Source: an uncultured Clostridia bacterium (GTDB taxonomy: Bacteria; Bacillota; Clostridia; Christensenellales; UBA1242). From it: 47,317 nt of DNA. Location of the stretch: the NCBI GenBank assembly GCA_947624105.1, contig CANQIX010000005.1, forward strand, positions 1 through 47,317. Reading direction: 5' to 3'. Made by a program: the position numbers and the translations under genes. The notes under the pieces were generated by a model. It was not told the origin of the DNA. It made no database searches and saw only the letters and a program-made list of their open reading frames with translations. Shown here piece by piece: positions 1 through 47,317 of this stretch; position 1 is the stretch's first letter; each line of letters begins with the position of its first letter.

Positions 1-293
1 GGATAAAGGGTTGTTGTTCCAACTGCGTGTGCAGTGATTTCGTTTTTAACGATGCTCGCATTGGTCATAACACCGATAAGTTTTCTTGCACTCCCCGTTG
101 TGCCGACCGAAACAATTTGGACGTCCTTTCCTTCAAGTTGTTTTTCAAGCACTTTTAACAAACGCTTAACTGCGTTCATTGGATCTCCCTCTGTCCAAAG
201 ATATTCACTCGCCAAAAAGTTGTTATCTTCATCGATAACCACACCTTTTGTCGAAATCGAACCTATATCTATGCCTAAATATCCCTTAATCAT
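1..293 (-). CDS. 2-hydroxyacyl-CoA dehydratase activase (BcrAD/BadFG-type ATPase), 3' end cut by window
   Basis: Reading leftward from an ATG at 293, the frame stays open to the window edge, so only the first 97 or so codons are seen. The N-terminus has the ASKHA phosphate-1 motif GIDIGSISTKGVVID followed by VGTTGSARKL, as in the ATP-dependent activators (HgdC, BcrAD) that send a low-potential electron to 2-hydroxyacyl-CoA dehydratases. The cysteines that would hold the bridging [4Fe-4S] cluster lie beyond the edge and cannot be checked. The start overlaps the stop of the upstream gene as ATGA (290-293), so the two are translationally coupled. It is the third gene of an operon starting near 2365. 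Family assignment is firm; the dehydratase it would serve, if any, is not visible. Confidence 0.88.
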   Translation of the reverse strand, partial: MIKGYLGIDIGSISTKGVVIDEDNNFLASEYLWTEGDPMNAVKRLLKVLEKQLEGKDVQIVSVGTTGSARKLIGVMTNASIVKNEITAHAVGTTTLY

Positions 294-1381
294 ATCGCTT
301 TTTCCTTTTCTAAATTGTTATCTTTTCGCCTTGCTTCAACCATATCATAGAATGCCTCTAACCTAGTTTTTACACCTGTTTCACTTGTTTGGCTGTCGAA
401 ACTAAAGTGTAGTATTGGAATTTGATAGTCTTTGCTGACATTTTGCAAAATTGGCATCGCGTCAAGTTCCGGCGTGCAACCAAAGCACTTAACCTGAATA
501 ACTCCGTCCATACCCTGTTTAGCAAAATTCAACGCTTCTGCGATGGTGAAGTTGGCAGTTGCGCCGATATTATATTTTGCATACCTTTTTGCCACTTTGC
601 GGCGCTTTTTCCACTGATTATGTATTATTGTGTTCGTCAAATTCATATCTCTAAACACTTCCATTCCCATCTTTGCAAGTTCCTTCTCCATAAAGTAGTT
701 TGAAAATGGCTCTTGCACGGTGTAATAGTCGCCAACCATTCCCACCTTTATCGTCTTTTGTGGCTTGTTTATTGGTATTGCCTTGAATTTTTTTGCATAT
801 TCCTTTTTTAGTTTTTTGAATTGGCGCATCGAATTTACTTCGTCTAACTTCTCGTTAAACTCTTTGTATGTTCTATCGAAATCGCCCTCATTCACTTCAA
901 AACCGACGTTATGGCGGACAAAATCATCAAATTCGTCAATCGTTTCGATGATTGCTATCGTTGTTGGCAATGCTTTGACTATCTTAAACAGCGATGCATT
1001 TGGATTTACCACTCGCAAATTTTCCATTATCGATTTAGGGCTTGTCCATTTGACATTTGCCATATTAAAGAAGTGGAATTTATACCCCATATCCTTTAAA
1101 ATCTGTTCGGCAAGTTCGCCATAATAGTTCAATCTGCACGCACCAAAAATTTGCATCAAGCAATTTGCCCCACTGCTAAGCGCCTCCAAATAGCACCCAA
1201 GGCAGTATTTAAACGGCGTGCACACATAGTCAGGACTGTTTTTTGAACCTAATTCAAGCGTCTTTTTTGTGATTGGTGGAGGTGTCATATACTTGACATC
1301 AAAGCCGTTTTCAAACAAATATCTAAAAGCGTGGCTGTAGTTTGCCCACTGAGGAAAACACGCAATAATTTCATTATTCAT
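290..1381 (-). CDS. Acyl-CoA dehydratase activase-related protein, COG3581-type
   Basis: This 363-residue protein resembles the COG3581 part of the large fused 2-hydroxyglutaryl-CoA dehydratase/activase-related proteins of Clostridia. Visible hallmarks are an N-terminal CFPQWANYSHAFRYL, a cysteine group around residues 54-82 (VCTPFKYCLGC and FGACRLNYYGEL), and a late KCFGCTPELDAMPIL segment, as in HgdB-like folds that hold an iron-sulfur cluster. Its ATG overlaps the end of the preceding gene by 8 nt (ATGAATAA), with an AAGGAG ribosome site inside that gene. The stop overlaps the activase start by 4 nt, so the three genes are tightly coupled. The exact reaction is unknown for this family; a role in electron transfer or acyl-CoA chemistry is inference from homology. 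Confidence 0.8.
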   Translation of the reverse strand: MNNEIIACFPQWANYSHAFRYLFENGFDVKYMTPPPITKKTLELGSKNSPDYVCTPFKYCLGCYLEALSSGANCLMQIFGACRLNYYGELAEQILKDMGYKFHFFNMANVKWTSPKSIMENLRVVNPNASLFKIVKALPTTIAIIETIDEFDDFVRHNVGFEVNEGDFDRTYKEFNEKLDEVNSMRQFKKLKKEYAKKFKAIPINKPQKTIKVGMVGDYYTVQEPFSNYFMEKELAKMGMEVFRDMNLTNTIIHNQWKKRRKVAKRYAKYNIGATANFTIAEALNFAKQGMDGVIQVKCFGCTPELDAMPILQNVSKDYQIPILHFSFDSQTSETGVKTRLEAFYDMVEARRKDNNLEKEKAI

Positions 1382-2294
1382 TTGCTCGCTCCTTTTTAAA
1401 GTTGATGATGTCGACGTAACTTTCTAGTCGAGTTTCAATTCCGGCAGTGGCGTCCTGTGCGTCCATCGTTAAAAGCAGAATTGGTAAGTTTTTGACTTTA
1501 TGTAAAATCATCTCGTTGACCATACTGTCTGGCCCGCAAGGAAAGGTTGTTAAAATAACGATGCCGTCAACTTTGTCTTTATATAGTTCAACTGCGCCAA
1601 CAAGGTGTCTGTTGTATGCCCAAGGCAGTGTTTTTGTTAGGTTGTAACTTGCCTTAATGCACTCTTTTTCGTCAAAATACTCTGCAATAATTGGCTCGCA
1701 ATCTAATTCCTTTAGCGCGCGAATAATAGGCTGTCCAACAAATTGGTCGCCGACATTATATGCGTGTGCGACAACCAAAACTTTGTTCTTTTTTGTTTCT
1801 TTAAAGATTTTTTCTTGCGCCTCTTGTCTTTGCTTATTAAAGGAGTCTTGCACCGCCCTTGCCTTAAGGTAAGCAGCCTTAATATCCTTTGGCTTCAAGT
1901 TTAAAAACTTGCCCATCTTCAAAAACGCTTTATATTCACTTTTCTTTTTGTCCTTTTCTTGATTGTAGAAAAGGTAGTTTAAATTGTCATCTCTAAAGGT
2001 GTTTTTTACAAGGTCTACTTGCGCCAAAAACTTAGTGCACATTCCGCACCCATTCACCCTTGCAACTCTTGGCAGAAAAACATAGTCGCACTTATCTTTT
2101 AAGTAGTCTATATGCCCCAGCAGTATCTTTGTTGGAAGGCAAGTTTCGTCGATTGCCAGATTTGCTCCGTTTGCAACGATCTCCTTGTTCGTTTGAGGGC
2201 TTATCAAATATTCAATTCCTAATTCGCTAAAAAAGGTCGTCCATAATTTTTCGTTTTTGTAATATAGCAACGCACGAGGTATTCCAATTTTCAT
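1374..2294 (-). CDS. DUF2229 / COG3580 acyl-CoA dehydratase activase-related protein
   Basis: 306 residues beginning MKIGIPRALLYYKNEKLW, the typical opening of the DUF2229 (COG3580) family. Other family marks are LAIDETCLPTKILLGH, the LPRVARVNGCGMCTKF cysteine stretch, and HAYNVGDQFVGQPIIR. In many Clostridia this domain is the middle part of a single protein of about 1400 residues together with activase and COG3581 domains. Here the parts are separate genes in the order DUF2229, COG3581, activase. This is the promoter-proximal gene: a TTGACT-17-TATAAT promoter lies at 2372-2400, with a palindrome between it and the gene. The ribosome site is weak (AAGG about 10 nt upstream). Biochemical function is not established for the family. 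Confidence 0.82.
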   Translation of the reverse strand: MKIGIPRALLYYKNEKLWTTFFSELGIEYLISPQTNKEIVANGANLAIDETCLPTKILLGHIDYLKDKCDYVFLPRVARVNGCGMCTKFLAQVDLVKNTFRDDNLNYLFYNQEKDKKKSEYKAFLKMGKFLNLKPKDIKAAYLKARAVQDSFNKQRQEAQEKIFKETKKNKVLVVAHAYNVGDQFVGQPIIRALKELDCEPIIAEYFDEKECIKASYNLTKTLPWAYNRHLVGAVELYKDKVDGIVILTTFPCGPDSMVNEMILHKVKNLPILLLTMDAQDATAGIETRLESYVDIINFKKERANE

Positions 2295-2348
2295 AAATCT
2301 TTACCTTTTTATTTACTTTTGTTTCGTTTTGTGATATATTCATCTTAA

Positions 2349-2364
2349 GTGATACATTTATCAC
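2349..2364. promoter_or_regulatory. Candidate operator palindrome GTGATA-N4-TATCAC
   Basis: GTGATACATTTATCAC is a perfect inverted repeat with 6-bp arms. It lies directly downstream of the predicted -10 of the leftward operon, at its transcription start. Further GTGAT half-sites occur at 2331-2335 and 2369-2373, the latter touching the -10. The divergent TetR-family gene begins 80 bp away, so this is the most likely binding site of that regulator (inference). Confidence 0.55.
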
Positions 2365-2371
2365 AGTAGTG

Positions 2372-2400
2372 ATTATATTCATATCTTTTTGAATAGTCAA
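2372..2400 (-). promoter_or_regulatory. Promoter of the dehydratase-activase operon
   Basis: On the minus strand: TTGACT (2395-2400), 17-bp spacer, TATAAT (2372-2377). The start is expected near 2365, at the edge of the palindrome at 2349-2364. A weaker rightward promoter for the regulator gene (TTGAAT 2389-2394, TAAATA 2412-2417) overlaps it, so the two promoters face away from one short shared region. Confidence 0.7.
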
Positions 2401-2445
2401 CAAAAAAGTTTTAAATAAACATCAACTGTTACAAAGGGGGCAAAA

Positions 2446-3024
2446 GTGTATCAATTAAGCGAGCAAAATGGCAATAAGCGTGTAAGTCAAAGCAATATCT
2501 TTGTTAAGCAGTGCATCGTTGATGGACTGTTTGACCTAATGGAGCATAAAAAATTTGATGACATAACTATCACCGAAGTTATAAAGCACGCCGGTGTCAG
2601 CAGAATGGGGTTTTATCGAAATTACAATTCAAAAGAGGACATCATAGAAAAATACATATTAAAATGCTTCAACGAAACGATAGAAGAAATCTTAAAGCAT
2701 CGAAGCCTAAATTTTTCGATAAGCGCCATTATGACAACCACGCTTGAAGTCTTTCAAAAATATGTTAAGTATATCAAAATTTTGCTAAATCAAAATATGG
2801 AAATGTTGATGCTTAACTCCTATCAAAAGGCCTTTTACGAGTTATATAGCAGCAAGCGCCCTTCCCGCCTGCGCGATTATTCCACCAGAATGTTTATTGG
2901 AGAGTTGTTTATGCTGGAAATTGCCTGGGTAAGAAACGGAATGATTGAAACGCCAAAGCAGATGGCAGAAATTTATTATCACATCTTAAAACTCCGCATA
3001 AATCAACAGAGAATAGATTTTTAG
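2446..3024 (+). CDS. TetR/AcrR-family transcriptional regulator
   Basis: 192 residues. The N-terminal helix-turn-helix is clear: FDDITITEVIKHAGVSRMGF followed by YRNYNSKEDIIEKYI, at about residues 36-72, the standard TetR DNA-binding signature. The remaining two thirds are the helical ligand-binding and dimer part, with no recognisable ligand. The start is GTG at 2446, chosen because AAAGGGGG lies 5 nt upstream; no better in-frame start exists. The gene is divergent from the 2-hydroxyacyl-CoA dehydratase activase operon, and a GTGATA-N4-TATCAC palindrome sits in the shared region, so local repression of that operon and of itself is the simplest inference. A terminator follows at once. Confidence 0.9.
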   Translation: MYQLSEQNGNKRVSQSNIFVKQCIVDGLFDLMEHKKFDDITITEVIKHAGVSRMGFYRNYNSKEDIIEKYILKCFNETIEEILKHRSLNFSISAIMTTTLEVFQKYVKYIKILLNQNMEMLMLNSYQKAFYELYSSKRPSRLRDYSTRMFIGELFMLEIAWVRNGMIETPKQMAEIYYHILKLRINQQRIDF

Positions 3025-3035
3025 CAAAAAATTAT

Positions 3036-3078
3036 CAAAAAAATAGCGCAAAAGAGCCTTTTTGTGCCTATTTTTTTC
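3036..3078 (+). terminator. Rho-independent terminator after the TetR gene
   Basis: An A-rich arm with core GCGCAAAAG pairs with CTTTTTGTGC, and a run of seven T follows at 3071-3077. One mismatch in the stem. It lies 12 nt after the regulator's stop codon. Confidence 0.65.
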
Positions 3079-3115
3079 TTTTTATTTAATTGGCAAAAAA
3101 GTTGTCGAAATATGT

Positions 3116-3144
3116 TTGTCTTTTTTTGTGCGTTGTGCTACAAT
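3116..3144 (+). promoter_or_regulatory. Promoter of mscL
   Basis: TTGTCT (3116-3121), 17-bp spacer, TACAAT (3139-3144), then an AAAGGAG ribosome site at 3155-3161 and ATG at 3168. Confidence 0.6.
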
Positions 3145-3167
3145 TAACTTCGTAAAAGGAGCAAATT

Positions 3168-3740
3168 ATGAAACAATTTTGGCAAGATTTTAAGAAGTTT
3201 ATTTCTAGAGGCAATGTTGTTGATATGGCAGTTGCTGTTATCGTTGGCGGCGCTTTCACTGCAATCGTTACAGCCTTAACATCACACATCATTCAACCAC
3301 TCATAAACTGGATTATCTCCCTCTGCCTTGGCAACAACGGACTTGAATCGGCTTACACAATTCTCAGCCCTGGATATGACGAACTTGGCAACTTCAGTTT
3401 AAGTGCGTCAATTTACATCGACTGGGGTGCGTTAATTTCCGCTGTTATCAACTTCTTCATTATCGCTCTTGTTCTCTTCTCAATTTTAAGAGTGATAACA
3501 AAGACAACCGGTGCAATTTCTCAAAGTGTAAAAGAAATGCCTACACGTGAAGAGAAGAAGGAACTTAAAAAACAAGGTGTTGATTTCAAAAATCGTGAAG
3601 CCGTTGTAAAAGCAACTGCAGAACTTAGAGAGAAAAACAAACCAGTTCCACCTCCACCAAAGCCAACACAAGAGGAACTTCTTACACAGATTTTGGAAGA
3701 ACTTAAAAAGTCAAACAAAACAGACGAAGTAACAGAGTAA
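3168..3740 (+). CDS. mscL: Large-conductance mechanosensitive channel MscL
   Basis: The protein is the pore that opens under membrane tension to release solutes on osmotic downshock. The N-terminus FKKFISRGNVVDMAVAVIVG followed by GAFTAIVTALTSHIIQPLI is the family's amphipathic helix plus first membrane helix. The second membrane helix is near residues 88-110 (DWGALISAVINFFIIALVLF). At 190 residues it is longer than the usual 130-150: the periplasmic loop between the helices is extended, and a cytoplasmic tail adds a proline-rich stretch (PVPPPPKP) before a final amphipathic helix (EELLTQILEELKK) that matches the family's C-terminal bundle. It has its own promoter and terminator and appears monocistronic. 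Confidence 0.95.
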   Translation: MKQFWQDFKKFISRGNVVDMAVAVIVGGAFTAIVTALTSHIIQPLINWIISLCLGNNGLESAYTILSPGYDELGNFSLSASIYIDWGALISAVINFFIIALVLFSILRVITKTTGAISQSVKEMPTREEKKELKKQGVDFKNREAVVKATAELREKNKPVPPPPKPTQEELLTQILEELKKSNKTDEVTE

Positions 3741-3746
3741 GGTAAT

Positions 3747-3779
3747 AAAAAAGAAGTGTTAATTTACACTTCTTTTTTG
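3747..3779. terminator. Bidirectional terminator between mscL and the glycosyltransferase gene
   Basis: AAAAAAGAAGTGT pairs perfectly with ACACTTCTTTTTT around a short loop. The T-run serves mscL rightward and the A-run serves the leftward gene. The hairpin includes the last codons and the stop of the glycosyltransferase (stop at 3764-3766), so that transcript would end inside or just after its own stop codon. Confidence 0.8.
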
Positions 3780-5104
3780 TTGTATGCTAGTTCTTCCTCG
3801 GCGTCGTTTTGAACTTCCAGCATCTCTGCTTCGTCAAGTGTTGCGGTGTGTTCGATTGGCACCCACTCAACAGTCTTAGAGAAGAATGCTGTTAAAAAGA
3901 TTGGCACATACGCTATCATAAATATTGGATTAAACAATCCCGTTTTAATTGCCGTCCAAAATGTTGGGTGGCATCTTTTATTTTCTGCAATAATTGTTAT
4001 GTATGTATACAGCACAAGCACAAGATAAAGCGCAAGAAGCATAATCACCATCGCCCTCAACTCGCTTATCCAAAGTGGATTTTTGGTTGCGACATTTATT
4101 ATTAAAAGCACAAGGTTTGCAAGTTCAAAATATGCAAAAGTTACTATTGCCAAAACTAATGGGAAGATTGTTAAATAGTTTTCATACACCGAATAAATCT
4201 TCTTGCCGGTCGCCTTTGCACGTGCCTCCCTTATCTCCTTCTTATGCACCTTCCCAACCTGCAAAAAGCCCTTACACCATCTTATGCGTTGCTTAAACGA
4301 AACGGAAAATTTTGCTGGTTGCTCGTCATAGAATTTTGCTCGCTCGTTATAGGTGTTTTTTACATTGTTGTTCAATATGTATTGGCTAAATTCATAGTCC
4401 TCTGTGATTGTGTGGAATGGCCAACCGCCAAGTTCATCAATCACATTTGCATCGACATAAAATCCTGTTCCGCACACTTGAATGTCAAGCCCTGCCATCG
4501 CCTTTGGTTTGTTTTTAAAGGTCGAAAACATCGTAAAGTAATATCCACTGCAAGCGGCAACGGCAGAATCGTTTACATTTTTAATAGCACGATATCCAAC
4601 CGCAACCTTATAGCCTTGGTCGTATACTTTGTTCATCTCGCTGATATAGTTTTTCGCTAACACATTGTCTGCGTCAAAAATGTAATATGCTTCATACTTC
4701 TCTGTGGCATCTTTCTGCTTTTTCTTGATATATTTAAAGCATTCATCAAGCGCATAACCTTTTCCCTTAAGTTCCAGATGTTCCCTACAAAAAACAAAGA
4801 CGTTTTTATATTCTTCACATATCTGGCACGTTGGATCGTCAAGCGATTCCACAATCACGTAGGTGTCTATTTTATCTTCATCATAGTCCTGTGCTTTGAT
4901 GCTTTCTAGTAATTGTCTTATCACCTTTGATTCGTTTCGTGCTGGTATCAAAATTGCAAATTTGTGTTGTTTTTCTGCCTCTTTAAAAGGTTTTTGAGGC
5001 TTTAACCCCATACATATCATCACAATTCTTGGTATCGTCAACAAAACTGTAAGGACGAGTAACGAATAAAAAATCACATTAACAATATAAATCGCTTCAG
5101 TCAT
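3764..5104 (-). CDS. Membrane glycosyltransferase, family 2 (processive type)
   Basis: 446 residues. An N-terminal membrane helix (about 5-30) precedes a GT-A domain with FAILIPARNESKVIRQLLES, the metal-binding FDADN near residue 145, ITEDYE near 233 and the QRIRW motif near 272. The D, D, D, QxxRW set is that of BcsA/NodC/HasA-like processive transferases. At least three membrane helices follow (about residues 310-335, 350-375 and 390-420), ending in an acidic cytoplasmic tail. It probably uses a UDP-sugar to make or export an envelope polysaccharide; sugar and acceptor cannot be told from sequence. It has its own consensus promoter, although no terminator separates it from trpS upstream, so read-through is possible. 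Confidence 0.85.
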   Translation of the reverse strand: MTEAIYIVNVIFYSLLVLTVLLTIPRIVMICMGLKPQKPFKEAEKQHKFAILIPARNESKVIRQLLESIKAQDYDEDKIDTYVIVESLDDPTCQICEEYKNVFVFCREHLELKGKGYALDECFKYIKKKQKDATEKYEAYYIFDADNVLAKNYISEMNKVYDQGYKVAVGYRAIKNVNDSAVAACSGYYFTMFSTFKNKPKAMAGLDIQVCGTGFYVDANVIDELGGWPFHTITEDYEFSQYILNNNVKNTYNERAKFYDEQPAKFSVSFKQRIRWCKGFLQVGKVHKKEIREARAKATGKKIYSVYENYLTIFPLVLAIVTFAYFELANLVLLIINVATKNPLWISELRAMVIMLLALYLVLVLYTYITIIAENKRCHPTFWTAIKTGLFNPIFMIAYVPIFLTAFFSKTVEWVPIEHTATLDEAEMLEVQNDAEEELAYNKKEV

Positions 5105-5121
5105 TTCTCCCTCTTGCTAAG

Positions 5122-5150
5122 ATTATAATAGCGTGCGCAACTTATGTCAA
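5122..5150 (-). promoter_or_regulatory. Promoter of the glycosyltransferase gene
   Basis: Perfect consensus on the minus strand: TTGACA (5145-5150), 17-bp spacer, TATAAT (5122-5127). It is 18 bp from the ATG and lies between the end of trpS and the glycosyltransferase start. A GAGGGAG ribosome site follows. Confidence 0.85.
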
Positions 5151-5165
5151 ATATATTTATAAAAT

Positions 5166-6152
5166 TTAGTCTAACCCAAGCGCCTTACAAGTTTTGGCAA
5201 GAGTTTGCCTTGCAACGCGTCTTGCACGTTTTGCGCCGTCTGTTGTTATTGCGTCCAGCATCTCACTGCTAAGCCCCTTATATCGCGTTTGAATTTCGCT
5301 TAAAAGTTCACAAACTCTGTCTGCAACCTCTCTCTTAAATTCCCCGTATCCTTTTCCGCTAAATCGCCTTTCAATCGACGCTATTTCTTCGCCGGTAATT
5401 TTGGCTAAGATGCTGATTAAATTTGAAATCCCCGGCTGATTTTCTTCGTCAAAGCGAACGCAGTTAAGGTTGTCGGTAACGGCGGACATAATCTTTTTTC
5501 TTGCAACATTTATATCTTCCATCAAAAAGATCGTTCCTCTGTTATCTCCGCTGTCCGACTTATTCATTTTTTCAAGAGGATTTTGCAAGTTTAGAATTTT
5601 GTTCCCGATTGGCGCAATATACACATCTGGCATAACAAAGGTTTCGCCATACCTTTTGTTGAACCTCTCCGCCAAATCGCGCGTAAGTTCAACGTGCTGT
5701 TGTTGGTCCTTTCCAACCGGAACGATGTTGGTGTTATACAGCAAAATATCTCCCACCATAAGCGTTGGATAGACAAACAGCCCTGTATCCACTCCTTCCT
5801 TTCCAAGGCCCTGTGATTTGTGTTTAAACTGCGTCATTCTGCTAAGTTCTCCCATTTTGGTTTGGAAGGTCATAATAAATCCCATAGTTCCGTGCTCCAA
5901 AACATCACTTTGTTTAAAGATAATCGTCTTTTTTGGATCAACCCCGCAAGCAAGATACATTGCAATGCAGTTTTCCACCGATTCTTTTAATAGTTTTGGG
6001 TCTTTTGGACTTGTAATTGCGTGCAAATCCGCAATAAAAATATAACTTTTGCATTTGTCCTGTCTATCAACAAAATTTTTGATAGCGCCTAAATAATTTC
6101 CTAATGTCAAATTTCCGCTAGGTCTAACCCCAGTAAGCATAACTTTTTTCAT
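5166..6152 (-). CDS. trpS: Tryptophanyl-tRNA synthetase
   Basis: Class I aminoacyl-tRNA synthetase that charges tRNA-Trp. The 328-residue length is normal for bacterial TrpS. The ATP-binding HIGH-equivalent is PSGNLTLGNYLGA (residues 11-23), and the KMSKS loop reads KMNKSDSGD near residue 197, with Ser replaced by Asn. Other family segments are FIADLHAIT, SDVLEHGTMGFIM and VPVGKDQQQHVELTRD (substrate pocket). AAGGAG lies 8 nt upstream of the ATG. Expression appears controlled by a leader-peptide attenuator at 6167-6392 with tandem Trp codons. That is unusual, since trpS in Bacillota is normally under a T-box, and no T-box consensus is present here. Confidence 0.97.
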   Translation of the reverse strand: MKKVMLTGVRPSGNLTLGNYLGAIKNFVDRQDKCKSYIFIADLHAITSPKDPKLLKESVENCIAMYLACGVDPKKTIIFKQSDVLEHGTMGFIMTFQTKMGELSRMTQFKHKSQGLGKEGVDTGLFVYPTLMVGDILLYNTNIVPVGKDQQQHVELTRDLAERFNKRYGETFVMPDVYIAPIGNKILNLQNPLEKMNKSDSGDNRGTIFLMEDINVARKKIMSAVTDNLNCVRFDEENQPGISNLISILAKITGEEIASIERRFSGKGYGEFKREVADRVCELLSEIQTRYKGLSSEMLDAITTDGAKRARRVARQTLAKTCKALGLD

Positions 6153-6166
6153 AATAAAATCTCCTT

Positions 6167-6213
6167 AAAATAAAAATTACCCGTTGATATATCTTCCAAA
6201 ACATACCAACGGG
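6167..6213 (-). terminator. trpS attenuator terminator hairpin
   Basis: On the minus strand CCCGTTG (6207-6213) pairs perfectly with CAACGGG (6180-6186). The stem extends through GGTATG against TATAT-type partners, and the T-rich run TAATTTTTATTTT (6167-6179) follows just before the trpS ribosome site. It can stop transcription in the leader before trpS. Confidence 0.8.
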
Positions 6214-6288
6214 CTTAGATTTTATATGAAATAATTTAATCCATTTATATGTTTTGTGGTGCTGTAAAAGAAGCATTCACAAAACATA
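6197..6288 (-). promoter_or_regulatory. trpS leader alternative pairing segments 1, 2 and 3
   Basis: In RNA sense, segment 1 TATGTTTTGTG (6278-6288) pairs over 11 bp with segment 2 CACAAAACATA (6248-6258). Segment 2 can instead pair over 9 bp with segment 3 TATGTTTTG (6197-6205), which lies inside the terminator hairpin. Leader-peptide codons 2-6 (6324-6337) also pair over 14 bp, with one G-U, with 6235-6248, extending the 1:2 stem. This gives the classic protector, antiterminator and terminator layout. The switching logic is inferred. Confidence 0.65.
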
Positions 6289-6307
6289 GGTCTTGCAAAC
6301 GCTTAAA

Positions 6308-6340
6308 CTATACGCGCCACCAAATAAATGAATTAAACAT
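6308..6340 (-). CDS. trpS leader peptide MFNSFIWWRV with tandem Trp codons
   Basis: A 10-codon open frame in the trpS leader: ATG at 6338-6340, two consecutive TGG codons at 6317-6322, and TAG at 6308-6310. It has a good ribosome site (AAGGAG, 6348-6353, 7 nt before the ATG) and lies about 17 nt after the predicted transcription start. Tryptophan is the rarest residue, so two in a row in ten, directly upstream of trpS and of mutually exclusive hairpins, is strong evidence for a regulatory leader peptide. Inferred role: when charged tRNA-Trp is scarce, ribosomes stall at WW, codons 2-6 are covered, the protector stem is weakened and the antiterminator wins, so trpS is transcribed. When Trp is plentiful, the terminator at 6180-6213 forms. 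The peptide itself probably has no other job. Confidence 0.82.
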   Translation of the reverse strand: MFNSFIWWRV

Positions 6341-6363
6341 AATTTTTCTCCTTTTATGCAGAC

Positions 6364-6392
6364 ATTTTAAAACATATTTTCAAAAATGTCAA
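6364..6392 (-). promoter_or_regulatory. Promoter of the trpS leader
   Basis: Minus strand TTGACA (6387-6392), 17-bp spacer, TAAAAT (6364-6369), with the start expected near 6357. It begins 2 bp after the stop codon of the upstream acidic-protein gene, so trpS has its own transcript about 205 nt upstream of its ATG. Confidence 0.8.
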
Positions 6393-6394
6393 CA

Positions 6395-7207
6395 CTATTC
6401 TTCTGTTTCTTCTTCGTCGTTAGGCTCTTCTTGTTCTTCCTCTTCCGTTCCAAAGCCCTCATAAAAACCATACACAAGGGTTGTAAGTTCATCAACAGAG
6501 TGTCTTATTGCTTTCAACTTTTTTGCAACGTAACTTAAACCAACAATAAGTCCGTTTATCACGGTTAAGTCTTTAAGTTCGCACGCCCTTATTATAGAAT
6601 TTACAACAAACTCCGCATCGTCAACTTCCTTTTTCTTTTCAAACTTGAGTTGTGATAGAATCGAAACGCAAACTTTTTTAATCTCCTCACAAAGTTCGCT
6701 AAGCCCTGGAAGTTCTGGTTCTTCTTCCTCTTCCTCCACCTTTGTTTCCTTTTGATGCCCGGCAATATCTTCTTCAGTTATCCTTACATCGACATCAAAA
6801 TATTTTGCGATAGCATCTCTAAAAGGCTTAATAACAAGGTTCAAAAAGTTTTGCATTGGCGTAGCATTTTCGTCTTTGAAGTATGTTTCAAGGAATTTGG
6901 TCAAATTAAGTTTTCCGCTGTCGATATCATTGAATATACTCACAGTAAGAGCAAGCCTTTGCTTGTCGTCTTTAGGCAATTTAACTTTTGTTTTTTCTGT
7001 TGCGTTTTCTGGAAATGCCGCGCTAAAACCTGCGTCAGCATCATATTCGTCAAGCGCGTCAGCAAGATATGTCATAATAGCATCACTCTTTATGATGTCC
7101 TGCATCAAGAGGTCAAGTTTTTGAGTTAAGTCTAAAAACCTGCCGCCAAGAAGTTCGTTACATCTAAGCACAAATCTTTCAACAGAAAGTAGATCAAGTT
7201 CGTCCAT
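6395..7207 (-). CDS. Acidic protein of unknown function
   Basis: 270 residues that I do not recognise. There is no signal peptide or membrane segment, so it is probably cytoplasmic. It looks largely helical. Two acid-rich linkers stand out: a run of consecutive Glu near residue 158 separating an N-terminal half (about 1-150) from a C-terminal helical half (about 165-255), and an extremely acidic tail (EEEEQEEPNDEEETEE). It has a TTGATT-16-TAAAAT promoter (7229-7256) and an AGGAGGG ribosome site. It is divergent from the DUF4364 gene and lies upstream of trpS in the same direction, with no terminator between. The highly charged tail could mediate binding to a basic partner; that is speculation. 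Confidence 0.75.
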   Translation of the reverse strand: MDELDLLSVERFVLRCNELLGGRFLDLTQKLDLLMQDIIKSDAIMTYLADALDEYDADAGFSAAFPENATEKTKVKLPKDDKQRLALTVSIFNDIDSGKLNLTKFLETYFKDENATPMQNFLNLVIKPFRDAIAKYFDVDVRITEEDIAGHQKETKVEEEEEEPELPGLSELCEEIKKVCVSILSQLKFEKKKEVDDAEFVVNSIIRACELKDLTVINGLIVGLSYVAKKLKAIRHSVDELTTLVYGFYEGFGTEEEEQEEPNDEEETEE

Positions 7208-7228
7208 AGTGCCCTCCTAACAACTTTA

Positions 7229-7256
7229 ATTTTAGCATAATTTAAGAAAAAATCAA
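7229..7256 (-). promoter_or_regulatory. Promoter of the acidic-protein gene
   Basis: Minus strand TTGATT (7251-7256), 16-bp spacer, TAAAAT (7229-7234), followed by AGGAGGG before the ATG at 7207. Confidence 0.6.
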
Positions 7257-7275
7257 ATGAAAATTACTATATAAA

Positions 7276-7304
7276 TTGATTTTTTCGTCCAATGATGTTA
7301 AAAT
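7276..7304 (+). promoter_or_regulatory. Promoter of the DUF4364 gene
   Basis: TTGATT (7276-7281), 17-bp spacer, TAAAAT (7299-7304). The transcript would start about 10 nt before the ATG at 7321. Confidence 0.5.
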
Positions 7305-7320
7305 TCTTTATGGAGTTATT

Positions 7321-7854
7321 ATGAATTACGACGCAATTAACAACAAACTCATAATATTGTTTGTCTTAGACAAGATAGAGATGCCCCTCACCGAGATATC
7401 GCTTATCGAGATGTGTTCGGTTAAAAACAACTGGCTAAACTATATGGATTGCATCGAACTTCTTTCGCAACTTGTAGATTCAAAACTTATCTACAAAACG
7501 GAGTGCAAGGAGGGCGAAATGCGCTATACCCTTACAGTTGATGGCAGATCTTGTCTGTCGTATTTTTATAGGCGCATTCCTTATGAACTTCGCGAAGAAA
7601 TAACCGAATATACCAAAGCAAACAGAATGAACATCAAGATGTCGCAAGAATATTATGCTACCTACACCGATGCAGAAGACGGGTCCTACCTCATAACCCT
7701 GCGCATCTACGAAAATTTGATTGCAACTCCACTGTTTGAACTTAAAGTAAAAGCCCCAACAAGGCAGAGCGCTGAGGAGTGTTGCAAGAAGTGGAGGCAG
7801 AAAGCCCCAGCGCTGTATGAATATGTTTTTGACAACCTAATAAACACCGATTAA
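7321..7854 (+). CDS. DUF4364 family winged-helix-like protein
   Basis: 177 residues. MNYDAINNKLIILFVLDKIE is the characteristic opening of the DUF4364 family of Bacillota. The first 80 residues read as a winged helix (helix LTEISLIEMC, then NYMDCIELLSQLVDSKLIY, then a YTLTVDGRSCL wing), and the rest is an alpha/beta domain with a YLITLRIYEN core. Members are thought to be DNA-binding or accessory transcription proteins, but no target is known. The start is ATG 7321 with TGGAG 6 nt upstream. A longer in-frame TTG start at 7276 is rejected because it falls on the promoter. A strong terminator follows. Confidence 0.82.
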   Translation: MNYDAINNKLIILFVLDKIEMPLTEISLIEMCSVKNNWLNYMDCIELLSQLVDSKLIYKTECKEGEMRYTLTVDGRSCLSYFYRRIPYELREEITEYTKANRMNIKMSQEYYATYTDAEDGSYLITLRIYENLIATPLFELKVKAPTRQSAEECCKKWRQKAPALYEYVFDNLINTD

Positions 7855-7857
7855 ACA

Positions 7858-7886
7858 AAAAAACTTGCTTTTTAGCAAGTTTTTTC
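7858..7886 (+). terminator. Rho-independent terminator after the DUF4364 gene
   Basis: AACTTGCT pairs with AGCAAGTT around TTTT, flanked by an A-run and a T-run (7880-7885). Confidence 0.85.
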
Positions 7887-7914
7887 TGTATTTTTGCCTA
7901 TTTTTTTGCATTTT

Positions 7915-8001
7915 TTAATGTTCTGCCATTTTTTGCTTTTTATTTTTCTCTTTTGTCTTGCTGTAAACAACAATAATAACCACAGCAATAATTATAAGCA
8001 T
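7915..8001 (-). other. Possible 28-residue single-membrane-helix peptide or gene remnant
   Basis: A short minus-strand frame with ATG at 7999-8001 and TAA at 7915-7917. It encodes MLIIIAVVIIVVYSKTKEKN and a lysine-rich end (QKMAEH). A hydrophobic helix followed by a basic tail is not what random AT-rich DNA usually gives. No ribosome site is visible, and the frame runs upstream only a few codons (IWAIVAN) to a TGA. It may be a small membrane protein with an unusual start, a decayed gene, or chance. It is the only coding-like signal in the 264-bp gap 7855-8118. Confidence 0.25.
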
Positions 8002-8077
8002 ATTTGCAACAATCGCCCAAATTCAAAATATTATGGTAATTGTTCCATTAAAATTTGATGGTAAAATTTTGAGAAAT

Positions 8078-8095
8078 TGCCTTTACATAAAGGCA
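8078..8095. promoter_or_regulatory. Palindrome over the -35 of the ABC transporter promoter
   Basis: TGCCTTTA-CA-TAAAGGCA is a perfect 18-bp inverted repeat covering the -35 hexamer (8082-8087). That position suits a repressor operator. No regulator gene is next to it apart from DUF4364 upstream. Confidence 0.45.
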
Positions 8096-8110
8096 TTATT
8101 TTGTTATAAT
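8082..8110 (+). promoter_or_regulatory. Promoter of the ABC transporter operon, predicted leaderless
   Basis: TTTACA (8082-8087), 17-bp spacer, TATAAT (8105-8110). The start codon is at 8119, only 8 nt after the -10, so the mRNA should begin within about two bases of the ATG. No ribosome site is present. Confidence 0.75.
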
Positions 8111-8118
8111 ATATAAGT

Positions 8119-9075
8119 ATGAAGAACAGCCAACCAAAAGAAGAGTTACTTAGAGTAGAAAACCTATCCGTTCTAGTTAACAAAAAATTCTTGGTTCAAG
8201 ATGTCTCTCTTAGTTTAAACAAGGGAGAAATACTAGGCATCGTAGGCAAAAACTCATCTGGAAAAACAAGTCTTATTAAGGCTATTGTCCGCGCACTTCC
8301 TATCTCCGAAGGCGAGGTATATTTTGATGGCAAGGTTGTTTACAAAGACAAGCAAGAGATTGACAGCAGTTACGTTGCAGACATAAACACCGCACTCGAC
8401 CCACCTATGTTCTATAAGTGGCAAACTGTGCTTGAAAATATCAAATTTATCGCAAATTTTAAAACAAATTACAGTCAAGAAGAAGTTTACGAACTTTTGA
8501 AAGAGTTTGACTTATTCAAAAAAAGACACACAAGAGTTATGAAATTGACATACTTTGAAAAGAAAAAGATGTCGCTTTTGTTGTGCCTTATTTCCTCGCC
8601 AAAACTTATCATTCTTGACGAACCATTTAGAGGATTAGACGACGACACAATCACCAAATTTAAGCACAAACTTCAAGCACTTGTCGCCCACGGAACTGGA
8701 GTCCTTATCGTGTCGAACGACTTTAAGAATATGAAAGCGATGTGCTCGAACGTTTTGTTTATGGAAAACAGACAAATAAAAGCGTCGCTCGATGCAAAAG
8801 AGATAAGCAAATTTAAACGACTTGACAACTACACATATATTCGAACAAAATATCCTCATTACGCCGCACAACTCATAAAAAACTGCTACAGAATCGGCGT
8901 AAAAATTATGGGTAACAGAGTTCTGCTTATGAACGCAACCGAAGAGCAAGTTTCCAGCATAATTAGGTTTTTAACTGACAAAAAATTTATAATCTACGAT
9001 ATTGGGCAGTTAACAAACGAAGCAGAAGAAATCTTCGCCTCACTGACTCCTAACTTTAGGGAGGAAGAAAAATGA
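8119..9075 (+). CDS. ABC transporter ATP-binding protein with degenerate motifs
   Basis: 318 residues: an ABC ATPase domain (about 10-220) plus a roughly 95-residue extension. Walker A GKNSSGKT (43-50) and Walker B LIILDEP (163-169, catalytic Glu 168) are intact. The signature that should read LSGGQ is LTYFEKKK (143-150), the Q-loop region lacks a clear Gln, and the switch histidine is Asn (VSND, Asn 200). It may bind ATP but hydrolyse it poorly, or its homodimer may act by unusual contacts (inference). The stop overlaps the permease start by 4 nt. The gene lacks a ribosome site and is probably read from a leaderless mRNA. Substrate unknown. Confidence 0.85.
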   Translation: MKNSQPKEELLRVENLSVLVNKKFLVQDVSLSLNKGEILGIVGKNSSGKTSLIKAIVRALPISEGEVYFDGKVVYKDKQEIDSSYVADINTALDPPMFYKWQTVLENIKFIANFKTNYSQEEVYELLKEFDLFKKRHTRVMKLTYFEKKKMSLLLCLISSPKLIILDEPFRGLDDDTITKFKHKLQALVAHGTGVLIVSNDFKNMKAMCSNVLFMENRQIKASLDAKEISKFKRLDNYTYIRTKYPHYAAQLIKNCYRIGVKIMGNRVLLMNATEEQVSSIIRFLTDKKFIIYDIGQLTNEAEEIFASLTPNFREEEK

Positions 9076-10733
9076 AAACTTTAAAGATTGCCTTCCAAGA
9101 TTTCAAACGTTTAATATTCAACCCAATAACACTGATTTCCCTTGCTATTTCGGCAGTAATCTTCATTTCAATGGGTTTCTTTTTCAAACCAGTAATAGTT
9201 GAAGGCGTATCTTTAAGTTATCAAAGTGCAGCAAGCACAACCGAACTTTACAAAAACTTCACTGCGTCTGCAACTGTTGAAGATTCAAAAGCAAACCTTG
9301 ATGCCCTAATATCCGAAAACTCCCGCATCTTGGCAGCACACCGCTCAACTACTTTGGCAGAAGAGTATGAAGATTTGCAAGTAAACATCAACAAACTTCT
9401 GGGAAGAATAGACTTATCTCAATCGAGTAGCAGCAGAATCCCTCAGTCTACCTTTAACATTGATGTAAACACAGTAAATAACCTTGGACAGTTTATCGAA
9501 GAGATAAAAAACTATCCAATGTATGAAATGAATTTCTACATATCAAATGTCGACTTTAAGATTGCCGAAGATTTGTATGCCGGCTTGTCGGCAGAGTTTT
9601 ATGCGCGCACCGACTATATGCAAGCCTATAAGAATTGCTTAAAATATGTCGACCTTTGTGAGAGATTTGACAGCACACAAGGCCAAACGCTTTTGAATGC
9701 CCCAGCAATGAATAGATTGCAAACTCTTTATGTAACCAACGTTCAAACAAAACTTGACAACATTTTAAGTAAGATAAACGAGTTAAACTCGCAGCCTCAA
9801 AGCGCGTCAACTTTTAAAGATATGACAAGCCTTATTCTCAACTATAAATACCAAACAAAGATGGCAAACGACGGACTTAAAGCGGAACTTCATTTGATAT
9901 TTGCAGATGCCCTTAGAAACTATGGAAATATCTACAACTTCACAAAGCAAAACAGCAGCGAGGCAGAAAACACTACTATTCTTGCTAAGTATGTTTTGGC
10001 AGAGGAAAGTTTGTATTATGCCGACTATCAAACTGCAATGAGTTTCAATCGCGTAACCGGAAAAATAAGCGCCTATGATGTAACCTACACCCTTATGTGC
10101 ATCGTTGGACTTATCACAATCTGCATCGGCATTTACTTTGCATACCGCCTATATGGTGAAGACAGAGTAAATGGTAAGATGGATATGGTTTTGACGCAAA
10201 ACGTATCATTTAACAACGTGTTCACCGGAAAGTTTATCGCAATTCTTCTAAGCACGCTTTTGCTTCTTGTTGTCTTCTTTGCGCTGTTCTTAGGCTCTGG
10301 CTTTATGATGTATGGCGGAACTTTCTCAAACATTCTCGCCGTTTATAACCTTAGTTCTGCGTATAAGATAAATCCAATCGCCTACCTACTTTTGAAACTT
10401 GCGTGCGTGGAACTTGAAGTGCTGTTCTATGTGATTCTTACAATCTTCCTTATGAACATCACGCGTCATTTCAAAATTATGCTTATCGTCGGTTACAGCG
10501 TCGCCCTTATTGCGTTTTTATGCAATATGTTCTTAAGCGGAATATTTGTTTACACCTTACTTCCATTTGTTCACACCAATTTGTTCTCATTCTTTGGCGG
10601 TGCAACAAGTTCGATAGGATTTTTAAACACAATGTTCATCGCAAACGGAAACATCTACATTTCGATGCTATATTACCTAATCATCACAGTCGCCTTCTAC
10701 AACTTCACAAAGCAGTTGTTTAGAAGAAACTAA
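9072..10733 (+). CDS. ABC-2-type transporter permease
   Basis: 553 residues with one N-terminal membrane helix (about 16-36), a large extracytoplasmic helical region (about 40-335) and a C-terminal membrane block of about six helices starting at YTLMCIVGLITICIGIYFAY. This is the YhgE/ABC-2 layout, in which the first helix is separated from the rest by an outside domain. It pairs with the ATPase just upstream (ATGA overlap at 9072-9075; GGGAGG ribosome site). A half-matching cytoplasmic loop, GEDRVNGKMDMVLTQNVS, precedes the second helix as in other ABC-2 permeases. The cargo cannot be deduced; such pairs commonly export lipids, peptides or drugs. Confidence 0.82.
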   Translation: MKTLKIAFQDFKRLIFNPITLISLAISAVIFISMGFFFKPVIVEGVSLSYQSAASTTELYKNFTASATVEDSKANLDALISENSRILAAHRSTTLAEEYEDLQVNINKLLGRIDLSQSSSSRIPQSTFNIDVNTVNNLGQFIEEIKNYPMYEMNFYISNVDFKIAEDLYAGLSAEFYARTDYMQAYKNCLKYVDLCERFDSTQGQTLLNAPAMNRLQTLYVTNVQTKLDNILSKINELNSQPQSASTFKDMTSLILNYKYQTKMANDGLKAELHLIFADALRNYGNIYNFTKQNSSEAENTTILAKYVLAEESLYYADYQTAMSFNRVTGKISAYDVTYTLMCIVGLITICIGIYFAYRLYGEDRVNGKMDMVLTQNVSFNNVFTGKFIAILLSTLLLLVVFFALFLGSGFMMYGGTFSNILAVYNLSSAYKINPIAYLLLKLACVELEVLFYVILTIFLMNITRHFKIMLIVGYSVALIAFLCNMFLSGIFVYTLLPFVHTNLFSFFGGATSSIGFLNTMFIANGNIYISMLYYLIITVAFYNFTKQLFRRN

Positions 10734-10743
10734 TATCTTTGTG

Positions 10744-10790
10744 CAATTTCACGGCGTGGCATATAATGATATGTGCTTGCTGTGAAATTG
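10744..10790 (+). terminator. Terminator hairpin after the ABC transporter operon
   Basis: CAATTTCAC (10744-10752) pairs with GTGAAATTG (10782-10790) around a 29-nt loop that holds its own small CATAT/ATATG stem, then TTTATTTTATTT. Confidence 0.6.
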
Positions 10791-10800
10791 TTTATTTTAT

Positions 10801-10829
10801 TTGCAATAAGCACGCGCAAGTGATATAAT
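10801..10829 (+). promoter_or_regulatory. Promoter of the DegV gene
   Basis: TTGCAA (10801-10806), 17-bp spacer, TATAAT (10824-10829), then GAAAGGA and ATG 10852. Confidence 0.75.
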
Positions 10830-10851
10830 TTTTAAGAGAAAGGACGTAAAT

Positions 10852-11688
10852 ATGAAATATAAAATTGTAACTGACGCATCTGTAGATATCGATGAAGAAA
10901 TTGTAAAAAAATATGATATATCCATACTTCCAATCGAAGTGAATTTTGATGGTGAGTTGTTCCCAGAGGGACTCCCTCACGACGAGTTTTATGCCAAACT
11001 TAAATCGACCAACATAATTCCAAAAACTTGTCAACCAAATCAATTCAAATTTGAAACCGCCCTAACACCTTACTGCAACAAAGCAGATTGGTTTGTTATC
11101 ACGGTTGTTATTTCATCAAATCTTGCCGGAACTATCTCCCAAGCAAACAACGCGGTTGAAGCACTTAAAATGAAAAACGTTTATATCTGCGACTCACAAC
11201 TTACAACCTTTGCGCAAGGTGCTTTGATTACCGCCCTATTAAAATATATCGACGATGGCGATAGAACACCTGAAGAGGTAATAAACGAAGTTGAAAGATT
11301 AAAGGGCAAGATAAAACTCTACGCCGCAATCGACGACCTAAAATTTTTAAAGCACGGTGGAAGAATAAATGCCGCCCAAGCAGTTATTGGAACTGTGCTT
11401 GGAGTTAAGCCAATTGTAACAATTGAAAACGGAAAAGTTGCCAACTGTGCAAAAAAGCGTGGCGAACAAGTAAACTTGTTTATGCTTGAAAAAGCACAAG
11501 AGCGCGACAAGAATTACCCAATCTATTTTGGATATACTGACGACAAATCAAAGGCACAAAAGTTTGTCGAAAAATATGCTGACAAACTTAAAGTTGACCC
11601 AAATAATGTCGAATATCACGGAATCGGTTGTGTTGTTGGAACACACGTTGGGCCTGGCGTTTATGGAATCGTTTATTTTGAAAAATAA
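10852..11688 (+). CDS. DegV family fatty-acid-binding protein
   Basis: 278 residues, the usual DegV length. It starts MKYKIVTDASVDIDEEIVKK, matching the family's TDS-type opening. TCQPNQFKFETAL and the lipid-head-group motif ISSNLAGTISQANNA follow in order, then KFLKHGGRINAAQAVIGTVL and a final GIGCVVGTHVGPGVYGIVYF. In Bacillota, DegV-fold (FakB) proteins hold an acyl chain and present it to the kinase FakA to make acyl-phosphate for phospholipid synthesis. No fakA is in view, so FakB function is inferred from family only. It is monocistronic, with its own promoter and a shared bidirectional terminator. Confidence 0.93.
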   Translation: MKYKIVTDASVDIDEEIVKKYDISILPIEVNFDGELFPEGLPHDEFYAKLKSTNIIPKTCQPNQFKFETALTPYCNKADWFVITVVISSNLAGTISQANNAVEALKMKNVYICDSQLTTFAQGALITALLKYIDDGDRTPEEVINEVERLKGKIKLYAAIDDLKFLKHGGRINAAQAVIGTVLGVKPIVTIENGKVANCAKKRGEQVNLFMLEKAQERDKNYPIYFGYTDDKSKAQKFVEKYADKLKVDPNNVEYHGIGCVVGTHVGPGVYGIVYFEK

Positions 11689-11742
11689 CAAAAAATAAGC
11701 AAAAAACACGATTTTTTAAGAAAAAACATTAAAAAATAAGCA

Positions 11743-11770
11743 AAAAGAGGGTTTTAATCGCCCTCTTTTT
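11743..11770. terminator. Bidirectional terminator between degV and the minDE operon
   Basis: AAAGAGGG pairs with CCCTCTTT around a 9-nt loop, with A- and T-runs on both sides. Rightward it serves the DegV gene; leftward it lies at the end of the min operon and overlaps the last codons of the possible small gene at 11754-11861. The copy AAAAAATAAGCAAAAA occurs twice just upstream (near 11692 and 11731). Confidence 0.8.
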
Positions 11771-11861
11771 TATTTTTGTTCTCTAACTTTTTCAAGATAT
11801 TTTCTCGCTCTGCCTTTTCACTTCGCTTAAAATACCACAACTCGCACATCTTTTTAAACAT
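11754..11861 (-). CDS. Possible small basic protein downstream of minE
   Basis: A 35-codon frame whose ATG (11859-11861) overlaps the minE stop region (reading TATGTTTAA). It encodes MFKKMCELWYFKRSEKAERE and a lysine-rich amphipathic end (KKLENKNKKEGD). The stop at 11754-11756 lies inside the terminator hairpin. The overlap with minE and a helical, strongly charged composition favour a real, translationally coupled product; GGGAG about 12 nt upstream is a weak ribosome site. It could instead be chance in the trailer. It resembles no family I know. Confidence 0.4.
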   Translation of the reverse strand: MFKKMCELWYFKRSEKAERENILKKLENKNKKEGD

Positions 11862-12075
11862 ACTGACAACGCACTCCCATCGGCTTTATTCTGCTTGCAA
11901 CCACCTCGATGTTAAAGACAAAAAACTCGCCGTCCTTTCTATATCTTATGACAACTCCATCGTCGATTATTAAATAATTTTTTAAGACGGCAGTTATCTC
12001 GCTTTTTAACATATTCGTTACCACGTTGATGTTTTGAAATTTATCTCTTACCAAAACTTCGCTTAAAATTTCCAT
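11854..12075 (-). CDS. minE: Cell division topological specificity factor MinE
   Basis: 73 residues, about the usual MinE size (80-90). The N-terminal part (VRDKFQNINVVTNMLKSEI) corresponds to the MinD-contact region, and the C-terminal beta part carries the family pattern VLKNYLIIDDGVVIRYRKDG and FFVFNIEVV. MinE stimulates MinD ATPase to make the oscillating pole-to-pole gradient that confines division to mid-cell. The start is ATG 12075, chosen because AGGAGGAGT lies directly upstream. A longer in-frame extension overlapping minD is rejected. It starts 7 nt after the minD stop, with the ribosome site on that stop codon. No minC is visible in the window. Confidence 0.82.
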   Translation of the reverse strand: MEILSEVLVRDKFQNINVVTNMLKSEITAVLKNYLIIDDGVVIRYRKDGEFFVFNIEVVASRIKPMGVRCQYV

Positions 12076-12082
12076 ACTCCTC

Positions 12083-12868
12083 CTAAACGTGCTTTTTGAT
12101 GCTACGCTTGATGTAGCCCAAAAGTCCACGATACTTATAGGTGCAATCGTATATCTTTCTGCTGCCGTTATGTATGTTTTCGGCAAGCAAAGTAAACGCC
12201 CTTGCACTTTCGCTGTCGGTGAGTATTCTTCCGTTTGATTTGCAAATCGAATCGTCCTCTGGCACAATCCCAACAAGTGGAATATGCATCGCCTTCACAA
12301 TGCTTTCGATGTTTATCATTTCGCCAGAGAGCAAAAGATCTCCTCTCATTCGGTTTATCACAAGCGATTTGCTTTCGATGTTGTAAGAATTTAAGATAGA
12401 TAAAACCTTGTCTGCATCACGCAAACTTGAAAGGTGCGGAGTAACAACAACAATCGCCTCATTTGCCGGAAAAACTGCCCTTTGAAAGCCAAGTTCCACC
12501 CCAGCCGGACAATCGAGCAGAATATAATCAAACGAGTGATCTATGATGTCTGTGATGTTTTTAATATGCTCGCCGGTAATTTTGTTTGACGAATAGGAAT
12601 GAGAGGACGGCAAAAGATAGAGCGACGGATAGTTTAAGTCTTGCACAAACGCTTGCCTAACGCGGCACTTTCCACTTACAACGTCGACAATGTCAAACAC
12701 AACCTGTTTTTCAACACCCATAACGACATCTAAGTTGTTTAGTCCAATATCAACATCAATCATCGCAACGCGGAAGCCAAGCCTAGACAAATAGACTCCA
12801 AGATTAGCACAAACGGTCGTCTTTCCAACGCCACCTTTTCCACTTGTTATAACGATTTTTCTTGCCAT
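12083..12868 (-). CDS. minD: Septum site-determining ATPase MinD
   Basis: 261 residues. The deviant Walker A is KGGVGKTT with the preceding ITSG (residues 7-17), Walker B-like DVDIGLNNLD lies near residue 40, YILLDCPAGVE near 120, and the C-terminus ends in an amphipathic helix rich in Lys/Arg with GLLGYIKRSIKK, the membrane-targeting sequence. MinD binds membrane with ATP and recruits MinC and MinE. The start is ATG 12868 (MARKIVIT) with GAGG 8 nt upstream, rather than TTG 12880. The gene follows a terminator after the MreB-like gene and is co-transcribed with minE. Confidence 0.95.
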   Translation of the reverse strand: MARKIVITSGKGGVGKTTVCANLGVYLSRLGFRVAMIDVDIGLNNLDVVMGVEKQVVFDIVDVVSGKCRVRQAFVQDLNYPSLYLLPSSHSYSSNKITGEHIKNITDIIDHSFDYILLDCPAGVELGFQRAVFPANEAIVVVTPHLSSLRDADKVLSILNSYNIESKSLVINRMRGDLLLSGEMINIESIVKAMHIPLVGIVPEDDSICKSNGRILTDSESARAFTLLAENIHNGSRKIYDCTYKYRGLLGYIKRSIKKHV

Positions 12869-12921
12869 TTCAAACCTCAAATAAAGTTTAAATCAATTTG
12901 TGGCGTTTGTTATAAAAAAAT

Positions 12922-12954
12922 AATGTTAGATTTTATCGAAAAAAATCTAACATT
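12922..12954 (-). terminator. Terminator between the MreB-like gene and minD
   Basis: AATGTTAGATTTT pairs with AAAATCTAACATT (with a small internal asymmetry), and on the minus strand the run ATTTTTTTAT follows. It ends the ferredoxin-to-MreB transcript 28 bp after its last stop codon. Confidence 0.8.
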
Positions 12955-12981
12955 GTTGAATTTGTTGTCTTTAATTTATCT

Positions 12982-13983
12982 TTACAACTTGTTGATGATT
13001 CCAGAAAGAAGCAAATGATCGGACAAAAGTTTCCCTGCGCCCAAAATTGTTGCATAATCCATATCCGAAGCAAGTTGAACTGGATAATTTAGGTGCTTTT
13101 TAAGGTAATTTTCAAGGCCTTGCATCTTTGCTGCACCGCCGGTTATTAAAATTTTGTTGTTGATTATGTCGGTAACAATTTCTGGAGGAAGAGTGTTTAT
13201 TGTCGTTTCAATTCCTTTAATTATCTCGTCATAAAATGGTCTTATTGCCGATTTTAAGTTTTCGGAGTAAATTATCATTGTTTTTGGCGATTTTGTTTTG
13301 ACGTCTACCCCTGTAACTTCCATATTAAGCATATCATTGTCGAACAAACTTCCAACTTCGTTCTTCAAAGTTTCTGCGGTTGGCAATCCAATCAAAAGTT
13401 CCTCGCTATAAGCCATATAGTTCACAATCGACGCATCGATGGACTTGCCACCAACTGAAAGGGTTGCACCCTTTATGATGTTGGACATATTGATAACTGC
13501 AATATCTGTGTATGCGCCACCGATGTCCACCACCATATTGACGGTTGATCCATCAATCTTTCTCCCTTCGCCTACGCAAGAGCAGATTATCGCTGGAATG
13601 AGTTCTACATATCCCATATTTGCGCCTTCGCAAGCACGCAAGATGTTTTCTTTTTCGCGTGCAGTAAGCCCACAAGGAGTGAGGAAAAGCACGTCATCTT
13701 CATACTCTTTATAGCCAACTTTCGACAAGAAGTATTTTAGCAAAACAACGCTGTATTCATAGTTTGAATGTTCTCCATAGATGCAAGGGGTAAAAGTTTC
13801 GATGTTTTCCTTTGTTTTTCCAACTAATTTTCTTGCTTCAGAGCCAAGCGCAATAACTTTATATCCATCTTCTGTTGGTTCAGCGGCAACAAGAGTAGGT
13901 TCTTTTAATGCAAGCCCCTGCCCTTTAATATATATGTTTGTGTAGCCTCCGCCAACTTCAATTGCATACTTAAACTTTTTCAT
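12982..13983 (-). CDS. MreB-like bacterial actin
   Basis: 333 residues, the usual MreB length (about 335-345). The actin ATPase motifs are present in order: phosphate-1 IEVGGGYTNIYIKGQG (MreB normally has DLGT), the KEPTLVA segment, phosphate-2 MVVDIGGAYTDIAVI (about 168-182), the MreB-like VGGKSIDASIVNYM, and the adenosine motif ILITGGAAKMQGLENYL. It forms membrane-bound filaments that guide wall synthesis. The first motif lacks the usual Asp (it reads EVGGG), so it may be a divergent MreB paralogue rather than the main one. Genes mreC and mreD are not next to it; instead it follows an HtrA-like gene by 8 nt. I leave the symbol empty because of the divergence. Confidence 0.82.
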   Translation of the reverse strand: MKKFKYAIEVGGGYTNIYIKGQGLALKEPTLVAAEPTEDGYKVIALGSEARKLVGKTKENIETFTPCIYGEHSNYEYSVVLLKYFLSKVGYKEYEDDVLFLTPCGLTAREKENILRACEGANMGYVELIPAIICSCVGEGRKIDGSTVNMVVDIGGAYTDIAVINMSNIIKGATLSVGGKSIDASIVNYMAYSEELLIGLPTAETLKNEVGSLFDNDMLNMEVTGVDVKTKSPKTMIIYSENLKSAIRPFYDEIIKGIETTINTLPPEIVTDIINNKILITGGAAKMQGLENYLKKHLNYPVQLASDMDYATILGAGKLLSDHLLLSGIINKL

Positions 13984-13991
13984 ATCTCACC

Positions 13992-15146
13992 TCACTCGAC
14001 CACAAAAGTGGTTTCGTTTACATTAGTATCTGGATTTTCTATGTCAAAATCACTCATATTATACGAAAAAATCTTAAAAGTAGAGCCGGAAGAGAGTCCA
14101 TAGAAAAAGTTGACAAGTTCGTAAACAGTTGTAATCGTCTTTCTATCTCCGTTGCAAGACACACTTGTAATCAAATTTGCTTTTTCAATCGTTTGCCCGC
14201 CATAACTAAAGTCGTCAAGCAGATATACGCCGCTTAACGAAGAGTAGATGTCAATAAACTCGTCAGGCACTTGTTTTCCGTTGTAATAGTAAACTTCGCC
14301 AACCACTCTCGATGCAATATCGCTTTCAAGTTGAATCATATCTAATCCGTTTAAGTTTTCTACAAGTTCGCTCTTGTAACCATCGGTGCTTTTAACTATG
14401 TTGCCAATAACGCTATTTAAAAAGTCAACCGAAATTGCTGCTGGGAAATATTCGTCAAGCACACTGTTTAAGTTGACATATATGCCAAGGAGTTCTCCTT
14501 TTTTGTTCAAAATAGCACCATTTACATTTTGTTTAGACTTATAATAAAAAGCGTTCTCAAAGACTCTACTAACTATTTGTTGTCCATCTATTTTTTCGTA
14601 ATATGCCACCGTTTCAAGTCCGTCAGAAAGCAATTCAACGCTGTCATAACTTTTTGTTGTTCCGGAAAGATTGACAGAAATCAAACTTCCAAAGCCCCTA
14701 TTATTAAAAGAGGACACCTTTACATAAGGCAAAGCAATCTTCTCGTTTTCTTCGTTAAGGCTGCTTACTTTTATCACTGCCAAATTGTAATATTCGTCAG
14801 CAAAAACGACGTTTCCGTTGTAAATTGAACCATTATTTGCGTAAAGTAATATCTTTTTCTCTTGATAGTCGCCTAACTCGGTCAAAGCGGTTACAACATA
14901 TCCATCTTCCCTTACGTTTATGCCGTAAGAGTGCTGCTCTTCGCCCACACCGATGCTGAAAGAGGCGTCAAGATACATATTGCCGATGTCTTCTGTCGAA
15001 CAGAATCCCCAAACGCCAAGTTTTCCGCTTATGTTGTTGCTGTCAAAAAGAAAGAAATAGCACACCACCCCAAGGTAGCCTACAATTGCCAAAAGTATCA
15101 CCGACACAATGGCAAATATTAAGATGCTTTTCTTTTTTCTTTCCAT
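13992..15146 (-). CDS. HtrA/DegP-like membrane protein without a catalytic triad
   Basis: 384 residues: N-terminal membrane anchor (about 8-33), a chymotrypsin-fold domain, then a PDZ-like domain (about 280-370, with GVYLLDDFSYGG). The alignment to HtrA is clear in DGYVVTALTE, NLAVIKV and QNVNGAILNKKGELLGI. At the three triad positions, HtrA TNNHV reads TALTE (His to Thr 89), DLAVLK reads NLAVIK (Asp to Asn 121) and GNSGGPLLN reads QNVNGAILN (Ser to Val 208). It therefore cannot be a serine protease and is probably an extracellular scaffold or peptide-sensing protein. It sits between a degenerate Ppx and an MreB-like gene (gaps 32 and 8 nt), suggesting an envelope-growth role. That role is inference. 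Confidence 0.8.
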   Translation of the reverse strand: MERKKKSILIFAIVSVILLAIVGYLGVVCYFFLFDSNNISGKLGVWGFCSTEDIGNMYLDASFSIGVGEEQHSYGINVREDGYVVTALTELGDYQEKKILLYANNGSIYNGNVVFADEYYNLAVIKVSSLNEENEKIALPYVKVSSFNNRGFGSLISVNLSGTTKSYDSVELLSDGLETVAYYEKIDGQQIVSRVFENAFYYKSKQNVNGAILNKKGELLGIYVNLNSVLDEYFPAAISVDFLNSVIGNIVKSTDGYKSELVENLNGLDMIQLESDIASRVVGEVYYYNGKQVPDEFIDIYSSLSGVYLLDDFSYGGQTIEKANLITSVSCNGDRKTITTVYELVNFFYGLSSGSTFKIFSYNMSDFDIENPDTNVNETTFVVE

Positions 15147-15178
15147 TATCTATCCTAAAATCACATTTAATGGTGTTT

Positions 15179-16657
15179 TTATATAATTTGCAAACTTTTC
15201 TTAAATATTTTCTTGAAATCTTCTGCAATTTTCATACTTTGCATAATTTCAAAGGAAGGGTCGCCCTTGACAACCGTTTTCATAATTATCGAGTCGCCCA
15301 GAATATCGCAAACGATATCTGTGATAACGCCCTTTCTTGATGCGTTAAGTGTTGCTGCAAGTTTAACAAGAAGCCCAATCTTTCTTATCGCTTCAACATC
15401 TTCTTCGCTTAAAAGGTCTTTATATTTCATAATCTCAGCAAGGCTGAAGTTGTCAGGATTTTGGCACTCACAAGCAAGGGCAGCAATAAGAATCTCTTTT
15501 TGCGATGCTCCAACAAGTTGTGCGCTTAAAATAGTGTAATAGCCGTGCTTTTCATATTCTTTAAAGTCGATATACTTTCCGCAATCAAACATATATGATG
15601 CAATTTTAAGAGGTTTAACGTAAATTCTAGAAAGTTTATGCACCACTTTAAGTTGTTTGAAGAGCAAAACAGCCATATTGTATACGCTGTCATTTATCGA
15701 CAAGCCCTCCTTCTTAAACTCGTAGTAGTTATCCAAACTGTTAAGAAGTAAGTCGGTGTATTTTTCTGTTGGAGAGCCAACTAAGTTTTGAAGAATCTTG
15801 CCATCGATACATTCTGCATCGCTGACACAAATCTTCTCCGTTTTAAAGGCATCATACAGCGCGCAAACGATTGCAAGTCCGCCATTCAAACTTTCGCCAC
15901 TCTCTGGGCTTAAGCCCTTTATCTTCTTTATCTTATCTACATCAAGGTCCTTTGTAAACTCAAGGAGTTTGTTAACTCCATCTCTGCCCATAATGTAGTT
16001 GTTATCGATGTCAAGTGGATAGCGAAGAAGTTTCTTTGCAACTCTCGACAAATCGATAAATGGAGTTCCAACCCCAACAATGTCTTCTTCGGCATCTTTC
16101 ACGATTGCAAGGTCTTTTAACTCTTTCTTAAACAAAGCAACCTTGTCTGCAAAAGACTTCTTTGAACTTGAAAGGTTGATATATCCATAAGGAATAACAG
16201 CGTGGTCAAGCACACTGCGTCTGTTATATCTAAACAAATAGGTATTGTAGCCCGAAACATAAACTGCGGTTGCCTTAGAAAACTCAACCTTCGACACAGT
16301 TGCCTCATAGATGTCCTTTATCACTTCGTCGTTGCCAACAAGCACAAAATTCATTCCGGTGTTTGTGTAAATCTCGTCAAGCAGTCCGCGATAGTTTCTT
16401 GCCTTAACAATGATGTTAGATGCAAAAGCAATCATCTTTGTAACAGAGAAAGTTTCTACCGTATAACGATAGATGTTCAATATCTTTAAAATATCTGCTT
16501 TTGACTTTGGTGAAAACAAGCAATCAACGGTCAAATCTTTTGTAAGGTCATAATAGTTTTCAACCTGCTCTAAGATACGAAATCTCCCCGAGCGACTTTG
16601 AATAATTTTAAGTTCAATCTTTCTTTCGGTAATTTGTATAAAAGCAATATTTTCCAT
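15179..16657 (-). CDS. Ppx/GppA-family protein with degenerate catalytic motifs
   Basis: 492 residues, close to E. coli Ppx (513). The layout fits exopolyphosphatase/guanosine pentaphosphatase: an ASKHA-type N-terminal half with GTPFIDLSRVAKKLL, then RDGVNKLLEF, KIKGLSPESGESLNGGLAIV, then an HD-like helical half (about 320-470, with YILSAQLVG-like KHGYYTILSAQLVG). Key motifs are eroded: the DIGGGSTE loop reads VYVSGYNTYL, the catalytic Glu region SGEEEA reads VGNDEV, and the first phosphate loop reads QITERKIELK. Polyphosphate or pppGpp hydrolysis is therefore doubtful. It begins 15 nt after the ferredoxin gene and is followed by the HtrA-like and MreB-like genes. It may be a regulatory relic of the family. 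Confidence 0.72.
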   Translation of the reverse strand: MENIAFIQITERKIELKIIQSRSGRFRILEQVENYYDLTKDLTVDCLFSPKSKADILKILNIYRYTVETFSVTKMIAFASNIIVKARNYRGLLDEIYTNTGMNFVLVGNDEVIKDIYEATVSKVEFSKATAVYVSGYNTYLFRYNRRSVLDHAVIPYGYINLSSSKKSFADKVALFKKELKDLAIVKDAEEDIVGVGTPFIDLSRVAKKLLRYPLDIDNNYIMGRDGVNKLLEFTKDLDVDKIKKIKGLSPESGESLNGGLAIVCALYDAFKTEKICVSDAECIDGKILQNLVGSPTEKYTDLLLNSLDNYYEFKKEGLSINDSVYNMAVLLFKQLKVVHKLSRIYVKPLKIASYMFDCGKYIDFKEYEKHGYYTILSAQLVGASQKEILIAALACECQNPDNFSLAEIMKYKDLLSEEDVEAIRKIGLLVKLAATLNASRKGVITDIVCDILGDSIIMKTVVKGDPSFEIMQSMKIAEDFKKIFKKSLQII

Positions 16658-16672
16658 AAATTCCCCTTTAAG

Positions 16673-16843
16673 TTATTTGTCAATATCGATAGCGCTAACA
16701 GGACAACTAGCCTGACACGATCCGCAACGAATGCAGATGTTTTTGTCTATCTGTGCCTTGCCATCTTCCCCAAAAGAGATTGCTCCAACTGGGCAAATAG
16801 CAACACAAGTTCCGCAAGAAATACAAGTCTTTTTATCTACCAT
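16673..16843 (-). CDS. 2[4Fe-4S] ferredoxin
   Basis: A 56-residue clostridial-type ferredoxin. Two CxxCxxCxxxCP motifs bind the two clusters: Cys 7, 10, 13, 17 (CISCGTCVAICP) and Cys 37, 40, 43, 47 (CIRCGSCQASCP), with the internal two-fold repeat clear. It carries low-potential electrons in the cytoplasm. An AGGAG ribosome site precedes the ATG, and a good promoter lies at 16870-16898. It is the first gene of the run ferredoxin, Ppx-like, HtrA-like, MreB-like, all the same direction with gaps of 8 to 32 nt. That partnership is unexpected for a ferredoxin and may just reflect promoter sharing. Confidence 0.95.
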   Translation of the reverse strand: MVDKKTCISCGTCVAICPVGAISFGEDGKAQIDKNICIRCGSCQASCPVSAIDIDK

Positions 16844-16869
16844 AATTACTCTCCTAAATTGATAGTAAT

Positions 16870-16898
16870 ATCATATCATAAAAAACCCATTTTGTAAA
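16870..16898 (-). promoter_or_regulatory. Promoter of the ferredoxin operon
   Basis: Minus strand TTTACA (16893-16898), 17-bp spacer, TATGAT (16870-16875). A second TATGAT overlaps at 16875-16880. It would drive the four-gene run down to the terminator at 12922-12954. Confidence 0.65.
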
Positions 16899-16972
16899 CT
16901 ATTTTTTTTAAAATAATATTGCTTTTAATCAATTTGTTTTTTTACTAAAAACATCATAATATGGGAAGAATA

Positions 16973-17347
16973 TTATTTTTTCTTTTTCGAAAAAATTATT
17001 TTAAAAATTTCAATAATCGCAAGCACGCACAGAAATACCCCAAAAATTATTTTTAACAACTTTGATGGCACAAAATTCACTAAAAATGCCCCAAAAATCG
17101 AAAATAACATACCAAAAAATATTATCCAGCCGATATGTTTTGTAACTATGTATCCATTTTTGTAGTGTATCACTATCGAAAAAAGCGCCATAAGAAGAAA
17201 ACTTAAAAGGTTTATCCCTTGACTTAGTTTTTGCTCGAACGAAAAGAAGATTGTAAGGATTGGAATAAGCAACGTTCCGCCTCCCATTCCAAGCCCTCCA
17301 AACACTCCCGAAACAACTCCCGCTAAGATGTAGAAAAAGTAAATCAT
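16973..17347 (-). CDS. Half-size TauE/SafE family membrane protein, second of pair
   Basis: 124 residues with four predicted membrane helices. It starts with the family's repeat motif AGVVSGVFGGLGMGGGTLLI and ends in a lysine run (FSKKKK), consistent with a cytoplasmic C-terminus. TauE/SafE (DUF81) proteins are usually about 250 residues made of two such repeats and move sulfite, sulfonates or other small anions. Here one repeat is encoded alone, 10 nt after a second half-size gene. The two probably form a heterodimer equal to one full transporter (inference). Substrate unknown. Confidence 0.82.
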   Translation of the reverse strand: MIYFFYILAGVVSGVFGGLGMGGGTLLIPILTIFFSFEQKLSQGINLLSFLLMALFSIVIHYKNGYIVTKHIGWIIFFGMLFSIFGAFLVNFVPSKLLKIIFGVFLCVLAIIEIFKIIFSKKKK

Positions 17348-17357
17348 AACGACCTAT

Positions 17358-17774
17358 CTAAAACAAAAGCCTTATGCCGCCAGCCAACATAATAAGCGAA
17401 AATATGATGCGGATAATCTTTGATGGCAACACCTTTAAAAACAGCGACCCAACAACTCCGCCAAGCACCGTTCCAAACGTGATTGTTAAAAGCGGTATGT
17501 TTTCGATGACGCCCGAAAAGGTGTAAACTGCCGCACTAATGAGTGAAATTGGAAATATTATGACGATTGCTGTCGCATGAGAATATTTACTTGGAATTTT
17601 AAGCACATTTTCTAATAACGGAACGCATATCATTCCGCCACCGCCTCCCAAAAAGCCATTTAAAAAACCGATTGCCGAGCCACAAAAGATAAGCAGCAAG
17701 CACTGTTTTGCTGTAAGTTTGGCATCGCTGCCTTTAGATGAGAATGATATGTTGTTACTATATTTATAAGACAT
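17358..17774 (-). CDS. Half-size TauE/SafE family membrane protein, first of pair
   Basis: 138 residues: about 22 polar N-terminal residues, then one TauE/SafE repeat with GSAIGFLNGFLGGGGGMICV, HATAIVIIFPISLISA and a second glycine-rich segment GTVLGGVVGSLFLKVLPSKI, forming about four helices. It resembles the other half-gene (both end in LPSK(I/L)(I/L)(R/K)IIF), so the pair probably arose by splitting or duplication of one repeat. The ATG at 17774 has no clear ribosome site; a TATAAT hexamer lies 7 nt upstream (17782-17787), so the mRNA may be leaderless, though no good -35 is visible. It is divergent from the large surface-protein gene. Confidence 0.8.
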   Translation of the reverse strand: MSYKYSNNISFSSKGSDAKLTAKQCLLLIFCGSAIGFLNGFLGGGGGMICVPLLENVLKIPSKYSHATAIVIIFPISLISAAVYTFSGVIENIPLLTITFGTVLGGVVGSLFLKVLPSKIIRIIFSLIMLAGGIRLLF

Positions 17775-17816
17775 ATTATCTATTATAAATAATTTCTGTA
17801 AAAATATTTGTTTTTC

Positions 17817-17845
17817 TTGATTTTCGAGAGTGAATGTATTATAAT
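17817..17845 (+). promoter_or_regulatory. Promoter of the 1383-residue surface protein
   Basis: TTGATT (17817-17822), 17-bp spacer, TATAAT (17840-17845). AGGTGG (17876-17881) precedes the ATG at 17885. Confidence 0.7.
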
Positions 17846-17884
17846 AATTGAGTTAATACACAAATTTAGATTTATAGGTGGTTT

Positions 17885-20800
17885 ATGAAAAAACTTAAAT
17901 TGATTAGCACTAAGATTTTACTTCTTATTTTAGCCTTTATAATGCCAATTACAATGACCGGCTTTGTTGGTTTCTTTTTCCAACCTAAAGATGCACTTGC
18001 TGATGTTGCAGTAAATTACATAGAGCCTGTTACCTTTACAAACTCGAACTTTAACTACACCACAACAACAACGCTCTCACAAAATCCAACAAACTGGACA
18101 AGGCAACAAGCAACCACAAATACAACTGCTGGTGTTATCAACACAGATGCAAACTATTTTAATAACAGAAAGAATTCAACCTATTATTTGGCAAATAATC
18201 CAGGTGCTCACGCAAGTGATACACAGATTCTTATGATCAACTCTAAGACAAGCAAGGATAATTCCGACGAGAACACAAACACTTATGGTAATCAAAGTTA
18301 CAAATCTGGCTCGATAACCTTGAACGAAAACTCTTACTATTCTTTCGAAGTTGCATTTAAGAGTGATTCTATTTATAAGACAAGAAATGAATATACCCTA
18401 AGAGGAACAGATTTAAATGCCCCTGTTAACGTTTCTAAGTCAGAATTTAACTCAGTAAATTTCTCAGATGACGAACCATACATCTCATTTACAAGTGGCG
18501 GAAGATCATACTACGTTAAGAAAGTTTTAGTAGAAGATGCTGAACCTCTTGCAAGCGACTTCACATCAAACCTTTCCTTCTACGCAGATGACGAATATGT
18601 TGGTGTGGTAATTGACCAAACAACCGGCAATTCAAAATTCATTAAGTTGGAAGATGCATCTGCTATCGAAATTGGCACAAAAACAAACCTTTACACCGAC
18701 GAAAAGTTTGAAACAACCGAAACGCTCGAATCTCTTTTGGAGGAAACAGATCCTGCTATCACTGCTGGAAAATTAGTTCTTGAAAAACCAAACTTTGAAG
18801 TATACGAAGATGCACCTGAATATTTCACCTTCCAATACGATGGTTTGACTTGCTACATTTCTAAATCAAATGTAAACTATGTTTTCCCTTCAAACACAAC
18901 AACCTATAAGTGCGAATCTATCGAATTTACACCATCAACAATCACAAGCGGAAGTGCCGAAGAACAAACAACAAGATACAGCACAACAAGCGGACAATAT
19001 CAAATTTCACAAACTGTTAACTATTACTCACGCACAACAACTTCCGACAACTTAAATCAATATGGACTTGGTTCAATTTACCTTGACTTAAACAACTCTG
19101 AAACAAACTTTACAGATGGACTTGCATTTGAACCTGTTATTTCAAAGGAGTGGACATCTTTCTACTTCTTTGTAGCAACCGGAAACACCTCCCTCTCTGC
19201 AAACTTAGAACTTACTCTTGGTGAAAGAAGTGGAAATGGCTCGTCTGGCGTTGTCTTCTTTGATAACGTTGAAGTTTGGAAGTATAGCCCAGTTGACTTC
19301 TACGCAAGATATCAAGAATATTTGGAATCGAAGAAACTTGAACTTGATATGTCCACCCCAGGTCTTGAAGAAGAACCTGACACCAACATTGGAACAAAAA
19401 CAATGTCAACAGTTAAGTTCGTTAGTTATGTAGAAGACAAATCTCTTACCCTTCCAGAATCCTTGAACTTTGACTTTGAAAAGAACGATGCAGATAACAG
19501 AATCAACGGCTGGACAAGATCTCAAGAAAGCACCGGAAGAGCAAAGATTGTCAATGTTAACTCTGCAGAGGAGTTTAATTCATCAAACTTAGGTGCAAAC
19601 TACACAAGCGTTGGTTCAAATTACCTTGCAAAAGCAACCTTAAATGGCGATGGTTCGCTTGGCAAAGTAACCTCTGGCGAAAAGGCTATGGCTCTTGCAG
19701 CACAGAACCAATTCATAGAAGTTACATCTGGCGACATCAACATCAGCGCTAGACAATACTACAAAATCAAAGCATACTACAAAATCTCTTCCCTTGACGG
19801 AACTGCATACTTCAAAGTTGTTGAAAAGATGACCGACTCTGTTCCTGCTGACAAGTATACCCTCTCCCAACAAAGTGCATCAATCACAAGCAACGTAACA
19901 AACAACTTCACAAACAATTATGGCACAGTTGAATTTTATGTAAAAGGCTCAAGTTTCTATAACTCTTGCATCAACATTGTGCTTTCTGTTGGAAGTAGCG
20001 ATGCCCCAGCAACCGGCTGCGTTGTGTTCGACGATATCACAATCGAATATTCAAACTATGCTGATTATACTGCTGGCGGAAACAAACTTGCTCTTGACCC
20101 ATTTAGCCCACAACACTCAATTACCAATGCAAAATTTGATGATGCACAAAACGAAAACGAAAATTACCCACTTGCTCCTGCTGACTGGACAATCGAAAAA
20201 GAAGGATTCACCTTTGGCGGAATAATAAACGTTAAAGAAAGCGAATATGAAAAATATTACGAGTCTTACTTAGCAAATCAAGATTTAGGCAACGAAAACC
20301 CATACTTGTGGGCACAAGGCAGAGGAAATCCAAATAGCCCAGGCAACAAGATTGACAGAAACAACAACATTCTTATGCTTGCAAATATGAACGAACGTGC
20401 TTATCAAAGCGTAAAATCCTCCACCTTTACTATGACGGCGAACAGTTACTATAACCTTACATTTGATTACACAACAATCACAAGAGGAACTTCAGACGAA
20501 CACGTTTCATTCAAAGTTTCAATATACAACGAAAGCAATATCCTTTTATATCAAGCCGAAGATGTATATTCCGAACTTGACTGGAAAACATATTCAATTT
20601 ACTTCCAAACATCAACCGCTGCTGAAAATGTGTTCATTCAAATTGAATTTGGAACAAAGAATGGCGTTGGAGTAGCCGGATATAGTTACTTTGACAACTT
20701 TGCAATCGAGCAACTTGAACTCACAGCAGACGAATTTGCAACAATCAAAGAAACGAACAATGTTTCCGATTTAACAAATTATTATCTCAACCTTGGTTCA

Positions 20801-22036
20801 AATGTAATCACAAACAACGAAAAAGACTTCTATTCAAGCGCTTATACAACATCAACAAACACAAATGATAACTATGGCGGAATTGTAACTTCTTCTTACA
20901 TCGAAACAAGAGATGATGAAACAGAGCACGTAGCCCCAACATTTAGTGAAGATTCCCCATTCTACCTTGAAGATACAGACAAATACCTCTTCAAGATAAC
21001 CAACAACAAAGCAGGCACTTACACAATTCAAAGTAACTACTCATTTGACCTTGCCGAAGAAAGTTATTATGTTCTTACATTCAAACTTAAAACACACTTT
21101 AGATACCAAAATACCTCTTTCGACAAAGACTTTGACCCAACAAAATATACCTATGGTGCAAATGTTGGCATCAACGCAGACAACTCATTTAAGTTTATGT
21201 CAAACCTTGTATCAAACGATGACTACGAAACCTACACCCTTTACCTTCACAGCACCAATGAGATTTCTGGTAACCTATATATCTCCCTCACAAGTGCAAA
21301 CGAAGGAACTTGCGGAACAATAGTTCTCTACGATTTAACTTTCGACAAGTTTGACGAATCGAACAACGAGGATATCTGGGAAGCATATCAAGCAGCAATC
21401 ACATCAGTAAACGGCGACAACTTCGACGTAAACAGCAGCAAAGTGTATGTAGCAACCCAAGAAACTCCAGAAGACGTTGAAAGTCCTGATGACTCAACAG
21501 ACAGCGAAACAAACACAATCGGTTGGGAATGGCTTATGTATGTAGGTTCAATCATATTTGCACTTGCAATGATAGTTGCCATTGTTGGATACTTCTTAAG
21601 AAAGATTAAGATTAAGAAGATTGAAAGAAAACGTAAAGAAACATACGACAGAAAAGGTTCGCTCCACAGAGACGTTCTTAGAAAAGAAGCCGAAGAAGAA
21701 AGAGACAAGCAGGCTAAAGATGTTGAAGACGTAATTAAGAAATTTGAAACCGAACTTGAAAGTCTTGAAAAAGAACACAAAGAGAAAGTAGTCTCCCTTA
21801 GAAAAGAAAATGATGCTAAAGCAACTGAGAAAGAATTTAAGCAATTCGCTCAAAAACGTAGTGTAATTTCAGAAAAACTTAATGCACTTAACTCACAACT
21901 TGAAAACATCAAATCTCCTGAGTATCTGCTTAACATCGAAAGAAGAAAATATCTTGAAGCCGATGCAAAGCAAAAGCTCTTGAAAAAGGAATCAAAAAAG
22001 AGTGCAAAAACAACAACTAAGAAAGACGAAAAATAA
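17885..22036 (+). CDS. Large surface protein with repeated beta-sandwich domains, one membrane helix and a cytoplasmic coiled coil
   Basis: 1383 residues that I cannot assign to a named family. An N-terminal signal peptide (KILLLILAFIMPITMTGF, likely cleaved after DALA near residue 39) leads to an Asn/Thr/Ser-rich exported part. That part has four recurring domain ends: FFDNVEVW (about 457), VVFDDITIEY (about 712), SYFDNFAIEQ (about 933) and IVLYDLTFDKF (about 1145). Each follows a YY(S/N/K/V) beta-strand stretch, as in galactose-binding or carbohydrate-binding (CBM4/9-like) jelly-rolls. One membrane helix lies near 1215-1240. The remaining 140 or so residues are cytoplasmic, highly charged and coiled-coil (EEERDKQAKDVEDVIKKF type), ending in a Lys-rich tail. 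It could link surface glycan to an internal partner. It has its own promoter and terminator. Confidence 0.8.
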   Translation: MKKLKLISTKILLLILAFIMPITMTGFVGFFFQPKDALADVAVNYIEPVTFTNSNFNYTTTTTLSQNPTNWTRQQATTNTTAGVINTDANYFNNRKNSTYYLANNPGAHASDTQILMINSKTSKDNSDENTNTYGNQSYKSGSITLNENSYYSFEVAFKSDSIYKTRNEYTLRGTDLNAPVNVSKSEFNSVNFSDDEPYISFTSGGRSYYVKKVLVEDAEPLASDFTSNLSFYADDEYVGVVIDQTTGNSKFIKLEDASAIEIGTKTNLYTDEKFETTETLESLLEETDPAITAGKLVLEKPNFEVYEDAPEYFTFQYDGLTCYISKSNVNYVFPSNTTTYKCESIEFTPSTITSGSAEEQTTRYSTTSGQYQISQTVNYYSRTTTSDNLNQYGLGSIYLDLNNSETNFTDGLAFEPVISKEWTSFYFFVATGNTSLSANLELTLGERSGNGSSGVVFFDNVEVWKYSPVDFYARYQEYLESKKLELDMSTPGLEEEPDTNIGTKTMSTVKFVSYVEDKSLTLPESLNFDFEKNDADNRINGWTRSQESTGRAKIVNVNSAEEFNSSNLGANYTSVGSNYLAKATLNGDGSLGKVTSGEKAMALAAQNQFIEVTSGDINISARQYYKIKAYYKISSLDGTAYFKVVEKMTDSVPADKYTLSQQSASITSNVTNNFTNNYGTVEFYVKGSSFYNSCINIVLSVGSSDAPATGCVVFDDITIEYSNYADYTAGGNKLALDPFSPQHSITNAKFDDAQNENENYPLAPADWTIEKEGFTFGGIINVKESEYEKYYESYLANQDLGNENPYLWAQGRGNPNSPGNKIDRNNNILMLANMNERAYQSVKSSTFTMTANSYYNLTFDYTTITRGTSDEHVSFKVSIYNESNILLYQAEDVYSELDWKTYSIYFQTSTAAENVFIQIEFGTKNGVGVAGYSYFDNFAIEQLELTADEFATIKETNNVSDLTNYYLNLGSNVITNNEKDFYSSAYTTSTNTNDNYGGIVTSSYIETRDDETEHVAPTFSEDSPFYLEDTDKYLFKITNNKAGTYTIQSNYSFDLAEESYYVLTFKLKTHFRYQNTSFDKDFDPTKYTYGANVGINADNSFKFMSNLVSNDDYETYTLYLHSTNEISGNLYISLTSANEGTCGTIVLYDLTFDKFDESNNEDIWEAYQAAITSVNGDNFDVNSSKVYVATQETPEDVESPDDSTDSETNTIGWEWLMYVGSIIFALAMIVAIVGYFLRKIKIKKIERKRKETYDRKGSLHRDVLRKEAEEERDKQAKDVEDVIKKFETELESLEKEHKEKVVSLRKENDAKATEKEFKQFAQKRSVISEKLNALNSQLENIKSPEYLLNIERRKYLEADAKQKLLKKESKKSAKTTTKKDEK

Positions 22037-22066
22037 ATAACTTTCAAATAAGTTGAAAATTAAATA

Positions 22067-22098
22067 AAAATGGTTAGATATTTAATCTAGCCATTTTT
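22067..22098 (+). terminator. Terminator after the surface-protein gene
   Basis: AAATGG-T-TAGAT pairs with ATCTA-G-CCATTT around ATTTA, followed by TTTTTC and more T-rich sequence. Confidence 0.8.
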
Positions 22099-22250
22099 CT
22101 TTTTATTTTTTAATCCCTATTTTAGGTATTTTTCCGCCTTTTTATTTTAATTTATTTAAAATTAAGATAAATTATCATAAAAATAAACAATTTGACAAAA
22201 AGGCGTGTTTTTTGCTGTATTTTTAGATGTTTTACGTATAATTTATAATA

Positions 22251-22285
22251 AAAAAAGACTTTATCAATTTGATAAAGTCTTTTTG
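22251..22285. terminator. Terminator of the rpoBC operon (bidirectional)
   Basis: AAAAGACTTTATC pairs perfectly with GATAAAGTCTTTT around AATTT, with A- and T-runs on each side. It lies 13 nt beyond the rpoC stop. In the 261-bp convergent gap 22037-22297 I see only this, the preceding terminator and AT-rich filler. Confidence 0.88.
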
Positions 22286-22297
22286 TTTAATCTAATC

Positions 22298-25200
22298 TTA
22301 TAATGCCTCTTCTTTTTCAACTTTTACAGGCACTACAGAACGATATTTCTTAAGTCCAGAACCTGCAGGTATAAGTTTTCCAATGATAACGTTTTCTTTA
22401 ATACCAACAAGGTTATCAACCTTACCTTTAAGAGCGGCATCAGTAAGAACTCTTGATGTCTCTTGGAAGGAAGATGCAGATAGGAAGGATTCTGTTGAAA
22501 GAGCGGCTCTTGTGATTCCAAGAAGCATTCTTCTTGCAATGGCAGGTTTTCCGCCCGCTTGAAGAACTCTTTCGTTCTCTTCTTCGCATCTTGAAATATC
22601 AACGATTTCGCCAGTAAGAAGATCGGTGTCGCCAGCATCTTCAATCTTAACTTTCTTAAGCATTTGACGAATGATAATTTCGATGTGCTTATCGTTAACT
22701 TTAACATCTTGTCCACGATAAACCTTAATAACTTCAGAAAGCAGATATTGTTCAAGTCCTTTAAGACCTCTTGTTCTAAGAAGATCGGCTGGATTGATAG
22801 GTCCGGCATTAAGTTGTGTTCCTGGCTCTACGTGATCGCCATCTTTAACTTTAAGCACAACTGGTTTTCTAAGTTCATAGTCAACATCGCCATCGCTTGT
22901 AGCAACAGTGATTGTGTATGTTCTTGCGTCTTCTTTGATTTTAACTTTTCCGTCAACTTCACAAAGCACGCATTGTCCTTTTGGAACTCTAGCCTCGAAG
23001 ATTTCTTCGACTCTAGGCAAACCTTGTGTAATATCGGCAGCAACTGCAGAACCACCAGTGTGGAAGGTTCTCATTGTAAGTTGTGTTCCTGGTTCACCGA
23101 TTGACTGAGCAGCGATAATACCAACTGCTTCGCCGTGTGTAACCATATCTTTTCCAGAAAGGTCTCTTCCATAGCACTTTGCGCAAACTCCGTGTTTGCA
23201 ACGGCAAGTGATAAGTGATCTAATTTCAACTTCTTTGATTCCTGCATCTACAACGGCTTTTGCCTTTTCTTTTGTAATCATTTCGTTTGCAGGAACGATA
23301 ACTTCTTTAGTCTTTGGATTGATAATATCGTTTACTGTAACACGTCCATAGATTCTTTCTTCAAGAGTTTCGATAACTAATCCGTCCGAAACTAAGTCGC
23401 CAACAACAACTCCCTTAGGTTTTTCGCCAAGATCTGCAAAGCAGTCTTCGGTTGTAACAACAACTTCTTGTGAAATATCAACAAGTCTTCTTGTTAAGTA
23501 ACCAGAGTCAGCGGTTTTAAGAGCGGTATCTGACAGACCTTTTCTCGAACCACGTGAGTTAATGAAGTATTCGATAGGTGTAAGTCCTTGTCTAAAGGAA
23601 GATTTAATTGCAATATCGTTCTTTGTAGCAGATGCGGTCGCCTTAATACCAATCATACCGCAGTCGCTGTTCAACTGCACGTTGTTACCACGCGCACCAG
23701 AAAGCACCATAAGGCTGAATGGGTTGAACTCGTCTAACGATTGAACAACTGCCTGTTGAACTTTGTTAACAGTCTTGTTCCAGATGTCAATGTTGGCATC
23801 AAGTTTTTCGTTAAGAGTGATAAGTCCACGACGAAGCAATTTTTCGTTCTCGAGAACTTGATCTTCTGCTTCTTTAACTATTTGTGCTTTCTCTTTTGGT
23901 TCTTCAATATCAAAGATGTTAACTGATATAGAAGCGAGAGTAGAATATTTATATCCAAGTGCTTTCAAATCGTCGACAAAGTTTGCGCATCTTGTTGTGC
24001 CATACTTTTCATAAACATCGCCAACAAGTTTTTTAAGTTCCTTTTTCATAACTGGCTTGTTTACTTCAAGTTCACAAACGTTTTCTTCGACAGATCTGTC
24101 AACATATCCCAAATCTTGTGGGACAATCTCGTTAAATAAGATTCTTCCCATTGTTGTTGTAATTCTCTTTGTGTAAACTTTTCCGTTATATTCTTTCGAA
24201 ACACGAACGGCACATTCTGCTTGAAGAGCAAGGTGTTTGGTTTGATATGCATAGTTCATTTCGTCTACTGATGCAAATATCTCGCCCTCACCCTTAGCGC
24301 CTGGACGAACAAGGGTAAGATAATAGCAACCAAGCACAATATCCTGAGATGGAACAACGATTGGTTCGCCATCACTAAGTTTTAAGATGTTATTTGATGC
24401 AAGCATCAAAGTTCTTGATTCTGTTCTAGCATCGATTGAAAGTGGAACGTGAACTGGCATTTGGTCGCCATCGAAATCAGCGTTGAACGCAGGACAAGCA
24501 GATGGGTGAAGTTTGATTGCTCTACCTTCTACAAGCACTGGTTCAAAGGCCTGAACTGAAAGTCTGTGAAGAGTTGGAGCACGGTTAAGGATAACTGGGT
24601 GATCTTTAATGACATCTGCTAGTATATCCCAAACAACTGGCTTTTCTCTTTCAATCATACGCTTAGCAGTTTTGATGTTGTTTGTAAGGTTCATTTCAAC
24701 AAGTCTGTTCATAATGAAAGGCTTGAAGAGTTCAAGAGCCATTTCCTTAGGAAGTCCGCATTGATAGATTTTAAGTTCTGGCCCAACAACGATAACTGAA
24801 CGTCCAGAATAGTCAACACGCTTACCAAGAAGGTTCTGTCTAAATCTACCTTGTTTTCCGCCAAGCATAGCAGAAAGTGATTTCAAATCTCTTTGCTTCG
24901 AGCCTTGAACTGCCTTTCCTCTCTTACCGTTATCGATAAGGTTGTCGACAGCCTCTTGAAGCATTCTCTTTTCGTTTCTAATAATAACATCAGGAGCGCC
25001 AAGTTCCATAAGTTTCTTCAAACGATTGTTTCTGTTTATAACTCTTCTGTAAAGATCGTTCAAATCGCTTGTGGCATATCGCCCACCATCAAGTGGAACC
25101 ATAGGACGCAAATCTGGTGGAAGAACTGGAATAACGTCAAGCACCATCCAAGTAGGATTGTTTCCGCTCTTTCTAAAAGATTCAACAACGTCAAGTTTTT

Positions 25201-25825
25201 TAGATGCCTTAATCTTGTTTTGGCCTTTAGATTTTTTAAGTTCGGCTTTAAGCACTTCCGATTCCTTTTCAAGATCTACGTGAGAAAGCAAAACTTTGAT
25301 TGCTTCTGCTCCCATACCAGCGCTAAAACTTCCAACACCATACTTTTCAATAGCATCGCGATATTCTTTATCTGTAAGGATTTGCTTGTAAGCAAGGTCG
25401 GTGCTCTTAGGGTCAGTTACAATGTAGTTGATGTAATATACAACCTGTTCAAGAGTCTTTGGTGTGAGGTCAAGAAGAGTTCCAATTCTTGATGGAACGG
25501 TTCTAAAATACCAAAGGTGAGTAACAGGGCAAGCAAGTTCAATGTGCCCCATTCTCTCTCTACGAACTTTGCTTCTTGTAACTTCAACTCCGCACTTGTC
25601 GCAAACTACTCCACGATAGCGAATCTTTTTATACTTTCCGCAATGACATTCCCAGTCTTTTTTAGGTCCAAAGATTCTTTCGCAGAAAAGACCGTCTTTT
25701 TCAGGTTTTTGCGTGCGATAGTTTATGGTTTCAGGCTTTGTAACTTCGCCGTGAGACCACTCTCTAATCTTTTCTGGAGATGCAAGTCCAATTTTGATTT
25801 TTTCAAAGTTGTTAAGTTCAAACAT
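22298..25825 (-). CDS. rpoC: DNA-directed RNA polymerase subunit beta'
   Basis: 1175 residues, normal for Bacillota. The N-terminal zinc site is [20 protein letters not shown] (about 60-80), and the second zinc site is [13 protein letters not shown] (about 875-887). The catalytic magnesium motif NADFDGDQ is near residue 451; the residue after the following Met is Pro (QMPVH) where most bacteria have Ala. The bridge/trigger region shows [13 protein letters not shown]. It is the second gene of the rpoBC pair, with 56 nt between stop and start and a GAGGT ribosome site, followed by a strong terminator. With RpoB it forms the active-site cleft of the core enzyme. Confidence 0.99.
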
Positions 25826-25881
25826 AATTTACCTCTTAAATATTTTTCTATCTTAAAAATACTATACAAAACTTCCTAAAA

Positions 25882-28800
25882 TTACTCGTCGTCTAAATCT
25901 CCAAAGTCGTCAAATATGTCGATATCATTAAGTCCGTCTATGGTTGATTGTTCGTTGATAAGTTCTTCAAACTCGTCTTTCTTTTCTTCTTCCTCGTTAG
26001 ACTCTAACATTTCGTCAATATCGAGTGTAACATTCTTAAGGTCGTTTTCTACTTCATTTTCAAGTGAAGGTCTTGTGTGTTCATCTTGTGATAATTCTGG
26101 TAAGTCAATTTCTTCATCGTTTTCTGTGAGTATCTTAACATCAAGTGCAAGGGCTTGAAGTTCTTTTACAAGCACCTTAAACGATTCTGGAATGCCAGGT
26201 TCTGAAATTGGTTCACCCTTAACAATCGCTTCAAAGGTTTTAACTCTTCCAACAACGTCATCAGACTTAACAGTAAGCATTTCCTGAAGAACGTGAGAAG
26301 CGCCATAAGCCTCAAGAGCCCAAACTTCCATTTCACCAAATCTTTGTCCACCAAAGAGGGCTTTACCACCAAGAGGTTGTTGTGTGATAAGTGAGTAAGG
26401 TCCAATCGAACGAGCGTGAATCTTACTGTCAACCATGTGGTTAAGTTTAAGCATATATTTAATACCAATACTGGTCTTATTTTCAAAAGGTTCGCCGGTT
26501 CTTCCGTCATAAAGTTGAACTTTTCCGTCTTCTGGGAAGTTGTTTTCAACCAGCAACTCTTTAATTTTGTTTACATCAGCGCCGTCAAATGCTGGAGTAG
26601 CAACCTTCCAGCCAAGTGAGCCGGCAACAAGTCCAAGGTGGAGTTCAAGCACCTGACCTAAGTTCATACGTGCAGGAACACCAAGTGGGTTAAGCATAAT
26701 GTCAAGAGGACGGCCGTTTGCCATAAATGGCATATCTGCTTCTGGAAGCACGATTGAAACAACACCCTTGTTTCCGTAACGTCCGCTCATCTTATCGCCG
26801 ACAGAGATCTTTCTCTTTTGAGCGATAAACACTTTAACAAGTTCATTTACGCCAGGTTCAAGTTCGTCTTTGTTCTTTCTTGAGAATACTTGAACGTTGA
26901 CAACAACACCGCCTTTACCGTGTTGAACACGCAGTGATGTATCTCTAACTTCTCTTGCCTTTTCACCAAAGATTGCACGGAGAAGTCTTTCTTCTGGAGA
27001 AAGTTCTGTTTCGCCCTTAGGAGAAACTTTACCAACAAGGATATCCCCTGGTTTAACCTCAGCACCGATTCTTACGATACCATTTTCGTCGAGGTTTTTA
27101 AGTGCATCTTCGCCAAGGTTTGGTATATCACGAGTGATTTGCTCGTCGCCAAGTTTGGTTGAACGGCACTTAAGTTCTTCAACTTTCAAGCAGATTGATG
27201 TAAATACATCATCTCTAACAAGTTTTTCGTTGATAAGAATAGCGTCCTCGAAGTTGTATCCTTCCCAGTTCATATAGCCAACAAGCACGTTTTTACCAAG
27301 TGCAAGTTCGCCGTTCTGGCAAGAGTATCCATCGATAATAACTTCGCCAGCCTTAACCTTGTTACCTTTCTTAACGCAAGGTTTTTGGTTCATACAAGTT
27401 TCATCGTTGGTCTTTTCAAATTTAATAAGTGGATAGATGTCTTCTTCGCCTTCTGGAGTTTGAATTCTAACTTCATCAGCGCTTACATAACTTACAACAC
27501 CATCTCTCTTAGCAAGCACGCAATACCCACAATCGCGAGCAACAATTTCTTCCATACCTGTTCCAACAACTGGAGAATCTGCTTGAAGAAGTGGAACTGC
27601 CTGACGTTGCATATTTGCGCCCATCAGTGCACGGTTAGCCTCGTTAGAGTTAAGGAATGGAATAAGTGATGTAGCAACTGAAATAAATTGACGAGGAGAT
27701 GCGTCCATATAGTCAACCTGACTTGCAGGGATTTCGGTTACGAAGTCTTTGTGTCTGCAGATAATTCTCTTATTTACAAATCTTCCGTTTTCATCGAGAG
27801 GTTCTGTAGCCTGAGCGATGTATGCGGTGTCTTCGATATCTGCCATATAATATTCGCATTTGCTTGAAACAACGCCGGTCTCTTTGTCAACCTTTCTGTA
27901 TGGCGTTTCAAGGAAGCCATATTCGTTTATCTTTGCGTAACTTGTAAGTGTGTTAACAAGTCCAATAGCCTGGCCTTCTGGGGTTTCGATAGGGCAAATA
28001 CGTCCATAGTTTGTGTAGTGAATATCACGAACTTCTGTGTCGGCTCTTTCCTTCTTAATTCCTCCAGGTCCAACAGCCGAAATACGACGTTTTTGAGTAA
28101 CGCCAGAAAGTGGGTTAACCTGATCCATAAGTTGTGATAACTGAGAAGATGCAATAAAATCTCTAAGTGCTCTATTTACTGCCTTAGGATTTACAATCTG
28201 TCTTGGAGTAACTTCGCTAAGTTCCTTACCTTGAAGGGTTTCTCTTACGTTTGTAACAAGTTTTGTAATTCCAGAACGGAAGTGGTCATAAAGAAGTTCG
28301 CCAACAGAAACGACTCTCTTGTTTGACAAGTGTTCAATCTTATCTGTCTTTGCGATTCCTTCCATAACATCAAGATACATAGAAATTGAAGCCAAAATAT
28401 CGTCCATTGTAAGAGTTGTGATCATAAGATCCTTTGCTCTTTCGCGGATTGCTTGCATTCTCTTTTCTTTGGTCTTGTTTTCTTTTAAGATTTCTTTAAG
28501 AACTGGGTAATAAACTTCTTCAAGTATACCAAGTTCTCTTTCGTTGCAAGGGAAAACGTCGCTTAATCTAACGCGATTGTTTCCACGAACCATATATTCT
28601 TTTGTAGGGAGTTGAAGCCAAACTTCGTTGATTCCTGCGTTCTTAACTTTAAGAGCGGTTGCCTCGTCAATCTCCTCTCCTGCTTTAACAAGAATCTCGC
28701 CATCTTCTGTTACTATATCTCTTGATGCAACTTGTCCTTTAATACGCTTTGCAATGGAAAGTTTTTTGTTTAAGTTGTATCTTCCTACGCGAGAAAGGTT

Positions 28801-29595
28801 GTAATATTGATCTGAGAAGAACCAAAGGTTCAAATAACTTCTTGTTGTTTCAGCAGATGGAACATCGGCTGGTCTTGTTTTTCTTGCAAATTCAAGAAGT
28901 GCTTCCTCTTGAGTTTGTTGAGTTTCTTTTTCAAGAGCGTGTTTAATTAAGCGGTGATCGCCAAAGAGTTTGCATATCTCGTCTGCGCTGTAACCAAAGC
29001 ATTTAAGGAACAAGCCAAGTCCAATTCTGTTCTTACGGTCAAGCACGATGTTAAGCATTTCGTTTGAAGTCTGCTTAACTTCGATATACATACCACGTTT
29101 TGGTATAATCTGTCCAACTAATGTGCTTAAATCGCGATTTTTGTCGCAAAGTAGGTAATAGTTTGGTGATTTTACGATTTGATTAACGACAACTCTTTCA
29201 ACTCCATTAAAAATAAAAGAGCACTCGTTTGTCATAAATGGTATATCGCCAAGGAATACTTCATCTTCAACAGCCTGACCTGTTTCTTCAACAACAAAAC
29301 GAGTTCTTACGTTTAATGGTATAGAATATGTTGCGCTTCTGCGTTTACATTCTTTTGGACTATATTTAGGTTGTTTGTCCATAGAAATATCAAGCAAATA
29401 TAACTTTGCTTTTCCACTGTAGTCCACGATAGGAGAAAATTCATCAAGAACTTCTCTAATTCCTGTTGTAAGGAAGTTGTCATAAGAATCTCTTTGAATT
29501 TGAAGTAGTGAAGGAATATCGATATAATCCTTGATTTGAGAGAAAGTATATCTCTCGTTTTTTCCAAACTTTTGTTTTCTAAGTGAAACTGACAT
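25882..29595 (-). CDS. rpoB: DNA-directed RNA polymerase subunit beta
   Basis: 1237 residues, slightly long because of an acidic C-terminal tail of about 75 residues (EEEEKKDEFEEL, FDDFGDLDDE). The rifampicin region reads SSQLSQLMDQVNPLSG then VTQKRRISAVGPGG. Relative to E. coli, H526 is Gln (residue 501, codon at 28093-28095) and F514 is Leu; D516, R529 and S531 are kept. These positions contact rifampicin, so natural insensitivity is possible. Downstream catalytic-face motifs YGRICPIETPEGQ and GKVSPKGETELSPEERLLRAI are intact. It has its own consensus promoter and a leader hairpin; rplJ and rplL, often upstream of rpoB, are absent here. Confidence 0.99.
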   Translation of the reverse strand: MSVSLRKQKFGKNERYTFSQIKDYIDIPSLLQIQRDSYDNFLTTGIREVLDEFSPIVDYSGKAKLYLLDISMDKQPKYSPKECKRRSATYSIPLNVRTRFVVEETGQAVEDEVFLGDIPFMTNECSFIFNGVERVVVNQIVKSPNYYLLCDKNRDLSTLVGQIIPKRGMYIEVKQTSNEMLNIVLDRKNRIGLGLFLKCFGYSADEICKLFGDHRLIKHALEKETQQTQEEALLEFARKTRPADVPSAETTRSYLNLWFFSDQYYNLSRVGRYNLNKKLSIAKRIKGQVASRDIVTEDGEILVKAGEEIDEATALKVKNAGINEVWLQLPTKEYMVRGNNRVRLSDVFPCNERELGILEEVYYPVLKEILKENKTKEKRMQAIRERAKDLMITTLTMDDILASISMYLDVMEGIAKTDKIEHLSNKRVVSVGELLYDHFRSGITKLVTNVRETLQGKELSEVTPRQIVNPKAVNRALRDFIASSQLSQLMDQVNPLSGVTQKRRISAVGPGGIKKERADTEVRDIHYTNYGRICPIETPEGQAIGLVNTLTSYAKINEYGFLETPYRKVDKETGVVSSKCEYYMADIEDTAYIAQATEPLDENGRFVNKRIICRHKDFVTEIPASQVDYMDASPRQFISVATSLIPFLNSNEANRALMGANMQRQAVPLLQADSPVVGTGMEEIVARDCGYCVLAKRDGVVSYVSADEVRIQTPEGEEDIYPLIKFEKTNDETCMNQKPCVKKGNKVKAGEVIIDGYSCQNGELALGKNVLVGYMNWEGYNFEDAILINEKLVRDDVFTSICLKVEELKCRSTKLGDEQITRDIPNLGEDALKNLDENGIVRIGAEVKPGDILVGKVSPKGETELSPEERLLRAIFGEKAREVRDTSLRVQHGKGGVVVNVQVFSRKNKDELEPGVNELVKVFIAQKRKISVGDKMSGRYGNKGVVSIVLPEADMPFMANGRPLDIMLNPLGVPARMNLGQVLELHLGLVAGSLGWKVATPAFDGADVNKIKELLVENNFPEDGKVQLYDGRTGEPFENKTSIGIKYMLKLNHMVDSKIHARSIGPYSLITQQPLGGKALFGGQRFGEMEVWALEAYGASHVLQEMLTVKSDDVVGRVKTFEAIVKGEPISEPGIPESFKVLVKELQALALDVKILTENDEEIDLPELSQDEHTRPSLENEVENDLKNVTLDIDEMLESNEEEEKKDEFEELINEQSTIDGLNDIDIFDDFGDLDDE

Positions 29596-29627
29596 AATTA
29601 CACACTCCTAATTTTCTGCAAAAAAGA

Positions 29628-29659
29628 AACAGGATAGGCAATAAAATTGCCACCCTGTT
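29628..29659 (-). terminator. Terminator-like hairpin in the rpoB leader
   Basis: AACAGG-ATA-GGCAAT pairs with ATTGCC-ACC-CCTGTT-type partner (outer 6 bp and inner 5-6 bp around an internal loop). On the minus strand the run TTTCTTTTTT follows, then the rpoB ribosome site AGGAG. It lies between the rpoB promoter and the gene, so it can act as an attenuator. It also has a T-run on the other side. Confidence 0.65.
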
Positions 29660-29715
29660 ATTTTTTTCAGTTAAATACAGTTTTTTCCATCCACATTGCG
29701 ATAATAATTCAATTA

Positions 29716-29744
29716 ATTATACCAAACATCGATGTCAATGTCAA
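29716..29744 (-). promoter_or_regulatory. Perfect consensus promoter of rpoBC
   Basis: Minus strand TTGACA (29739-29744), 17-bp spacer, TATAAT (29716-29721). The TTGACA is directly repeated (second copy 29733-29738), but only the outer copy has correct spacing. Confidence 0.88.
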
Positions 29745-29854
29745 CAGATACACAAAAAAAATATAAATTTTTTTGTCAAACTTAGTTATATATTAACAGA
29801 TTATTTCAAAAAAGACAACTAAAATACGCCGTTTGCAAAAAATTTTTAAAAAAT

Positions 29855-29881
29855 CCCCTCTAGGTTTTGCGCCTAGAGAGG
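29855..29881 (-). terminator. Terminator after the giant lipoprotein gene
   Basis: CCTCTCTAGG (29872-29881 as read leftward) pairs with CCTAGAGGGG around CGCAAAA, with a T-run beyond. It lies 6 nt after the stop codon at 29887. Confidence 0.85.
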
Positions 29882-29886
29882 AAATT

Positions 29887-32800
29887 TTAAGCAGTTTTAG
29901 AAGTGAAGAATTCTTCTCCAACTCCGTATCCAAGGTTGAACACTTGCACGCTGAAGCCTAAGCTGCTTTCTCCTGAACCGCTGCTTGTTTCTTCGTAGCA
30001 ACTAAATGTCGCCCTAATAGAATATACAGGTCGCATAATAAGGTAGCCATCGCTGTTACTGAAGTAAACGTATGTTTCGGCGTCTTTGTTCTCTCTGACC
30101 GGAGAGTAAGATAAGCCCGATATAACTGTTATTCTGCTGCCCGTCTTATTTTGAGCATATCCGGTAACGCTGTAGGTGTATGTTGTTGTATCATCATCAA
30201 CGTTAGTTTCTACTTTGCCTTCGCCGAACCCTTCTGGATTCGTAGTAGAAACTATTTCAAACTCTCTCGTTTCAACTGAGTAACTTTCGCTTTGGATATT
30301 TCTGCTGTTAGCACTTATGTTAAAGACGCTGACGTCTGCGCTGATGTTTGCGAAAATGTTGTATGCATTTACAACTCCGTTTTCCATACGGCCGACAACT
30401 CCGCCGATGTATGGATAGAACGCTGTTCCATAGATGTAACTTACAACTTTTATCTGTGCATCGATGGTTATTGCGTCATCTTTTACATCTTCGTAAGGCA
30501 CAAACTTATCATCTAAACTTACAAGGTCTGGAATTTCTTTCAATTTTTCTTCGTCATATCTTAATTTGGTTATGTCTGCTGCTTTCTTAATATTTGTCGA
30601 TATGCTTAAATTTACTATTCCACGGCTTAAGCCTACAAGTCCGCCAACATAGGCGTTTATACCTCTCATCGAAAGTGAACCTAACGTTACGCCTTCAACT
30701 TTTGTTCTGCCGATGTTTACTGTAACATTGTCTGCCTCGATTGTTCCAATAAATCCGCCAACCGATGTGTAACCTATTAAGTCGCCGGTTATTGTGTTGT
30801 CGTCAAATCTTGCAGCGCCAACAAGATATCCAACTGCACCTCCAAGGTAAATCAACTTGTTAAAGGTTGATGTTTCAGTGCTTATGCTTATGCCTTGCGA
30901 CATAGTTGAATTTCTTATCACTCCGGCGCGCATTTCACCAACCAAACCGCCAAGGTATGCAGGTGTGTATGGCTTAAATGAGAATATGTTAAGTTGTTCA
31001 CCTGTTCCAACGACATTTACGTTGTCGATTGTTCCAATGTTTTCGCCAACTGCCAAACCGCCGGCAATGTGTGCATTAAGTGTCAATCCGTTGCTAACGG
31101 TCAGTGTGCTGTTCTTTAGCGTTGCATTAGCACCCAAATATCCGGTTATTGCACCAATTGTGCTCCCTCTAACAATAATAGGCGCATCAACATACGCTCT
31201 GTCTATCGTTCCTGTTCCACTTGCAACTCCAACTATACCTCCGGCATACGAATATGTGTCGAAGATATTTCCAGATGGCAAGTATTGATTCGACAATTCG
31301 TCCGAAACATAGTTTGCCTTTACAGAAAGTTCACTTCTTACATTATAAAGTTTGTAATTTCCGTCCGCCAAACCAACCACAGAACCTACGATGTTGTTCC
31401 CTGTTACAACAAGGGCGTCTTGAGTTGAAAGAATTACATCGACATTTACGATCGTTCCCTTGTCTAACTTGCCGGCAATCGCGCCAACAACTCTTGTGTT
31501 GCTGAACGAAACTTCAACCGGCTTAAACTTAAAGTTAAGCAAAGTTCCAATAGCGGTCGATCTAAGCGAACTTCCAAGTTCGGCAAACAGACCTGCATAA
31601 GTAAGTTTGTCGGAAGATACCAAGTGAATACCTGAAATTTCTAGGTTATTTCCTTCGATATACCCCATAAATCTTGTGTCGTAAATCTGGCTGTAGCCTG
31701 CATATTCTGTGTAATCAATATTGTTTATAAGTCTATAATATGATGTGTTATATCCATTTACATTTTCATTTAAGATATATCTTTCCATCGTTTGAGCAGA
31801 ACTAATCAAAATTGGGTTGTAAAGTGTTCCCGATCTGCCTGCGCGTGTGGAGTTTACATACTTATATGTCGTTCTGGAGATGCCACTAACTGGATCTACA
31901 ACCTCTTCAACATCGTCAAGTTCCATCTGCGAGAACGCTTTGATGTTTGGAGCAACAAGTTCCAATCTTGTGTTGAAGACTTCGTTGTTGAACTTATCAC
32001 TGCTGTTTGAGTTGTTGTAGAACCAAATTGAATCGTAGCCTCTTGTGTCTGAGTAGTTATAGTTGATAAATCTATCTCTAAACTTCTGTGCACTTTCGCC
32101 GTCTGGCGAGGTTGTGTTAAGCATAAATTCGTCTACTGTAAGAGCGAGAATTGAGTTTGTTTCGTTGTTTGTATCTGGTCCAATACTTACATTGATATTC
32201 TCTGTGGCGTCGCTTAAATAGTATGCGTCTTCAATCGTTCCAAAACTATACTTCGCAAACCCATAACTTAACGCATTGTTACTTCTTAGTGCGCTTGTCG
32301 AGAAGGAAGTTTTGATAATTCCATCTTCGGCATTTCCGTTTACAAATCCGGCAGACGAAGCACCTGAAGAAACTCTTAAACTGATGTTTGAATAGCAGTT
32401 TTCGATTTCTTTTGAATTTTCGTATACAAATCCGGCAATGTTGTAGTATGCGTCGATGTAGTCGGTGATGCCGTCATAGTAAACGTTTCTTTCTTCGTTA
32501 GCAAGTCTTTGGTCGATTTCCCCAGAAACATAAGAGGTAAAGATATAGCCAGAGTTGTTTAAAACAAATCCTGCTGTTGGCAAAGAGGTTGCTCTGTTTA
32601 TAAGACTTCCGCCCATAAAGTATGAAGACGAAATGTAGCCCGCGTTGTTTCCTACAAAACCCGACAAACTTACACTCGCGTATATGTCAAGTGAGGATCT
32701 TGAATGTGTGATAATTCCGGAAGATGCGTTGCTTCCAACAAGCCCTGCAACAACACCCTGCGAGGCATCAGTTGGCGAGGTAACAGAAAGACTGTAATTA

Positions 32801-35800
32801 TACGACGAACCAACTTCGCAGTTTGTGATGATTCCGTTGTTTTCGCCGGCAATAAGTCCAACATAAACTTCTCCGCCACTAATTATGAAGTTTGTTGTAG
32901 ACACAAGTTCAATCGTTATATTCTTCAAAACGGCATTCTCTTTAAGCGAAGCAAATAGGCCAATCCTTGTGTTGTCGGTGCTTGTTTCTCCCTCTGTTTC
33001 TTCAGTGCTGCCAGAGAAGTCATATGTGCCTGACATATAAATTGTGTAGCCATTTCCATCGAAACTGTTTATCGCCTTTGTGATAGGCATAAATTGTTCG
33101 CTGTTAATATCATAAGCGTTTGGAAGAGTTATATCATTTAACAAGATGTAATAGCCATCATCTTCGAGTTTTGTCATTAAGTCTTCGTAAGATTCGATTG
33201 GTATTGGGCTTTCATCGGAACTTTGTTGATGCACGCTGAAGTCAAATTCGGTGTAGATTTCATAATTTTCATACGCCGAACTTGCCGATTTTTGTCCGTA
33301 AGATTTTCCTGCAACAGAGTAGTAACTTCCGCTTAAAGCAAAGTGGTATACCCCAAGCGGTGGTTCGTATAGTGCCGTTCCAACAAAGTTAAGTCCGTTG
33401 ATGTTGTAGTAATCCGACCTATAAACTAAGTCTTCTCTAAGTTCAACTCCACGGCGGTTTGTCGAGGTGTCGTAAAGGGTAAATGTCGAATTTTGTGTCA
33501 AAGAATCGACAAATTCGTTTACACTGGCGATTGCGCTTTCGTGGTATTCCATATAATCCCAAACATTTATCTTAAGTTCATAAGAACTTCCAATAGCGGT
33601 TGAAATTACGCCGTTTTCCATACCATCAACAATATCTTCGTTTTCGCCTGCTCTGTAAACATAGTTGAAGACATATTCCATAATATAGATTGTGATTGAA
33701 TCTTCAAATCTAATTGGAACATCATCTACAACTCTTTCGGCATATATGTTGATTGTTACTGGATAACCTATGCTGTTTGTTGGATAGTTGATGTTTTCGG
33801 CATCTTCACTAACTTTTAATTCGTATCTAGCCCCTGTGTGCTCAAATCTTTCGATAGCCTTGTCGTCTGTGATGCTGATTGTGATGTCGTCAAGCGAGAA
33901 TCCGTAATAACTTATGCTTGCTGTATAAGTTAAGCCACGTGCAAGATAGTAGATTTCCGCCTCATCACGATTATCAAAGTTGAATTTTACGTAGTTAGCA
34001 AGTTTTGTAACAAGTTCAACAGAGGTTTCAACAAGTTCTCCGTCCTTTCTCATTGCAGAAATGTTGAACTTAATAGGTATTGCATCTTGAACAGAATTTG
34101 ATGCCAAGAAATATCTTATATACACCTTTCCTTGATATTTAATCTTGTTGTTTTCTGCTGGAATGTTTGCATTTAGCGAGTCGAAGAGTTGCATCATTTC
34201 GCGATATGTAAGTTTAAACACGCCGTTCTTAAACGAACCAGCATTGACGTTGTGTTCAAGTTTAACAACTCCGTCAGTCTTTGTTTCGTAAGCAAAAGTA
34301 AATTGAACCTCTCCTGCGCCTTCGTTATAGTTTATTGCATCATTTGCAATTTGGATATATTCAAATTCCGATTCGATAGGCTCTAAGTTGATTTCAAGCA
34401 AGCCATATTGCGAGGTAACAATGATGTTGTCTGCAACAGACTTATCTTGCTCGTTTGAATAGTTTTCAACCGTAACACTGCTAAGTTGTGCCTCAGTTAA
34501 GTGGATTCTATACTTATCTGTTACTCCCGCTTTAAGTTCATTTCCGTAGAAGATTATATAATAATCGCCATAGATGTCTTCGCCGTTTATGAATTTTGAA
34601 TATAATCTGTTGATTGCGATGTTGAAACTATATCCAATAGAACCTGTTTTAATATCATATTCTTTACTAAATATAATCTTAAACAAATTATCTGTGTTTC
34701 CATAGTCGTCTTCGTCGGAGTTGATGTATGTTTCCCACTCCTCAGTTGTTTCTTTAACTCTCATCTTGCTTTGAACAAGGGTTGAAAGTCCATCTTGATC
34801 TCGGAAAATTTCGTAGTAAACGTGGTCTTCGTTTTTAGTTTCGATTGTAACCTTTTCATCAAAGTCCTCGTTTGTTTCCATTGCGATTGACGAAGAGCCA
34901 ACATAGATATTTGTTGCAGTTTCGCGATAGTTTACGTTGAGTTTAACTGTATCGCCATTGCCTATCTCTGTTTTATACAAACTGCCATTTGCATACACTC
35001 CAAGATATACCCCTAATTCGTAAACATCTGGCGAATCGCTGTCTTCGTTTCTTCCGTTGCTGTAGAAAGTTATAGTCTGTCCGTTTACGTAATAGTCAGT
35101 GTATTGTCCCTCTTCGGCGTTCGCTTTCACTATGGTAAGGTCGGTGTTTCTTGCAAGTCTAAGAGTTGCGTTGTTCAATCTCATATTTCCGTAGAAATCG
35201 ATTGTTACGTCCTTGTGCCCTGCAATATTAGAGTTGATTTCGCCTTCATAAGATGGAACGGCATAAACTTCAACTTGATTGTTGCCGTAAACTGTTACCA
35301 TTGTGTCTTGTGTGATATTTGAACTTGTCAAACTGTCCGAAGCATAAAGCATAGAGCCTGTGTAAGTGGTGTCAAAGTAATTAGTTACAAATATGCTCAT
35401 TTCAACACTCTTTTGGGTGTTCAAAATACTCTGCCACATAAGTGTTGCACGGCCTGTGCCAAGCGTTGTTATGTTGTTTGAAACGTCAATATCTAGCAAG
35501 GTAGATGTATATGAAACAATTTGCGCATCGTTTGAATTAAGTTTAAATGGATAATACTTGCTTGAAGTTAAAAATTTGTTTAACCCTTCATTTTCAATCC
35601 ACTCTTGTGCTGTGCCCTGGTCTGCTACATCATTCATAAAACCAACCGCGTTAAAGTAGAACATATAGAAGATGTTTTCGCCGGCATCATTAGTAAGCAC
35701 CAAAGAATGTTCTTCATCGACACCTAAATTTACTGTCTTTGATTCAAACACTCCGTCATAAACAATTATCTCTGTTCGCGAGCCACCTATCATCTCACGC

Positions 35801-38800
35801 ACTTCAAGTCTTAAATAGTCGCCGTAATACGAATTTGTGTCGTCTGCTGAGATAACCGCATCGTGATCTAATTTTGTTCTTATCAAATATGAAGAAAGGG
35901 TAAATGCAACCTTTTCGCTATTTCCATCTCTATGATATTCTCTAGGAATTCTGGTGTTGTCGCTCGCCGTTGCGACATTTCCAATCGCAACATAGGTTGA
36001 ATAGTCTTCATCGTTTTCAATCTTTCTTTCTGCAGTTTCTCTTATCACGATCATAGCGGCTTCAATTCCAGAACGTCCGTCATCAACCGCTTCAATCGAG
36101 TTGTTGTTAAAGGTTGTTGCTGTGTTGTTGTTTTGCGAGAAACCATCTCCACCAACAACTCCACCAACATAATCTTGCCCTCTTAAGAAGGTTCTTATTA
36201 TGTTGTTTTCAATTTTTATATTTGCTACTGAAGTGCTTCCAGATTGAGCCGTAACATACGACATTCCGGCAATTCCGCCAACATAAGAAGTTCCAACCAT
36301 TATCTTGCTGTCAACTTCTCCACCAACTGTAAGGTTAGAGAATTTTAACGCAATATCATCTTCTTTATCACTTGATACAACATAATTTACTGGCAAAGAT
36401 TTTATATATCCAGCAATTCCGCCTGCATAGATGCTTGGCTGTGCACCGGCAGAGATATTTCCGTCAATCACAATGTCAACAAATGCCGAATATGATGCAT
36501 AACCATAGAGATTTAGATTTTCATCAGCACCTTGCTTATTGACGCTTCCAGATGTGTATCCTACAACACCGCCGACATAAAGAGTGATGTTTGAAGTCAT
36601 TGTAACGGTCAAACGATTATAGTAGTATGCCAAAATTTTAGGGCTGTTGCCTTGGAACTCTCCGATTTGTTCCGCACTTGTATGTCCGCCGTTATATTGA
36701 GAATCAAGTTGTCTATATGCACTATAATTTTGATATATCTTAGCGTTTTCTTCGTTATATCCGGCAACTGCACCAATATATGCTTGCCCTGCAAACGCAC
36801 CTAAGTTTATGTCAGAGATTTCATCGATTTCAGCAGCAACGTTGCTTAGTGTTCCTTTGTTGTCGCTTGTAATAAGTCCAACATACACCTCGCTTATTCC
36901 TTCAACCGCGCTCATAGTGATGTTTATCGAGCCGTTAAATGTTATGTTGCGAATGTATGCATCTTTTTCTAATCCGGCAAAAAGTCCACCATAGAATCTG
37001 TCTACATCAGCCATAGAACCTTCTCTGTAGGCGTTAACTCTTGCGCTTGTGAAGAGTTTTGGTTCTGTTTCGTCATCACTTCTGTTTGTATAAAAGATGT
37101 TTATTCCTTTAATAATTGATGCCTGGCTTGTTCCAACGATACTGCCTGAGAATCCAACATATTTTTTAATTCCATTTTGATCTGTTAAAATTCCAATAGG
37201 ATTTTCGATAGAGACGTTTGACAAATCGATGGTTGTGGTAAGTTCGTAGTGGCTTCTAAGAGAATCTTCCCCTCTTGTTGCGTCGACGTTGACGAAATAT
37301 TCAACGAAATCTTCGACAGAATCTATGATATATCTGTTATTTTCTGTTCCGTTTCGATAACTTACCGCAATTTCAATAGGCGTTTGTGTTAAGCCTGTCA
37401 AAGCACCCCACTCTTCTGGATAGATATACACCGTTCCAGAAATTCTTTCTTCGCTCTTAGCATTTTTGCCATTTTTGAAGTTTTCTGCCGAAAGAAGAAT
37501 GTGGTATACCCCGTTCCCCATATATGTCCAAGAAATTTCAACGAGGTTTTCAGATACCACGCTTGACGAACCAGATTCTGGGTAATCTGGAACGTAAGTT
37601 GCGATAATCGACAAACTTGTTGCATCGGTTGGTGTGAGGCTGACATACAAATCTTCCTCATAGTCTTGTTCAGTGAAGACGATTTCGCTTACGCTTGTTG
37701 TAAGAGAAATATCTTCAACTTGCTTATATTCAACACCAGACACAATTGTGTCATATCTCATTTGCGAGTAGTTTCTTTGGCGAACGAAAGAGTGAATAGT
37801 GAATGAGAATGCACTACTTGTGTAGGTTTGTGTGTATTGTTGCTTTTCCAAATCAAATTCAGCGATGTTGGAAATTGTGAAGATGTTGGAATATTGAATC
37901 GTTACATTATATGATTTCCCATCGCCGGTGTAATATGTGAAACTCTGTGGCCCATCAATGTAGAACATAATTCCGCTATCAAAGTTTAATGTAACTTCGT
38001 CTTTTGTATAAGCAAAGTCGTCGCCAGAAACGATGATTTCTATTCCCGTCTTAGTTATGCACGCCTCACCATTTGCCTGTGTAACATTATAGGATATATA
38101 CTTATAGTTATCTGCTACATCAAAATAATCGTGCGTAAGTTCCGAAGATAGATAATCGCCAGAAACATCAAAAACCCAAGGATCATCGCGGTTATAATAT
38201 GTGTTTGGTTTTGGATTTATAATACCATTGATTATATCTCCGCCATCTATGTAAGCAATTTGTGTAAACACGTCTTGCATTAGGTGATATTCATAGAAGT
38301 TGTAAGCGTCTTTTGTTTGGAATTTCATTCCATACTTAATCTGCCTATCGTCATCGGTAATAAATTCACTTGTTCCAAAGTAAACATAGTTTTCAACCGC
38401 ATTGTTTCCGTATGAATCGGTGAGTGCAAATTCGGTTAAAAGCGAGTAAGAAACAATCTTAATTGTAAACATCAAAGAAGTTTCTTCTCTTCTAAGATTT
38501 TCATCTACCATAAAGCCTTTAACTTCAAAGGTAAGTTCGTCTTCGCCATTGCTGTTTGTTGCAATAGAGAACACTGTTGTGTTTTGCTTTTCAACATCAA
38601 CCTTAATTCCCTCTGTTAATAGGTTGACACTGCTAATGTCTCCAACAAATTCAATAACAACCGGTTTATCTCCATAACGAACGGCATATTGTCCGTTTTC
38701 ACTAGTGATAGTTGGATTTAAAATTTCCATATCTAATAGGTCGTTATAGTTCAATTCTGGATTGTTTTCGTAAATGTAATACGCCGCATCGCCCTCATCT

Positions 38801-40845
38801 TGCACCATCATACTTGTTCGATTTGCCTTTAAGGTTTGAACAACGGTAACTGTCAAAGTGATATTTACACCATTATCTAGTTTTACGGTGTAATATCCAG
38901 TTCCTGCCTGCAATGCCGAAATGCTGAAAACAAGGTAATAAACTGTTACACCACCGGCAATGCCATCTTTGTAACTGTTTACAAAGTCGTCGCCACCCTC
39001 GCTGTCATAGAATCTAACGACATCGTTTCCTCTGTCAAATTCAAATGAGAACGATTGAAAATATGCGTTTGCGTAAATATAATTGCTTAAATCAACAGAT
39101 TCAACTTGTGAATCATAGTAGTCTATATAGATAACACCACCTTGTCCAAGATTGGAGTCAAGACGTCTTAAACTTGTAACACCGGTAACAATTCGATAAT
39201 AAACATCATAATCAACTTGCAAAACTTCTTTTGGCGCATCTGTCCAGATAACGTGTATTGTGAAAGTTCCGGTCGTTTCTTGAATCCCCTGCTGTCCTTT
39301 ATATCTAAATGGTTGAGAACTATTGAAATCACTTCTCATTATTCTTGAGGTTGGATTCAGCCCTTGCCCATATTGAATTTCAACTTCGGTGGGTTCAAAT
39401 TCGATGTTTATATATGTAAATTCAGGCAATGCCTCAGTTAAAGTGGAAATCGAAAGATTAAATTCAATCCACCCTTCACCGTCAACATAGTTGTTGTAAA
39501 GAGTGATTGGCGTGTCTATACTGCTGTAAACAGACTCTTCAATGCCATTCAAAAGCAATTCTTTTGGTTGGAAAACGATGCTTACATTGAAAACGTAGTT
39601 GAAGTTTACACTTAAATCAGGTGCTTCTGCCGTTTCGGAATATCTAATATATCCACCAAACGATCCCTTCGCCGATTGGAAGGTCGCCGACGAAACAACG
39701 ATATAGAAAACTCGTTTTCCGCTGTCAAAGTTTGCTGACGCATCGATTGTCTGCCCATCAATTGTGAAGGTAGCAATCGAATTGATATCAAAAGAATTCA
39801 CTTCGATATACTCCAAAGTGCAGGTGTAATCGTTTTCGATTTCTTCACTTAAATTGCTTGCTTCGATTCTTAAAACATAAGAATTTGCATATTCATTGTC
39901 GTTTGGAACGACTGTTATATCATATTCCTTGCTGTCAATCTTTTCTGTGCCGTCTAAAAGTTTAAAGTCGATATTGTTTTCAAACACATATCCGCCATAC
40001 ACCTTTACATTGAGGTCTTGCAAAACATTTACTTTGTTAAGGCACGTCAAAAGTGCGTCATAGTTTGTCGAATAGTCATAGATTGCAAGGTAGTAAAATT
40101 CTTCTGTTACGTCGATAGTTTTAACTACCCCATTGTTTAACTTAAATTCAATCTTCTTCTCGTCATCGTCCATTTTGATGCTTGAAGTATCAAATTTTGT
40201 TGCGTTAAATCTATATTTTGCGCTTGCAAAGTTTTTATCGCGGAAGGTAAAAACTGCACCACTCGTAAAGTCTGCGCTTTCAAAAATTGTAAGCGACATA
40301 TCAACTTCTTCCTCGCCTGCCACGTCGATGTTGTGATTGTCGATATAGTAATAACTCATAACTTTATCGGTCGTATATGGGTCATAATTGTAACAGCCGT
40401 TGTTTGGCGTAAACGCCGTGCTTTCCGACATATAAAGGTAGGAGTTATCAAAATCAAGCGTTGTTGAATGTTGCAGAACATTGACAGCGATAGAGGTATA
40501 GATATAGCCATCTTCTGCCACCACTTCGATGGTAACCGCCCCACCACGCAGAGCCTTTATTGTAAGAGTGATGCTGCCATCTCGGTTATAGTCAACCTTG
40601 TCGCACTCTACGATGTCTTTTTGGTCTGGGAAAAATTTTAGGTTCTTATAGAAGGATTTTGGAGCATTTTCGATGTTAAAATCGACTTTTGCCTCCTCAT
40701 CAACTTCAATTTCTATGGAGTTTTGGCTTGCCGTGATATGCACTCCCGTATAATCGGGGTCGCACCCAACAAGAAAAACGCCTGCAAAGATAAAAATCAT
40801 TGCAGTTATCAAACAAATAAGCGTTTTCCTTAGACGTGAAACCAT
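29887..40845 (-). CDS. Giant surface lipoprotein with Ig-like and GLUG repeats (3652 residues)
   Basis: The signal peptide ends in the lipobox LVGC (Cys 28), so it is a diacylglyceryl-anchored exported lipoprotein. Residues 34-130 and several later segments look like bacterial Ig-like domains (VTIEVVAEDGYIYTSIAVNV). Three blocks carry GLUG-type repeats, each preceded by a lead module such as YYLLNDITL or YRLINNIDY: about 1165-1565, 2548-2835 and 3010-3485. I count roughly 24 repeat cores, for example YVGGVVGYTSGSV, VGLIAGENNGIITNC and LGGLVGEMRAGVIRN. GLUG repeats form beta-helices in adhesins and IgA-protease-like proteins. No protease or catalytic motif was seen. It starts 18 nt after a VirB4-type ATPase gene with AAAGGAG between, so the two form one operon. 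Adhesion or matrix function is inferred. Confidence 0.9.
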   Translation of the reverse strand: MVSRLRKTLICLITAMIFIFAGVFLVGCDPDYTGVHITASQNSIEIEVDEEAKVDFNIENAPKSFYKNLKFFPDQKDIVECDKVDYNRDGSITLTIKALRGGAVTIEVVAEDGYIYTSIAVNVLQHSTTLDFDNSYLYMSESTAFTPNNGCYNYDPYTTDKVMSYYYIDNHNIDVAGEEEVDMSLTIFESADFTSGAVFTFRDKNFASAKYRFNATKFDTSSIKMDDDEKKIEFKLNNGVVKTIDVTEEFYYLAIYDYSTNYDALLTCLNKVNVLQDLNVKVYGGYVFENNIDFKLLDGTEKIDSKEYDITVVPNDNEYANSYVLRIEASNLSEEIENDYTCTLEYIEVNSFDINSIATFTIDGQTIDASANFDSGKRVFYIVVSSATFQSAKGSFGGYIRYSETAEAPDLSVNFNYVFNVSIVFQPKELLLNGIEESVYSSIDTPITLYNNYVDGEGWIEFNLSISTLTEALPEFTYINIEFEPTEVEIQYGQGLNPTSRIMRSDFNSSQPFRYKGQQGIQETTGTFTIHVIWTDAPKEVLQVDYDVYYRIVTGVTSLRRLDSNLGQGGVIYIDYYDSQVESVDLSNYIYANAYFQSFSFEFDRGNDVVRFYDSEGGDDFVNSYKDGIAGGVTVYYLVFSISALQAGTGYYTVKLDNGVNITLTVTVVQTLKANRTSMMVQDEGDAAYYIYENNPELNYNDLLDMEILNPTITSENGQYAVRYGDKPVVIEFVGDISSVNLLTEGIKVDVEKQNTTVFSIATNSNGEDELTFEVKGFMVDENLRREETSLMFTIKIVSYSLLTEFALTDSYGNNAVENYVYFGTSEFITDDDRQIKYGMKFQTKDAYNFYEYHLMQDVFTQIAYIDGGDIINGIINPKPNTYYNRDDPWVFDVSGDYLSSELTHDYFDVADNYKYISYNVTQANGEACITKTGIEIIVSGDDFAYTKDEVTLNFDSGIMFYIDGPQSFTYYTGDGKSYNVTIQYSNIFTISNIAEFDLEKQQYTQTYTSSAFSFTIHSFVRQRNYSQMRYDTIVSGVEYKQVEDISLTTSVSEIVFTEQDYEEDLYVSLTPTDATSLSIIATYVPDYPESGSSSVVSENLVEISWTYMGNGVYHILLSAENFKNGKNAKSEERISGTVYIYPEEWGALTGLTQTPIEIAVSYRNGTENNRYIIDSVEDFVEYFVNVDATRGEDSLRSHYELTTTIDLSNVSIENPIGILTDQNGIKKYVGFSGSIVGTSQASIIKGINIFYTNRSDDETEPKLFTSARVNAYREGSMADVDRFYGGLFAGLEKDAYIRNITFNGSINITMSAVEGISEVYVGLITSDNKGTLSNVAAEIDEISDINLGAFAGQAYIGAVAGYNEENAKIYQNYSAYRQLDSQYNGGHTSAEQIGEFQGNSPKILAYYYNRLTVTMTSNITLYVGGVVGYTSGSVNKQGADENLNLYGYASYSAFVDIVIDGNISAGAQPSIYAGGIAGYIKSLPVNYVVSSDKEDDIALKFSNLTVGGEVDSKIMVGTSYVGGIAGMSYVTAQSGSTSVANIKIENNIIRTFLRGQDYVGGVVGGDGFSQNNNTATTFNNNSIEAVDDGRSGIEAAMIVIRETAERKIENDEDYSTYVAIGNVATASDNTRIPREYHRDGNSEKVAFTLSSYLIRTKLDHDAVISADDTNSYYGDYLRLEVREMIGGSRTEIIVYDGVFESKTVNLGVDEEHSLVLTNDAGENIFYMFYFNAVGFMNDVADQGTAQEWIENEGLNKFLTSSKYYPFKLNSNDAQIVSYTSTLLDIDVSNNITTLGTGRATLMWQSILNTQKSVEMSIFVTNYFDTTYTGSMLYASDSLTSSNITQDTMVTVYGNNQVEVYAVPSYEGEINSNIAGHKDVTIDFYGNMRLNNATLRLARNTDLTIVKANAEEGQYTDYYVNGQTITFYSNGRNEDSDSPDVYELGVYLGVYANGSLYKTEIGNGDTVKLNVNYRETATNIYVGSSSIAMETNEDFDEKVTIETKNEDHVYYEIFRDQDGLSTLVQSKMRVKETTEEWETYINSDEDDYGNTDNLFKIIFSKEYDIKTGSIGYSFNIAINRLYSKFINGEDIYGDYYIIFYGNELKAGVTDKYRIHLTEAQLSSVTVENYSNEQDKSVADNIIVTSQYGLLEINLEPIESEFEYIQIANDAINYNEGAGEVQFTFAYETKTDGVVKLEHNVNAGSFKNGVFKLTYREMMQLFDSLNANIPAENNKIKYQGKVYIRYFLASNSVQDAIPIKFNISAMRKDGELVETSVELVTKLANYVKFNFDNRDEAEIYYLARGLTYTASISYYGFSLDDITISITDDKAIERFEHTGARYELKVSEDAENINYPTNSIGYPVTINIYAERVVDDVPIRFEDSITIYIMEYVFNYVYRAGENEDIVDGMENGVISTAIGSSYELKINVWDYMEYHESAIASVNEFVDSLTQNSTFTLYDTSTNRRGVELREDLVYRSDYYNINGLNFVGTALYEPPLGVYHFALSGSYYSVAGKSYGQKSASSAYENYEIYTEFDFSVHQQSSDESPIPIESYEDLMTKLEDDGYYILLNDITLPNAYDINSEQFMPITKAINSFDGNGYTIYMSGTYDFSGSTEETEGETSTDNTRIGLFASLKENAVLKNITIELVSTTNFIISGGEVYVGLIAGENNGIITNCEVGSSYNYSLSVTSPTDASQGVVAGLVGSNASSGIITHSRSSLDIYASVSLSGFVGNNAGYISSSYFMGGSLINRATSLPTAGFVLNNSGYIFTSYVSGEIDQRLANEERNVYYDGITDYIDAYYNIAGFVYENSKEIENCYSNISLRVSSGASSAGFVNGNAEDGIIKTSFSTSALRSNNALSYGFAKYSFGTIEDAYYLSDATENINVSIGPDTNNETNSILALTVDEFMLNTTSPDGESAQKFRDRFINYNYSDTRGYDSIWFYNNSNSSDKFNNEVFNTRLELVAPNIKAFSQMELDDVEEVVDPVSGISRTTYKYVNSTRAGRSGTLYNPILISSAQTMERYILNENVNGYNTSYYRLINNIDYTEYAGYSQIYDTRFMGYIEGNNLEISGIHLVSSDKLTYAGLFAELGSSLRSTAIGTLLNFKFKPVEVSFSNTRVVGAIAGKLDKGTIVNVDVILSTQDALVVTGNNIVGSVVGLADGNYKLYNVRSELSVKANYVSDELSNQYLPSGNIFDTYSYAGGIVGVASGTGTIDRAYVDAPIIVRGSTIGAITGYLGANATLKNSTLTVSNGLTLNAHIAGGLAVGENIGTIDNVNVVGTGEQLNIFSFKPYTPAYLGGLVGEMRAGVIRNSTMSQGISISTETSTFNKLIYLGGAVGYLVGAARFDDNTITGDLIGYTSVGGFIGTIEADNVTVNIGRTKVEGVTLGSLSMRGINAYVGGLVGLSRGIVNLSISTNIKKAADITKLRYDEEKLKEIPDLVSLDDKFVPYEDVKDDAITIDAQIKVVSYIYGTAFYPYIGGVVGRMENGVVNAYNIFANISADVSVFNISANSRNIQSESYSVETREFEIVSTTNPEGFGEGKVETNVDDDTTTYTYSVTGYAQNKTGSRITVISGLSYSPVRENKDAETYVYFSNSDGYLIMRPVYSIRATFSCYEETSSGSGESSLGFSVQVFNLGYGVGEEFFTSKTA

Positions 40846-40863
40846 AAAACTCCTTTAGATATT

Positions 40864-43545
40864 TTAATCACTAAACAACTGCTTTACGTAGTTGTGAGCA
40901 ATAACTTGCACGGTCGTTCTTGAAGATGGACCAGTAATCAAGAAGCACTGTCCAACGCCGGCCGTTGCGATTTGGTTTTGTTCCTCTTCGTTAATACCAC
41001 CGGACTTCTTATAAAGTTCGACTAGGTCGTTTACGTCGTTAGGCGCGAGCGCGAAAATCATAGAATACTGACACGCGTTAATAACGGCGGTGGATTGTCT
41101 TTTAATTTCATCAGAACCAACGAAGTCCGCAAGGTTCTGGGTAATAACCAAAAGCATACCACCATATTTTCTAATACGCTTAGCCATCTGCGCCATAAAG
41201 TCAAGAGCAACTGGGTAACTTGGGTTAATGAAGACGTGTGCCTCGTCAACCGCAACGATAACTTTTCTGTTCTTGTGATATTTAGTGTTGAAATCCTTGT
41301 TGTTAATGATTTCGTTGTTCAAATATCTAAATACCAGCAACATCTGTGCGTTTGAAATTGTAGGGTTGTTTCCTGCAATCAGCGACTGGAAGTTGAAGGT
41401 AACGAAGTTTTCGTTTGTTTCAATAGAGGTAGGTCCGTTCCAAAGAGCGCTGTTTCTTCCGCCTCTAGCGAACTTTTTGATGTATGTTTCAACTTGCATC
41501 AAGTTTTTGGTAGTAAATTCGTCTTTTGCAGTTTGCAGTCTTTCAAGAATCAAATCATACAAGTCGTCGAACACTGGATAGTCAGTTGCTTTCATTTTGG
41601 AAAGGTTCGTTTCGTTTGTAATGCCCTTTCGCTTGTAAACATCGATAAGAAGTGAGTTCAAGAACTCGAATGCGTCCGAACTTATTCCTTCAAGAATAAC
41701 ACGGAAGAATTGTTCAAGGAACTGCAAGTGCTGAACGAAGGAGTCGTCGACTTTGGTCTGTTCTTTGACGATAACATCACCATTTTCGTCTAACTCTTCT
41801 TTTTCATCTTCCGATGCTTCCAGAGAGGAAATAACGTGGAATGGGTTGATAATACCTTGCATAGAAGAACCAACATCGATGAACTTTCCGCCAAGTTTTC
41901 TTGTAAGTGCTTTATACTCGTTTTCTGGGTCGAGAATGAAGATCTTACAGTTGTCGGCAGATAGGTTTGTAAGCAGAGTTTTTGTTGCGTAACTCTTACC
42001 AGAACCAGACTTACCAATAACCATCATATTCGAGTTAACTCTTTCTCTATCACGCTTGAAGAAGTCGACAAAAACAGGATAGATGTTGTCGCCTAGGTAA
42101 ATTCCGTTTGGGTCTTGCAGCGAGTTTGAAATGAATGGGAAAGTTGCCGCAAGGGTTGTGGTTGGAATACCACGCAGATTCACTTTCATTGAATCTCTCT
42201 TTGAAATGTTTGAAGAAATGAATCCTTCCATCTGTCTTGAGAACATTTCGCTATACTTAAAACCGTTCTGTCTAAGCATCGCACGAACATCTTTCTTTGC
42301 ACTGTCGTCTGCAACGATGTATGTGTTTACGTTGTAGAGTTGTTCGTTTGCGTTCTTTAACGAAGCAAGCAAGTTTCTTAAAGTTTCAAGGTGAGTCTCT
42401 AATTCAATCTGGGTTGAACTTCTTCCTGACTTAGAAAGTTTTGACTCCATTTCCATAATCGCCTTATCGATTTGCTTTTCCGAATCGATTCTCGACATTG
42501 GCGTAAACTTCATAACAGTTTTTGTCTTGTCAAGCAAGAAGAGGTCAGCACCCCACGCATTGCCTACGTGCAAAGGATAGTCAGTAACGTTGAACATTCT
42601 GTAGCACGCCTTGTCAATGAAGAATCTACCAGCGCCAAACTTAATCTTTTCTGGCATAATCCAATCGGCATATTTGTTGATTGGCATAACGTCAAGATCT
42701 CTTTCGTCGAAATCTTCACCAAGGTTTGATTTCAAGAAGACATACAAATCCTTTCCGGTCAAGATGTTTGAACTTACTGGCGACAAAGCAGAATACATTG
42801 CCGAAACCATACCAGAAACGGTGTTTTCAAGAATTTCTCTATCCTTGTCGAAAACGATGAGGTAGAAGTGATCCTTCAAAACCTTTTGTTGTCTGTTCAA
42901 AAGTTCGTAGAAGGTAACTCTCTCTTCAAAAATTGGCGCACGGGCATCAATTTCCTCTTCCGAAATCTGCCCATCGTATTGCATATCATATAGGGTGTCG
43001 TATTTTTTGTTTTCGTTGTGTATGTATTGGTCAAGCACCATTGGCGTACGTGTTTTTATAAGCATACAAACTTGTTCTTCGCTTAAACGTCTTATTGCAT
43101 TTGCAAAACTTTCGATAACGTTGTCTTGATATTTTTCAGTCAAGAGGGTGAAGAACATTGGGTTTACTTCAACAACCATTCCGTAGTATGTGCCGTAGTC
43201 GATAAACTTATCTTGCACTACCCCCGAGTATGGAATGATAGTTTGCACGTCGCCGACATAATTGCCTTCCTTGTCATAGGCCTTTGCAAACTTCTTCTTT
43301 TCGACCATAAACTTCAAAAGGTAAATCAGCGTAACGTAGAAACGCACATCATCTGCTGGCTTAAAGAACATCGAAACGGCGATGATAAGCCAAGCAAGAG
43401 CAAGCCAAGTTGCATATTCAAAACTCGACATAAACATTATCACGGCAATTGCGCCAAAGATTAGTCCTAAGATTAAGTCTATAAGCGTAACGCCACGGAA
43501 AAATTCAAATCTAACTTTAGTCTTTCTAGGTATGATTCTTACCAT
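40864..43545 (-). CDS. VirB4-type secretion ATPase with fused VirB3/PrgI-like N-terminus
   Basis: 893 residues. Residues 1-90 (IPRKTKVRFEFFRGVTLIDL, then two membrane helices and FFKPADD) match PrgI/VirB3-like membrane components. The middle is the VirB4/TraC N-domain, and the C-terminal ATPase has Walker A VIGKSGSGKSY (about 510), Walker B VIVAVDEAH (about 765) and the ITQN motif. Such ATPases power type IV secretion or conjugation and pilus assembly. No relaxase, VirD4, VirB6 or lytic transglycosylase is within view, and the neighbours are housekeeping genes (rpoBC, hflX). Its only partner is the giant lipoprotein 18 nt downstream. A role in exporting or assembling that protein is a hypothesis; it might equally be the remainder of an integrated element. 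AGGAG lies 6 nt upstream of the ATG. Confidence 0.88.
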   Translation of the reverse strand: MVRIIPRKTKVRFEFFRGVTLIDLILGLIFGAIAVIMFMSSFEYATWLALAWLIIAVSMFFKPADDVRFYVTLIYLLKFMVEKKKFAKAYDKEGNYVGDVQTIIPYSGVVQDKFIDYGTYYGMVVEVNPMFFTLLTEKYQDNVIESFANAIRRLSEEQVCMLIKTRTPMVLDQYIHNENKKYDTLYDMQYDGQISEEEIDARAPIFEERVTFYELLNRQQKVLKDHFYLIVFDKDREILENTVSGMVSAMYSALSPVSSNILTGKDLYVFLKSNLGEDFDERDLDVMPINKYADWIMPEKIKFGAGRFFIDKACYRMFNVTDYPLHVGNAWGADLFLLDKTKTVMKFTPMSRIDSEKQIDKAIMEMESKLSKSGRSSTQIELETHLETLRNLLASLKNANEQLYNVNTYIVADDSAKKDVRAMLRQNGFKYSEMFSRQMEGFISSNISKRDSMKVNLRGIPTTTLAATFPFISNSLQDPNGIYLGDNIYPVFVDFFKRDRERVNSNMMVIGKSGSGKSYATKTLLTNLSADNCKIFILDPENEYKALTRKLGGKFIDVGSSMQGIINPFHVISSLEASEDEKEELDENGDVIVKEQTKVDDSFVQHLQFLEQFFRVILEGISSDAFEFLNSLLIDVYKRKGITNETNLSKMKATDYPVFDDLYDLILERLQTAKDEFTTKNLMQVETYIKKFARGGRNSALWNGPTSIETNENFVTFNFQSLIAGNNPTISNAQMLLVFRYLNNEIINNKDFNTKYHKNRKVIVAVDEAHVFINPSYPVALDFMAQMAKRIRKYGGMLLVITQNLADFVGSDEIKRQSTAVINACQYSMIFALAPNDVNDLVELYKKSGGINEEEQNQIATAGVGQCFLITGPSSRTTVQVIAHNYVKQLFSD

Positions 43546-43761
43546 ATCAATCTCCTACTGATATGATACTACAAATCGAGTCAAAAATACAAATAATTTA
43601 ATAAAAAAAATGCAAATTTTAAATATATTTAAAAAACTAAAAAAATACCCCGCAAAATAATTTTAATTTGCAAAAATAATTTTTTGAGAAAAAATAGTAA
43701 AAATTCGTAAAAATAGTATTTTTAATTATTTTTTTGCGATTTTTTTGCATTTTTTACGCAA

Positions 43762-44403
43762 TTATTCTTCATTTTTTGAAATAAAAAATAATTCGTTCAA
43801 CATATTGTGTAATTTTGCCTTTTCAACAATCTGTTTATTTATCCTCTCACCAGCCCTAACAATAACCTCGTTGTTGATGCCTAAAAGTGTCTTTGTTGCC
43901 ACTCTTTTTGCAAATTGCGCCGAGGAAATGCCTATTCTAACCGGATTCAATGTGTTTGCCATTATATTGACTTTGATATCTTCATTGCTAGATCGAGGAA
44001 ATTTCTTCCTTCTGCCAAAAGAGAGAAAAATGGCGTTACTTCCACTTCCAGAAATGTATTTTGCGGAAATTTCGCATAAATTTGTGCATATTTTCTGCAA
44101 TTTTTCGCGTTTAAAGATGTATTTTTGTATTACGCCAAAATCTTTGCCATCTTGCGAGATGACTCTTTTGCGATATTCATAGTCATAAAAAACGCTTTCA
44201 AAATCCGCCTGCCCTGTCGCCATCAATACGTCTGCATACGCGCTAATATTTTTGGTCGAAACAAAATATTCTTGCTCCGTTTCATATTCCACCACGATGT
44301 AGCCTTTTAGTTCTTTCTTGTCAAAATCAACCACTTCTTTTAACAGATAGCCAAACACCTTTTTCTCTTTTTCCAAAACGACATCACAACCAATACGCTC
44401 CAT
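43762..44403 (-). CDS. Small protein of unknown function, possibly PRC-barrel-like
   Basis: 213 residues without signal or membrane segments. The first 60 or so residues alternate short strands (KKVFGYLLKEVVDFDKKELK then GYIVVEYE), which resembles a PRC-barrel, but the match is loose. The middle is basic (FKREKLQKICTNL, SFGRRKKFPRS), and the end has the phrase NNEVIVRAGERINKQIVEKA, similar to AG(E/T)xI segments that follow PRC-barrels in some Bacillota proteins. GGGGAAGGAT directly precedes the ATG. It lies upstream of the VirB4 gene in the same direction across a 216-bp extremely AT-rich gap (43546-43761) in which I see no gene or clear terminator. Confidence 0.7.
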   Translation of the reverse strand: MERIGCDVVLEKEKKVFGYLLKEVVDFDKKELKGYIVVEYETEQEYFVSTKNISAYADVLMATGQADFESVFYDYEYRKRVISQDGKDFGVIQKYIFKREKLQKICTNLCEISAKYISGSGSNAIFLSFGRRKKFPRSSNEDIKVNIMANTLNPVRIGISSAQFAKRVATKTLLGINNEVIVRAGERINKQIVEKAKLHNMLNELFFISKNEE

Positions 44404-44501
44404 ATCCTTCCCCTCACACCTATGCTATGTTGCCCAAAAACAAAAAAGTAAGATAAAACAAAAATAGACATAATTTGCAAGCGAAATAATTTTACAAACA
44501 C

Positions 44502-44530
44502 TTTACAAAGATATGCTTTTGTGATAAAAT
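44502..44530 (+). promoter_or_regulatory. Promoter of the DUF1858 gene
   Basis: TTTACA (44502-44507), 17-bp spacer, TAAAAT (44525-44530), then AAAGGAG (44541-44547) and ATG 44555. Confidence 0.7.
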
Positions 44531-44554
44531 TACGTTGAAAAAAGGAGAAGTATA

Positions 44555-44767
44555 ATGAAAAAAGGCGCAAAAAAGACAATCACTAAAGATATGACAATAG
44601 CCGACGTTCTTGCTATTGACGAAAAACTTGCCGATGTGTTTATGGGATTTGGTATGCACTGCATTAGTTGCCCGGTAAGCCAAATGGAAACAATTGAAGA
44701 AGCCGCTATGGTTCATGGACTTGAAACCGATTTCGTTCTTAAAAAATTAAACGAAAACGTAAAATAA
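44555..44767 (+). CDS. DUF1858 domain protein (hybrid-cluster-protein-associated redox disulfide type)
   Basis: 70 residues. The core ITKDMTIADVLAIDEKLADV followed by FMGFGMHCISCPVSQMETIE contains the conserved CxxC (Cys 35 and 38 region) of the DUF1858/TIGR03980 family, and EEAAMVHGLE follows as in the family. These small cytoplasmic proteins often accompany hybrid-cluster proteins or are fused to redox enzymes; a disulfide or sulfur-carrying role is suspected but not proven. It stands alone here with its own promoter and a strong terminator. Confidence 0.88.
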   Translation: MKKGAKKTITKDMTIADVLAIDEKLADVFMGFGMHCISCPVSQMETIEEAAMVHGLETDFVLKKLNENVK

Positions 44768-44770
44768 ATA

Positions 44771-44798
44771 AAAAACACGCAAAATTGCGTGTTTTTTT
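44771..44798. terminator. Bidirectional terminator between DUF1858 and hflX
   Basis: AAACACGCAA pairs with TTGCGTGTTT around AA, followed by TTTTT. The leftward partner gene hflX stops at 44807, so the hairpin serves both genes. Confidence 0.85.
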
Positions 44799-44806
44799 GA
44801 TTCTTT

Positions 44807-45886
44807 TTATGATAATTTTGCTTTTATTATCTCTCGCAATTTTTCTATTCCCGTTTTCTTTGCAACAGAAATAGTAACTTCTCCCGGCATAATTTCAAAA
44901 GGCTTGTCAACAAGGTCGGCTTTATTAAGCACAACAATTCTGTTTTTTGTCGCATTCATATCGTCTAAGATGTCGTTTGTTATTGCAATATTTTTTCTAA
45001 AGTTTTTATCGGCAAGGTCAACAACGTGCAATATGAGGTCTGCCTCCCTTATCTCTTCTAATGTCGAGGCAAAACTTTCGACAAGTTCGTGAGGAAGTTT
45101 GCTAATAAATCCAACCGTGTCAGTTAAGATGCAATAATCCGTTCCTTCAAGAAACATCTTTCTGCTTGTCGTTTCAAGTGTTGCAAAAAGTTTGTCTTTT
45201 GCCAAAACGTTATCTTTGGTCAGCAAATTAAACAGCGAACTCTTCCCTGCGTTTGTATATCCACCGATAACCACACTCTTTATGCCCGCTTTCTTTCTTG
45301 CAAGTCGATTCTGTTCTCTTGTGTTTTTAATTTTGTCGAGTTCTTTCTTTAACGCCAAAATTTCAGTTTCAAGTTTTCTTCTGTCAAGTTCAAGTTTTGT
45401 TTCTCCAGGCCCGCGCATACCAGCACCCTTTCCACCAAACCTACCTTGACTTCCCTGCATAGAGGCAAGGCGCGTCAAAAGATAGCGATTTTGCGCAAGT
45501 TTTACTTCGATTTTCCCCTCATTACTACTTGCATTTAGGGCAAATATGTCGATAATCAGCAAAATTCTGTCAAGCACCTTGACGTTAAGTTCGTCTGTTA
45601 GATTCTTAAGTTGCGAGCCGGTGAGTTTGTAATCCACAACAAGCGTGTCGATGTCGTTTTCGCGTATAAACTCTTTCATCTCCTCGAGTTTTCCAGTGCC
45701 AGCAACCGTTCTTCTGTTAAGCGCCTTTTCTTCTTGCGAAAAGATTTTCACAACCTCCATATTTGCGGAGTTGCATAGCCTTTCGATTTCTGCAAATTGA
45801 AAAACTTTGTCTGCATCTCTTTCAAGCATACAAAAAACAATCGCTCTTTCTACTTTTTCTTCGTTCGTTTCGTATAATTGTTTCAT
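44807..45886 (-). CDS. hflX: Ribosome-associated GTPase HflX
   Basis: 359 residues. The N-terminal HflX domain includes RRTVAGTGKLEEM and the signature KGAGMRGPGETKLELDRR (about 153-170). The G domain has G1 GGYTNAGKSS (208-217), switch II DTVGF (256-260) and NKAD near 318. HflX binds the 50S subunit and splits stalled or hibernating ribosomes. The predicted promoter (45893-45921) places the transcription start on the A of the ATG, and no ribosome site is present, so the mRNA is probably leaderless; for a factor that acts on stressed ribosomes, that is a notable arrangement. The gene is convergent with the DUF1858 gene. Confidence 0.96.
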   Translation of the reverse strand: MKQLYETNEEKVERAIVFCMLERDADKVFQFAEIERLCNSANMEVVKIFSQEEKALNRRTVAGTGKLEEMKEFIRENDIDTLVVDYKLTGSQLKNLTDELNVKVLDRILLIIDIFALNASSNEGKIEVKLAQNRYLLTRLASMQGSQGRFGGKGAGMRGPGETKLELDRRKLETEILALKKELDKIKNTREQNRLARKKAGIKSVVIGGYTNAGKSSLFNLLTKDNVLAKDKLFATLETTSRKMFLEGTDYCILTDTVGFISKLPHELVESFASTLEEIREADLILHVVDLADKNFRKNIAITNDILDDMNATKNRIVVLNKADLVDKPFEIMPGEVTISVAKKTGIEKLREIIKAKLS

Positions 45887-45892
45887 AATATT

Positions 45893-45921
45893 ATTATATC
45901 ATATCACAAAACTTTTTACAA
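45893..45921 (-). promoter_or_regulatory. Promoter of hflX, predicted leaderless
   Basis: Minus strand TTGTAA (45916-45921), 17-bp spacer, TATAAT (45893-45898). The ATG starts at 45886, 7 nt after the -10, where transcription should begin. No Shine-Dalgarno sequence is present. Confidence 0.75.
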
Positions 45922-45926
45922 ACGAT

Positions 45927-46580
45927 TTATAAGTTGCTTATCACTTTTCCGTCCGCAGTTGAAATTAAGATTGAAGTCGATTGCTCCTCTTTGTCGATGC
46001 ACATAAAACTCCAATAAAATTCTTCAAACTCCCTTTCTTTGACAACAGTTAGGTAACATTCTGCATAGAAATTATTGTAGTATTTGTATTCGTTTAGCGT
46101 GTCATAAAGATAGTTGCAAGCAATATCAAGAGCCTCATCACTAGAAATAGCAAAATTGCACTTTTCAAGCCTTAAAACGCTTCCTTTGTATGATATATCC
46201 AAATAATCGCCCACTTCAACAGCGCCAACAATATCCTTTAGATAGGCATCTTCACTCTCTTTGTAAAGAAGTTCAATTTCTGTTGTTGTATCATTTGTTG
46301 TAACATTCACACAAACAGCGTCTGCCTTTGGACTTGTTACAAAGTTCACACAGAGTAGCACGTAATCGACGTTTTTGGTGCTGATTCCGTCATACAAAAA
46401 GTCGCTTTCGCGCTCGCCCACAAGGAGCGATGCATACATCTCGTCGTTTTGTCCGTAATAATATTCTTTTGTGATTTCCGACATATTTTCTTCAACCAAT
46501 CGCTTGCAATTTGACTCACACGCAGTAAGCCCCACGAGGGCAAAGAATAAAAATGCGGTTAAAATAACTTTTTTGAACAT
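45927..46580 (-). CDS. Small lipoprotein of unknown function
   Basis: 217 residues from ATG 46580, chosen because AAAAGGAG lies 6 nt upstream and the protein then opens with a proper lipoprotein signal MFKKVILTAFLFFALVGLTA and lipobox LTAC (Cys 21). A longer frame starting at 46739 would add an implausible N-terminus across the ribosome site and the promoter region. The mature part is acidic with no family I recognise. It holds a PepSY-like pattern near the end (SSDEALDIACNYL, FYWSFMCIDKEEQSTSILIS, then TADGKVISNL), which suggests a PepSY or similar fold. It is tandem with hflX, separated by 40 nt that hold the hflX promoter, and divergent from the aldolase gene. Confidence 0.75.
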   Translation of the reverse strand: MFKKVILTAFLFFALVGLTACESNCKRLVEENMSEITKEYYYGQNDEMYASLLVGERESDFLYDGISTKNVDYVLLCVNFVTSPKADAVCVNVTTNDTTTEIELLYKESEDAYLKDIVGAVEVGDYLDISYKGSVLRLEKCNFAISSDEALDIACNYLYDTLNEYKYYNNFYAECYLTVVKEREFEEFYWSFMCIDKEEQSTSILISTADGKVISNL

Positions 46581-46618
46581 ATTTTTCTCCTTTTTTGTAA
46601 TTTTACACCAATAAAAGT

Positions 46619-46646
46619 TTGAGAAAAATAAAAAAAATGTTAAAAT
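46619..46646 (+). promoter_or_regulatory. Promoter of the aldolase gene
   Basis: TTGAGA (46619-46624), 16-bp spacer, TAAAAT (46641-46646), then AGAGG and ATG 46679. Confidence 0.5.
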
Positions 46647-46678
46647 ATATAACGAAATTACGAATTTTAGAGGATTAA

Positions 46679-47317
46679 ATGAAAGGATTAAAATTTTACA
46701 TAAAAGATAGTATAAAAAACGGCTACTGCCTTGGCGCATACAACTTTGTTAATATGGAAGTTTTAAAGGGAATTATCGATGGTTGTCATCAAAGCAACTC
46801 CCCTTGCTTTATCTCTGTCAGCGAAGGTGCGTTGGAGTATATGAACGATGCGTATGTTATGGCACTTGCAAACGTCGCAAAACATACCTACAAAAACTTG
46901 CCTGTTTTTCTTCACCTAGACCACGGCAAGTCTTATGAAATATGCAAAAAGGCAATCGACCTTGGATTCGACTCCGTTATGATTGACGCCAGCAGTTTGG
47001 ATTTTGAGCAAAACATTGCCCTAACAAAAAAAGTAGTTGACTACGCCCACGCAAAAGGTGTGCTTGTTGAAGCGGAACTTGGCGTGCTTGCCGGAATTGA
47101 AGACAGCGTAAAATCAAAGAAAGCAAGTTTCACCGACCCAGACGCCGCAAAGGAGTTTGTCGATAAAACAAAATGCGATTTCCTTGCAGTTGCAATCGGC
47201 ACAAGCCACGGCGCATATAAATATAGTGGAGAGGCAAAGATTAGAACAGACATCTTAAGTCAAATTGAAGCAAAACTCAAAAACTTCCCTCTCGTTCTGC
47301 ACGGAGCATCTGAAGTG
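46679..47317 (+). CDS. fba: Class II fructose-bisphosphate aldolase, 3' end cut by window
   Basis: The first 213 residues are visible, with no stop before the edge. The zinc-site motif FLHLDHGKSYE (His 82), the acidic motif VEAELGVLAGIED (Glu 131, 133) and AIGTSHGAYKY (His 177) follow in the order of class II aldolases, then LVLHGASEV at the edge, the start of the second metal-ligand loop. It cleaves fructose 1,6-bisphosphate to dihydroxyacetone phosphate and glyceraldehyde 3-phosphate in glycolysis; tagatose-bisphosphate or another class II specificity cannot be excluded without the C-terminus. It starts at ATG 46679 with AGAGG upstream and is divergent from the small lipoprotein gene. Confidence 0.93.
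   Translation, partial: MKGLKFYIKDSIKNGYCLGAYNFVNMEVLKGIIDGCHQSNSPCFISVSEGALEYMNDAYVMALANVAKHTYKNLPVFLHLDHGKSYEICKKAIDLGFDSVMIDASSLDFEQNIALTKKVVDYAHAKGVLVEAELGVLAGIEDSVKSKKASFTDPDAAKEFVDKTKCDFLAVAIGTSHGAYKYSGEAKIRTDILSQIEAKLKNFPLVLHGASEV

Follow-up and report, generated by a model that had tools for sequence, protein, structure and literature searches.

A probable ribosome-mediated attenuator of trpS in small-genome gut Clostridia and the apparent recoding of its leader codons

Results

A candidate attenuator upstream of trpS

Immediately upstream of a trpS gene in an uncultured Clostridia bacterium lies an RNA element that we regard, with considerable confidence, as a ribosome-mediated transcription attenuator turning trpS on when charged tRNA-Trp is short. 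It occupies positions 6392-6153 on the minus strand of the window (the whole 47,317-nucleotide stretch of DNA analysed here) and comprises a promoter-like site, a leader frame, competing stems and an intrinsic terminator (Table 1). Its sequence, conservation, covariation and gene context are observed directly, and the finding extends beyond trpS to copies of the same scaffold in front of other genes. The window belongs to a genome of 0.96 Mb in 50 contigs that is 98% complete.

Table 1 Features of the trpS leader region in the window
Feature	Position	Strand	Basis
Promoter-like site, TTGACA (6392-6387), 17 nt, TAAAAT (6369-6364)	6364-6392	minus	11/12 consensus positions; consensus match only
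Shine-Dalgarno AAGGAG of leader frame	6348-6353	minus	Sequence; similar word before the leader in relatives too
Leader frame MFNSFIWWRV*, 10 codons, ATG start	6308-6340	minus	TGG TGG 6322-6317; stop TAG 6310-6308
Leader codons 2-6 as RNA arm, predicted OFF lock without ribosome	6324-6337	minus	Pairs with 6248-6235; helix 1, 11/19 covarying
Arm over Trp/Arg codons	6314-6320	minus	Pairs with 6262-6256, consensus register, one mismatch here; helix 2
Segment 1, 5′ arm of hairpin past leader stop	6290-6304	minus	Minimum free energy (MFE) fold; helix 3
Segment 2	6271-6288	minus	Partner is segment 1 (6285-6271) or, in the protector role, segment 3 (6288-6278)
Segment 3	6248-6258	minus	Pairs with segment 2 (OFF) or segment 4 (ON)
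Complement of leader codons 2-6	6235-6248	minus	Sequence; helix 1 covariation
Possible anti-RBS sequence AUAAAAUCU	6217-6225	minus	Complementary to 6162-6154; in MFE fold
Intrinsic terminator	6179-6214	minus	5′ arm holds segment 4 (6205-6197); T-run 6176-6167; helices 4 and 5
trpS ribosome-binding site (RBS) AAGGAG and spacer	6154-6166	minus	Sequence; own-versus-swapped anti-RBS permutation test
trpS, tryptophan--tRNA ligase	5166-6152	minus	TIGR00233, 341.6 bits against a cut-off of 176.75

A preliminary description, made from the sequence alone, had reported the promoter, the AAGGAG motif, the WW frame, pairings of 11, 9 and 14 bp, and the terminator with its T-run, all of which lie where it had placed them. 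The pairings that it had set against one another, between leader codons and downstream RNA and between antiterminator and terminator, are likewise present: codons 2-6 (6337-6324) pair with 6248-6235 over 14 bp including one G-U, and the antiterminator joins 6256-6248 to 6205-6197 over 9 bp. The 11-bp pairing that it had called a hairpin (6288-6278 with 6258-6248) exists but spans a 19-nt loop, and a 15-bp hairpin on the same 5′ arm (6304-6290 with 6285-6271), just past the leader stop and part of the MFE fold, had been overlooked. This oversight explains the claim of an unusual geometry, in which segment 1 would begin some 28 nt beyond the Trp codons and so depart from E. coli; the overlooked hairpin starts 12 nt past the second Trp codon, and once it is counted in, the element would have the classical parity, ON when the ribosome is stalled at Trp and OFF when it is at the stop.

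The region folds to a minimum free energy of -63.7 kcal/mol; 200 dinucleotide shuffles averaged -36.46 (sd 3.98), and none of them was as low (z -6.84). Among the 36 short ATG frames (6-20 amino acids) with a Shine-Dalgarno-like word on both strands of the whole window, MFNSFIWWRV* alone has two or more Trp codons. The Rfam library includes the trp leader family. It gave no match at gathering score in the 47317-base window, and two matches in 6100-6450 far below their gathering scores, neither of them a trp leader. T-box RNA had no match in the window, nor any at E up to 1 in 6100-6450. On these searches, a T-box or another known RNA family was rejected as the identity of the element. T-box control, expected to be the usual state of trpS in Bacillota, was not encountered in related genomes either: 0 of 20 loci of this order had a T-box upstream of trpS at the Rfam threshold (flanks of up to 1.5 kb; three loci from the window's genus).

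The window genome has a second trpS (G000:C20:13743-14723, L002; 35% identity) that lacks such a leader, and the attenuator account leaves unexplained why this extra copy is kept. We did not find trpA in the window genome, nor in any of 28 scaffold-carrier genomes searched, several of them incomplete (G1044 lies outside this set).

Conservation and spread

The trpS of the window was found at E ≤ 1e-60 in 9 of 112 genomes of its genus, and all nine carry the leader, reading MFNSFIWWRV (window), MFNSFIWWRW (two genomes), MFSSFAWWRK, MFSSFIWWRW, MFSTFIWWRW, MVNSFILWIWRL and MFSSFIWWRKK (two). In the two MFSSFIWWRKK genomes trpS is interrupted by another ORF with a lipoprotein-like N-terminus and without a Pfam match. 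Three loci combine an intact leader with a damaged trpS: L054:229-2118 and L055, where another ORF lies inside the gene, and L162:1717-2179, where the reading frame breaks off in the first third of the gene.

A scan of genome_contigs with a trpS alignment supplied the best 80 of 143 loci, and a covariance model of the nine genus leaders (R1) was run on 51 of these 80. It gave a plus-strand match upstream of trpS or trpB-trpS in all 19 Bacillota loci of this trpS group (16 placed by the tree described below, 3 partial ones by 72-83% identity); in L065 and L085 the leader heads a trpB-trpS operon. The wider searches used stricter filters, so their counts are lower bounds: R1 matched at least 5 of 396 genomes of the order, with one match rejected; model R2 at least 11 of 112 genomes of the genus; and model R3 at least 27 of 309 genomes (12 of 42 genera) of the window's family and at least 1 of 391 in a class sample, this being the window's own genome. 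Family f20 had a match in at least 2 of 41 genomes, all in one genus. Besides the 27 of 309 genomes from the window's family, the carriers seen belong to a single genus in a second family of the order or are two MAGs (L061 and L063) that correspond to none of the genomes searched. A three-segment pattern drawn from the same loci occurs in 22 of the 309 family genomes, 21 of them R3 carriers (G1000 has the segment-pattern match only); read backwards as a control, it occurs in none of the 309.

Removal of duplicate records left 32 distinct loci, some of them near-identical (L066/L068, L093/L122). L171 (52 bits) was kept among these rows despite having no standard start codon and a small ORF as its gene: L171:342-492 is a divergent scaffold copy with the frame ..FKLWRWQ*. 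L140 (G357), a weak R1 match in the order, was dropped, no leader frame or matching stems being seen, and R1 and R2 matches on the strand opposite a true match were discarded as mirror images of near-palindromic stems.

Covariation of the stems

Across the 32 loci, 29 of 53 stem pairs carry changes on both sides, against a mean of 10.8 in shuffled and 10-16 in slid controls (0 of 500 shuffles); these counts lean towards the structure because the alignments were fitted to it, and related rows are counted repeatedly. Overall, 92.8% of cells are paired, and 79 cells are changed on both sides, compared with 16-23 in slid controls. An alignment of 23 loci gave 20 of 53 such pairs (slid controls 4-8; 0 of 500 shuffles).

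By helix, the 32-locus counts are 11 of 19 pairs for the leader codons (helix 1), 5 of 7 for the Trp/Arg codons (helix 2), 5 of 12 for hairpin 1:2 (helix 3, with 95.8% of cells paired), 8 of 9 for the terminator (helix 4) and 0 of 6 for its inner helix 5. The alternative pairings vary little because they are nearly invariant; joint changes are seen between segments 2 and 3 in three loci (L065, L150 and L170) and between segments 3 and 4 in one (L061). Where the leader codons have been rewritten, the leader-codon stem appears to have changed along with them: in L062, codons 3-6 are altered together with their 3′ complement, and L151 shows a matching change. The preliminary description had proposed a Trp-codon leader peptide with transcription attenuation and pointed to relatives for a conserved WW frame and covarying stems. 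The relatives agree: besides the covariation, each of the 26 leaders ahead of trpS, trpB or trpB-trpS has two or more Trp codons, in tandem in 24 and as W-x-W in L066 and L068.

Modelled switching by the leader ribosome

In the proposed mechanism, a ribosome stalled at the tandem Trp codons would cover the leader codons and let hairpin 1:2 fold; segment 3, left free, would pair with segment 4 in the 5′ arm of the terminator, permitting read-through into trpS. With Trp in supply, the ribosome would sit at the stop codon and cover the base of segment 1, so that segment 2 captures segment 3 and the terminator forms. On a leader without a ribosome, the leader codons are predicted to tie up the segment 3 region, keeping the switch mostly OFF.

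We infer leader translation, stalling and read-through with the help of folding in which the ribosome footprint was masked and transcripts ended just after segment 4, a choice that favours a kinetic reading. Under these constraints, the mean modelled probability of pairing 3:4, P(3:4), over 32 loci was 0.91 when the A site held the first regulatory codon and 0.85 when it held the second, but 0.09 with the ribosome at the stop and 0.19 with no ribosome. In constrained folding only, 30 of 32 loci (all except L170 and L139) had a codon-1 value more than 0.3 above the stop value, and 28 of 32 (all except L090, L138, L170 and L139) had one more than 0.3 above the ribosome-free value. Split by class, the modelled codon-1 value averaged 0.96 in the 28 Trp rows and 0.62 in the 3 His rows, and was 0.44 in the single Cys row.

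For the window itself, P(3:4) at codon 1, codon 2, stop and no ribosome was 0.99, 0.99, 0.50 and 0.01 (0.86, 0.86, 0.44 and 0.01 in the 32-locus run). Its stop state depended on the footprint assumed: 8, 10, 12, 14 and 16 nt gave 0.98, 0.91, 0.50, 0.07 and 0.21, the standard footprint giving the 0.50 that corresponds to half OFF. Any stalled codon from 2 to 10 turns the window ON in the model, so specificity would come solely from which codon stalls. The modelled direction agrees with the earlier proposal that a stalled ribosome masks codons 2-6 and permits the antiterminator, but the leader-codon stem would act mainly as an OFF lock in the ribosome-free state. Equilibrium folding of the full-length RNA favoured the terminator in every state in 23 of 23 loci tested, with no contrast between states; since the terminator wins throughout at full length, the switch must be kinetic.

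A possible translational lock

Lying between the terminator and segment 3, the stretch 6225-6217 is complementary to the trpS binding site (6162-6154), and a helix formed there may act as a further lock, on translation. In 30 of 32 loci (L150 and L170 have no segments placed), anti-RBS:RBS pairs from the same locus averaged -7.33 kcal/mol, against -4.82 for swapped pairs (0 of 5000 permutations), a test inflated by the relatedness of the rows. Its rows include L162, in which trpS is broken and the start mis-picked, and L139 and L171, which have almost no anti-RBS stretch. Modelled opening of the binding site rose from 0.30 to 0.51 when 3:4 was kept, increasing in 20 of 28 loci (32 rows less L139, L171, L162 and L066). 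A second gate at the binding site is plausible but unproven; on these models the element may be a double gate, acting on both transcription and translation.

Other genes and other codons behind the same scaffold

The first gene behind the element is trpS in 19 of the 32 loci (broken in L093, L122 and L162), trpB followed by trpS in 2 (L065, L085) and trpB in 5 (L137, L138, L164, L165, L167); of the other six loci, four have an M20 hydrolase, one a cysteine-synthase-like gene and one a small ORF. TrpB scored above its curated cut-off in 6 of 6 proteins, L138's being outside those scored. That trpB stands behind the switch in some carriers and trpA was not found suggests that these bacteria salvage indole from their neighbours.

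Codon identity mostly seems to follow the downstream gene, with Trp codons before trpS, trpB and trpB-trpS and what seem to be His or Cys refittings of the same scaffold before other genes. His-His precedes ArgE-like M20 hydrolases in three loci, L151 (MFINYVLWHHS*), L150 (MFIMRRHHRF*) and L170 (MFKSTMLWHHQR*), that is, in 3 of the 4 M20 cases; the fourth, L139 (MINRFNWWQIR*), has WW and runs against a perfect codon-gene rule. L168 (MFNSFICCCC*) has four Cys codons before a gene of the cysteine-synthase family, whose protein falls below the curated cut-offs (cysKM 293.6 of 344.15 bits, cysK 278 of 350.95 bits). Its leader keeps the start MFNSFI, and WWRx to CCCC is the sole alteration. R2, built without these loci, found L151 at 119.6 bits and L150 at 63.4 bits; R3, which held those two, found L168 at 118 bits and L170 at 88.7 bits, neither being in the model. 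The leader MVYSFAWWHHN* at L061:2798-2977, before trpS, contains both Trp-Trp and His-His and could be a two-amino-acid intermediate.

We think it reasonably probable that one ancestral attenuator RNA of small-genome gut Clostridia has served as a codon-programmable module that spread between genes and had its codons swapped from Trp to His to Cys, the switching RNA staying unchanged.

Lineage of trpS and leaders in Alphaproteobacteria

A TrpRS tree of 57 rows (50 of the 80 loci, the window, and 6 other TrpRS of the order or of the window genome; L113, which has internal stops, and partial and many distant rows were left out) placed 17 Bacillota rows including the window (94/84) as sister to 18 rows of gut and termite Alphaproteobacteria (89/88). 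The joint clade has support of 100/100 and a long branch, the two inner supports being moderate, and it is separate both from the TrpRS usual in the order and from the window genome's second TrpRS. Transfer of trpS between gut Alphaproteobacteria and Clostridia, in either direction, is likely from this topology.

R1 had no significant match in the 20 alphaproteobacterial loci searched (L089 came without upstream DNA). Upstream of trpS, these bacteria have a different WW frame in 10 loci, yet another in 1 (L088), a single-Trp frame in 5 and none that we could see in 3, where trpS comes after another ORF. In the ten (L069, L070, L071, L078, L079, L080, L083, L084, L086, L091), the WW frame lies about 129-145 bases upstream of the trpS match; such a frame, for example MKTQIAFCSFTWWL*, has its start no more than about 10 bases from a -10-like box. 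Judged by eye, its codons TGG TGG CTG TAG could supply the 5′ arm of a small hairpin, with a short T-rich tract behind it in most loci, and the stretch TGGTGGCTGTA is identical in 10 of 10 aligned loci. This is possibly a minimal, nearly leaderless attenuator. In L067, L072, L074, L077 and L082 the frame ends in RWCL*, and its TGGTGTTTGTAA complements TACAAACAC adjoining the trpS ribosome-binding site; inspected by eye, this group is a possible translational attenuator with a single Trp codon.

Discussion

Two other accounts of the trpS element itself have to be weighed against a ribosome-mediated transcription attenuator. It might be constitutive, or a riboswitch for a tRNA or metabolite, either T-box-like or of a new type, and the short frame would then be incidental. 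The RNA is indeed highly structured, its leader nucleotides are conserved partly through pairing, and the full-length model favours the terminator whatever the ribosome does. The Rfam and T-box searches speak against it, as does the persistence of an open frame with its regulatory codons through rewriting (MFHRNMWWRL in L062, LWIWRL in L066 and L068), and codon identity mostly tracks the downstream gene; we consider this account very improbable. Hardly more credible is a mainly translational attenuator, with the ribosome state setting access to the trpS binding site and the hairpin with its T-run being a minor terminator. The better binding of own anti-RBS:RBS pairs and the modelled opening of the site would suit it. 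Yet the terminator is the helix that covaries best, with a T-run behind it; the anti-RBS pairing is worth -0.6 kcal/mol in L066 and L068 and is absent in L139 and L171; 8 of 28 loci do not open; and related rows inflate the permutation test.

The recoding faces a stronger challenge. The His and Cys versions could be chance codon runs in scaffold copies that sense nothing, or something else, which would leave the Trp attenuator as the sole finding. There are three His loci and one Cys locus; the predicted M20 hydrolases have no assigned substrates, one of them (L139) sits behind WW, and the L168 protein is under both curated cut-offs. The modelled switch is also weaker in these rows: P(3:4) at the first regulatory codon is 0.98, 0.75 and 0.12 in the His rows and 0.44 in the Cys row, and at the second 0.46, 0.07 and 0.07, and 0.36. 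Against this, each His or Cys locus was picked up with a model built without it, L168 differs from a Trp leader in the regulatory codons alone, and segments 2 and 3 change together in both L150 and L170. R3 also found no second genome in the class sample under its stricter filters, and the backward pattern matched nothing in the family. Chance runs thus seem to us unlikely, if a good deal less so than either alternative for the trpS element, and we favour recoding of one attenuator.

Attenuators have usually been described as a one-off solution for each operon. The homologous RNAs described here appear, through their codon content alone, to respond to as many as three amino acids, and such recoding would be natural evidence that attenuators can evolve by codon change. 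Codon exchange in a reporter makes this question directly testable. In reduced gut bacteria, the attenuator could also be read as a sign of amino-acid limitation.

The attenuators of E. coli trp and of Salmonella and E. coli his have tandem cognate codons in a short leader frame, alternative pairings and an intrinsic terminator, and are OFF without translation. The present element shares with them the tandem codons, a hairpin just after the frame, the alternative pairings and the terminator. It differs in having a 14-bp pairing between the leader codons themselves and the switch region downstream, and in that trpS or trpB is controlled and no full trp operon; no ancestry shared with those attenuators is detectable, as Rfam gave no match. 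T-box RNAs answer uncharged tRNA and often control tRNA-ligase genes in Bacillota. Unlike them (RF00230), the element described here would sense through codons, and the window has no T-box match.

The nearest parallels by gene are in Streptomyces, where Vecchione and Sello reportedly described a regulated auxiliary trpS1 in S. coelicolor. As far as the accessible parts of the sources go, a candidate attenuator lies before trpS2 of S. avermitilis (PMC1262725) and a trpL2-trpS attenuator is described in S. lividans (PMC8079986). Both have, like ours, a Trp-codon leader and attenuator before trpS, and we saw WW frames upstream of actinobacterial trpS in L116, L118, L120, L121, L123 and L124. The phylum, the trpS clade and the RNA are different; R1, run on L116 and L118 among these, had no match up to E 10 in either, and in the portions of the literature available we found the same scaffold nowhere reported before trpB, cysK or M20 genes. 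Leader-peptide attenuation in Bacillota also has precedents in Listeria Rli60, a ribosome-mediated attenuator of the ilv operon (PMC5864092), and in the leucine-rich attenuator of the S. aureus ilv operon (PMC5794164); in the parts of these reports available to us, both concern branched-chain amino acids at a single locus, with no codon-swapped family. A study of leader genes, likewise available in part, gives a weak spacing peak for Firmicutes (PMC4833913). Among the matches listed in our searches, which covered the subscription literature thinly, neither this scaffold nor an attenuator family with swapped codons was described. The kind of regulation is thus known, and what appears new, as far as we searched, is the element itself, its leader-codon stem, the set of genes behind it and, above all, the recoding.
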